Shown piece after piece: positions 1 through 43,066 of a stretch of DNA of 43,066 nt. The notes under the pieces were generated by a model, which saw nothing but the letters and a program-made list of their open reading frames with translations, made no database searches and was not told the DNA's origin. The DNA is from Bacillota bacterium (GTDB lineage Bacteria; Bacillota; Limnochordia; DTU080; JAAYLA01), in contig JAAYLA010000376.1 in NCBI GenBank assembly GCA_012522135.1, positions 1-43,066 on the forward strand. Reading direction: 5' to 3'. How positions within the stretch are numbered: position 1 is the first letter of the stretch; every line of letters starts with the position of its first letter. The position numbers were made by a program, and so were the translations under genes.

Positions 1-1614
1 CGGAAAACGCTCCTGCAACAGGCGAACCAAGGCTTCGGCTTCGCTCTCTGTCACGTCGGCGCCGTAGTAAAGGGTGATGATCTCGCTGTCATCGTCCCGG
101 AGGGTCTCGACGAGAGTGTAAACTGCGGCCTCAAGATCATCGCTCACACCGACGATTTCGCCTTCGGCTATGCTGAGCGTCTGACCCTCGGTAATCGTCC
201 AGCCGTTCATCTTCGCGTCACGCACGGCACGCGTGATTTCCCCGACGCGCACCGATTGCATGGCACGGCGCATGGCGTCGAGCACTTTTTCGGCCGGCTC
301 ACCGGCCGAAAACGCCATCATGGCGGCGATAGCCTGCGGCATGGACGTGGTGGGGAGCACCGACACCCGTTTTGAGCTAAGGCGGGCTACTTGTTCCGCG
401 GCAAGGCGCACGTTGCGGTTGTTCGGCAAGAGAATCACATGGGCGGCATTGACTGCCTCGACGACCGCCAGCATCTCCTCCGTGCTGGGATTCATCGACT
501 GGCCGCCTTCCACGAACTCGGAGCACCCCAGCTCGGACAAAATGGATCGAAAGCCGCTTCCCTGGACTACGGCGACCGCCGCCAACTCTTGTGCCGCGGC
601 ATTTAGAGAACGTTCGTCGGCGCGCTGAGCGCTCTCGTCCGCTGTATCGCGGTGACCGGCCTCTAGGTTTTGCAGTACCATGTTGCCTACGGAGACATCG
701 GAAAGATCGCCGAACGACGCGCAGATCTCCATGGCGCTCCACGGCTCATTGGTGTGGATGTGCACTTTGACCGTCTTGGCATCGCCTACGACGAGCAGGG
801 AGTCACCCGCTAGCTCCAGGAGGGCCGACTTGATGACTTCGCTTTGCAACTGCGCACCGTGGACCAGAAATTCAGTACAATACTTAAAGGTAATCTCGTC
901 GGTCACCCGGATCCCCGTTGCTCCCTCCCTTTTGCCCGGGAGAGCGGCAACCGTGTTCGGCGCCGCACTGAACTCCCCGACACGTGCGAGGGCGGCCGCC
1001 GTTCCGTTTTGCAAGGCGCCCAAGCTCCCGTAAGCTGCCACTAACAGACCTTCCCCCCCGGCATCGACGACGCCGGCCTCGCGCAGCACGTCGAGAAAGC
1101 GGGGCGTATCTTGCAGCATTTTTCTGGCGCCTTCGAACGCGCCGATCAAGACCTTCGAAAGCTCCAACCCTTGTTCGGCAGCTTCACGGGCAGCCTCGGC
1201 GCCGGCCCTGCCGACCGAAAGCATGGTGCCTTCCACCGGTTTCAACACCGATTCGTAGGCGGCCTTGGCAGCAGACTCGAGAGCATGAACGATCTGATAC
1301 GTATCCGCCTCTACTACGTCTTCCAGCGCTTCGGCCAGTCCACGGAAGAACTGGGACAAGATGACGCCGGAGTTGCCCCTCGCCCCGAGGAGGGCGCCTC
1401 GCGCTGCGGCCTTGACGATGCGTCCTAGATGGTCACCGCCGCACGCTTCGGCAGCTTCCAGAGCGGCCCGCATCGTCAAGGCCATATTCGTTCCCGTGTC
1501 ACCGTCCGGAACCGGAAATACGTTGAGAGCATTCACGCGCTCCTGCTCGGCTTCCAGGCGTTCCGCCCCGCCCCGCAACATAAGCAGGAACGTTCGTGCA
1601 TCTATCGACTTCAT
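1..1614 (-). CDS. fakA: FakA/YloV-like fatty acid kinase, partial (C-terminus beyond window)
   Basis: This is the ATP-binding subunit of the fatty acid kinase family (DAK/DegV system), which phosphorylates a fatty acid held by a FakB protein for use by PlsX/PlsY. I translated the minus strand from an ATG at 1614 and it stays open to the window edge, giving 538 residues of a family usually near 550, so only the extreme C-terminus is missing. The N-terminal DhaL-like domain shows FPVPDGDTGTNM near residues 33-44, with the paired Asp that bind Mg-ATP, and GARGNSGVILSQ after it. The middle and C-terminal parts (VHIHTNEP, LPNNRNV) match the FakB-interacting region. A GGGTGGTG sequence precedes the start. 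The gene diverges from rpmB. In Bacillus an Asp23-family gene (yloU) lies between them, and it is absent here. Confidence 0.9.
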   Translation of the reverse strand, partial: MKSIDARTFLLMLRGGAERLEAEQERVNALNVFPVPDGDTGTNMALTMRAALEAAEACGGDHLGRIVKAAARGALLGARGNSGVILSQFFRGLAEALEDVVEADTYQIVHALESAAKAAYESVLKPVEGTMLSVGRAGAEAAREAAEQGLELSKVLIGAFEGARKMLQDTPRFLDVLREAGVVDAGGEGLLVAAYGSLGALQNGTAAALARVGEFSAAPNTVAALPGKREGATGIRVTDEITFKYCTEFLVHGAQLQSEVIKSALLELAGDSLLVVGDAKTVKVHIHTNEPWSAMEICASFGDLSDVSVGNMVLQNLEAGHRDTADESAQRADERSLNAAAQELAAVAVVQGSGFRSILSELGCSEFVEGGQSMNPSTEEMLAVVEAVNAAHVILLPNNRNVRLAAEQVARLSSKRVSVLPTTSMPQAIAAMMAFSAGEPAEKVLDAMRRAMQSVRVGEITRAVRDAKMNGWTITEGQTLSIAEGEIVGVSDDLEAAVYTLVETLRDDDSEIITLYYGADVTESEAEALVRLLQERFP

Positions 1615-1687
1615 AAGCACCACCCACACGAAATATACGGCTTATTCGTTTCGTTAAGAGGCGCCGCTTTCCTCTCCGTGGTCCCGC

Positions 1688-1741
1688 TGGACATGCAAAT
1701 CCCACGTGTGCTAGAATAATACGGTACTGTGACTGGGTCAA
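1688..1741. promoter_or_regulatory. Divergent sigma-A promoters with overlapping -10 elements (rpmB / fakA)
   Basis: Rightward promoter: TGGACA (1688-1693), 18 nt, TAGAAT (1712-1717), serving rpmB. Leftward promoter, read on the minus strand: TTGACC (1741-1736), 17 nt, TATTCT (1718-1713), serving fakA. The two -10 hexamers overlap by five bases. Two polymerases could therefore not occupy both at once. The assignment rests on consensus match and spacing only. Confidence 0.65.
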
Positions 1742-1761
1742 CAAGAAGGGTGTGATTCCGT

Positions 1762-1953
1762 TTGGCTAGGCGTTGTGTCGTCTGTCAAAAGCAGACGGGA
1801 ACCGGAAACAACGTATCCCACTCCAATCGTACATCTCGTCGCACGTGGGCGCCCAACGTCCAGAAGGTCCGCATCTTGGTCGATAAGCGACCGATGCGAG
1901 CGTACGTCTGCACCCGTTGCCTCAGGGCGGGCAAGGTGCAGCGCGCTATTTAA
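1762..1953 (+). CDS. rpmB: 50S ribosomal protein L28
   Basis: Ribosomal protein bL28 of the large subunit, 63 aa, the usual length. It is the zinc-type (C+) form, with two CxxC pairs (C5/C8 and C50/C53) flanking a basic core (NVSHSNRTSRRTW). The start is a TTG at 1762, preceded by AAGGGTG at a suitable distance; there is no ATG alternative. The gene stands alone, diverges from fakA exactly as in Bacillus, and converges on the MinD-like gene with only about 20 nt between their stops. Confidence 0.95.
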   Translation: MARRCVVCQKQTGTGNNVSHSNRTSRRTWAPNVQKVRILVDKRPMRAYVCTRCLRAGKVQRAI

Positions 1954-1973
1954 CGGTAGGTGGCTGCGACCTG

Positions 1974-2702
1974 TCACGGGCCACGCGCTGCCTGGACGCG
2001 CCGGTTTGTGGCAGGTCGTATGGCACCTTTCCGATCGACCTCCGCCAAGGCCAGCCATTTTAAGCGCTGTGCACACACCTGTGAATATACACCATTCCAG
2101 GTGGTAACACCTTCCACACTCTCATCGTATGGCAAGACGAACGTATCGAGTCCCGCAAACGGGTTCCGGCCCCGCATTCCCCCGTTCAATATAATACGAA
2201 TCCGGCGAATATCGAGTCCTAGATCGCAAAGGCGACCCAGCATGATGTCGGTCGCTCGCAGGGCAAACGCGTCGGCGGTGGTCACGACCCAAATCACATG
2301 GGACAAGCTGAGCGCGCTGATGGTCGCAAGGTCAAGGCGATGACTCAGGTCGACGATGGCCCAGTCAAAGCCCCGAAATACGGCATTTAACGTGGCAGAC
2401 AGGTCGGAATGTTGGGCCGCAAGGGCGTCCCGCAGATCCATAGGCGCACCTACGAGACTTAAAGTGCGGTTGACGGGAACGGTTATTTTCTCCGGCGGGA
2501 AACGGTGGGCGTGGAGCAAGTGCCGCCCGGGCTGAACGCCGAGAGCGGAAGCCAAGACGCCGCCGCCGTGCAAGTCAAGGTCAACAAGGAGGGTCTTTCG
2601 CCCGCCCTCCGCCAGTCCATGGGCGAGATGGAGGCTAACGAAGGTCTTCCCGACGCCTCCCTTGCCGGACAGCACGGAGACGACCCGTGTTGCGTGCGTC
2701 AT
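1974..2702 (-). CDS. MinD/ParA-family P-loop ATPase
   Basis: A 242-aa protein with the deviant Walker A motif SGKGGVGKT (residues 12-20, including the signature Lys near residue 14) and a Walker A' stretch LLVDLDLHGG. It has no TM or partner domain. The middle carries DWAIVDLSH in the Walker B position. Such ATPases dimerise on ATP and position or assemble things (Min system, ParA, CpaE pilus, FlhG). Which of these applies here is not shown: no minC, parB, cpa or flagellar gene is nearby. I see no obvious MinD C-terminal amphipathic helix. The start codon overlaps a plausible ribosome site (AGGGTGAT) at the end of the structured region upstream. Bacillus has no such gene between rpe and rpmB. 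Confidence 0.75.
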   Translation of the reverse strand: MTHATRVVSVLSGKGGVGKTFVSLHLAHGLAEGGRKTLLVDLDLHGGGVLASALGVQPGRHLLHAHRFPPEKITVPVNRTLSLVGAPMDLRDALAAQHSDLSATLNAVFRGFDWAIVDLSHRLDLATISALSLSHVIWVVTTADAFALRATDIMLGRLCDLGLDIRRIRIILNGGMRGRNPFAGLDTFVLPYDESVEGVTTWNGVYSQVCAQRLKWLALAEVDRKGAIRPATNRRVQAARGP

Positions 2703-2732
2703 GGCGGATCACCCTGATTGCGTATGTGTGCG

Positions 2733-3218
2733 CGAGGCCGACAGCCAACCAGGGTGTCGTACCCGTGTGCTATGCACCCGATCGGTTGCAAGCCACTCCC
2801 GGCTGCCGGGGTCCCACCACCGGTCGTGCCCAACGGGGGGGTTCCCCCCTTTCGGGTGTTTTTTTATTGTGTGAACGAGGTGCACCCCGTCGGGTGCGGG
2901 ACATTCCAGCAGCCGAGGTGCCGCACCGGTCGTGTATGCCAAGGACTCCTCCATCGCCTCTATATGATTTTTGATGTAATGACCTGCCCCCACATTGGGG
3001 GCGCCACTCCTCGCAGCTAGGACCAAACGCCGGTCATGTCCAAGGGATGAAACCCCAAAGGGTGCTTCATAATCGTCTACAATCCCGGAAGTTTGATTAT
3101 CCTAGCCGGTATGCGATACGATGCGTGCGAATAAGGACGCTTACAAGCCATGCACAGGATAGGCTGCTATTTTCACCCCCTTACTGGTTGGGCGAACACC
3201 CCCTGGTTGACTGTCGGC
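2733..3218 (-). ncRNA. Candidate large structured RNA or long structured leader of the MinD-like gene
   Basis: This 0.6 kb interval (2703-3304) contains no recognisable gene. The predicted transcript starts near 3218, seven bases past a strong promoter. Its first 23 nt (3218-3196) can pair with 2757-2737 to give 21 base pairs with one G-U and a 2-nt bulge, closing a loop of about 440 nt. Inside are many local hairpins: GCCCCC/GGGGGC with a 5-nt loop around 2991-3007, GCACCC/GGGTGC near 2881-2896, CCCGG/CCGGG near 2798-2810, and GNRA-like loops in CCCGAAAGGG and GGGGAACCC around 2843-2856. CACGACCGGTG occurs twice (2934-2924 and 2828-2818). I found no RNase P, tmRNA, SRP RNA, T-box or common riboswitch signature. 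No terminator follows, so it may be a 5' leader of the MinD-like gene. A transposon-like element with inverted ends is the main alternative. Confidence 0.45.
2829..2865 (+). terminator. Possible rightward intrinsic terminator inside the structured region
   Basis: On the plus strand a G7/C6 hairpin (2835-2849), extended by CCC (2829-2831) pairing with GGG (2854-2856), is followed by a run of seven T (2859-2865). No rightward gene ends just before it, so it may only stop read-through from rpmB. On the opposite strand the same bases form the GNRA-like hairpins of the RNA candidate. Confidence 0.35.
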
Positions 3219-3224
3219 GAGGCC

Positions 3225-3254
3225 AGTATACCCAACCGGCCGGCAACTTGTCAA
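3225..3254 (-). promoter_or_regulatory. Strong sigma-A promoter for the structured region / MinD-like gene
   Basis: On the minus strand: TTGACA (3254-3249), 18-nt spacer, TATACT (3230-3225). The AT-rich stretch just upstream (3255-3300) resembles an UP region. The expected transcription start, about 3218, coincides with the first base of the long terminal pairing of the structured element. Confidence 0.75.
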
Positions 3255-3304
3255 TTGTTTTACATATTGTATCCAATATAAATTGCATGTCGCAAATGTA
3301 AAAT

Positions 3305-3988
3305 TCACCTCGCCCCGGGGGTCGCATTGCGGACGGCCTCTTGCAACTCCCGCCAAGCAGTCGCTGGGTCGGGCTGGCCGAAAATCGCCGAACCGGCCAC
3401 GAGAATGTTTGCTCCCGCCTTACGCGCCAAAGGCGCCGTCGTTACGTCGATGCCTCCGTCGACCTGCACGTCAACGGGCAGGCCCAGATCGGCGACGCGG
3501 CGTGCAACCGCTTCTACCTTTTCCATCGTACGCGCGATGAACGCTTGACCGCCGAAGCCAGGGTTTACCGTCATGATGAGCACCAGATCAATGTCGGGCA
3601 ATAGCCACTCCACGAGGCTTACCGGCGTATGGGGGTTAAGCGCTACGCCTGCGCGAATTCCGTGCTCCTTGATCAGGTGCACGGTCCGGTGCAAATGGGG
3701 ACAAGCTTCCGCGTGCACCGTCAGCTGGTCGGCACCGGCATCCGCAAAGGCTGAGATGAAGCGGTCGGGGTGCTCGATCATCAGGTGGACATCGAAAAAC
3801 TGCTGCGTATGGGCCCGCAGCGCCTTGACTACAGGCGGACCCAGCGTGATATTCGGTACGAAAGCGCCGTCCATCACGTCGATATGCAGCCACTCCGCCT
3901 CTTTGACGCGGGCCACTTCATCGGCAAGGCGCGCGAAATCCGCCGACAAGATCGACGGCGCAACGATCACCTTTTCAGACATATGCAT
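3305..3988 (-). CDS. rpe: Ribulose-phosphate 3-epimerase
   Basis: Interconverts ribulose 5-phosphate and xylulose 5-phosphate in the pentose phosphate pathway; cytosolic TIM barrel. Family motifs are clear: APSILSADF at the N-terminus, LHIDVMDGAFVPNITLG with the metal-binding His and Asp, FDVHLMIEHP, MTVNPGFGGQ, and QVDGGID near the C-terminus. I chose the ATG at 3988 because AGGG lies 6 nt upstream; a second in-frame ATG at 3982 is nearly as good. This gives 227 aa, slightly above the usual 215-225. It is the last gene of the leftward rlmN-stp-SEDS/PBP-prkC-rsgA-rpe run, in the same place as in Bacillus. thiN and spoVM, which follow it there, are missing. Confidence 0.95.
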   Translation of the reverse strand: MHMSEKVIVAPSILSADFARLADEVARVKEAEWLHIDVMDGAFVPNITLGPPVVKALRAHTQQFFDVHLMIEHPDRFISAFADAGADQLTVHAEACPHLHRTVHLIKEHGIRAGVALNPHTPVSLVEWLLPDIDLVLIMTVNPGFGGQAFIARTMEKVEAVARRVADLGLPVDVQVDGGIDVTTAPLARKAGANILVAGSAIFGQPDPATAWRELQEAVRNATPGAR

Positions 3989-4037
3989 GCAGAGCCCTAG
4001 GATACGTCCCGGGCCCCTGCTCCTCCTCTCCTTGATC

Positions 4038-4967
4038 TCACTGATAACGACGTCTCTCCGCCTCTTCCAACTCACCAAGCAGCCGAAGGTAACGTTCGTA
4101 ACGCCCCGGGTCAATTTCGCCGGCACAGACGGCATCTCGCACGGCGCAACCCGGTTCGTTGCGGTGCAGGCACCCCGTAAAACGGCACGCGCCCCGCATC
4201 CGTCCCATCTCGGGGTAAAGCTCTGGAAGGCGTTCTAGCGAAAGCTCGCTCAAATCAAGTACGGAAAAGCCGGGCGAATCGGCGATCCAGCCTCCACCGG
4301 GCATCGGGACGAGCTCTACGGCGCGCGTCGTGTGCCGGCCGCGGCCTAGGCGCCTGCTCACTTCGCCCGTCTCGAAACGCTTTTCTTGTAGCAGCCAGTT
4401 AAGGAGGGAAGACTTACCTACTCCCGACGCGCCGGCGAGAACCGTCAGATGGCCGCTCAAGCCCCTAAGCAGCTCGTCACGACCCAGGTCGGCCTTCGGG
4501 CTCGTGACCGCCGTGGGAAAGCCCGCCCTCTCGTAAACTCGTATATACGCCTCGGCCTCCGCTCGCGAAACCAAATCGGCCTTGTTCCACACGATAAATG
4601 CCTGCAAGCCTTCGGCCTGGGTCAGAACGAGCAACCGGTCGAGTAAGTCGAGACTCGGGGGCGGCTCAGCCAAAGAAGCCACGAGTACCACCTGGTCCAC
4701 GTTGGCGATGTACGGCCGTACGAGCGTCGACCGCCGAGGCAGGACCTCTTCGACGACGCCCTCCCCGTCCCCAACGCGCGCGAAACGGACTACGTCGCCC
4801 GGCAAAATGCGGACGCCCGATTTGCGCAAACGCCCCCTCACATGGCAACGCAGCACGTCGCCGCTCGGCGTGTGCACGGTACTCGCGCCTCCAATCGCCT
4901 GCGTTACGAGTCCCAAATCCGGGTGGTAAGATCCGGAAATGCGGGTCACGATATCTCGAACGTCCAT
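4038..4967 (-). CDS. rsgA: Ribosome small subunit-dependent GTPase RsgA
   Basis: Circularly permuted GTPase (CpgA/YloQ) that checks late 30S subunit maturation. The 309-aa protein has an N-terminal OB-fold, then G motifs in permuted order: NKADL (G4) before GASGVGKSSL (G1) and DSPG (G3). A C-terminal zinc-binding element follows with CRFTGCLHRNEPGC. The ATG at 4967 follows an AGGGGGG ribosome site. It lies between prkC (about 50 nt upstream) and rpe (about 49 nt downstream). In Bacillus CpgA is a substrate of PrkC/PrpC, so the grouping is functional as well as positional; that part is established for Bacillus, not shown here. Confidence 0.95.
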   Translation of the reverse strand: MDVRDIVTRISGSYHPDLGLVTQAIGGASTVHTPSGDVLRCHVRGRLRKSGVRILPGDVVRFARVGDGEGVVEEVLPRRSTLVRPYIANVDQVVLVASLAEPPPSLDLLDRLLVLTQAEGLQAFIVWNKADLVSRAEAEAYIRVYERAGFPTAVTSPKADLGRDELLRGLSGHLTVLAGASGVGKSSLLNWLLQEKRFETGEVSRRLGRGRHTTRAVELVPMPGGGWIADSPGFSVLDLSELSLERLPELYPEMGRMRGACRFTGCLHRNEPGCAVRDAVCAGEIDPGRYERYLRLLGELEEAERRRYQ

Positions 4968-5017
4968 GCATACCCCCCTGGTCCTTCTCGTTGAGCCGGT
5001 GTCGAAGCGGCCGACGC

Positions 5018-7153
5018 TCAGCGGGCTTCCGCGATGAGTCCCTGGGCCCTCAGTTCGCCTCCGATATACACTTGGTACATCGCGCCCGCTCCCCGTCCTT
5101 TGAGCATGTGGGTCACACGGGCATCTCCCCGGTGCACTCCATAGTAAACACGGCGAGCGCTGATGTTGTCGATGATGACGATCTCGACTTCTTGCTCGGG
5201 ACCCGGTGGAACGTGAATCGTAATGAGCGATTGCACGATGACGTCGCCGTCGGATGCTGTCTCGTCGGTTGCCGTCTGACCTCCTGCGGACGGCACGAAA
5301 CCTATCTGCGTCGCAGCCGCCGGACGGTAGACGAAGTTGACCACTGAACCTACCTCTACCTCGGCTCCCGGCTCGGGGAATTGATCGGTCACCTGACCGG
5401 GCTGAAAGTTCGGGTCTTCTTCCCCGAACGTCTCCCCTACCACAAGGCCCAGTTCCTCGACACGCTGCACGGCAAGTTCAAGGGGCTGCCCACGAAAATC
5501 CGGCACCTGTACGAGCGGCAACGGTTCGGCGCCCGTACTGAAAACGAGATCGACGGCGGTACCGCGCAGCACACGGGCATGGGGGGCCGGGTCTTGGGCG
5601 ACGACTAAGTTGGGCGGAACATCCAATCGGTATTCCGTCGTCACCTCACCGACCTCGAGCCCCCATTGCACAAGGCGGAGCATGGCTTCACGCTCCGAGT
5701 GCATGGTCAGATCCGGCACTTCGACGATCTCTCTGCCGATGCTGACGTGAACCTCTATCTGGCGTCCCATCTTCACTGTCCGTCCGGGATCTTGCAACTG
5801 CCGCACGATCGTATTCACCGGCTGGTCCGAATTGACTTCCCGGACGATGCTCAGACCGAGGCCGTGCTCCTCCAATACGGCGCGCGCTTGCTCGACGGTC
5901 ATGCCGAGAACCTCCGGAACGACCACGTCCTCGGGAAATAGACGGTCAAAGAAGGAAAGGCCTGCCCACACCGCGCCGGAAGTGAAGGACAGAAAGATGA
6001 CGAGACCCAAAACAATGCGAAAGGCCAATGAGCGGCGTTTCTTTTTCTTGGCAGGCACCTGTTCGTCCTCCTCCTCCGGTGACGTGCCGTCTGCCTGGCC
6101 GGCTTCCGACTCGGTCCGGGACGCGCGGACGATGGTCGCCTCCAGCCCTGCCGCCCCGGCTCCCACGAGCGCCTGCTTCATTTCTTCCTCGGCCGGGAGC
6201 TGTGCTACGATCGTTGTCTCTTCATCAGGATCATGCGCCGTCCGCTCTCCCGCCGTTGCCTCCCCCGGATGATCGGGGTGCGGTCCGGGCTCCACGACCG
6301 TCACCGAGGCCGCGGCCACGGGTTCGGTCCTGGCACGATCGGCACGGACGCGCTGCAGGTCGGCCAGCATCTCGCCGATCGTCCCGTAGCGTTGGCTCGG
6401 TTCCTTTGCCATCGCCCGCAAGATCACCTTCTCCAGCGCCTCGGGTACATCGGGACACGCACGGCGCGGGGAATCCGGATCGCTCTGCAGATGTTTGAGT
6501 GCGACTGCTACGGGGCTTTCGCCGTCGAAGGGGACCTTACCCGTCACCATCTCGTAAAGAAGCACGCCGACGGAGTAGATATCGGAAAATACACCTACCT
6601 GCCGGCCAATAGCTTGTTCGGGCGACAGGTAGTGCACGGAGCCGATGACCGTTCCGGTTTGCGTCAACGTGGCCGTGCTGGCAGCCCGCGCGATGCCGAA
6701 GTCCGTCACCTTCACGTGTCCGTCGCGGGTGACCAGGATGTTGTGGGGTTTAATGTCGCGGTGAATGAGTCCCTGTTCGTGGGCCGTCTCGAGCGCCAGG
6801 CAAACTCCTTCGGCGATGTCGAGTGCCTTCGCGACCGGCAGCCGGCCTTGCTCACGCAGTATCTCCTTCAAGTTGCGACCTTCGACGTACTCCATCACGA
6901 TGTAATGCACGTCGCCGTCGGTCCCGACGTCAAATATGTTCACGACGTTAGGATGGGAAAGGCTGGCCGCCGCCTGGGCCTCACGCCGGAAGCGTTCGAC
7001 GAAGTCGGTGTCCGCGGCGTATTGGGGCCGGAGCACCTTGATCGCGACGCGTCGGCCGAGGATACGGTCGCGCGCGCGATAGACGATGGCCATACCGCCT
7101 TCGCCGCGTCGTTCTAAGATCTCGTATCGGTCGCTCAGGATCGATCCGACCAC
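5018..7153 (-). CDS. prkC: Membrane Ser/Thr protein kinase with PASTA repeats (PrkC/StkP type)
   Basis: Hanks-type kinase that senses cell-wall fragments and phosphorylates cell-wall, translation and sporulation targets. I place the start at the GTG at 7153 (711 aa), with GGGGG 9 nt upstream and no overlap with the preceding gene. From that start: glycine loop RRGEGGMAIVY near residues 15-25, catalytic Lys in VAIKVL (about 39), HRDIKPHN (about 131), DFG (about 151), and a Thr-rich activation loop (TATLTQTGT). An acidic linker and a KKKKRR stop-transfer patch are followed by one TM segment at about 375-400, then three PASTA repeats (each opening with a VP.....  pattern) and a C-terminal Ig-like domain, as in B. 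subtilis PrkC. Its phosphatase and its likely PBP partner are encoded just upstream. Confidence 0.95.
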   Translation of the reverse strand: MVGSILSDRYEILERRGEGGMAIVYRARDRILGRRVAIKVLRPQYAADTDFVERFRREAQAAASLSHPNVVNIFDVGTDGDVHYIVMEYVEGRNLKEILREQGRLPVAKALDIAEGVCLALETAHEQGLIHRDIKPHNILVTRDGHVKVTDFGIARAASTATLTQTGTVIGSVHYLSPEQAIGRQVGVFSDIYSVGVLLYEMVTGKVPFDGESPVAVALKHLQSDPDSPRRACPDVPEALEKVILRAMAKEPSQRYGTIGEMLADLQRVRADRARTEPVAAASVTVVEPGPHPDHPGEATAGERTAHDPDEETTIVAQLPAEEEMKQALVGAGAAGLEATIVRASRTESEAGQADGTSPEEEDEQVPAKKKKRRSLAFRIVLGLVIFLSFTSGAVWAGLSFFDRLFPEDVVVPEVLGMTVEQARAVLEEHGLGLSIVREVNSDQPVNTIVRQLQDPGRTVKMGRQIEVHVSIGREIVEVPDLTMHSEREAMLRLVQWGLEVGEVTTEYRLDVPPNLVVAQDPAPHARVLRGTAVDLVFSTGAEPLPLVQVPDFRGQPLELAVQRVEELGLVVGETFGEEDPNFQPGQVTDQFPEPGAEVEVGSVVNFVYRPAAATQIGFVPSAGGQTATDETASDGDVIVQSLITIHVPPGPEQEVEIVIIDNISARRVYYGVHRGDARVTHMLKGRGAGAMYQVYIGGELRAQGLIAEAR

Positions 7154-7184
7154 AACAACGGTCCCCCACTCTTGAGGCACATCC

Positions 7185-9779
7185 TCACGGCCTGTTCGCA
7201 CCCACTGCGCCGCTGGCGACGTACTCGGCGCTGCGCTGGGCAATCGGTCCAGCCCCGTACGCACCCGACCCACCGTTCTCTACCAAGACCGCAAACGCCA
7301 CGGCGGGCTGCCTGGCAGGTGCGAAACCGATAAACCATGCGTGAGGCTCTCCATGTGGATTCTCAGCCGTACCGGTCTTTCCTGCCAGAAGCGACGGGTC
7401 GATCCTTCCCGCGAAGGTGCCTTCGGCGACGGCCTTGCGCAAGCCCTCCTGTAGAATCTCCGCCGTTTCGGGACTGACCGCCCGGATCGGGGCCGTCCGC
7501 ACGCCTGCAGCAAGCCGGCCCGCCGCCTCAAAATGCGTTACAAGGTGAGGATAAACCCGGTAACCCCCGTTGGCAATGACAGACGTCACAAGAGCCATCT
7601 CGAGGGGCGTTACCAGAACATCCCCCTGCCCGATGCCCGCGGCTGCCAACTGCACCGAGGACTGCAGACTGCCGAGCCGCCCTGCCCGGTAGGGAATCTC
7701 AAACCCAGGCTGATCACCGATACCCAACGCATGGCTCTGCAGGCGGAGGGGCTCCGGACCAAGTGCGACGGCCAAGCGGACAAAAACGACGTTCGACGAG
7801 AGAGCCAAAGCCTCAGCGGGTGACAGTCGGCCGAGGGCCCTGCCTCCTGCGTTCTGGACGACATAGCCGTCGATCACGATGCTGCCGCCGTCGTCCCACC
7901 GTGTCTCGGACGTAACGAGTCCACCTTCTAACGCGGCGGCAAGAACAACCGGTTTAAAGGCCGAGCCCGGCGGATAAAGCCCCTGCGTAGCACGGTTGAG
8001 CAAAGGGCTGCGCTCGTCTGCGAGCGCGTCGGACGTCACGAGGCCCGCGGCCGGCCTCGGCGAACTCGCCATCGCGAGCACGGCACCGCTCCACGGATCG
8101 AGCACTACCACCGCGCCCGTAAGATCGCCGAGGGCCTGTTCCACCACTTCCTGCAGAGCCAGGTCAATCGAAGTATGCACGCGCGTCGCGCCCGCGGCAA
8201 CGCCCCCTCCGGTGATCCCGCGACTCAGTGCGCCGTCGAAGGTGCGTTCGAGACCTGCAGTACCGTACCGGGGGTGAACGTAACCTACCGTGTGAATCAA
8301 CGACGGCAGAACGGGCAGACGCATCCCCGGTTCGACCGCCGTGGTGAGATTTTCTCCGCTCCGTGAGACGATTCCTCCCCTAAGCTCGGCGGATACGGCC
8401 ATACGCAGGGCCACGGCGCGAGGGTGCGCGAGCAACCTGGGCCCCGCTACTAGCGTCCAATAGACTAGGGGAAGACCGACCAGGAGCCCGAAGGGCAGTG
8501 CCCATGCAAGAGCGCGAACGGGACGCGGCGCGCCCTTACACCTGCTTTGGGGGCCGGTCGAAGGTGTGTGACCTAGCGCGAGCAACAGAAAGGTCGCCAG
8601 AAGGGAACTTCCGCCATAGCTGACCAGGGGTAGGGTGATGCCCACTACCGGCGTGATGCCCACGGCTCCCGTACAGGCGAGGAGAGCCTGCACGCCCAAG
8701 AGAAGCCCGCACCCGACGCCGAGTTGACGCTCGAAGCCTTCCGTCTGGCCCCACGCCCTTTGGAGTAAAGATGCGACCAGTCCCGCCAGCAAGCCGATCA
8801 CAAGGAGCCCGCCGGCCAGGCCGATCCGCTCGACAAGACCAACTAAGGGCAGATCGGTGGCAGACGCCGGCACGTCGATCACGCTTCCGTACCAACCGTT
8901 GCCGCTCCAGCGTCCGTGAGCCAGAGCGAAACGAGCCTGCACCGACTGGAAGCCCGCGTCGAAGGGATCGTCCCACGGCGCGAGCCAAGCAGCAAAACGT
9001 CTCGTCAGGTGAGGATAGCGGTGTACGAGCAAGAAACCGCCCGCGGCAACGGGCAAGGCTGCCCCGGTCACATACGGCAGCGGCGTCCCGGCGGCGAGGG
9101 CCCACGCCATTCCTGTCAGGACGATTACCAGCACCGGTCCGAAGTCCCTTTGGATAGCCGCGGTGACCAAAGCCGCAAAGGTCGTCAGCAGGGGCAGCAC
9201 ATACGCACGCAGGGGAACCCGGTCGCGGGCAGACAGAAGCGGAGCCCAGCATGGGATGAGAAGCACTTGAACGAACTGGATCGGCTGCACGGCGTAGGCG
9301 CCCAATGGTAGCCAGCTGCGGGAGCCGCCAACGGATCTTCCGACGAACGCCGTCAGGGCCAGCACCAACGTCGCGAGCGCGGCGATGTACATGCGACGGG
9401 CCAAGAACCACCCGACGAGCGCCGGTCGCATAGAGGCGAAAAGGACTGCGCCACACAGTAACCAGACCATTTGTCTGAAAGCCAGCTGCGGCTCGTCGGT
9501 GCGCAGCAAAGCGAGGGAAAGGGCGGTGAGCGGCGCCGCCCAGATCAAGATCCGCTGATCGGCCCGCGTGCGTGTGCCCGCTACGAGCCACGCGAGGAGG
9601 TACACGGCGGCCGCGCGCCAGCCCTCGGCCTCCGGGAACACGGCTGCGACAATGCCGGCACCGGCGAGGAGAACGGCAGGATACGCGCCAGGCACAAGGG
9701 CGCGTAAGCGGCAGTCACGGCTGAGGCAGTTCGAGTACGACCACAGTGATATTATCGGGCCCTCCCCTGGCGTTCGCAA
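7185..9779 (-). CDS. SEDS glycosyltransferase-class B PBP fusion (RodA/FtsW + PbpA in one chain)
   Basis: A single uninterrupted frame of up to 864 aa joins the two halves of a peptidoglycan synthase. Residues about 30-405 are a SEDS polytopic glycosyltransferase: QRDFGPVLVI (210-219), GFQSVQARFALAHG (276-289), TDLPLVGLVERIG (308-320, with the catalytic-type Asp309), and LPLVSYGGSSLL (383-394). A further TM segment (about 424-446) then anchors a PbpA-like transpeptidase with SAFK (606-609, active Ser), SSN (661-663) and KTG (801-803). Its pedestal is short, as in actinobacterial PbpA. The polymerase and crosslinker are usually separate neighbours in this position. The start is unresolved: the TTG at 9779 overlaps stp by about 65 nt, and a GTG at 9695 leaves little before TM1; neither has a good ribosome site. 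Confidence 0.9.
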   Translation of the reverse strand: MRTPGEGPIISLWSYSNCLSRDCRLRALVPGAYPAVLLAGAGIVAAVFPEAEGWRAAAVYLLAWLVAGTRTRADQRILIWAAPLTALSLALLRTDEPQLAFRQMVWLLCGAVLFASMRPALVGWFLARRMYIAALATLVLALTAFVGRSVGGSRSWLPLGAYAVQPIQFVQVLLIPCWAPLLSARDRVPLRAYVLPLLTTFAALVTAAIQRDFGPVLVIVLTGMAWALAAGTPLPYVTGAALPVAAGGFLLVHRYPHLTRRFAAWLAPWDDPFDAGFQSVQARFALAHGRWSGNGWYGSVIDVPASATDLPLVGLVERIGLAGGLLVIGLLAGLVASLLQRAWGQTEGFERQLGVGCGLLLGVQALLACTGAVGITPVVGITLPLVSYGGSSLLATFLLLALGHTPSTGPQSRCKGAPRPVRALAWALPFGLLVGLPLVYWTLVAGPRLLAHPRAVALRMAVSAELRGGIVSRSGENLTTAVEPGMRLPVLPSLIHTVGYVHPRYGTAGLERTFDGALSRGITGGGVAAGATRVHTSIDLALQEVVEQALGDLTGAVVVLDPWSGAVLAMASSPRPAAGLVTSDALADERSPLLNRATQGLYPPGSAFKPVVLAAALEGGLVTSETRWDDGGSIVIDGYVVQNAGGRALGRLSPAEALALSSNVVFVRLAVALGPEPLRLQSHALGIGDQPGFEIPYRAGRLGSLQSSVQLAAAGIGQGDVLVTPLEMALVTSVIANGGYRVYPHLVTHFEAAGRLAAGVRTAPIRAVSPETAEILQEGLRKAVAEGTFAGRIDPSLLAGKTGTAENPHGEPHAWFIGFAPARQPAVAFAVLVENGGSGAYGAGPIAQRSAEYVASGAVGANRP

Positions 9780-10422
9780 TCTGTACGAGACGGGCAGCGG
9801 CCTTTTCAGGTTCTGCCTCTTCCGTTAGTATTTCACCAAGCTCGTGATCTAGGACCACGGCCGTAAGTCCGTCCGTACAGAGCAGCAGGCGATCTCCGGC
9901 CATCAGCGGTTCGGTGACCAGATCGACCTGCACGTCAGGGTTGGCACCCAGCGCCCTGGTCAACAAGTTGCGCTGGGGATGTTCAAGCGCCTCGCGTTCG
10001 CTCAGTGTTCCGGTGCGTACAAGCTCTTCCACGACGGAGTGATCGGTCGTCAGCCGGCGGACTGCTCCATCGCGGACAAGGTAACCCCTCGAGTCTCCGA
10101 CGTGACCGATGACGCAGCGGCCGCTTTCGACTTTCATCAGGGTGAGTGTCGTCCCCATCCCGTCCAGCCAACGGTTTTCTTGGCTGCGGCGCCAAATCAT
10201 GCCGTTCGCCTTGCGGATCGCTTCGACGATCACGGTTTCCGCCGGATCTTCGCGCCCTGCAACGAAGGAGCGGACCGCCTCAATAGCCAGTCGGCTCGCC
10301 ACATCGCCCGCCGCGTGCCCGCCCATGCCATCAGCGACGGCGAACCACGGCGGTTCGGCCAGGAAAGCATCTTCGTTCGTCCGACGGGCCTTGCCGATGT
10401 CGGTCATTACCCCGATCCGCAT
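9715..10422 (-). CDS. stp: PP2C-type Ser/Thr protein phosphatase (Stp/PrpC)
   Basis: Mn-dependent PPM phosphatase that reverses phosphorylation by the PASTA kinase encoded two genes downstream. 235 aa, the usual size. Motifs: TDIGKARRTNEDA at the N-terminus, VADGMGGHAAGD (metal-binding Asp and Gly), GHVGDSRGYL, LLLCTDGLTAVV and GGPDNITVVVL with the last metal Asp. I start at the ATG at 10422, where homology begins. The frame is open further upstream to about 10476 and reads PRCGARV...EEC there, a weak resemblance to half a zinc ribbon that I do not trust. The ribosome site is poor (GAGGAG lies about 15 nt away). A 124-nt gap separates it from rlmN. Confidence 0.93.
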   Translation of the reverse strand: MRIGVMTDIGKARRTNEDAFLAEPPWFAVADGMGGHAAGDVASRLAIEAVRSFVAGREDPAETVIVEAIRKANGMIWRRSQENRWLDGMGTTLTLMKVESGRCVIGHVGDSRGYLVRDGAVRRLTTDHSVVEELVRTGTLSEREALEHPQRNLLTRALGANPDVQVDLVTEPLMAGDRLLLCTDGLTAVVLDHELGEILTEEAEPEKAAARLVQIANARGGPDNITVVVLELPQP

Positions 10423-10546
10423 AACCGATCCGTCACACTCCTCAGCACGTTGCACGCGCGCTCCGCAGCGGGGCAAGGATTCGTATCCTAACTTCCAACC
10501 TTCGACATCAGGTCCGCCACTACCTGCGTCACGCTGCCGGCTCCCG

Positions 10547-11596
10547 CTACGAAACGCCCTGCAGGCGCCGGACCCGGCGCAACTGGCCGCAGGCCGCGTC
10601 GATATCGGTCCCCATCTCTCGCCTCAACGTGACCCGGACACCACGGGCGCGCACGATGGCGGCGAAGTCGGCGATGCGCTCCGGTTCCGGCCGGCGGAAG
10701 CCCGTTCCCGGCACCGGGTTGAGGGGGAGGAGATTGACGAGGCAATTCATGTCCCGGAGCAAGACGCCAAGCTCTTCGGCGAGTTCGGGCGTATCGTTCA
10801 GCCCGTCAATCAGGACATACTCCAGCGTCACGCGGCGTCCCGTGGCCGCAAAATACTCGCGGCACGCAGCAAGGAGCGGAGCGATGGGATACCTCCGGTT
10901 TAGCGGCACGAGCTGATTGCGCAGCGCGTCGTTCGGGGCGTGAAGACTCACCGCCAGCCCGATTTGCAATCCTTCCATAGCTAAACGACGAATACCGGGG
11001 ACTACTCCCGACGTCGACACCGTGATGTGCCGTTGCCCGATTCCGCATGCCTTGGGATGATTCAGAAGCCGTATGGCGCCGAGGACCGAACGATAGTTGG
11101 CGAGGGGCTCTCCCATTCCCATCATGACGACGTTCGTGACGCGCTCGCCCGTCAGACGCTGCATGGCCACCAGTTGTCCGACGATTTCCTCCGTCCGCAA
11201 GTTCCGTTCGAGGCCGCCGAGGGCGGTCGCGCAAAAGGGGCAGCCGATACCGCATCCCGCCTGTGACGACAGGCAGGCCGTAAGGCGGCTGCCGTCTCGA
11301 ATCAGAACCGATTCGATCGTGACGCCGTCCGTGAGCCGAAACAAAAACTTTCGGGTGCCGTCGGCCGACTGCCGTAACTCGACCGCCTCAGGTAGCGCGA
11401 CGACACAGTTTTCCGCCAGGCGACTGCGAAACGCCCGCGGCAAGTCGGTCATGACGTCAATCGTCTCGGCTCCCTTGCGGTACAGCCAATGCATTATCTG
11501 TCGGGCTCTGTAAGCTGGAGCGCCGAGGGATTGCACAAACGCAATCATCGCCTCTTCCGTCAAACGGAAGAGGTTCACCTTTTCGTGCGTGAGCAT
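10547..11596 (-). CDS. rlmN: Dual-specificity 23S rRNA/tRNA A2503/A37 methyltransferase RlmN
   Basis: Radical SAM enzyme that methylates C2 of A2503 in 23S rRNA and of A37 in some tRNAs, using a methylated protein Cys as intermediate. 349 aa from the ATG at 11596, which has AAGGAG 7 nt upstream. It shows the CxxxCxxC cluster in AGCGIGCPFCAT, GMGEPLANY, the SAM/Ser region HITVSTSGVVPGI, VSLHAPND, and the second conserved Cys in the C-terminal DIDAACGQL. It heads the leftward cell-wall/kinase run and has its own promoter. Confidence 0.96.
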   Translation of the reverse strand: MLTHEKVNLFRLTEEAMIAFVQSLGAPAYRARQIMHWLYRKGAETIDVMTDLPRAFRSRLAENCVVALPEAVELRQSADGTRKFLFRLTDGVTIESVLIRDGSRLTACLSSQAGCGIGCPFCATALGGLERNLRTEEIVGQLVAMQRLTGERVTNVVMMGMGEPLANYRSVLGAIRLLNHPKACGIGQRHITVSTSGVVPGIRRLAMEGLQIGLAVSLHAPNDALRNQLVPLNRRYPIAPLLAACREYFAATGRRVTLEYVLIDGLNDTPELAEELGVLLRDMNCLVNLLPLNPVPGTGFRRPEPERIADFAAIVRARGVRVTLRREMGTDIDAACGQLRRVRRLQGVS

Positions 11597-11640
11597 AGGA
11601 CGGCTCCTTCGCCTCAGAAAATCGTGGCAGGACACCCCTT

Positions 11641-11668
11641 AGCATACCGCACCATCATGAGATTTCAA
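11641..11668 (-). promoter_or_regulatory. Sigma-A promoter of rlmN
   Basis: Minus strand TTGAAA (11668-11663), 16-nt spacer, TATGCT (11646-11641). The predicted transcript starts near 11634 and leaves a leader of about 40 nt before rlmN. It is a reasonable candidate for the head of the rlmN-to-rpe operon. Confidence 0.6.
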
Positions 11669-11733
11669 CCCGAACGGGGCAGACTGTCACAAGGAGTATC
11701 CCACGGTACGGTCGTAGCGAGGAGGACAACGGA

Positions 11734-12006
11734 TTGCGACGGTTGAGCCGCGTGCACTTTATGACCTCGTACGTCGAATACTTGCTGCGCTTGGGAATAA
11801 GAAACGAAGACGACTACATCGGTGACGTATCGCGCTTCCTCCGGTATCTATTGACGCAAGTCGACAACGGCGACATCGAAGCATTCTTTGCTGCCTGTAA
11901 CGCGTCGCCAGGTTACCGGCGGAGGCTGCGCCGCACGTTGCGCAGGTTTTTCGACTACAGCCGAGAACATTTGGACATCGACGTGCGCGCAGCTACGGGA
12001 CTTTGA
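11734..12006 (+). CDS. Orphan SAM-like core-binding-domain protein (tyrosine recombinase N-domain type)
   Basis: A 90-aa protein I do not recognise by name. The start is a TTG at 11734 with a perfect AGGAGG 8 nt upstream; an ATG at 11761 is the alternative. Its pattern (a short helix, DDYIGDVSRFLRYLL, DIEAFFAAC, then PGYRRRLRRTLRRFFDY and a final helix) resembles the N-terminal four-helix SAM-like domain that XerC/XerD and phage integrases use to clamp DNA. No catalytic domain (R..HxxR..Y) follows: translation ends at 12006 and a tRNA gene comes next. It may be an integrase relic whose catalytic part is lost, or a free-standing DNA-binding protein. The good ribosome site and intact frame argue that it is expressed. 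The family assignment is inference from pattern only. Confidence 0.55.
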   Translation: MRRLSRVHFMTSYVEYLLRLGIRNEDDYIGDVSRFLRYLLTQVDNGDIEAFFAACNASPGYRRRLRRTLRRFFDYSREHLDIDVRAATGL

Positions 12007-12045
12007 ACCACAAGTTTGACATCGGCTCGCTCTGCCGATTACGCA

Positions 12046-12075
12046 TTGACACAGGGCGATCAGCTCGTATATACT
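12046..12075 (+). promoter_or_regulatory. Sigma-A promoter of tRNA-Pro
   Basis: TTGACA (12046-12051) with TATACT at 12070-12075 (18-nt spacer), or TATATA at 12068-12073 (16 nt). A second TTGACA stands at 12016-12021 without a convincing -10. The expected start is about 35-40 nt before the tRNA. Confidence 0.75.
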
Positions 12076-12118
12076 GGGGTAGGCACGTCGCCGAAGATGC
12101 CACACAATCAGGCGTTTT

Positions 12119-12195
12119 CGGAGTGTAGCGCAGCTTGGTAGCGCGCCACGTTCGGGACGTGGAGGTCCGGGGTTCAAATCCCCGCACTCCGACCA
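12119..12195 (+). tRNA. tRNA-Pro (anticodon CGG)
   Basis: A 77-nt cloverleaf. The acceptor stem is CGGAGTG paired with CACTCCG, followed by A and an encoded CCA (12193-12195). The anticodon stem is CCACG/CGTGG with the loop TTCGGGA, giving anticodon CGG for CCG codons. The T arm reads GGGGTTCAAATCCCC. Encoded CCA is typical of Bacillota. Confidence 0.96.
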
Positions 12196-12226
12196 AAGCT
12201 CCCCACCGTGTGGGGAGCTTTGCCAT
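12195..12226 (+). terminator. Intrinsic terminator after tRNA-Pro
   Basis: An 11-bp perfect stem, AAAGCTCCCCA (12195-12205) with TGGGGAGCTTT (12211-12221) around a CCGTG loop, starting at the last base of the tRNA. The downstream T tract is short, within the stem's own TTT. Confidence 0.75.
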
Positions 12227-12304
12227 CTCGGCGCATTTTGCATGCACGGCCGCTTGCCGCTTCGCATAGGCTGAACCGCCAGTCTCATGCGAGGAGGCAG
12301 TCCG

Positions 12305-12526
12305 ATGCACGACATGTTGGCCGAAAAACTCCTCATGCTCGAGAGGCTCCTGCTCAAACACGACTACCATGAGCTGCTCCTGCGTACCCGCTCACGGCAT
12401 CTGCACGAGAAAGCGCTGCGCATGATACGCCTGAAAGAGGAGCTGATCCGCCTGCTCGACGATCTGTTGCGGGAGGATGCCCTCCCACACGCTTCATCCT
12501 ACTTTTCCGGCGACACGACCCCGTGA
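12305..12526 (+). CDS. Small helical protein of unknown function
   Basis: A 73-aa protein I cannot assign. The ATG at 12305 has GAGGAGG 7-8 nt upstream, which makes it a credible gene. It is almost entirely predicted helix, rich in Leu, Arg, Lys and Glu with heptad-like Leu spacing (MLAEKLLMLERLLLKHDYHELLL in two overlapping parts), then a basic KALRMIRLKEELIRLLDDLL segment and a short polar tail. It has no signal peptide, TM segment or Cys. It is convergent with spo0A, the two stops being one base apart with no terminator between them, so the transcripts probably overlap. A coiled-coil dimer or small adaptor role is a guess. Confidence 0.6.
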   Translation: MHDMLAEKLLMLERLLLKHDYHELLLRTRSRHLHEKALRMIRLKEELIRLLDDLLREDALPHASSYFSGDTTP

Positions 12527-12527
12527 A

Positions 12528-13304
12528 CTAACCCACACGTCCTTGCAGCCGCAGCTCGTCGGCCAACTTCGCGATCACCATAGAATTCGTGGGGAAGCGC
12601 CCTTTCCGCGAGTTCCCTCCGCTGAGCTTGTCCAGGAACGCCCGGTTGCCGCTCTCCCACGCGGCCAAAACGGCATTGCGTATCGCCGCCTCGACGCCGC
12701 CGGGCGTCGAACCGTATTTTTCCGCCAACTGAGGATACAGCTTTTTCGTCAGTGAGCCGCCGAGCATCTGCTCGTCGCGCAGCACGATCCGGACGGCATC
12801 ACGCAGGTAGTTGTACCCCTTGAAATGTGCAGGAACGCCCATCTCCTGGAGCAGCCTCGTGATGCTCACCTCGTCGTCGATCACTTGCGGCCGGTACTTG
12901 CCCGTCGAAACGCTTGCGGACGCATTGCTCCCTTGGCTGTGGGCGAACTGGCGAATGCGCTCGGCCAGAAGGTTCAGGTCGAAGGGCTTCACCATGAAGT
13001 AGTCGGCGCCAAGATCGGTGAACCGCTGGATTAAATCGTCACGGCTCAAGGCAGTCAGAACGATCACCCGCGGCCGTTTCTTCAGCCCCAGACTCTCCAT
13101 ACGCTCCAGAACAGCCATTCCGTCGAGGCGCGGCATGGTGATGTCGAGGATGAGCACGTCGACCTCCAGACTGCCCAGAAGGTCCAAGGCCTCCTCTCCG
13201 TCGTAGGCAATACCGCAAACCTCTATGTCCTCCTCCGCTTCCAGAAACTCCTGCAAGGTCACACAAAGGTCCACATTATTGTCCGCGATCAGTACCCGAA
13301 TCAC
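12528..13304 (-). CDS. spo0A: Stage 0 sporulation response regulator Spo0A (divergent)
   Basis: Master response regulator of sporulation entry, 258 aa. The receiver domain (1-120) has phospho-acceptor Asp54 in LILDITMP, Thr84 and Lys106. The C-terminal Spo0A-specific DNA-binding domain is clear: GVPAHFKGYNYLRDAV, KLYPQLAEKYGSTPGGVEAAIRNA, PTNSMVIAKLADELRL. The GTG start at 13304 follows GAGGAGGG by 6 nt. Two oddities: the acidic pair near the N-terminus reads ADNN rather than ADDN, and the normally near-invariant recognition helix (SRVERAIRHA in Bacillus) reads GGVEAAIRNA. Its place between rsmB and the tRNA is unusual, as spo0A normally follows spoIVB. No convincing sigma-H promoter or exact 0A box is visible in the 110 nt upstream. 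Confidence 0.93.
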   Translation of the reverse strand: MIRVLIADNNVDLCVTLQEFLEAEEDIEVCGIAYDGEEALDLLGSLEVDVLILDITMPRLDGMAVLERMESLGLKKRPRVIVLTALSRDDLIQRFTDLGADYFMVKPFDLNLLAERIRQFAHSQGSNASASVSTGKYRPQVIDDEVSITRLLQEMGVPAHFKGYNYLRDAVRIVLRDEQMLGGSLTKKLYPQLAEKYGSTPGGVEAAIRNAVLAAWESGNRAFLDKLSGGNSRKGRFPTNSMVIAKLADELRLQGRVG

Positions 13305-13413
13305 GCCGTACCCTCCTCAGGTTGAAACAGGCTGTACATTCACACATTTTCTTCCGACAGAGGGTACGAAGTTCCTGCCTAAAAAAGTGAAACTTATCCC
13401 TACACGGCCTGCT

Positions 13414-14799
13414 TTACCGTCGGATAAGGCGAGCGATGAAAAAGCCGTCGGTTCCGTCCAGATGGGGCCACAGCTGCACATAGCCTGCGCGCACCGTCTC
13501 CATCCGTTCGGGCGTGAATGTGGCAAGCAGAGAGGCGGGCAGAACCGATTCCAACGAGTCAAGGCGAAAGTCAGGGCATTCCCGCAAGAACCACCGCACG
13601 TTGCCCAGATTTTCCTCCATGTCGACGGAACATGTACTGTACACCAGGACGCCCCCGGAAGATTTCACCAGCGCGCTCGAGCCGAGGAGGATACTGCGCT
13701 GCAGTTGGATTAGTTCGTCGAAGTCGGACTCCCTCCGGTGCCACCGGAGATCCGGCCGGCGGCGCAGCACTCCCGTTCCCGAGCAAGGTGCGTCGACCAG
13801 CACTTTATCGGCAGAACCCGGCGGACCGACCGGCTCCCGCGCGTCGCCCTGAACGGTGCGGACCGAGCCCAGTCCGAGCCGTTTGCACCCCTCATCCACA
13901 AGGCGCAGCCGCTCCGCGTGAATATCGACCGCAACGATACGGCCTTCATCGCCCATAAGTTCCGCCATATGGGTCGTCTTCGTGCCGGGCGCGCTGCACA
14001 TGTCCCATACCGTCTCTCCCGGCCGTGGATCGACGGCGTACGCCACGACCTGCGAACCCTCATCCTGCGCGGTGAACCACCCGTCACGGAAGGAAGCAAT
14101 GCTCGCCAGGCCGGGCGCGCCCTCCAACCGCACGCTCCCTGGCAGCACAGGCGACGGCTGAGCCTGGACGCCTTCCCGGTCGAGACGCGCGAGCAAGGTC
14201 TCCACCGAGGCACGCAACGTGTTCACCCGCACGCTCAGAGGGGCCGGTTCGTTGTTCGCCAGCAGCAATGGGCGCACGACATCGGGTCCGTACTGTCCCA
14301 ACCAGCGGCGCACCATCCACTCGGGGTGGGAAGTCTCCACGCTCAGCGCTGCGGCCTCATCGTCAGCAACGGACGGAGGCGCCAGGCCGATCCCCTCCCG
14401 CGCCACCTTGCGCAACACCGCGTTCACGAACGGTGCTGCGTGGCGCGCTGCCTTATGGCCTTTCGCCAGTCGAACCGATTCGTTTACGGCCGCGGCTGCC
14501 GGGACGTTTGGCAAGAAGAGCAGCTGGTATGCGCCGAGGCGCAGGATGTTGCGGACGTACGGGTGCTGGGATGCTAAGGAGCGGCGGACGAAATGCGACA
14601 GCACCCAATCGATCCGCCCGCGCCAGCGCAGCGTGCCGTAAGCCAGCTCGGTCGCAAAGGCCCGGTCACGAGCAGGAAGCTCCGCCTGATCCAGGAGTTC
14701 GCCGAGGACCAAATTGACGTAGGCACCCTCATGGTCCACACGATAAAGCGCCGTCAGAGCGACGGCGCGTGCAGACGTTAGTCTACCTTTTTCCCGCAC
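13414..14799 (-). CDS. rsmB: 16S rRNA (cytosine-967-C5) methyltransferase RsmB
   Basis: SAM-dependent m5C methyltransferase acting on C967 of 16S rRNA. The N-terminal NusB-like RNA-binding domain (TALYRVDHEGAYVN, ELAYGTLRWRGRIDWVLS) is followed by a class I Rossmann domain with MCSAPGTKTTHMAEL (SAM site), the catalytic pair VDAPCSGTGVLRRRPDLRW and YSTCSVDMEEN. I use the GTG at 14799, just after the stop of the preceding peptidase gene and 7 nt from AGAGG, giving 461 aa; a GTG at 14826 would overlap that gene. It is the last gene of the leftward yicC-rsmB block. Confidence 0.95.
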   Translation of the reverse strand: MREKGRLTSARAVALTALYRVDHEGAYVNLVLGELLDQAELPARDRAFATELAYGTLRWRGRIDWVLSHFVRRSLASQHPYVRNILRLGAYQLLFLPNVPAAAAVNESVRLAKGHKAARHAAPFVNAVLRKVAREGIGLAPPSVADDEAAALSVETSHPEWMVRRWLGQYGPDVVRPLLLANNEPAPLSVRVNTLRASVETLLARLDREGVQAQPSPVLPGSVRLEGAPGLASIASFRDGWFTAQDEGSQVVAYAVDPRPGETVWDMCSAPGTKTTHMAELMGDEGRIVAVDIHAERLRLVDEGCKRLGLGSVRTVQGDAREPVGPPGSADKVLVDAPCSGTGVLRRRPDLRWHRRESDFDELIQLQRSILLGSSALVKSSGGVLVYSTCSVDMEENLGNVRWFLRECPDFRLDSLESVLPASLLATFTPERMETVRAGYVQLWPHLDGTDGFFIARLIRR

Positions 14800-14800
14800 C

Positions 14801-15517
14801 TTAATCCCTCTGGCTAAACATGCCACGCAGGACGAGCAACCGCAAGAGCTGCGCGACGGCCATGGCGGTGGCCGCTACGTAGGTGAGCGCCGCCGCCGTA
14901 AGGACGGCCTTCGTCTTCGGCGCTTCATCGGCCGCCAGATACCCGCCTGTGGTCAAAAGGCGCATCGCCCTGGCGCTGGCGTCAAACTCGACCGGCAAGG
15001 TGATGATTTGAAAGGCCAAGGCAGCGATAAAGAACCAGATGCCGATCGTCATCATCGAGTAGCCGAGGTCCCAAGAGCCCATACTGCCGAACAGCAATCC
15101 GATAAAAAACAGCGGGAACGCAGCGCTCGAGCCGAAGGCCGCGACGGGAAAAAGGCTGTTGCGGATGCTCAGCGGCACATAGGCCCGCGCGTGCTGCAAA
15201 GCGTGCCCGGTCTCGTGAGCCGCAACGCCCACCGACGCAACCGAGCGGCCGTTATATACCTCGGGAGACAAGCGCACAACACGTTGCCTCGGATCGTAGT
15301 GGTCGCCCAAGTGCCGATGGGTCATCTCGACGCGCACATCGTGCAGGTTCGCCCGATCCAGTATTTGCCGAGCCACCTGGGCGCCCGTGTATCCCGCGCG
15401 GGCGGGCACCCGCAAATACCTGGCAAAGGTCGACTGGACCTTGGCCTGAGCATACATCGCGAAGATCAAAGCTGGTAAGAGCAGGATCCACGTTGGGTCG
15501 AAAAACAGCGGAAACAT
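14801..15517 (-). CDS. Membrane zinc metallopeptidase, YugP family
   Basis: About 238 aa with an N-terminal membrane segment (DPTWILLLPALIFAMYAQ), the zinc motif HETGHALQH in a cytosolic/peripheral part, the companion EFDASARA Glu region after it, and two or three further hydrophobic segments. This is the pattern of the YugP / zinc-dependent peptidase 2 family, whose substrate is not established. I prefer the ATG at 15517, because a GGGGGG ribosome site lies 10 nt upstream; an in-frame ATG at 15526 is almost on top of that site. The stop at 14801 is one base from the rsmB start, so the two are translationally linked. In Bacillus this gene is not in this position. Confidence 0.85.
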   Translation of the reverse strand: MFPLFFDPTWILLLPALIFAMYAQAKVQSTFARYLRVPARAGYTGAQVARQILDRANLHDVRVEMTHRHLGDHYDPRQRVVRLSPEVYNGRSVASVGVAAHETGHALQHARAYVPLSIRNSLFPVAAFGSSAAFPLFFIGLLFGSMGSWDLGYSMMTIGIWFFIAALAFQIITLPVEFDASARAMRLLTTGGYLAADEAPKTKAVLTAAALTYVAATAMAVAQLLRLLVLRGMFSQRD

Positions 15518-15612
15518 CTCTAGCATTCCCCCCTATGAGCGCCTTCGGGCCATGGGTGACCTGGCTGTAGTGGTACCCAAATAAGTCCAACCGCTGGAGC
15601 CGGGGCACGCAC

Positions 15613-16548
15613 TCAGGAACCTAATATGTCGCCCACGGCCACCCGATAGCCATTGACGAAGTCCGGCGCGGCAAGCCGCTTGCCGTTCTCAGGTTGCACT
15701 TCAAGTACCGCGAGCATTCCGTCTCCGGTCGCCACCTTGAACCCTTCGGCTTCGACGGCAACCACTTCTCCCGGCGCACCCGCGGCCGGTATTTCCGCAA
15801 CGGGGCGCGTGTGCCACAGTTTCAGCCTGCGGCCTTGATAATAGGTGTACGCTCCCGGCCGGGGGCGCAATGCTCGAACTTGCGCATCGATGGCGGCGGC
15901 AGACCGCGTCCAATCGATTTTTTCGTCTTCGGGTCCGATTTTCGGTGCGAAGGTTACCTCGGACTCCTCTTGCGGGTGACGCGGCGCCGCGCCCTGAGCG
16001 ATCAGGTCTACGGTTCGCACCAACAGCCGGGCGCCGATCTGCGCCAGCCGGTCGTGCAGCGTCCCGGCATCGTCGGAGGCGTTGATGGGCACACGCTCCT
16101 GCAAGATGACGTCACCCGCATCCATCTCCTCCGACATGTACATGGTGGAGACTCCCGTCTCCAATTCACCGTTCATGATGGCCCGCTGAATCGGAGCCGC
16201 GCCACGGTACTTCGGCAGCAAAGACGGATGGACATTGACGCAGCCGGCGGGCGGCTGCTCGAGCAGCCAACGAGGCAAGAAGGCCCCGTAGGCTACCACG
16301 CAGACGCAGTCCGGCGCGAGCGCCTCGACGAGGTCGCGGAAAGACGGCTCATTCAGCTTGTCGGGTTGATGGACCGCGAATCCCAACTCCTCCGCCGCCA
16401 GCTTGACCGGCGGGGCCTGGAGCCTGCGCCCCCTGCCGGCCGGCCGATTGGGCCGGGTTACCACACCTACGACGTCGTGACCGCTTTCGGCCAGAAGCTG
16501 CAAGTGGGGAACGGCAAACTCGGGCGTACCCATAAAGAGAATCCTCAT
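15613..16548 (-). CDS. fmt: Methionyl-tRNA formyltransferase
   Basis: Formylates initiator Met-tRNA with 10-formyl-THF. 311 aa, the usual length. The N-terminal Rossmann domain begins MRILFMGTPEFAVP and contains NVHPSLLPKYRGAAPIQ with the catalytic Asn/His and the SLLPKYRG loop, then EEMDAGDVI with the catalytic Asp. A C-terminal OB-fold follows (LRPRPGAYT, PGEVVAVEAEGF). The ATG overlaps the def stop as ATGA (16548-16545), the common def-fmt coupling. Confidence 0.97.
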   Translation of the reverse strand: MRILFMGTPEFAVPHLQLLAESGHDVVGVVTRPNRPAGRGRRLQAPPVKLAAEELGFAVHQPDKLNEPSFRDLVEALAPDCVCVVAYGAFLPRWLLEQPPAGCVNVHPSLLPKYRGAAPIQRAIMNGELETGVSTMYMSEEMDAGDVILQERVPINASDDAGTLHDRLAQIGARLLVRTVDLIAQGAAPRHPQEESEVTFAPKIGPEDEKIDWTRSAAAIDAQVRALRPRPGAYTYYQGRRLKLWHTRPVAEIPAAGAPGEVVAVEAEGFKVATGDGMLAVLEVQPENGKRLAAPDFVNGYRVAVGDILGS

Positions 16549-17018
16549 GTCGAGTCCGCCCCGTCCTCTTGTTTCGTGATACCAGTCGCTTTGTCGATGA
16601 AGAGAATCCCGTCCAAGTGATCGATTTCGTGCTGCAAAGCCCGGGCCAACCAGTCTTCGGCCTCGACCCGGCGGGGCCTGCCCTTCATATCGAGGCCGTC
16701 TACGACGACCTTTTGGGCTCGCTCTACATATCCCACCACGCCGGGAATGCTTAGGCACCCTTCCACGTCGACGACCGATCCCTCGGCCGCAACCAGCACG
16801 GGGTTGACGAGGTGAATCGGCCCGTCACCCACGTCGACCACGATGAGCCGTTCGGAGACGCCCACTTGCGGTGCTGCCAAGCCCACACCGTCCGCTGCAT
16901 ACATGGTTTCTTCCATATCCTGTAACAACTTGACGATGCGTTTGGTCACCTTGGGCACCGGTTGGGCCTTTTGTCTGAGTACCGGGTCGCCCTCTTTACG
17001 GATCGGCAAAATCGCCAA
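16545..17018 (-). CDS. def: Peptide deformylase
   Basis: Removes the N-formyl group from nascent proteins; metal hydrolase. 157 aa with the three family motifs in order: GVGLAAPQVG, EGCLSIPG (Cys ligand) and HEIDHLDG (two His ligands and catalytic Glu). The frame is open to 17081, but family homology starts at LAILPIRKEGDPVLR. The TTG at 17018 has GGAGG 9 nt upstream, so I take that start. It couples to fmt through an ATGA overlap and follows priA as in Bacillus. Confidence 0.96.
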   Translation of the reverse strand: MAILPIRKEGDPVLRQKAQPVPKVTKRIVKLLQDMEETMYAADGVGLAAPQVGVSERLIVVDVGDGPIHLVNPVLVAAEGSVVDVEGCLSIPGVVGYVERAQKVVVDGLDMKGRPRRVEAEDWLARALQHEIDHLDGILFIDKATGITKQEDGADST

Positions 17019-17069
17019 AAAGAGATCCCTCCATGCGGAGGACCGTGCTATCGCACGTCCCCTACCTAA

Positions 17070-17078
17070 AATATACCA
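17070..17078 (-). promoter_or_regulatory. Possible extended -10 promoter before def
   Basis: Minus strand TGG-TATATT (17078-17070) fits an extended -10 (TGn plus TATATT). No good -35 is visible at 17 nt. It would start a def-fmt-peptidase-rsmB transcript inside the operon. Confidence 0.35.
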
Positions 17079-17152
17079 CACAGGTCAACCTGCGTTTGTG
17101 AAGCATTTGTGAACCTGCGGTGTGCCGCGTCGAAAGTGCTGCCTCGTCCTGA

Positions 17153-19396
17153 TTACAGCAAACTGAGCGGGTCGACGTCAACTGCCACGTTCACGGCAGC
17201 CGAGGCCTCGGGCACGCGGGCCACGATCTCGTGGGCGAGGGCGTGCACGCCGTTCTCGCCTTTGACGAGAACGTGCCAGCGCGTCTTGCCGTGCAAGCGG
17301 CTAAGCGGTGCAGGAGACGGGCCGATCACCTTTACGCCCGTCTGCGGCTTTACCTGCGCTGCTTCCATAGCCGTCTTGGCCACTTGCTGCTCGTCCTCTC
17401 CGGTGAACAAGATCCGGACCAGTCGCGCAAAGGGCGGGTAGCCCGTCCGCTTCCTGAACGTCAGCTCGTGGCGAACGAACTGGGCATAATCGTGACGGCT
17501 GGCCGTTTGAATCGCGTAATGGTCCGGGGAATAGGTTTGCAGGATAACCTCCCCTGCCTGTTCTCCCCGCCCCGCCCGTCCCGCGACCTGGGTGAGGAGC
17601 TGAAAAGTGCGTTCGGCCGCTCGAAAATCGGGAAAATGCAGGGCGGTGTCGGCACTGACCACACCGACCAGCGTGACACCGGGAAAGTCGAGGCCCTTCG
17701 CTACCATCTGGGTGCCGACCAAGACGTCAACCCGGCGCTCCTGAAAAGCCCGCAGTAGCTCTCTATGGGCGCCTTTGCGAGTCATTGTGTCCCGGTCCAT
17801 GCGGGCAACGCGTGCAGCCGGAAAGAGCTCCCGCAGCGCCTGTTCCACACGTTGGGTACCGACACCGAAGGGACGCAGGTACTTGCCGCTGCACTGCGGG
17901 CAAGCCCCCGGCACGCGGGCGGAGTATCCGCAATAATGGCAGCGCAGTCCCGGCGGCGCCTGATGGTAGGTCAGCGAAACTCCGCAAGCCTCACAGCGCG
18001 GCACGTGGCCGCATTCCCGGCAGAGCAAGAACGAGGCGAAACCACGTCGGTTGATCAGAATAATGGCCTGTTCCCTGCGGCTCAGCGTCTCAGCCAAAGA
18101 ACCTTGAAGGGCTCTGCTGAACATCGAGGTATTGCCGATGAGCAGTTCTTCCCGCATGTCGACCACGTCAGCTGTGGGCAGAGGCCGGCCGTGCACCCTC
18201 TCCGGCAATGAAGCGTAGGCTACCTGGCGGTTGTATGTCCGGTAGAAGGTCTCGAGAGAAGGCGTCGCACTGCCCAGCACTACAAGGCCGCCCAGCTCCG
18301 TCATGCGAGCTTCCGCCACCTCGCGAGCGTGGTAGCGCGGCGTCTCGTCTTGCTTATAGGAGCCTTCATGCTCTTCGTCGATGATGATGACGCCGAGGCG
18401 GGGCACAGGCGCAAATACCGCCGAACGTGCGCCGACGACAATCGGCGCGTCGCCTCGCTTTATGCGGAGCCACTCGTCATAGCGCTCGCCGTCGCTCAAG
18501 CGGCTGTGCAGCACCGCCACCCGGTCGCCGAAACGGGCCTGGAACCGTCCTAAAGTTTGCGGTGTGAGCGAGATGTCGGGGACGAGGACGATAGCGCCTC
18601 GCCCTTGCTCAAGGCAAGCCGCGATGATGCGCAGGTACACCTCGGTCTTGCCGCTGCCCGTCACGCCGTGCAACAACAGGGTCTGCAAGCCGGCGGGTCC
18701 ACCGGCCAGGATCTCCCGGGCCTGAGCGACCGCCCTTTCTTGATGTGGCGTGAGGGCAGGAACCGCGGCGCCGGCCTCCAAGCCGCCGGCCGGCGCCCTG
18801 CGCACCGCCACCTGACCCTCATGAACGACGCCGCGCCGCACAAGGGCCTGCAACGGTTCGTAGCTTCCTCCGTTCACCAGGTCCTTCGCCGGCACCGGCT
18901 TGGACGGAGCCGCGGCCAGGCGTTTGAGCACCTCGGCTTGGCGCGGCGCCCGGCCCGCTAACTCGTCCGCCAGGCGCAAGGCTTCAGGCACCGAAACGGC
19001 CAACCGGTAGGCCTTGACGGACCGCTCGCGTACGGGCCGGGCTCTGCGGGACGATGCGCCGGGCGGCAGGAAACATTGCAACGCCTGCACGAACAGGCAC
19101 ATGTAATGTTCACTCATCCACTTGGCAACGGCTAGGTCGGCGTGCGAGAATACAGGCTCATCGTCCAGGAGGCGTTGAATCGGACGCAAACCGGAAATAG
19201 GCGGTCGCTCGTCCGTCAGCCCGACTACGTACCCCACCACGCTGCGGCGGGAGCCGAAGGGCACCAGAACCCGGTGGCCCACCGCGATGCGTGAACGCAG
19301 CTGTTCGGGTACGGAGTAATCGAAGGCGCGATCTACCCGGCTGACCCGTACGTCGACGACGACGGACGCCCAAAGTTCTTTGGATTCAGCACACAT
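17153..19396 (-). CDS. priA: Primosomal replication restart helicase PriA
   Basis: 3'-5' helicase that reloads the replisome at stalled forks. 747 aa. The N-terminal 3'BD and winged-helix domain (SRVDRAFDYSVPEQL, VPFGSRR) precedes helicase lobe 1 with HGVTGSGKTEVYL (Walker A) and IIIDEEHEGSYKQ (DEEH box). A zinc module follows with CRECGHVPRCEACG and CHYCGYSARVPGACPQC (eight Cys), then lobe 2 with GTQMVAKGLDFPGVTLV and QVAGRAGRG. The start ATG at 19396 has only a distant GGAG. coaBC, which normally precedes priA, is not here; a hairpin terminator and about 98 nt separate it from rpoZ. Confidence 0.96.
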   Translation of the reverse strand: MCAESKELWASVVVDVRVSRVDRAFDYSVPEQLRSRIAVGHRVLVPFGSRRSVVGYVVGLTDERPPISGLRPIQRLLDDEPVFSHADLAVAKWMSEHYMCLFVQALQCFLPPGASSRRARPVRERSVKAYRLAVSVPEALRLADELAGRAPRQAEVLKRLAAAPSKPVPAKDLVNGGSYEPLQALVRRGVVHEGQVAVRRAPAGGLEAGAAVPALTPHQERAVAQAREILAGGPAGLQTLLLHGVTGSGKTEVYLRIIAACLEQGRGAIVLVPDISLTPQTLGRFQARFGDRVAVLHSRLSDGERYDEWLRIKRGDAPIVVGARSAVFAPVPRLGVIIIDEEHEGSYKQDETPRYHAREVAEARMTELGGLVVLGSATPSLETFYRTYNRQVAYASLPERVHGRPLPTADVVDMREELLIGNTSMFSRALQGSLAETLSRREQAIILINRRGFASFLLCRECGHVPRCEACGVSLTYHQAPPGLRCHYCGYSARVPGACPQCSGKYLRPFGVGTQRVEQALRELFPAARVARMDRDTMTRKGAHRELLRAFQERRVDVLVGTQMVAKGLDFPGVTLVGVVSADTALHFPDFRAAERTFQLLTQVAGRAGRGEQAGEVILQTYSPDHYAIQTASRHDYAQFVRHELTFRKRTGYPPFARLVRILFTGEDEQQVAKTAMEAAQVKPQTGVKVIGPSPAPLSRLHGKTRWHVLVKGENGVHALAHEIVARVPEASAAVNVAVDVDPLSLL

Positions 19397-19429
19397 CTGA
19401 AAGGATGAGCTCCTTCGACGATTTGTTCG

Positions 19430-19462
19430 GGAACGACAAAGAGGGCGGCTGCAAGGCCGCCC
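19430..19462 (-). terminator. Intrinsic terminator between rpoZ and priA
   Basis: Minus strand stem GGGCGGC (19462-19456) / GCCGCCC (19449-19443) with a 6-nt loop, followed by TCTTTGTCGTT. The T tract is moderate. It would end the yicC-to-rpoZ transcript before priA. Confidence 0.55.
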
Positions 19463-19494
19463 GCTCCCCCGATGCAGGGTCGGAAGTCGCTGGG

Positions 19495-19704
19495 TTACTT
19501 AATGCCGGAGCGGGTGCGTTCGTAGTGGATCTTTCCTTGCGCGAGCTCGTGCATAGCGACTGTGACGGGCTTGGCCGAGTCCACTTCGACCTGGGCCTTG
19601 GCCCCGTCGAGCAGCTGCCGGGCGCGCTTTGCGACGGCGACAACCAGCGTGTAGCGGCTGTCCACCTGTTCTCGCAACTCCTCCAGCGACGGTTGGTTCA
19701 TCAT
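19495..19704 (-). CDS. rpoZ: DNA-directed RNA polymerase omega subunit
   Basis: Omega subunit that wraps the beta' C-terminus and aids RNA polymerase assembly. 69 aa with the core motif DSRYTLVVAVAKRARQL and a C-terminal AMHELAQGKIHYE typical of Bacillota omega. Two adjacent ATG codons (19704 and 19701) both follow AAGAGGTG. It comes about 20 nt after gmk, the common gmk-rpoZ pair. Confidence 0.95.
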   Translation of the reverse strand: MMNQPSLEELREQVDSRYTLVVAVAKRARQLLDGAKAQVEVDSAKPVTVAMHELAQGKIHYERTRSGIK

Positions 19705-19724
19705 GCTGCGAAACACCTCTTCTT

Positions 19725-20333
19725 TTAAAACAGATCGTACCCCACGGAGTCGGGATCGATGCGCGAGACACGACGCCGCTCGGCGCAGATAATGGCCGCC
19801 AGCTCGCTGGCAGCCGTCTCGAGCGAGTCGTTCAGGATCCAGTAGTCGTAATCGACGATGGCCCGCAGTTCGTGAGCCGCGGTCTCGAGGCGCTTCGCAA
19901 TGGCTTCGCTGCCCTCCGTCCCCCGTTCCGTGAGACGACGCTGCAGTTCTTCCATCGACGGAGGCAACAAGAACACGAAGACGCCGTCCGGATACGTACG
20001 TCGGATCTGCCTTGCCCCTTGGATGTCCAGATCGGTGATGACGCTCTCGCCCCGTGCGAGGCACTCCTCGACGAAACGGCGCGGCGTGCCGTAGCGGTGA
20101 CCACAAAACTCGGCCCACTCGAGGAGTTCGTTCTGCTCGATCATCCGGTCGAACGTCGCATCATCGACAAAAAAGTAGTCGACCCCCTCGGTTTCGCCCT
20201 TTCGTGGGGGACGCGTGGTGACCGAGACCGAGTAGCGAAGGTCGGGGATACGCGGTAAGACGGCGTTGAGCACCGTGTTCTTTCCAGCCCCGGACGGACC
20301 GCTCAGCACCACAAGGATCCCGCGGCTCTTCAC
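19725..20333 (-). CDS. gmk: Guanylate kinase
   Basis: Phosphorylates GMP to GDP with ATP. The P-loop is GPSGAGKNT (Asn in a position usually Gly or Ser, still compatible with the motif), followed by the GMP-binding SVTTRPPRKGETEGVDYFF, the Gly-Thr pair in HRYGTP, and VITDLDIQGARQIR. I use the GTG at 20333 (202 aa) because GGAGG lies 6 nt upstream. A TTG at 20372 would overlap remA by 4 nt and adds an unlikely N-terminal tail. The order remA-gmk-rpoZ is conserved in Bacillus. Confidence 0.95.
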   Translation of the reverse strand: MKSRGILVVLSGPSGAGKNTVLNAVLPRIPDLRYSVSVTTRPPRKGETEGVDYFFVDDATFDRMIEQNELLEWAEFCGHRYGTPRRFVEECLARGESVITDLDIQGARQIRRTYPDGVFVFLLPPSMEELQRRLTERGTEGSEAIAKRLETAAHELRAIVDYDYWILNDSLETAASELAAIICAERRRVSRIDPDSVGYDLF

Positions 20334-20368
20334 GACACTCCTCCATTCACGATTGTAGACCAGCGCGC

Positions 20369-20638
20369 TCAATTGTTCAACTCCGTGGCAGTGCCGTCGC
20401 GATGCGCCAACCTGTGGATGACAGTCTCCGGTTGAACCGCAGAGAGGATGACGTGGTCGGAGTCGGCTATGATGACGGCCCGGGTTCGGCGTCCGTAAGT
20501 GGCATCGATAAGTCGACCCCGATCACGCGCCTCTTGAATGGTGCGCTTGACCGGCGCCGACTCTGGACTGACGATCGCAACGATCCGGTTGGCGGCGACC
20601 ACGTTGCCAAACCCGATGTTGACAAAGCGTATTTCCAT
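20369..20638 (-). CDS. remA: Extracellular matrix regulator RemA (DUF370)
   Basis: DNA-binding protein that activates biofilm matrix and osmoprotection genes in B. subtilis; it forms ring-like assemblies. 89 aa. The N-terminus ([27 protein letters not shown] in two parts) is the strongly conserved family signature, and [27 protein letters not shown] follows. The ATG at 20638 fits the family start, though the ribosome site is weak. It sits between mihF and gmk. Confidence 0.95.
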
Positions 20639-20672
20639 CGCGAACCGCAGGCTACCCCTTTCCGGGTCGCGG

Positions 20673-20981
20673 CTAACCCAGTCGCCTGAGCAGCTCTTCT
20701 ATTTGGCGCTTGCCCAATCCTTGCACGCGCCGGTTTTGATGTATGCCGATCTCGTTCATGATGCGCTCGGACGTGACCTTTCCGACCTGCGGCAAAGACT
20801 GGAGCAGGTACGAGACACGCATTCTGGCGATCACTTCGTCCGACGAGTTCTCCAGTACCGCACGCAGGGTGAGCTCGCCCGACTTTAACTTCTCCCGCAA
20901 CTTCGCCCGCTGGCTCCTCATCTCCTGCGCCTTTGCCAATGCCTTTTTCTTCTCGTCTAAGGTCAACTTCGGCAACGCCAT
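20673..20981 (-). CDS. mihF: Integration host factor, actinobacterial (mIHF/S13-like) type
   Basis: A 102-aa nucleoid-associated protein. The frame is open further upstream, but the ATG at 20981 has TAAGGAGGTG 9 nt before it and homology begins there ([18 protein letters not shown]). A basic N-terminal helix rich in Lys/Arg is followed by an S13-like H2TH region: [35 protein letters not shown] in consecutive motifs, ending LLRRLG. Actinobacterial mIHF bends DNA and its gene lies next to gmk; here it sits two genes away, beside remA. It is not the HU/IHF fold of proteobacterial IHF. Bacillus lacks this gene at this place. Confidence 0.9.
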
Positions 20982-21015
20982 GAACAAACGCACCTCCTTA
21001 GAAAGTTCCCCATTC

Positions 21016-21894
21016 TCATTCGATGTTCTGCACTTGCTCGCGCATCTTTTCCAGTTCCGCTTTCGCGTCGACGACGCAGCCTGCGATCTCGCCGTCCGAC
21101 GCCTTCGCTCCGATTGTATTGATTTCACGGTGCATCTCTTGCAGAAGAAAATCGAGTTTGCGGCCAACCGGACCGTCCGCCGCACAGGTTTTCTCGAACG
21201 CCGCTATGTGACTGCGAAGCCGAACGATCTCTTCGTCGATGTTGCTCTTTTCGGCCATGAGAGCGACCTCGGCGCAAAGTCGGCTCTCATCGACCGTCAC
21301 GTCCCGATGCCATTCGGCCAGCCGTTGCACGAGGCGTTCTCTGTACTCTTCGACGACGGCCGGCGCCCGCTCCGCAATTTTCTCGACGCACCGCGCAAAA
21401 ACCGACAGCCGCGCCAGGATGTCCTGCTGCAAGCGCGCACCTTCCGCCCGGCGCATTGCCACTACCGCAGTCAGTGCTTGTCCGAGTGCCTCATCTACCC
21501 ACGGCCATACGCTCTCGGGATCGACGGGCGACTCGCGGACCTGAAACAGCTCGGGTACGGCGAGCAGCGCGGCAACCGTGAGTTCGCCCTCTACCGGGAC
21601 GTGCTGTCGTGCTTCGTTCAATGCGGCATGGTACGAGCGCAGCAAGTGCGAATCTAGGGTGACCGTTCTCCCTCTTAGCGTGAAATCCTCTATTAGAACC
21701 GAAATTTCCACCCGTCCTCGTTGAATCTCTTTTGCCACTTGCGTGCGCACCTTGTCTTCCAGAACCACGTACCCTCTGGGCAGACGAATATACGGCTCGA
21801 AGTAGCGGTGATTTACGCTGCGCATTTCGACGACTACACTGATCTGCTCGGAGTGGACACGGCCCGCACCGAAGCCGGTCATGCTCACCAACAT
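21016..21894 (-). CDS. yicC: YicC/YloC family endoribonuclease
   Basis: 292 aa from the ATG at 21894, preceded by GGGAGG at 10 nt. The N-terminal domain opens with SMTGFGAG and EMRSVNHRYFE, and the C-terminal DUF1732 ends KLDFLLQEMHREINTIGAKA...GEIAGCVVDAKAELEKMREQVQNIE, the family's most conserved part. Members are endoribonucleases affecting RNA decay and stationary-phase growth. It is the first gene after yloB and probably heads yicC-mihF-remA-gmk-rpoZ. Its own promoter and a terminator-like hairpin precede it, suggesting conditional transcription. Confidence 0.95.
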   Translation of the reverse strand: MLVSMTGFGAGRVHSEQISVVVEMRSVNHRYFEPYIRLPRGYVVLEDKVRTQVAKEIQRGRVEISVLIEDFTLRGRTVTLDSHLLRSYHAALNEARQHVPVEGELTVAALLAVPELFQVRESPVDPESVWPWVDEALGQALTAVVAMRRAEGARLQQDILARLSVFARCVEKIAERAPAVVEEYRERLVQRLAEWHRDVTVDESRLCAEVALMAEKSNIDEEIVRLRSHIAAFEKTCAADGPVGRKLDFLLQEMHREINTIGAKASDGEIAGCVVDAKAELEKMREQVQNIE

Positions 21895-21917
21895 ATCCGC
21901 GCAACCTCCCCGATTCG

Positions 21918-21948
21918 AAAAAAGAAGACACCGCAAAGACGTGCGGTG
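21918..21948 (-). terminator. Intrinsic terminator / putative attenuator before yicC
   Basis: Minus strand hairpin CACCGC (21948-21943) / GCGGTG (21934-21929) with an 8-nt loop, followed by TCTTCTTTTTT (21928-21918). It lies downstream of the yicC promoter and just upstream of the yicC ribosome site, so every transcript entering yicC must pass it. Confidence 0.7.
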
Positions 21949-21987
21949 CCCCCCTGCCGCCGGACGAGGCCCGGACGGTCCATACCC

Positions 21988-22016
21988 AGTTTACACCTGT
22001 CGGCACTCCCTGTAAA
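21988..22016 (-). promoter_or_regulatory. Sigma-A promoter of the yicC operon
   Basis: Minus strand TTTACA (22016-22011), 17-nt spacer, TAAACT (21993-21988), placed between the yloB stop and the attenuator hairpin. The predicted start falls at about 21981, on or beside an ATG (21983) that opens a 32-codon leader frame ending at 21885, 10 nt inside yicC. Confidence 0.7.
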
Positions 22017-22032
22017 TCGCAGCTTCTCCGCC

Positions 22033-24771
22033 TTACGCCACGCGCACCCACGCCAATCTGCGCCACAACCTGGTGCGGACCGTGCGGGCAACCCATTCGA
22101 CGGCATATCCCCAAACACAAGCGACGGCGACGAGAAGCCAGTCGGCTGCGTCGAGGGGAACGGTGCGAAAGACCGCGGCAAGGGGGCTCCAGTACACAAC
22201 CGCGAGCTGCATGGCAAAGGATACGAGCACGGCACCGACGAGATAGCGGTTCGCCAAGGGGCCGGCTTCCCACACCGTAAGCTCCTCCGAGCGGCAAACG
22301 AAGGCGTACAGGAGTTGGGAGACAACCAACGTAGTAAAGGCTAAAGTCCGCGCCCATTCCTCCATGCCGGGGCGGAGCCGCAATGCGAGGGCGAACACGA
22401 GCACCGTCGAACCGCCGATCACCGTGCCGCTCACCACGATCCGCTTCCACAAATTCCGGGCAAAGATCCCCTCTCCGACCGGCCGAGGCCCCCTTTGCAT
22501 GATGTATTCGTCGCCCGGGTCCACGCCTAATGCAATAGCCGGCAACCCGTCGGTCACGAGGTTCATCCAAAGAATTTGCAGGGGAAGCAAGGGCAAGGGC
22601 AGACCGGCGAGGAGGGCAGCTAACATAGAGAGCACCTCTCCCGCGTTGCACCCGAGGAGATAGCGGATAAACTTGCGGATATTCTCGTAGATGCCACGTC
22701 CTTCCTCAACGGCAGCCACGATTGTCGCGTAGTTATCGTCGGCCAGCACCATGTCCGATGCTTCCTTGGTAACGTCAGCGCCGGTGCGCCCCATGCTGAT
22801 ACCGATGTCGGCTTCCTTCACCGCAGGCGCGTCGTTCACACCGTCGCCGGTCATCGCCACGAGCTCTCCGGCCTCTTTGAGGGTCCGTACTATGCGCAGT
22901 TTTTGCACGGGCGAGACCCGGGCAAAGCAGCTCACCCTGCCAAGCACCTCGCGCAAGGAAGAATCGTCCATCCCGTCGATCTCGGCTCCGGTGACCACGT
23001 CATCGCCGCCGCCGGCCAAACCGACGAGGCGACCGATGGCCCGGGCCGTCTCGGGATGGTCACCGGTCAACATGATGGTGCGAATCCCGGCCCGGCGAGC
23101 TTTGGCGATCGCGCGAGCCGCTTCCTCACGGGGCGGGTCGAACAGTCCGGTCAGTGCTACGAAGACGAGACGCTGCTCCCACGCTTCGCTATCGTTGCCG
23201 TCGGCCGGAAGGGGCCGGTAGGCCAACGCGATGACTCGGAGGGCACTTCGGGCGTATCCGCTGACTTGCTGCTCTATGCGGAGCCGGTGAGCTTGCGTCA
23301 GCGGCTCCGTCCGCCCGCCGATCCGAATGAGGGTGCAACGCTGTAGGATCGCAGCGGGTGCCCCCTTGACGTAGGAGTGGAGAACGCCGTTATTTTCCGC
23401 CACGACGCTCATCCGCCGGCGCATCGGATCGAAGGGACGCTCCGCTACGACGGCAAGGCGGCGACGCAGCTCCCGCGGGTCGATGCCGCCCTTGACGCCC
23501 AAAACGAGCAGCGAGCCGTCCGTCGGATCTCCCAGGACGGTCCATGCGGCCGAGCGGCTTCTACCCTTATCGCGCCGGCTGTCTTCCTTGAGCGTCGCGG
23601 CATTGCAGATCATCCCGATCTCGAGCGCCAGCTCCAGGTCCGGGTCACGCCTCGGATCGACGGACCGCCCTCGAGCGATAAACTGCCCCTCGGGAACGTA
23701 GCCTCTGCCCGTCACCTCCACCTCGCCCGTGAACGTCCAGAGCTTCGTGACGGGCATCTCGTTGCGTGTCAAAGTGCCGGTCTTATCGGTGCAGATGACG
23801 GTCACGCAGCCGAGGGTCTCGACGGCGGGCAGCCTGCGTACGATGGCTTGCCGGCGGATCATGCGCTGCACGCCGATGGCCAGTGCCGCGGTGACGACGG
23901 CAGGCAGTCCCTCGGGAATGGCGGCAACGGCCAGACTGACACCGGTGAGGAACATGCTGTACAGAGGCAGACCGCGCCAGATGCCGGCGATGCAAACCAG
24001 GGCGACCAAGAGAAAACACGCGGCCACAAGGCGCCGGCCGAGATGGGCCAGGCGCTTTTGCAAGGGGGACGTCGCGGCCTCGCCTTGCTGGATCAACTGG
24101 GCGATTTCACCCATTTGCGTTCGCTTGCCCGTGCTGGTCACAAGCAGGCGGCCTCGCCCCCGGGTGACCGCCGTACCCATGTATAGCATGTTTTTCCTGT
24201 CGCCGATCGGCTCGTCTTTGCGGCCAACGTAAAACGCGTCTTTTGTCACGGGTGCCGACTCGCCGGTCAGTATGCTCTCGTCCGCCTCGAGGGCCATGGA
24301 CCAGACTAAACGCCCGTCGGCCGCGACGCGGTCGCCCTCGCGTACGAGGACCAAGTCGCCGGGGACGAGGTCGGCGGCGGGGATCTCGAGCATCTCGCCG
24401 TCACGCACGACCATCGCCGTGGGCGCGGTCAAACGGCTAAGCGCTTGCAGCGATTTTTCCGCCCTGTACTCCTGCACGAAGCCGAATACCGCGTTCAGGA
24501 GCAAGATGGCGAAGATCGCCAGGCTGTCCGCGGTTTCGCCGAGAAAGAACGAGACGACGCCTGCACCGAGCAGGACCAGGACCATGAAGTCGGAAAACTG
24601 GGCGAAGAAAAGGGAGAGCGGGTGCCTGCGCTCGCCTTCCGGAAGGCGGTTCGGACCGTAGCGCGCCAGGCGGCGCTCGGCCTCCTCCGACGGCAAGCCG
24701 CGCACCGCGTGCGCGCCGAGCTTGCGCAGGACGGCGTCCACGGTCTCCGCGTGCCACTGTGATGGCTGCAT
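22033..24771 (-). CDS. Calcium-transporting P-type ATPase, type IIA (YloB-like)
   Basis: 912-aa SERCA-like pump that expels Ca2+ across the membrane. Order: N-terminal cation ATPase domain, TM1-2 (about 58-100), actuator domain with ILTGES (167-172), TM3-4 with the Ca-site motif AIPEGLP (284-290, Glu287), phosphorylation site CTDKTGTLT (Asp329), nucleotide domain with YVKGAPAAIL, hinge MTGDGVNDAP, then TM5-10 including CNAGEVLSM and WMNLVTDGLPAIALG, whose Asn, Thr, Asp and Glu match the Ca2+ sites of type IIA pumps. B. subtilis yloB occupies the same place between yloA (rqcH) and yloC (yicC). Ca2+ specificity is inferred from the site residues; a Mg2+ or Mn2+ role is not excluded. Confidence 0.93.
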   Translation of the reverse strand: MQPSQWHAETVDAVLRKLGAHAVRGLPSEEAERRLARYGPNRLPEGERRHPLSLFFAQFSDFMVLVLLGAGVVSFFLGETADSLAIFAILLLNAVFGFVQEYRAEKSLQALSRLTAPTAMVVRDGEMLEIPAADLVPGDLVLVREGDRVAADGRLVWSMALEADESILTGESAPVTKDAFYVGRKDEPIGDRKNMLYMGTAVTRGRGRLLVTSTGKRTQMGEIAQLIQQGEAATSPLQKRLAHLGRRLVAACFLLVALVCIAGIWRGLPLYSMFLTGVSLAVAAIPEGLPAVVTAALAIGVQRMIRRQAIVRRLPAVETLGCVTVICTDKTGTLTRNEMPVTKLWTFTGEVEVTGRGYVPEGQFIARGRSVDPRRDPDLELALEIGMICNAATLKEDSRRDKGRSRSAAWTVLGDPTDGSLLVLGVKGGIDPRELRRRLAVVAERPFDPMRRRMSVVAENNGVLHSYVKGAPAAILQRCTLIRIGGRTEPLTQAHRLRIEQQVSGYARSALRVIALAYRPLPADGNDSEAWEQRLVFVALTGLFDPPREEAARAIAKARRAGIRTIMLTGDHPETARAIGRLVGLAGGGDDVVTGAEIDGMDDSSLREVLGRVSCFARVSPVQKLRIVRTLKEAGELVAMTGDGVNDAPAVKEADIGISMGRTGADVTKEASDMVLADDNYATIVAAVEEGRGIYENIRKFIRYLLGCNAGEVLSMLAALLAGLPLPLLPLQILWMNLVTDGLPAIALGVDPGDEYIMQRGPRPVGEGIFARNLWKRIVVSGTVIGGSTVLVFALALRLRPGMEEWARTLAFTTLVVSQLLYAFVCRSEELTVWEAGPLANRYLVGAVLVSFAMQLAVVYWSPLAAVFRTVPLDAADWLLVAVACVWGYAVEWVARTVRTRLWRRLAWVRVA

Positions 24772-24845
24772 AGGCCGCGATCACCTCATGCCTGTAGGGA
24801 AGTCACTGCCCTATAGGTATGAAGGCGCGCGGCTGGACATACCGC

Positions 24846-25664
24846 CTAAGGCCGGGGCGTGCAGCCGAGGCGTTCGATAGCGGCCGTCACGTCGGCATCG
24901 TTGCTACCGAGGCGCAGCGCGGTCCTCAGTTCGGAACAAGCTTCGTCCCGCCGGTCCAAAGCCTCGTACACGAAGCCGAGCTGTCCGTGGTAGGCCGCTC
25001 CGGTGCGGCGTTCTTCGTCTACTTCCTCCAGGACCGCTAAAGCCGAGTCGGGGGCACCGTGCCGGAGGAAAAATGCCGCCAGTTCCAGATATGCGCCGGG
25101 CTCGGGTGCGGTGATGCGGATGATGCGGCGCAGGTACATCTCGCTGTCGGTCAAACGCCCCGTCCGCTCCGTAAGCCGAGCCAACCCCGAAAGGGCGAGG
25201 ACGCTTTCCGGTTCCACCTCTAGGGCGCGCAAATAGGCCGCTTCAGCATCCTCGAGGTCTCCTGCGGCAAAATAGGCGTCGCCTATCATCGCGTCGACCG
25301 GAAAGCTGGGTGCAAGATCCCGTACGGTCTCATAATAGGCGATCGCTTCCTGGATCCTGCCGAGGGCCTGGAGCGACATGGCGGCCATGAGATGCGCCTC
25401 GGCGCTCGACGGGTCTCCGGCGGCGGCCCGTTCAAAGAGTTCAGCCGCTTCCGCTGTCCAACGGGCCTCGCCGCGAAACGCGCCGATAGCCAGATACGTG
25501 TAAGCCCGTTCCAACAGATCGTCCACGGGCAAGGCAGCGAAGTTGTTGCTGCCCCAGACGAGCAGCGCCGCCGCGACGAGAATCAAGAACATGCCAACGA
25601 ATCCGGCCGTACGAAAGCGCATCGCGCCGCCTCCCGCGTTCTGCTTCCTGGCTTCCTTCGTCAT
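24846..25664 (-). CDS. Membrane-anchored TPR protein
   Basis: 272 aa. One N-terminal TM segment (about residues 18-38, FVGMFLILVAAALLVWG) is followed by an extracytoplasmic or peripheral region of about five or six tetratricopeptide repeats. Typical A/G/A-Y spacing is visible in AEAHLMAAMSLQALGRIQEA, VDAMIGDAYFAAGDLEDA and ALSGLARLTERTGRL. A single Cys lies near the C-terminus. TPR proteins are scaffolds, and no specific function can be given. It diverges from rqcH and lies about 75 nt before yloB; it is not part of the Bacillus yloA-yloB order, so it is an insertion relative to that block. Confidence 0.8.
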   Translation of the reverse strand: MTKEARKQNAGGGAMRFRTAGFVGMFLILVAAALLVWGSNNFAALPVDDLLERAYTYLAIGAFRGEARWTAEAAELFERAAAGDPSSAEAHLMAAMSLQALGRIQEAIAYYETVRDLAPSFPVDAMIGDAYFAAGDLEDAEAAYLRALEVEPESVLALSGLARLTERTGRLTDSEMYLRRIIRITAPEPGAYLELAAFFLRHGAPDSALAVLEEVDEERRTGAAYHGQLGFVYEALDRRDEACSELRTALRLGSNDADVTAAIERLGCTPRP

Positions 25665-25712
25665 AGGCCCGCCCTCTCCCTGCTCGACCGGGCTGCCATT
25701 GCCCGGCCCGTC

Positions 25713-25721
25713 TGATATACT
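25713..25721 (+). promoter_or_regulatory. Extended -10 promoter of rqcH, nearly leaderless
   Basis: TGA-TATACT (25713-25721) matches an extended -10; the -35 region (CTGCCA, 17 nt upstream) is poor. The expected start at about 25727-25729 lies only about 10 nt before the preferred ATG at 25739. Confidence 0.6.
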
Positions 25722-25738
25722 AGCAAACGGTGATGCCC

Positions 25739-27523
25739 ATGCCGCTCGACGGACTGAGCGTACACGCCCTAAAGAACGAACTCGCCGAGCGTTTGACCAA
25801 CGCCCGTGTGGTCAAGATATTCCAGCCGTGGTCCGACACCATCATCCTGCACCTGCGGAGCGGAGATCGGAGCGAAAAGCTTCTCGTTTCGGCCTTCCCG
25901 GAGTTTCCTTCGGCCCATTTGACCCGGCTGCAGCCGGAAAATCCCCTGCAGGCGCCGATGTTCGCCATGGTGCTGCGCAAGCACCTGGAGCCGGCCCGGC
26001 TCCTGCGCGTCGACCAGGTGGGTCTAGACCGGATCTTGCACTTTGTCTTCGAGGCTTTCGACGAAGACGGACGGCGCACGGAACGCACGCTGGTGGCCGA
26101 GCTGACGGGACGGTCGGCCAATGTCGTTCTGGTCGATACGCCGAGGGCCCAGATTATCGACGCCCTGCGCCGCGGCGAGTCGGCGGGCCGTACAATGCTG
26201 CCAGGTGCGCCGTACGAACCGCCACCCGCCCCGGAAGAAGGTCGGCTTTCCTTTGATATCGACGCGCCCGTTCTGCTGCGCCATGTGCGGCTGGCCGCCT
26301 CACCCGAGCGCCTTGCCGGCATCTTGATGCAACGCTTGGAAGGTTTCAGCCCGTTCGCAGCCGAAGAATGCCTGCTCAGAGCGGGCTACTCACCGAAGAC
26401 GGTGCGCGGCGATCTCGACGTAGACGAGCTGCAGCCCGTCGTAGACGCGGCCCTCGATGTGGCGGCCCGTGTGCGCGACGGACGGATTGCGCCCACGTTG
26501 TTTCGTAAAGGCGGGCGCCTCGACTGTTGGATCCTTCCGCCGCACGCTGAGGGCGTGGAGGTCTTACGCCAAAGCCCGTCGATCAGCGAGGTCGCGGACG
26601 AGGCCTTCGCCGCACGGCACCTGGACGCGCGGCTCGGCCGCGAGCGCCGGCAACTGGCAAAACTATTGCGCCGCCATTTAAAGAGGGCGGAACGCAAACT
26701 CGACGAGCGGCTGCGGGAGCGCCGCGAGGCGGAAGAGGCCGAACGGTACCGCCATTGGGGCGATCTTCTGACCGCGAATTTATACCGCATTCCGTCCCGT
26801 GCCGAATCCGTCGACGTGCCCGATTACCTGCAGGACAATGCTCCCGTCCGCATTCCTCTCGATCCGCGTCTGTCAGCCGTGCAGAACGCGCAAGCCTACT
26901 ACAAACGCTATCAGCGGGCAAGGCGCGCCGCGGCCGAACTCGAGCGGCTTGTGCGCGATGCCCGCATGGAAGCCGATTACTTGGCACAAGTTCTCGTGTC
27001 CGTTGAACTCGCGGAGAGCGAGGACGACCTCGCCGAGATCGTGCAGGAACTGCGGGATCAAGGCTTGTTGCCGCCCGGCGGCTCCGACCGCAAGCGCAAA
27101 AGCAAACGGCGAGAGGAACCGTCCCGCCCCTTGCGTTTTGTCAGTTCCGACGGCCATACGATTTGGGTCGGCCGCAACAACCGACAAAACGAACGACTGA
27201 CCCTGCGGACGGCCAGGCCCCACGATCTGTGGTTCCACGCGAAGGACATTCCGGGTTCCCACGTTATCTTGCGGGCCGACGGGCCGGTATCCGACGAGGC
27301 GCTGCGGGAAGCCGCCGTCCTGGCCGCCTACTACTCCAAAGCCCGCAGTTCGGGGAACGTACCGGTCGACTTCGTCGAGCGGCGGCACGTGCGCAAGCCG
27401 GCCGGTGCGCCTTTAGGTTACGTGATCTACGACCATCACAGGACGATCTACGTCACGCCCACTGACGAGCTGGTCGCGAGGTTGCGCCCGTCCGACGAAG
27501 CCCTGGATTCCGGAGATACATAA
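25739..27523 (+). CDS. rqcH: Ribosome quality control protein RqcH (NFACT family)
   Basis: NEMF/Rqc2 homologue that binds stalled 50S subunits and recruits Ala-tRNA to add C-terminal Ala tails that mark nascent chains for degradation. 594 aa from the ATG at 25739, where MPLDGLSVHAL matches the family start; GTG 25730 and ATG 25733 are in-frame alternatives. NFACT-N is residues 1 to about 200, with the functionally important Asp97-Arg98 in QVGLDRIL at the same numbers as in B. subtilis. A helix-hairpin-helix part follows, then a long charged coiled coil (about 300-440), and NFACT-R at the C-terminus (GHTIWVGRNNRQNERLTL, HDLWFHAKDIPGSHVIL). A Lys/Arg-rich linker precedes NFACT-R. It corresponds to yloA, in its usual place near yloB. 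Confidence 0.95.
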   Translation: MPLDGLSVHALKNELAERLTNARVVKIFQPWSDTIILHLRSGDRSEKLLVSAFPEFPSAHLTRLQPENPLQAPMFAMVLRKHLEPARLLRVDQVGLDRILHFVFEAFDEDGRRTERTLVAELTGRSANVVLVDTPRAQIIDALRRGESAGRTMLPGAPYEPPPAPEEGRLSFDIDAPVLLRHVRLAASPERLAGILMQRLEGFSPFAAEECLLRAGYSPKTVRGDLDVDELQPVVDAALDVAARVRDGRIAPTLFRKGGRLDCWILPPHAEGVEVLRQSPSISEVADEAFAARHLDARLGRERRQLAKLLRRHLKRAERKLDERLRERREAEEAERYRHWGDLLTANLYRIPSRAESVDVPDYLQDNAPVRIPLDPRLSAVQNAQAYYKRYQRARRAAAELERLVRDARMEADYLAQVLVSVELAESEDDLAEIVQELRDQGLLPPGGSDRKRKSKRREEPSRPLRFVSSDGHTIWVGRNNRQNERLTLRTARPHDLWFHAKDIPGSHVILRADGPVSDEALREAAVLAAYYSKARSSGNVPVDFVERRHVRKPAGAPLGYVIYDHHRTIYVTPTDELVARLRPSDEALDSGDT

Positions 27524-27695
27524 AAGGCAAGAAACGGGCGAGTTCGCTTGCCAGCAAGCCATCTGCACCCGTCCCCTGCCCATGCGGCACGCCGCCCAAC
27601 GTCGAAGATATCATTGCACCGTGCGTTAGGGCAGCGTGTTGGAACTTGTAATACGCCGTCCGCACGGTTTTTCCTGCTGGCGCAGCCGAAAAGTA

Positions 27696-28973
27696 TCATC
27701 CCGAGCGCGCAAGGGCCCGGTGTGCGATGTCACGCCGGAACGTCATGCCTTCGAACCGGACGTGTTCCACGCCCCGGTACACGCGGGCAACGGCGTCCGC
27801 TATGTCCGTGCCGAGCCCAGCGAGCGTCAAGACGCGTCCTCCCGCCGTGACAAGACGCCCCGCCTCCTCACGGGTCCCGCCGTGAAATACAAGGCCGTCG
27901 AGTTCCTTTTCGGCGGCCGCGAGTCCCTCGATCGGATAGCCCGTCCGGAACGGGCCCGGATAGCCGGCCGAGGCCAGCACCACCGCCACGCACGGGCGCG
28001 GGTCCCACTCCAGCCGCACGTTCGACAGATCGCCCCGCGCCGTAGCGAGCAGGACGGGGACGATGTCGGTGCGAAGGCGCGGTATGAGCGCCTGGGTTTC
28101 CGGATCGCCGAAGCGGCAGTTGAACTCGATCACCTTGGGTCCTTCGGCGGTGATCATCAGCCCCGCGTACAGGATGCCGCGGTAGGGGCGCCCCTCCCGG
28201 GCCAGGGCCCGTACGACCGGAACCAAGATCTCGTCGTGGACACGCCGCATGACGGCCTCCGACACAACGGGAGCCGGTGAGTAAGCGCCCATTCCGCCTG
28301 TATTCGGACCGGTATCCCCGTCACCGATGCGCTTGTGATCTTGACTGCTGGCCATGGGCAGCACCCGTTCTCCGTCGACGAAGGCAAGGACGGTAGCTTC
28401 TTCTCCCTCTAAAAACTCTTCAATCACGACGCGCCGGCCAGCCGCTCCGAAGCGGCCGTCCACCATGATTTGGCGGACAGCATTCCTCGCCTCGTCCGCC
28501 GAGGCGCACACAAGCACTCCTTTGCCCGCCGCCAAGCCGTCGGCTTTCACCACGAGCGGAGCTCCGACCTCGGCGATGCGCGCTTCGGCTTCCTCGGGCG
28601 AATCGCAGACGTGAAAGGCCGCGGTGGGGATTCCGTAGCGCGCCATCAGCGTCTTGGCAAACACCTTGCTGCTCTCGATCTCCGCGGCTGCTTGCGTCGG
28701 TCCGGCGATGAGCAGTCCCTTCTCCGCAAAGCGGTCGACGATTCCCGCGGCCAAGGGGGCCTCGGGTCCCACTACGGTGAGGTCGATGCGTTCATCCGCC
28801 GCCCAAGCCGCGAGTTTTTCTACTTCCAACGGACCGATGGGAACGGGACGCGCGATGCGCTCGATTCCGGGGTTGCCCGCCGTGGCGTAAAGCTCCTTCA
28901 CCTCGGGGCTGCGCCTAATCGCCCAAGCGAGAGCGTGCTCCCGTCCTCCCGTTCCGACCACGAGTACCCGCAT
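27696..28973 (-). CDS. purD: Phosphoribosylamine-glycine ligase (GAR synthetase)
   Basis: Second step of purine synthesis: ligates glycine to phosphoribosylamine with ATP. 425 aa from the ATG at 28973 (AAAGGGGG upstream). N-terminal MRVLVVGTGGREHALAW; ATP-grasp core with VVKADGLAAGKGV and VVIEEFLEGEEATV; QDHKRIGDGDTGPNTGGMGAY is the family signature; EFNCRFGDPETQ carries the Mg ligands. Last gene of the leftward purB-L-M-N-H-D run, 19 nt after purH. It converges on rqcH across a 172-nt gap holding only weak hairpins (27526-27559). Confidence 0.97.
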   Translation of the reverse strand: MRVLVVGTGGREHALAWAIRRSPEVKELYATAGNPGIERIARPVPIGPLEVEKLAAWAADERIDLTVVGPEAPLAAGIVDRFAEKGLLIAGPTQAAAEIESSKVFAKTLMARYGIPTAAFHVCDSPEEAEARIAEVGAPLVVKADGLAAGKGVLVCASADEARNAVRQIMVDGRFGAAGRRVVIEEFLEGEEATVLAFVDGERVLPMASSQDHKRIGDGDTGPNTGGMGAYSPAPVVSEAVMRRVHDEILVPVVRALAREGRPYRGILYAGLMITAEGPKVIEFNCRFGDPETQALIPRLRTDIVPVLLATARGDLSNVRLEWDPRPCVAVVLASAGYPGPFRTGYPIEGLAAAEKELDGLVFHGGTREEAGRLVTAGGRVLTLAGLGTDIADAVARVYRGVEHVRFEGMTFRRDIAHRALARSG

Positions 28974-28992
28974 GCGATTTCCCCCTTTGCCC

Positions 28993-30537
28993 TCAGTGCT
29001 TGAAGTGGCGTACGCCGGTAAAGACCATCGCGATGCCCGCGGCGTTCGCCGCGTCGATCGACTCCTGATCCCGCTTCGAGCCGCCCGGCTGGACGATGGC
29101 GGTAATTCCGGCCTCGGCCGCCGCCTGCACCACGTCGGAAAAGGGGAAGAAAGCGTCGGATGCCAAACACGCGCCCTTCGCCTTGTCACCGGCCTGTGCG
29201 ATGCTCATGCGAGTCGGTAAGATCCGGTTCATCTGCCCAGCGCCGATGCCGACGGTCTGCCCGTCGCGCACGAGCACAATAGCGTTCGACTTTACGTGTT
29301 TGACGACACGCCAGCCGAACCATAGGGCCTCGAGTTCCTCATCCGTCGGCCCACGCTCCGTAACGACCCGCCAGCTGCGCGGATCTTCCTTTAAGACGTC
29401 GGCCTCTTGTACCAGAAGACCGCCCCGCACGCGCTTGAGGTCCAGGTGGCCATCGTGCCGGTCCGCTTGACCTGTGCGCAAGAGGCGCAGCGACGGCTTC
29501 TGCGTCAGGACGGCCAAGGCCCCCTCGGTGAAGCCGGGTGCGATGATGACCTCGAGAAAGATCTTGGCCAGCTCCCGGGCAACGGCCTCGTCCACCGTCC
29601 GGTTGAACGCAACGATGCCACCGAAGATCGACGTGGGATCCGAATCATGCGCTCGCCGGTACGCCTCCATGACGTCCGCTCCGATGCCCACACCGCACGG
29701 ATTCGTGTGCTTTACCGCGACCGCCGCCGGCTCTGTAAACTCGCACACGATATCAAAGGCTGCAGCTGCATCGTTCACGTTGTTGAACGACAAGGGCTTG
29801 CCGTGCAATAGCTCCGCCCCGACGACGCTCGGCCCTGCGGCGAACACGTCTTTGTACAAGGCCGCGGACTGATGCGGATTTTCCCCGTAGCGCAAGTCCA
29901 TTACCTTCTTGAACGGAAGGGTCAGCTCCTCGGGGTAAGCCCCCTGCTTTCCCGCGCGCTCCCGCAAGAAGGCTGCGATCGCGGCATCGTAAGCTGCAGT
30001 ATGGGCGAAGGCCTCCCAAGCGAGCTCGCGACGGTAATCCGGAGAAATGCCCTCGCCGGCCCGCAGCTTTTCCAGTACCTCGCCGTAGCGGTCCGGACGG
30101 ACAACAACGAGGACGTCCCGGTGGTTCTTGGCGGCGGCGCGCACCAAGGTGGGGCCGCCGATGTCGATCTGTTCTACGGCCTCCTCCAGGGTAACGCCGG
30201 GCCGGATCGCCGTCTCACGAAAAGGATACAAATTGACCACCACCATATCGATGGGGTCGATCCCGAGGCGCGCGATGCTTTCCATGTCTTGTGCCACGTC
30301 CCGGCGAGCTAAGATGCCTCCATGGATGGTCGGGTGCAAAGTCTTCACCCGGCCCGCCAGTATTTCGGGAAAGCCCGTGACGTCCGACACCTGCAGGACC
30401 GGAATGCCGGCTTCCTTCAGGTGTTCATAAGTCCCCCCGGTCGAAAGCAGTGTCACTCCCATGTCGGCCAAAGCCCTGGCGAACTCACGCACACCCGCCT
30501 TGTCCGACACGCTGATCAAGGCTCGCCTGACTTGCAT
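28993..30537 (-). CDS. purH: Bifunctional AICAR transformylase/IMP cyclohydrolase
   Basis: Carries out the last two steps to IMP. 514 aa. The N-terminal MGS-like cyclohydrolase domain (ALISVSDKAGV, LLSTGGTYEHL, GRVKTLHPTIHGGIL, NLYPF) is followed by the transformylase domain with RYGENPHQSAAL, AVKHTNPCGVG (catalytic Lys-His) and FPFSDVV...GGSKRDQESID near the end. ATG at 30537 with AGAAGGTG upstream; it overlaps the purN end by 22 nt. Confidence 0.97.
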   Translation of the reverse strand: MQVRRALISVSDKAGVREFARALADMGVTLLSTGGTYEHLKEAGIPVLQVSDVTGFPEILAGRVKTLHPTIHGGILARRDVAQDMESIARLGIDPIDMVVVNLYPFRETAIRPGVTLEEAVEQIDIGGPTLVRAAAKNHRDVLVVVRPDRYGEVLEKLRAGEGISPDYRRELAWEAFAHTAAYDAAIAAFLRERAGKQGAYPEELTLPFKKVMDLRYGENPHQSAALYKDVFAAGPSVVGAELLHGKPLSFNNVNDAAAAFDIVCEFTEPAAVAVKHTNPCGVGIGADVMEAYRRAHDSDPTSIFGGIVAFNRTVDEAVARELAKIFLEVIIAPGFTEGALAVLTQKPSLRLLRTGQADRHDGHLDLKRVRGGLLVQEADVLKEDPRSWRVVTERGPTDEELEALWFGWRVVKHVKSNAIVLVRDGQTVGIGAGQMNRILPTRMSIAQAGDKAKGACLASDAFFPFSDVVQAAAEAGITAIVQPGGSKRDQESIDAANAAGIAMVFTGVRHFKH

Positions 30538-31211
30538 CGACTGTCACCTTCTTTTTGCTCGTCCTGTTCGTGATCCCCTGCCGCCCCGGGCGCAAAGATC
30601 CGCACCCGCCGGCCTTCAACCCGGACCCTGCCGTCCAACACCGCCGCGATTGCACGGGGGTAAAGCTCGTGCTCCCGGCGTAGAATGCGCTCGGCGAGGC
30701 TCTTTTCCGTATCGTCCTCCAGCACCGGAACGGCTGCCTGCATGATGATGGGACCCGTGTCCATGCCTTCATCGACAAAGTGGACCGTGCAGCCCGACAC
30801 TTTCACGCCGTAATCGAGGGCCTGCCGGTGCGGATTGAGGCCTGGAAACGCGGGCAAAAGGGACGGATGGATGTTCACGATGCGCTGCGGGAATCTGGCC
30901 ACGATCCGACCGGGAAGAAGTCGCATATAACCGGCCAACACGATGAGGTCGGGCGCGATGCGGACCAAGTGTTCCAAAAGGGCCTCGTGGTACGCGTCGC
31001 GGTCCGGGAAAGCCCGGTAGTCGAGAGCCAAGGCTTCGATTTGCCGCCTCGCCGCCCTTTCGAGTGCCTGCGCATCCGGGCGATCGGATATCACGGCCAC
31101 TACCCTCGCCCGCAGCTCACCCCGGTCGATCGCGTCGAGTATCGCCTCCAGGTTCGATCCCCGGCCCGAAGCCATTACGACGAGGCGCGGCAGCTCCCTT
31201 ATCCGGGTCAT
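30516..31211 (-). CDS. purN: Phosphoribosylglycinamide formyltransferase (10-formyl-THF type)
   Basis: Transfers the formyl group to GAR. 231 aa from the ATG at 31211, overlapping the purM stop as ATGA. Motifs: VMASGRGSNLEAI (phosphate loop), AGYMRLLPGRIV, VNIHPSLLPAFPG with the catalytic Asn and His, and VDEGMDTGPII with the catalytic Asp. The C-terminal tail (about 25 aa, rich in Glu/Asp/Lys) is longer than in most homologues and runs into purH. Confidence 0.96.
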   Translation of the reverse strand: MTRIRELPRLVVMASGRGSNLEAILDAIDRGELRARVVAVISDRPDAQALERAARRQIEALALDYRAFPDRDAYHEALLEHLVRIAPDLIVLAGYMRLLPGRIVARFPQRIVNIHPSLLPAFPGLNPHRQALDYGVKVSGCTVHFVDEGMDTGPIIMQAAVPVLEDDTEKSLAERILRREHELYPRAIAAVLDGRVRVEGRRVRIFAPGAAGDHEQDEQKEGDSRCKSGEP

Positions 31212-32242
31212 GCGATCGTGACTCCCTTTTCGCCTGCTTCGATCCGTCCGATCACGTGGGCCTGTTCGCCGTGTTTGCGCAAGACGGCCAGCGCCTCGTC
31301 GACGTCGCCGGGTGCCACGATCACGGCCATGGCGACGCCCATGTTGAAGGTGTTCCACATCACGTCATCGTCTAGGTCGCCTAGCTCCTGAAGCCAGGGA
31401 AATACGGCGGGCACGGGCCAGCTGTCCCGTTCGATCACCGCGTGGGTCCCGGCCGCCATGGCGCGGGGCAGGTTCTCCGGCAGGCCGCCGCCCGAGATGT
31501 TCGCTATGCCCCGTGCGAGCTCCCGTTCGGCCAGCTCGCAAATGGGCCGGGCGTAGATACCGGTCGGGCGCAGTAGCTCTTCACCGACCGTGCAGCCGAG
31601 CGCCTCGACGTACGTATCCGGTCTCAGCCCGGCCCGTTCGAAGACGACCTTGCGGACGAGGGAAAAGCCGCTGGATTGCAAGCCAGTCGACACAATGCCC
31701 AAAATGACGTCGCCGGGCCGCACTTTTTCGCCCGTGATCATCCGTGCACGGCTCACGACGCCGACGGCGAACCCGGCGATGTCGTACTCCCCCTCCGCAT
31801 AAAACCCGGGCATCTCGGCCGTCTCGCCTCCGATGAGCGCGCAGCCGGCCTGCCGACATCCTTCCGCGACGCCTGCTACGATGGCTTCCGCCTGGGCCGT
31901 TTCGAGCTTGCCGACGGCCAGGTAGTCGAGGAAGAACAGAGGCTCCGCTCCGTGGCAGATGATGTCGTTGACGCAGTACGCCACCGCGTCGATGCCGATC
32001 GTGTCGTGCTTGTTCATCATGAAGGCCACTTTCAACTTGGTCCCCACGCCGTCGGTACCCGCGACGAGGACGGGGTCAGGATGCCGCGCCAAGTCCAGGG
32101 CAAAAAGGCCGCCGAAAGAGCCGATCTCTTGCAACACTTCCTTGCGAAAGGTCGAGCGGGCGTGACCGCGCATGCGCCGCACCGCTTCGTACCCTGCCTC
32201 GATGTCCACTCCTGCCGCCTTGTACGTGAGCCGCTCATCCAT
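31208..32242 (-). CDS. purM: Phosphoribosylformylglycinamidine cyclo-ligase (AIR synthetase)
   Basis: ATP-dependent ring closure of FGAM to AIR. 344 aa, normal length. Typical motifs: VLVAGTDGVGTKLKVAF, CVNDIICHGAEPLFFLDYLA, GCALIGGETAEMPGFY, GLQSSGFSLVR, and HISGGG-like NISGGGLPENLPR. It starts 25 nt after purL with GAGGTACGG upstream and is coupled to purN. purF, which often lies between purL and purM, is absent. Confidence 0.97.
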   Translation of the reverse strand: MDERLTYKAAGVDIEAGYEAVRRMRGHARSTFRKEVLQEIGSFGGLFALDLARHPDPVLVAGTDGVGTKLKVAFMMNKHDTIGIDAVAYCVNDIICHGAEPLFFLDYLAVGKLETAQAEAIVAGVAEGCRQAGCALIGGETAEMPGFYAEGEYDIAGFAVGVVSRARMITGEKVRPGDVILGIVSTGLQSSGFSLVRKVVFERAGLRPDTYVEALGCTVGEELLRPTGIYARPICELAERELARGIANISGGGLPENLPRAMAAGTHAVIERDSWPVPAVFPWLQELGDLDDDVMWNTFNMGVAMAVIVAPGDVDEALAVLRKHGEQAHVIGRIEAGEKGVTIA

Positions 32243-32267
32243 GGCCGTACCTCCTCAATACCGAGCT

Positions 32268-34514
32268 TCAGACATCCTTCATCAGCTCGGGGATGGACCG
32301 CCGCCAAGCGTCCGCGAGCTCGCCGACGGCAAGCTCCACACGGCCGCTCGCGGGCGCTCCGGGTGTCCCCGTCACGTCGAGCACCAGGCGATCGCCTCCC
32401 GTGCGACCCAAAACCGCGACCGGCACACCTTCCGCCTGGGCAACAGCCATCGCTTTTTCTACGTCTTTTTCCGCCACCGAGACGACGATGCGCGATTGCG
32501 TCTCGCCGAACAGGAGGGCATCCGCCCGGAAGTCGGCCTGGAGCTTGAGGTCCGCCCCCCGTGCCCCGGCAATGCAGCATTCAGCCAAAGCGACCGCTAG
32601 GCCCCCTTCCGAGCAATCGTGGGCCGAGCGGGCGATGCCTTCGGTAATGAGCCGGCGGCACACCTTTTGCACGGCCAGCTCCCGCGAAAGGTCGAGGCTG
32701 GGCGGCTCGGGGCCAACGATTCCCTTGAGCGCCAAATACTCGCTGCCGCCGAGTTCGTTACGGTTTTCGCCCAAGAGCAGCACGACGTCGCCGTCCCCTT
32801 GCCAGCCGCTGCCGACGCAAAGGCTCACGTCGTCTACCCGCCCCACCATGCCGACCATGGGTGTCGGGTAGATGGCCTGTCCGCCGCTTTCGTTGTACAG
32901 GCTGACGTTGCCGCCGGTCACGGGAGTCCCGAAGGCAAGGCAAGCGTCCCGGATGCCGCGGACGGCCTGTTCGAGCTGCCAGAAAATCTCCGGGTTTTCG
33001 GGACTGCCGAAGTTCAGCCCGTCGGTGATCGCCAGAGGGGTGCCGCCGACGCAGCTGATGTTGCGGGCTGCTTCGGCCACCGCGATCTGCGCGCCGAGGC
33101 GAGGGTTCAAATAGACGTAGCGCGAGTTGCAGGCGACGGACAGCGCAATGCCCCGCGCACCGTCCCCTACCTGCACGACCGCCGCATCAGCCGCGCCGGG
33201 TCCGAAGACGGTCCTGCCACCGGCTTCACTGTCGAAACGGGAATACGCCCACTCCTTGCTTGCGACCGTGGGCGAGGCGAGAAGGCGCAAGAGCTCCGCT
33301 CCGAGATCCAGCGGCACGCCGGCCGGAACCTGCACCTTACGCACTGCCGCCAAGTACGCGGGCTCCCTGCTCTCGGGATGGTACAGGGGAGCCCCGTCGC
33401 TGGCCAAAGCGCGGGCCGGAACCTCTGCCGCGGTCCGTCCACCGTGCAGCACGCGCAACATGCCGTCGTCCGTCACGGAGCCCACGACCGCCGCCGGCAC
33501 GTTCCACCTTTCGGCCACGGCCAAGACCTTGTCCTCCGCGCCATTCTCAACGACGAGCAGCATCCGCTCCTGGGACTCCGAAAGCATCATTTCAAAGGGC
33601 GTCAGGTCCTCGTCCCGCACGGGCACCTTGTCCAGATCGAGCTCGATTCCCGTGCCCGCCCGCGCCGCCATCTCGGCCGCCGAGCTCGTCAGACCGGCCG
33701 CACCCATGTCCTGCACGCCGACGACGAGGCCCGCGGCAATGAGTTCCAAAGTAGCCTCGATCAGCCGCCTGCCGGTCTCGGGATCGCCGATGGCGACGGC
33801 GCTTTCCGGCACCTGCGCTTCGTCGCCCAGCTCCGCCGAAGCAAAGCTCGCCCCGTGCACGCCATCCCGGCCCGTCTTGCCGCCGAGCACGATGACCGGA
33901 TTGCCCACACCGTCGGCCCGGGCCCTTGCCACGCCACCGTGAGGCACGATGCCGACGGCCATGACGTTGACCAGCGGGTTACCCGAGTAGGACGGATCGA
34001 AGTAGATCTCTCCGCCCACGGTCGGTACCCCCACCGCGGCTCCGTAATCCGCAATGCCCTGCACGACGCCGGAAAAAATCTCCCGCACCCGGGATTCCGT
34101 CAGTGGACCGAAGCGCAGGGAGTTCAATACAGCCACGGGGCGCGCGCCCATAGCGAAGACGTCCCGCAGACACCCGCCTACCCCCGTGGCCGACGCTTCT
34201 ACGGGCGCCACGGCGGACGGGTGGTTGTGGGACTCGATCTTGAAGACTACGGCTAGGCCGCCTCCGATGTCGACGACTCCCGCGTTCTCGCCTGGACCTT
34301 CCAAGATCTGCGGGCCGGAAGTCGGAAAAAGGTGAAACAGGCTCCGGCTGTGTTTGTATGAGCAATGCTCCGACCACAGGCCGCTGAACATGCCGAGTTC
34401 GGTCCAGTTCGGAGCCCGCCCGAGCCGCTCTTTGATCAGCTCATACTCATAGTCGGTAAGGCCCAGCTCCCTCCAGGCCTTACGCTCTTCAATCTGCTTT
34501 ACGGTCGGTTCCAT
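32268..34514 (-). CDS. purL: Phosphoribosylformylglycinamidine synthase large subunit (small-type PurL)
   Basis: Converts FGAR to FGAM with ATP and ammonia delivered by PurQ. 748 aa: this is the short PurL that works as a PurL-PurQ-PurS complex, since the C-terminal glutaminase domain of the 1300-aa form is missing. Motifs: LWSEHCSYKHS near residue 50, IESHNHPSAVAP, GVGGCLRDVFAMGARP, VQDMGAAGLTSSAAEMA, and AHDCSEGGLAVALAEC near the C-terminus. Neither purQ nor purS lies next to it, although they normally sit directly upstream, so they must be elsewhere. Confidence 0.97.
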   Translation of the reverse strand: MEPTVKQIEERKAWRELGLTDYEYELIKERLGRAPNWTELGMFSGLWSEHCSYKHSRSLFHLFPTSGPQILEGPGENAGVVDIGGGLAVVFKIESHNHPSAVAPVEASATGVGGCLRDVFAMGARPVAVLNSLRFGPLTESRVREIFSGVVQGIADYGAAVGVPTVGGEIYFDPSYSGNPLVNVMAVGIVPHGGVARARADGVGNPVIVLGGKTGRDGVHGASFASAELGDEAQVPESAVAIGDPETGRRLIEATLELIAAGLVVGVQDMGAAGLTSSAAEMAARAGTGIELDLDKVPVRDEDLTPFEMMLSESQERMLLVVENGAEDKVLAVAERWNVPAAVVGSVTDDGMLRVLHGGRTAAEVPARALASDGAPLYHPESREPAYLAAVRKVQVPAGVPLDLGAELLRLLASPTVASKEWAYSRFDSEAGGRTVFGPGAADAAVVQVGDGARGIALSVACNSRYVYLNPRLGAQIAVAEAARNISCVGGTPLAITDGLNFGSPENPEIFWQLEQAVRGIRDACLAFGTPVTGGNVSLYNESGGQAIYPTPMVGMVGRVDDVSLCVGSGWQGDGDVVLLLGENRNELGGSEYLALKGIVGPEPPSLDLSRELAVQKVCRRLITEGIARSAHDCSEGGLAVALAECCIAGARGADLKLQADFRADALLFGETQSRIVVSVAEKDVEKAMAVAQAEGVPVAVLGRTGGDRLVLDVTGTPGAPASGRVELAVGELADAWRRSIPELMKDV

Positions 34515-34577
34515 CAGACAGCACCCCCGCCGTAGTCTGAACCGGTTCGGAAACGTCCTAATCCGGCGCGCCCCACA

Positions 34578-35990
34578 TTACCCGACCTGACCGCCCCGCA
34601 GCGCCTGCAGCCGGGCCTCCCACGCGTCGCACACGGCGCGGGCCTTGCGCGCCGCGATGCCCACGTACTTCTCGGGCCGGTACAACACCTCAACCTGCTG
34701 AGGACTCAGCCGCTCGAGCCACGGTGCAAGCTCGCCGTGGGTTCGAAGGGTCTCGGTGAGCGGTGTGCCTTGCTTTTCCGCCTCCAACGTGAGGCGCCGC
34801 ACCGCTTCGTGGGCGTCGGGGTGTCCCGCGGCGGCGAGCAGGATGTACAACGGTTCGGCCACCACCATGTCCTTAGTGCGGTTGAAGTTCTCCTCCATGC
34901 GCGCCCGGTCGACGACGAGCTTGCGGCAAACCCGGCTCAGGCGGTCGGAGGCAAGAGCGGTGCCGTAGATCAGCTCGCCCAAGAAACGCCCCGACGCGGA
35001 ATTGGTCAGGTCGCGCTGATGCTCGGATATCTGGTCCATGTAGACGGTCAACATCCGGGGAGTAAACACTTTCCACAGGCTCTTCACGTGTTCGAAGTTC
35101 CAAGGATTGCGCTTGTGGGGCATGGTCGATGAGCCCACCTGTTCCGCGGCGAAAGCCTCTCCTACCTCGCCGATCTCACTGCGCTGCAGGTGCCGAATGT
35201 CGTCGCTGAAGTTGCCCAGGACGCCTAGGGTGCTGATCAGCGCGTGGGCAAAATCGGCCATATATTCGGGCTCGACGATTTGGGTGGAAACGGAACCGGG
35301 ACGCAGTCCCAAGATGGCGAGCACCTCGCGCTCGAACTCCTCCGGGTCGTCAAAGAATAGGCTTGCCGCATTGTAGGCGCCCACGGCCCCGGCCATCTTC
35401 CCCCGCAGCTCCTCGGCGGCATGGGCGACGGCTTCGATGCGACCGCCGAGCCGGGCTACGTATTCGGCCACGGCGAAGCCGAACGTGATGGGCACCGCGT
35501 GCTGGCCGTGGGTCCTGCCCATCTGCACCGTGTCCGCTTCCCGCCGTGCAATGGCCGCCCACAAGTCCCATAGCTCCAGCAGCTGCGGCAAGAGCAGGTG
35601 CCGTACGGCATCGCGAAACTGCAGGGCTCTCGCGGTATCCGTGATATCGACGGATGTTGCCGTAAGGTGTACGAAGGGCCGGGAGGCAGGGCTCACTTTG
35701 GACTGTATGACGTTGACGAGGGCGCGGACGTTGTGGCGGGTCCTGCGCTCCTCCTCCTGTACTTCGGCAGGCGTCACTGCGGCCGCGGCCCGCTCGATCT
35801 CCTCGGCCTGCTCGGGCGTGCAAATGCCGCGGTTTGCCAAGGCACGGGCCAACGCAGCCTCTACCTTCGCTTGGTAACGGACGGCCGCCTCCTCGGAAAG
35901 ATAAGCAGCGTAGGCGGCAAACATCTCCGGATTGGACGCACGGTAGCGGCTGTCCAGGGGACTGATCGTGAAAAAGTCAATCTCTGGCAC
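34578..35990 (-). CDS. purB: Adenylosuccinate lyase
   Basis: Cleaves SAICAR and adenylosuccinate, releasing fumarate. 470 aa. The superfamily signature GSSTMPHKRNP holds the flexible catalytic loop; TATSVDITDTA and GRTHGQHAVPITFG carry the other active-site Ser/His regions. The sequence is closer to the longer PurB type beginning SPLDSRYR than to the 430-aa Bacillus form (inference by eye). The GTG at 35990 has AGGAG 8 nt upstream. It is the first gene of the leftward purine run, behind a good promoter and PurBoxes. Confidence 0.95.
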   Translation of the reverse strand: MPEIDFFTISPLDSRYRASNPEMFAAYAAYLSEEAAVRYQAKVEAALARALANRGICTPEQAEEIERAAAAVTPAEVQEEERRTRHNVRALVNVIQSKVSPASRPFVHLTATSVDITDTARALQFRDAVRHLLLPQLLELWDLWAAIARREADTVQMGRTHGQHAVPITFGFAVAEYVARLGGRIEAVAHAAEELRGKMAGAVGAYNAASLFFDDPEEFEREVLAILGLRPGSVSTQIVEPEYMADFAHALISTLGVLGNFSDDIRHLQRSEIGEVGEAFAAEQVGSSTMPHKRNPWNFEHVKSLWKVFTPRMLTVYMDQISEHQRDLTNSASGRFLGELIYGTALASDRLSRVCRKLVVDRARMEENFNRTKDMVVAEPLYILLAAAGHPDAHEAVRRLTLEAEKQGTPLTETLRTHGELAPWLERLSPQQVEVLYRPEKYVGIAARKARAVCDAWEARLQALRGGQVG

Positions 35991-36040
35991 AAAACGGGCT
36001 CCTCTCGCAATGTTCGCCTTTACACCGGATTGACACCCTC

Positions 36041-36069
36041 ATGCTAGCAAAGACAAGGGGCCGAGTCAA
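36041..36069 (-). promoter_or_regulatory. Sigma-A promoter of the purBLMNHD operon
   Basis: Minus strand TTGACT (36069-36064), 17 nt, TAGCAT (36046-36041), giving a leader of about 44 nt before purB. The PurBox pair begins only 4 nt upstream of the -35. Confidence 0.7.
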
Positions 36070-36072
36070 CGA

Positions 36073-36115
36073 AAAGGCGAACGTTTTGGTTGTGAATCAC
36101 AAAATGTTCGTCTTT
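36073..36115. promoter_or_regulatory. PurR operator: two inverted PurBoxes 17 nt apart
   Basis: Box 1, AAAGGCGAACGTT (36073-36085), and box 2 on the opposite strand, AAAGACGAACATT (36115-36103), each carry the CGAAC core of the Bacillus PurBox and match 10 and 11 of 13 consensus positions. They face each other with exactly 17 nt between them, the spacing described for the B. subtilis PurR repressor. The site lies between the divergent purB and purE arms and can govern both. A further copy, AAAGGCGAACATT on the minus strand (36021-36009), lies in the purB leader. Confidence 0.75.
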
Positions 36116-36228
36116 GCAGGTTTCCCGAACACCCCTGTTGAAACCGCAACGACGACACCGGCTGCCGCCAGCGCAAGGCACGGGCGCCGGCACCGGTTCA
36201 CACGTTCGCACGGAAAGGTGATGCAGCG

Positions 36229-36723
36229 GTGGAAACCTCTCGCCCGCTAGTGGGTGTGATCATGGGCAGCGTGTCGGACTGGGAGACCATGTCCCACACC
36301 TGTGCTATTTTGGACGAGCTCGCAATCCCGTACGAAAAACGTGTCGTGTCGGCGCACCGCACGCCGGACGAGATGTTCCGCTACGCGGAAACGGCCGCGC
36401 AGCGTGGGCTTGAGGTCATCGTGGCCGGCGCCGGCGGTGCGGCCCACTTGCCGGGCATGGTCGCCACGAAGACCTTGCTCCCGGTGATCGGGGTGCCGGT
36501 GAAGTCATCAGTTCTCTCCGGCTGGGACTCGCTCCTTTCCATCGTGCAAATGCCGGGAGGCGTTCCCGTCGCGACAATGGCGATAGGACGCGCGGGTGCT
36601 GTCAACGCCGGTCTTTTCGCGGCCCGCATTTTGGGCACGAAGTACCCGGCCGTCGCGGAAAGGCTGGAGGCTTACCGCGCCGCCATGCACCGCCGGGTCG
36701 TCGAGGAGGCTGGGCTGCCGTGA
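36229..36723 (+). CDS. purE: N5-CAIR mutase
   Basis: Class I PurE, which moves the carboxyl group of N5-CAIR to give CAIR. 164 aa. [11 protein letters not shown] (phosphate-binding Ser-Asp), [12 protein letters not shown] (catalytic His) and [12 protein letters not shown] are the family motifs. It starts at a GTG (36229) with AAGGTGAT upstream. It overlaps purK by 4 nt (GTGA). It is oriented away from the rest of the purine genes, unlike the single purEKBCSQLFMNHD operon of Bacillus. Confidence 0.97.
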
Positions 36724-37874
36724 CCGTGCCTCTACCCCCCGGAGCGACCATCGGCATGCTCGGCAGCGGACAGCTCGGACGGATGTCGGGTCAGGCGGCA
36801 CGACGGCTCGGTTACCGGCTCATCGTCCTTTCGCCCGACGAAGATGCGCCCGCTAGCCACGTCGCCGACCGCACGATCGTGTCGCCGTTGGACGATGCCG
36901 CCGGCTACCGCGCCATCGCGCCCTTATGCGACGTCCTCACGTACGAGTTCGAGAACGTCGTGGCAAAGCCTTTGCTAGACATCGCAGCCTACGTGCCCGT
37001 CTATCCGCGGCCCGCTATTTTGGACACGGTGCGGCACAGGCTGCGGGAGAAAGAGGCGGTGCGGGCCTTAGGCGTGCCGACCGCCGACTTCGTCCCGGTA
37101 CGCTGCCCGGAGGATCTGAAGAAGGCCCTGGACCAGTTCGGAAAAGGCGTCCTCAAGCGCGCTCTCGGCGGCTACGACGGGAAAGGCCAGCGCGTCGTGT
37201 GGAAAGGTCAAGACGCCGAGGAGGTATACCGGGAACTCGCGCCTGACGGCGCGGAGCTCATTTTTGAGGAGTTCGTCCCCTTCGTGCGGGAGCTGTCGGT
37301 GATCGTGGCCCGCAGCGTGGACGGCCGGGTCGTGACGTATCCCTGCACGGAAAACATCCACCGCCGGGGCATCCTGCACCTTTCCATCGCGCCGGCCCGC
37401 ACCGCCGCGGACCGTGCGGCGAAAGCGCGGCACATGGCGGCCCGCCTTGCGGAAGGACTCGATCTTGTAGGCGTCATGGGCGTGGAGCTTTTCGAAACCG
37501 ACGAGGGACTGCTCGTAAACGAACTCGCGCCTCGCCCCCACAACTCGGGCCACTACACCCTCGATGCATGCTACACTTCCCAGTTCGAACAGCACATCCG
37601 GGCCGTGGCGGGGCTTCCCCTGGGCGATCCGTCCCTGCACACGCCTGCCGTCATGCTGAATCTGCTCGGACAGCACATGGAAAGTTTGGGCCGGCACCTC
37701 GCGACGATCCTGCGCGATCCCTTGCTCAAGCTGCACGTCTACGGTAAGCGGGAGGCACGGCCGGGACGCAAGATGGCCCATCTCACCGCCTTAGGAAGCA
37801 GTGTGGAAGAGGCGTGCGCGCGGCTCGAGAGGGTGTGGCCGTTGCTGCGCGCCGGCGACGAACCGCTCATTTGA
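36720..37874 (+). CDS. purK: N5-carboxyaminoimidazole ribonucleotide synthase
   Basis: ATP-grasp enzyme that makes N5-CAIR from AIR, bicarbonate and ATP; partner of PurE. 384 aa. N-terminal [22 protein letters not shown]-grasp residues [13 protein letters not shown] and [37 protein letters not shown] with metal and substrate ligands. The GTG start overlaps the purE stop. It converges on the DUF58 gene with 21 nt between stops. Confidence 0.97.
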
Positions 37875-37895
37875 CGCCGGGATGCGCCGCCCTCG

Positions 37896-39131
37896 TCAGC
37901 CTGCCCGCGCGTGGATGGCTTTCAGCGCGGACGGCGACTGGACATGGTAGAAGGTGATGCCGGGCGCGAGGGGCTTGTGCAAGTACTCCTTATGTACGGG
38001 GTCGAGGCCGACGATGATCACGATAAGATAAAATCCTTGCCGGCGAAGGCGCAACAGCGTGTCGATCAGCCGCGGCGAGTCGACGGGCGTTATGAGGATG
38101 AGCGTCGCGCCCCAGCTAAGCCGCGGCGTCGTCTCGGAAAGGAGCTGCGGCAGTGTGATGCTGGGCACGCACTCGATCGTCGCGAGTACCTCAAGGATCT
38201 CGGTCAGCCCTCCGCTGCCTTTGCGCGACTGTACGAAGACCGTTTGGTCCTTCTGACCCGGTACCGCTCCGTTGGTCACAAGGCCCACGCTCTGGCGGTC
38301 GCGCACGAGGGCGTAACCGATGGACGCCGCCGCTTCGATTGCCAGTTCGGAGTAGTACTCGAGCAGATGCAGCTCGTACTCCGCTTCGTTGAGATTGAGG
38401 TAAATGAACGCGTCGACGGCGATAGTAGGCTGGTATTCGCGCACGTACAGCTCCCCCGCCCGTGCCGACACCTTCCAATGGATGCTCTTGTACGGGTCAC
38501 CGGCTTGGTAGGGACGGGTCCCGATCGTGTGGGCGGGATCGTCGAAAAAGCGGGTCGGCGTTTGAACCTCGCCGAACGGCAGGGACGAGGGCAACCCGAG
38601 GTCTTCCAGGGCGTGGATACGAGGGTACACGATCAAACCGCTCTGCAGCGTCGACGTGCCGCGCAGGTGTGCGAGGCCGAAGGCGTCGCCGGCTTCCAGA
38701 TGGAGCGGACCGAACTTGTGCAAGCCGCGCCGGCGCGCCACCACGCCGTACGTCCAGCCCTTTCTCTCACGAGGGCCCAAGGACAGCACGGCGCGGCGCG
38801 GCGACACCACGTTGACCAAATGCGTGACTTCATCGCTCACCAAAAGCCAGACGACCGGAAGGCGCGAAGGGTTCGTGACGGAGACGGTGACGTCGATGCG
38901 TTCGCCGACAAATGCCCGCTCCGCGCTCAGGTCCCGGGTAAACTGCAGCGCGGCGAAGCTGCGGTTGGCGATGTACCGGGAAAGGAAGTAGGTCGCCACC
39001 GAGGCATACAGCATCACGTAAAGCACCTTACCCCGGAGAAACAGGGCGGCGATGAGGAGGATCCAGATGCCGGCGCGCCACAGCGCCTCGATGCTGCGTC
39101 CCGTCGTTGCCCCGTCCCGCGCCTGCGCCAT
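37896..39131 (-). CDS. DUF58 domain membrane protein
   Basis: 411 aa from the ATG at 39131 (GGAGGGG 7 nt upstream). Two hydrophobic N-terminal segments (about 18-34 and 38-56) are followed by a beta-rich region and the DUF58 core: PYQAGDPYKSIHWKVSARAGELYVREY (in adjoining motifs), then a von Willebrand A-like fold with LILITPVDS. DUF58 proteins usually accompany a MoxR ATPase and a transglutaminase-like protein. Neither is in the window, where it follows pyrD instead. Its role is unknown; a cell-envelope or chaperone-like function is the common guess. Confidence 0.85.
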   Translation of the reverse strand: MAQARDGATTGRSIEALWRAGIWILLIAALFLRGKVLYVMLYASVATYFLSRYIANRSFAALQFTRDLSAERAFVGERIDVTVSVTNPSRLPVVWLLVSDEVTHLVNVVSPRRAVLSLGPRERKGWTYGVVARRRGLHKFGPLHLEAGDAFGLAHLRGTSTLQSGLIVYPRIHALEDLGLPSSLPFGEVQTPTRFFDDPAHTIGTRPYQAGDPYKSIHWKVSARAGELYVREYQPTIAVDAFIYLNLNEAEYELHLLEYYSELAIEAAASIGYALVRDRQSVGLVTNGAVPGQKDQTVFVQSRKGSGGLTEILEVLATIECVPSITLPQLLSETTPRLSWGATLILITPVDSPRLIDTLLRLRRQGFYLIVIIVGLDPVHKEYLHKPLAPGITFYHVQSPSALKAIHARAG

Positions 39132-39174
39132 GCTGCACCCCTCCGAGAATCCGCCCGCTTTGGCCAAACCTTTC

Positions 39175-40128
39175 CTACTGGTTCGCCTCCGGCCGGGTAG
39201 GTTCCTGTCTCGCGGTTCGACGCGGGTGCGCTGCGCCGATCAGCTCCGCATAGCTTAAGCCCGTCTCTTCGACGTACCGCTCCAGGCCGGCGAGGACGTC
39301 GAGGGCAGCCGTGGGCCGGATGAAATTCGCCGTGCCCACCGCCACCGCGCGGGCACCCGCGAGGACGAACTCGGCCGCATCCGCCCCGTCCATGATGCCG
39401 CCCATACCAATGAGGGGCACCCGTACGGCTTCGTACACCTGCCACACCATGCGCACGGCTAGCGGCCGGATGGCGGGGCCCGACAGCCCTCCGAACACGT
39501 TTGCCAGAACGGGTTTGCGCCGGCGGATATCGATGGCCATGCCGAGAAACGTGTTGACCAAGGAAATCGCGTCGGCGCCGGCATCTTCTACGGCCCGGGC
39601 CATTTGGGCGATGTCGGTCACGTTGGGCGAAAGCTTCGGGATAACGGGCAGGTGCGTCGCCCTTTTGACTGCCTCCACCACTCGGGCCGCCGCCCGCGGG
39701 TCGCTGCCGAACTGGATGCCGCCTTCCTTGATGTTCGGGCAGGAGATATTGATTTCCAAGGCGTCGATCCCTCCGGCGGCGCTCAAACGGGCCGCGACGT
39801 CTGCGTACTCTTCCACCGACCGCCCGATGATGTTCACGATGATACGGGTGTCAAACCCGCGCAGCCACGGCAGATCGACCTCCAGGAAATAGTCGACCCC
39901 GGGATTTTGCAGGCCGATGGCGTTCAGCATCCCCGACGGCGTTTCGACGATGCGCGGCACGGGGTTTCCCGTCCACGGCTCGCTGGAGACCCCCTTGACC
40001 ATGACCGCGCCGAGCCGGGACAAGTCGAAAAACTCGGCGTACTCCCTGCCGTAGCCGAAGGTGCCGGAGGCCACCATGACGGGATTTTTCAACTCCATGC
40101 CGGCGATTTCGATGCTCAGATCAACCAT
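39175..40128 (-). CDS. pyrD: Dihydroorotate dehydrogenase B catalytic subunit (NAD-type)
   Basis: Class 1B FMN enzyme that oxidises dihydroorotate to orotate and works as a heterotetramer with PyrK. 317 aa TIM barrel: [43 protein letters not shown] with the catalytic Cys of class 1[23 protein letters not shown], and [17 protein letters not shown]. It overlaps pyrK by 8 nt. The C-terminal tail is slightly extended and basic. Confidence 0.97.
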
Positions 40129-40912
40129 GGCCGTACACCTCTTCCGCCCAAAAGACCGGCCCTTCCCTGCACACCCTCTGGTACTGCACGCCGCCTTCCG
40201 TGCGCACCGGCAGCACGCAGGACAAACACGCGCCGACGCCGCAGCCCATCGCTTCTTCGAAGGCGAGTTGACAAGGCACGCCGGCCCGGCAAGCGATGCG
40301 GGCGACGGCCTCGAGCATCGGCCGCGGGCCGCACGCGTAAAGGCCGTCCCACTCGTTTCTGTTCAGTTGGTTCTCCAAAAGATCGGTGACGAATCCGCGA
40401 TGGCCCAAGCTGCCGTCGTCGGTCGCCACCTCCGCCTCGATGCCCAGCGCCGCAAACTCGGTCCAGCCGAAAGCGAGCCCGGCCTCGGCAAAGCCGAGGA
40501 GCGCCTTCATTTCTGCTTGACCTTGCCAAGTTTGGGCGAGAAAAAGCAGGGGCGGAACCCCGACGCCTCCCCCGACGAGGAGAAGCCGCCTTGCCTCCGG
40601 GACCTTCACGAAGCCCCTGCCTAAAGGTCCGAGGACGTCGATGTCGTCGCCCGGGCGAAGGCGTGCGAGCGCCTCCGTGCCGCGCCCGACGACACGGTAC
40701 ACGATGCTCCAATCGCCGTTCGCAAAGCGCCGGTACAGGCTGAAGGGCCGGCGCAGCAGAGGATCCCAGCTTCCCGGCCTCGCGACCCGCACGTTGATGA
40801 ACTGTCCGGGCTGGACGGCGTCTAACGCGGGGTGGTGGGCCGCGATGAGCTCGTAGTGCCCAGCTGCCACCGGCCGCTGGGCGACGACTGCGGTTACGAA
40901 CGTCTCAGCCAC
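40121..40912 (-). CDS. pyrK: Dihydroorotate dehydrogenase B electron transfer subunit
   Basis: FAD and [2Fe-2S] subunit that passes electrons from PyrD to NAD+. 263 aa from the GTG at 40912, which has GGGAGGG 7 nt upstream; the frame is open farther up but there overlaps pyrF heavily. Motifs: [10 protein letters not shown] (FAD), [24 protein letters not shown] (NAD), YACGPRPML, and the iron-sulfur cysteines in [11 protein letters not shown] plus a late Cys in [10 protein letters not shown]. It overlaps both pyrF and pyrD by 8 nt. Confidence 0.96.
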
Positions 40913-41837
40913 CGGCTTTCCCTCCCCACGCTGCGGGCAGCTTGCCGCCTTCGTCGAGCGCCCGGTTGATGGCAGCCCTAGCCTCTTGCGCTGCACGCGC
41001 CTGTGCCTCGTGGGGTCTTAGGTGGGGCGCCTTTTCGTATGCGTACATAATTGCACGGGATGAGTTGATGAGCGCGCCGTAGCCCTGCTCGTCGAAGGCA
41101 GGCACCACATCCCGAGCCGCGGCACCTTGGGCGCCGAAACCGGGGACGAGAAAAAGCGTGCTCGGCATCAACGAGCGGAGCCGGGCCAGCTCCTCCGGAT
41201 ACGTCGCGCCCACTACCGCGCCGACCGCCCCGAAGCCGCGATCGCCTTTTTCGTCGTTCCAGCTTTCCACCGCCAGGCCGACGTGCTCGAAAACGGGCCG
41301 GCCGGCCGCCACCAGGTCTTGAAACCGGCCCGAGGAAGGATTTGACGTTTTCACCAGGACGAAAATGCCCCTGCCCCTGTCGCGGCAGCGGGCGATGAAC
41401 GGCTTGATCCCGTCCTCGCCTAAGTACGGATTGACGGTCAGGGCATCGGCGGCCAGGGGGCCGTCCTCCAAATATGCTGTTGCGTACGCCTCGGCCGTAG
41501 AACCGATATCGTTTCGCTTGCCGTCGGCGATGACGATCAGGTCTTTCGCCCGGGCGGCTGCGACGATCCGCTCTAAAGCCCGCAGTCCGTGCGACCCGTA
41601 CCGTTCGAAGTAGGCCAGCTGGGGTTTCACCGCCACCGCGTAATCGGCTGTCGCTTCGATCAGCTCCAGGCCGAAGCAGGTAAGGGCGCGCTCTGCCACC
41701 TCGAGATAGGTGCCTCCGGCCGCTTCAGCCTGCTGCAAAATCTCCCGGGGCAATCGCTCGAGACTCGGGTCGATGCCCACCACGAGAACGCTCCGTTTCC
41801 GGTCGACAGCAGCCAACACACGATCCGCAAACATCAT
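40905..41837 (-). CDS. pyrF: Orotidine 5'-phosphate decarboxylase, type 2
   Basis: Final step to UMP. 310 aa from the ATG at 41837 (a second ATG is at 41834; AAGGT upstream). It is the longer type 2 OMPDC: VVGIDPSLERLP at the N-terminus, AVKPQLAYFERYG, IADGKRNDIGSTA with the catalytic Lys and Asp, FVLVKTSNPSS, and LVPGFGAQGA with the phosphate-binding residues. B. subtilis has the short type 1 of about 240 aa; type 2 is common in Actinobacteria and many Clostridia. The C-terminal 45 residues are Ala/Glu-rich helix. Confidence 0.95.
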   Translation of the reverse strand: MMFADRVLAAVDRKRSVLVVGIDPSLERLPREILQQAEAAGGTYLEVAERALTCFGLELIEATADYAVAVKPQLAYFERYGSHGLRALERIVAAARAKDLIVIADGKRNDIGSTAEAYATAYLEDGPLAADALTVNPYLGEDGIKPFIARCRDRGRGIFVLVKTSNPSSGRFQDLVAAGRPVFEHVGLAVESWNDEKGDRGFGAVGAVVGATYPEELARLRSLMPSTLFLVPGFGAQGAAARDVVPAFDEQGYGALINSSRAIMYAYEKAPHLRPHEAQARAAQEARAAINRALDEGGKLPAAWGGKAGG

Positions 41838-41842
41838 TTCGC

Positions 41843-43066
41843 CTACCTTCCCGCCTCGTACTGCACCCGGCCACCGATGACCGTGGCCCGCACCTTGCCC
41901 GTAAGCTCGACGCCGAGGAACGGATGGTTCGCGGCCCGGGACGCCTGTTCCTCCCGGGTCGGCGTCCATTGGCGGGCGGGATCGAAGACGACCAGGTCCG
42001 CAGGTGCCCCTTCCTGAACGCCGGCATACGCCAGGTTGAACGCCTTGGCGGGGCTGGAGGTCAGTCTCCGAAGGAGCGTGCCCTCCTCGATAAGGCCCGG
42101 CCGCACGAGCTCCGACCAAAGCGCGGCGAAGGCATGCTCCGCTCCGGCCGCGCCGAAGGGAGCAAAGTCGAACTCAACTACTTTTTCTTCACTTGTGTAA
42201 GGGGTGTGATCCGTGACGATGGCATCGATCACTCCGCTGCGCACCCCTTCGATGAGGGCCCGCCGGTCGTCATCGCTTCCCAAAGGTGGCCACACCTTGA
42301 GCGACGTGTCGTACGAGCCGAGGGATTCGTCGGTACGCACAAGGTGCAGCCAGCTCACTTCGGCCGTCACGTTCCATCCTTGCGCCTTCGCCTCGGCGAT
42401 GCGGGCGACCGCCTTGGCCGTGGCGACCCGCTGTACGTGCAGCCGTCCTTCGGTTAGCCGGGCGAGCAAGAGATCGCGCAGGAGCATGGCTTCCTCCGCC
42501 TCGGCCGGCATCGCCCGCAGGCCGTAGACCGTCGGGTAATAGCCTTCCCACGCCGATGCGTTGCGGGAAAGGTACGGATCGACGGCGTCCGTCAAGAGGG
42601 GTACGCCCCACGGACGCAGGTAAAGTAGCGCCCGCCGCACAAGGCTCGTGTCGTGCACCGGCCGGCTGTCGCCGATGGCTACAGCGCCCGCTTCGGCTAG
42701 CTCTCCCCATTCCGTCGGTTCCTCCCCCTTGCGCGCCAACGTCAGGCACGCCGCGGGAAAAAGCCGAAGCGGCAGTGTCTCGCTGCGGGCGAGGAGCATG
42801 CGCACGTCGGCGGCATACTGCCTAGGCGGATCGGTATCGGGCATGACGATGGCCGTGCCGAATCCGCCGCGCACTAAGGCCCTCGCCAGACTATCCAGAC
42901 TCTCACGGGGCTCGTGGCCGGGCTCGCCCGCATGGACGTGCAGATCGATCAGTGCCGGAAAAACGACACATCCCGACGCATCGACTACCTGCTCCGCCTC
43001 CGTTTCCAACTCCGGGGCGATTGCCGCGATCTTTCCGTCCCGGCACAAAACGTCCAACACGTCGTC
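41843..43066 (-). CDS. pyrC: Dihydroorotase homologue, probably non-catalytic (partial at N-terminus)
   Basis: Class I dihydroorotase fold, 406+ aa, open at the right window edge, so the true start is outside. Counting from the Met at 43060, the metal site HVH (41-43) is kept and an Asp stands at 131, but the Arg that binds the substrate carboxylate (HLREPG in active enzymes) is Gly45. The His in the VAHCEE position is Thr157, the His in HVCHVST is Arg211 (HVQRVAT), and PHH before the Leu is WLH (237-239). KMNPPLR is KVWPPLG, and ATDHAPH is VTDHTPY (Asp284 kept). Such loss is known in PyrC'/PyrX proteins that support aspartate transcarbamoylase without catalysis. It lies 5 nt before pyrF. I keep the name pyrC by family only; pyrX may fit better. 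Confidence 0.85.
   Translation of the reverse strand, partial: DDVLDVLCRDGKIAAIAPELETEAEQVVDASGCVVFPALIDLHVHAGEPGHEPRESLDSLARALVRGGFGTAIVMPDTDPPRQYAADVRMLLARSETLPLRLFPAACLTLARKGEEPTEWGELAEAGAVAIGDSRPVHDTSLVRRALLYLRPWGVPLLTDAVDPYLSRNASAWEGYYPTVYGLRAMPAEAEEAMLLRDLLLARLTEGRLHVQRVATAKAVARIAEAKAQGWNVTAEVSWLHLVRTDESLGSYDTSLKVWPPLGSDDDRRALIEGVRSGVIDAIVTDHTPYTSEEKVVEFDFAPFGAAGAEHAFAALWSELVRPGLIEEGTLLRRLTSSPAKAFNLAYAGVQEGAPADLVVFDPARQWTPTREEQASRAANHPFLGVELTGKVRATVIGGRVQYEAGR

What the first reader, a model, noticed from the sequence alone, without database searches (positions are those of the whole stretch)
2733..3218. Possible undescribed large structured RNA upstream of a MinD-like ATPase
A 0.49 kb gene-free segment has a near-consensus promoter (TTGACA-18-TATACT). 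Its predicted 5' end is exactly the first base of a 21-bp pairing with the far end (3218-3196 with 2757-2737). The interior is packed with GC hairpins, GNRA-type loops and a repeated CACGACCGGTG. End-to-end pairing plus tetraloops is what large ornate RNAs look like, and I could not match it to RNase P RNA, tmRNA, SRP RNA, T-box or common riboswitches. It replaces thiN-spoVM in the conserved rpe-rpmB interval.
Basis: partly seen in the sequence, partly recalled or inferred. Interest (0 to 1): 0.75.

Follow-up and report, generated by a model that had tools for sequence, protein, structure and literature searches.

The report
Probable small mobile-element insertion, orphan
The gene-free 477-base segment is bounded by inverted repeats and an exact 8-base duplication of its target, so it is most likely a small non-coding mobile element that landed in the leader of a MinD-like gene, not a native giant RNA, although it does contain three unusual tandem structured repeats with no known relatives.

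Summary
The described features are real: the promoter TTGACA-18-TATACT (3254-3225, - strand), the 21-nt end-to-end inverted repeat, the repeated CACGACCGGTG, and no Rfam match. An exact 8-bp direct repeat, GCGAGGCC, abuts the inverted repeats on both sides (2732-2739 and 3217-3224), the signature of a transposition target-site duplication. Removing the 477-bp insert and one repeat copy leaves an ordinary promoter, a short 5'UTR and a Shine-Dalgarno-like AGGGTGAT before the MinD-like ATG. It is best read as a non-coding, MITE-like insertion, transcribed in the MinD-like gene's leader.

Inside lie three tandem ~75-nt modules (~106-nt period), alike beyond chance, sharing a fold with four two-sided compensatory pairs. 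That suggests a structured RNA or DNA cargo, but three copies are too few for proof.

No homologue turned up in this genome, 73 class genomes, 399 phylum genomes, phages, plasmids or E. coli; an exact two-ended pattern found none in GTDB or IMG/VR contigs. The element is an orphan: no second copy, no autonomous partner, no empty site in a relative. MITE-like insertion is favoured at about 0.65; a native undescribed RNA gets about 0.17.

The parts
2740..3216 (-). the inserted non-coding element (477 bp; 2739-3216 if the duplication is counted as 7 bp)
   Evidence: bounded by inverted repeats and an exact 8-bp direct repeat; GC 0.58 against 0.64 for the window
2737..2757 (+). left arm of the terminal inverted repeat (the first 3 bases belong to the direct repeat)
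3198..3218 (-). right arm of the terminal inverted repeat (the last 2 bases belong to the direct repeat)
   Evidence: a second CAACCAG...GGGGGTG lies just inside it at ~3190-3174 (read)
2732..2739 (.). direct repeat GCGAGGCC, left copy (putative target-site duplication)
3217..3224 (.). direct repeat GCGAGGCC, right copy (putative target-site duplication)
3225..3254 (-). sigma-70-type promoter TTGACA-18-TATACT, outside the element, pointing into it and on to the MinD-like gene
2972..3046 (-). tandem module M1
2868..2945 (-). tandem module M2
2758..2836 (-). tandem module M3
1974..2702 (-). MinD/ParA-like ATPase gene downstream (242 aa), AAA_31 domain

Best explanation
A 477-bp non-coding element with ~20-bp terminal inverted repeats was inserted, by a transposase supplied in trans, into the 5'UTR of a MinD-like gene, and duplicated 8 bp of target (GCGAGGCC). 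The pre-existing promoter (3254-3225) now transcribes the element as a leader. In the RNA the two ends pair as a ~20-bp helix and enclose three tandem folded modules. This stays separate from the Shine-Dalgarno region, so translation initiation is predicted to be little changed. The long terminal helix could be an RNase III target that alters mRNA life, as reported for Correia elements. Shown: repeats, direct repeat, promoter match, modules, single copy. Inferred: transposition, transcription, processing.
For: Exact 8-bp direct repeat abutting both inverted-repeat ends; chance 4.7e-5 to 8.5e-4. Removing the insert restores a compact promoter-leader-gene arrangement with predicted pairing around the start codon about the same with and without the insert. 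Non-coding, under 500 bp, long terminal repeats, strongly folded transcript: the usual anatomy of prokaryotic MITEs (PMC10969869). Element absent from the rpe-rpmB interval of five same-order genomes. GC 0.58 against 0.64 for the window.
Against: Only one copy in this genome; no partner with the same ends in the genome and none seen in the class; no empty site available. The five same-order genomes also lack the MinD-like gene, so they are not true empty sites. A direct repeat of this length can arise by chance, and an inverted repeat of this quality alone is not rare.
Confidence: 0.65

Rival explanations
1. A native, undescribed large structured RNA of about 480 nt (a discrete RNA or a cis-acting leader of the MinD-like gene), closed by an end-to-end helix and built from three tandem domains. 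The flanking 8-bp repeat would be a coincidence.
For: Fold z -5.75 on the - strand against -2.94 on the + strand; a G-U pair in the terminal helix and several in the modules favour the - strand as RNA; three modules share a 20-pair fold, 91% of cells paired, four two-sided changes; promoter placed so that the RNA would start at the helix.
Against: No homologue in any collection searched, whereas large structured RNA families are defined by conservation; exact direct repeat at the ends; single modules do not fold better than shuffles; 5' third unstructured.
Confidence: 0.17
2. A decayed insertion sequence or other degenerate mobile DNA: same ends, but the interior is eroded coding sequence, not a purpose-built non-coding element.
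For: Terminal repeats plus duplication fit any insertion-sequence remnant; short ORFs remain in several frames.
Against: No Pfam match in four ORFs across it, and three tandem modules with conserved hairpins do not look like eroded transposase.
Confidence: 0.12
3. The three tandem modules are a DNA site for the adjacent MinD/ParA-like ATPase system (a centromere-like partition site), not an RNA.
For: Three tandem repeats directly upstream of a MinD/ParA-like gene; partition operons often carry upstream repeats (own knowledge).
Against: The nearest genes are rpmB, rpe and rsgA, so no ParB-type partner is next to the gene; modules are long and diverged, unlike short iterons; they lie between promoter and gene.
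Confidence: 0.03

Closest known systems
Prokaryotic MITEs (Correia/NEMIS, RUP, QMITE, Chunjie, MITEAba12; PMC10969869, PMC2229807)
   Same: Non-coding, under 500 bp, terminal inverted repeats, target duplication, transcript predicted to fold strongly, lying in an intergenic leader.
   Different: Single copy in this draft genome, no autonomous partner found, GC 0.58 and not AT-rich, 8-bp duplication without the TA target of several families, and three internal tandem modules.
Insertion-sequence families with 8-bp target duplications (for example IS256, IS66, ISL3, IS1595, ISAs1; own knowledge)
   Same: 8-bp duplication and terminal repeats of similar length.
   Different: No transposase; the end sequence CGACAGYCAACCAGGG was not matched to any family, and no insertion-sequence library was available here.
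Large structured bacterial RNAs (OLE, GOLLD, ROOL, HEARO)
   Same: Several hundred nt, multi-hairpin, long-range pairing, gene-free.
   Different: No Rfam match, no homologues, and ends that coincide with a direct repeat.

Membership tests
Prokaryotic MITE | terminal inverted repeats | tested here: met
   19 of 21 complementary, 2737-2757/3198-3218
Prokaryotic MITE | target-site duplication | tested here: met
   exact GCGAGGCC on both sides; not proven by an empty site
Prokaryotic MITE | 50-500 bp and non-coding | tested here: met
   477 bp; no Pfam match in four ORFs across it
Prokaryotic MITE | several copies in the genome | tested here: not met
   one copy by DNA, end pattern and module model; the draft has 399 contigs, so repeats could be missing
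Prokaryotic MITE | autonomous partner with the same ends | tested here: not met
   end pattern with up to 3 mismatches found only here in the own genome
Large structured RNA family known to Rfam | match to a covariance model | tested here: not met
New large structured RNA | homologues conserved across species | tested here: not met
New large structured RNA | covarying base pairs | tested here: inconclusive
   three internal paralogous modules only; 4 two-sided pairs, covariation score reached by 13 of 500 shuffles, structure derived from the same sequences
New large structured RNA | expressed as a discrete RNA | not testable with these tools
   no transcriptome; only a promoter match

The most novel reading that the evidence does not exclude
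A mobile element whose cargo is itself a structured RNA: three tandem ~75-nt RNA domains inside transposon-like ends, kept by selection on the RNA fold and spread as an RNA-only mobile unit.
Probability: 0.12. Interest if true: 0.7.

Novelty: new member of a known kind. Interest (0 to 1): 0.3.

Why it matters
As a small orphan insertion it is one more case of a non-coding mobile element becoming a gene leader, and it shows how end-to-end pairing plus strong folding can imitate a large structured RNA. If the tandem modules prove to be a selected RNA carried by a mobile element, that would be a new kind of RNA-only mobile unit.

Tried and rejected
Rfam on the locus, the element and the whole window: only a tRNA elsewhere. 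DNA similarity in own genome, 60 relatives, 73 class genomes, 399 phylum genomes, plasmids, phages and E. coli: nothing beyond short chance hits. Two-ended pattern in GTDB contigs and IMG/VR: 0. Single-end pattern in IMG/VR: 0; in the class with up to 2 mismatches only unpaired hits, about as many as the control. Tandem-motif pattern in 399 phylum genomes and IMG/VR: the seven viral hits look like repetitive or ordinary coding sequence, and neither set scores well with the module model. Module covariance model in 73 genomes: only the three known modules; the next best, 25 bits at E 0.035, was treated as chance. Search for an ortholog of the MinD-like gene to find an empty site: none. The rpe-rpmB neighbourhoods of five same-order genomes, searched unfiltered with the module model: nothing. 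tRNA-like nature of the modules: weak mascRNA resemblance at E 1.4, no ARAGORN call there. Retron RNA and type III toxin-antitoxin RNA were considered because of end pairing and tandem repeats, but the adjacent gene is a MinD-like ATPase, not a reverse transcriptase or a ToxN-like nuclease. One script timed out without output.

Full report
OBSERVATION. The promoter, the end-to-end inverted repeat, the repeated CACGACCGGTG and the lack of an Rfam match are all confirmed. The - strand of the segment folds at -215.5 kcal/mol against a shuffled mean of -178.8 (z -5.75); the + strand gives z -2.94. Much of this comes from the terminal repeats and from the stretch holding the second and third modules: without the ends z is -3.1 (-) and -1.1 (+), the last two modules alone give -4.1, and the 5' third gives +0.8. 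Single modules are not significantly better than shuffles.

BOUNDARIES. An exact 8-bp direct repeat, GCGAGGCC, lies at 2732-2739 and 3217-3224, at the ends of the inverted repeats. The element is then 2740-3216, 477 bp; with a 7-bp duplication it would be 2739-3216 with symmetrical CGACAG...CTGTCG ends. In this window an 8-bp repeat at this spacing arises at 4.7e-5 for the exact boundary and 8.5e-4 with 25 boundary choices. Of three inverted-repeat hits of at least 16/18 at 200-1500 bp spacing in the window, only this one carries such a flank. The inverted repeat alone is not rare: block-shuffled windows gave 0 to 7 hits of at least 16/18. The inference of insertion therefore rests on the combination.

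CONTEXT. On the - strand the order is rsgA, rpe, promoter 3254-3225, element, MinD-like ATPase 2702-1974; rpmB converges from the other side. Without the insert and one duplication copy the leader reads TATACT-GGCCTCGC-GCACACATACGCAATCAGGGTGATCCGCC-ATG, a normal short leader with a Shine-Dalgarno-like AGGGTGAT. Predicted pairing around it is about the same with and without the insert. In five same-order genomes the rpe-rpmB interval (438-1096 bp) holds neither the MinD-like gene nor the element and no recognisable thiN, so 'replaces thiN-spoVM' is not a feature of this lineage.

INTERIOR. Three tandem modules, M1 3046-2972, M2 2945-2868 and M3 2836-2758, spaced about 106 nt, share CAYGACCGGYG, a CNG-triloop hairpin and a GC hairpin (GCCCCC/GGGGGC, GCACCC/GGGUGC, GCAACC/GGGUGC). 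Pairwise local alignment scores are 38, 41 and 54 against a background mean of 18.8, sd 4.3, maximum 43 in 2989 random pairs. RNAalifold finds a common fold of 20 pairs on the - strand; the + strand gives 15 pairs and a weaker energy. On the - strand fold 91% of cells pair, 4 pairs change on both sides, and the covariation score is reached by 13 of 500 shuffles. The structure was derived from these same three sequences, so this is suggestive only.

HOMOLOGUES. None found. Own genome: one copy, the terminal repeat only at these two places, modules only here. 60 relatives, 73 class genomes, 399 phylum genomes, phages, plasmids, E. coli, and exact two-ended patterns in GTDB contigs and IMG/VR gave nothing that holds up. 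No ortholog of the MinD-like gene was found that could show an empty site.

MECHANISM. Most likely a transposase acting in trans placed a short non-coding element in the leader of the MinD-like gene. The host promoter then transcribes it, and the ~20-bp terminal helix folds it off from the ribosome-binding site, so the gene can stay expressed. RNase III cleavage at the terminal helix, as reported for Correia elements (PMC10969869; PMC2229807), is a plausible consequence and is not shown here.

VERDICT. A MITE-like insertion by anatomy, but not filed as a MITE, because multiple copies and a partner element were looked for and not found. A native structured RNA remains possible (about 0.17). A mobile element carrying a selected RNA is the most novel reading not excluded (about 0.12). 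Missing copies could also reflect a fragmented draft of 399 contigs, in which repeats assemble badly.

Noticed in passing
window 7185-9779 (-): One 864-aa ORF joins a FtsW/RodA/SpoVE domain (96-401) to a penicillin-binding transpeptidase domain (555-847): an apparent natural SEDS-PBP fusion.
   Followed up: no
L169 3720-3840, L170 3130-3170, L171 2950-2985, L172 1040-1070, L173 1090-1115: The rpe-rpmB interval of all five same-order genomes holds a near-invariant 20-nt block TCCCTCAYGGGCATGGCTGG behind an A-rich run, with no consistent reading frame. A close variant lies in an intergenic stretch of three genomes of family f4 (L210-L212). The window's own interval lacks it.
   Followed up: partly
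window 31896-32344: Another inverted repeat, 16 of 18 matches, ~420 bp apart, without a flanking direct repeat.
   Followed up: no
window 3174-3209: The right end of the element carries two direct copies of CAACCAG...GGGGGTG about 20 nt apart, as transposase-binding sites sometimes do (read; one search lists part of it).
   Followed up: no
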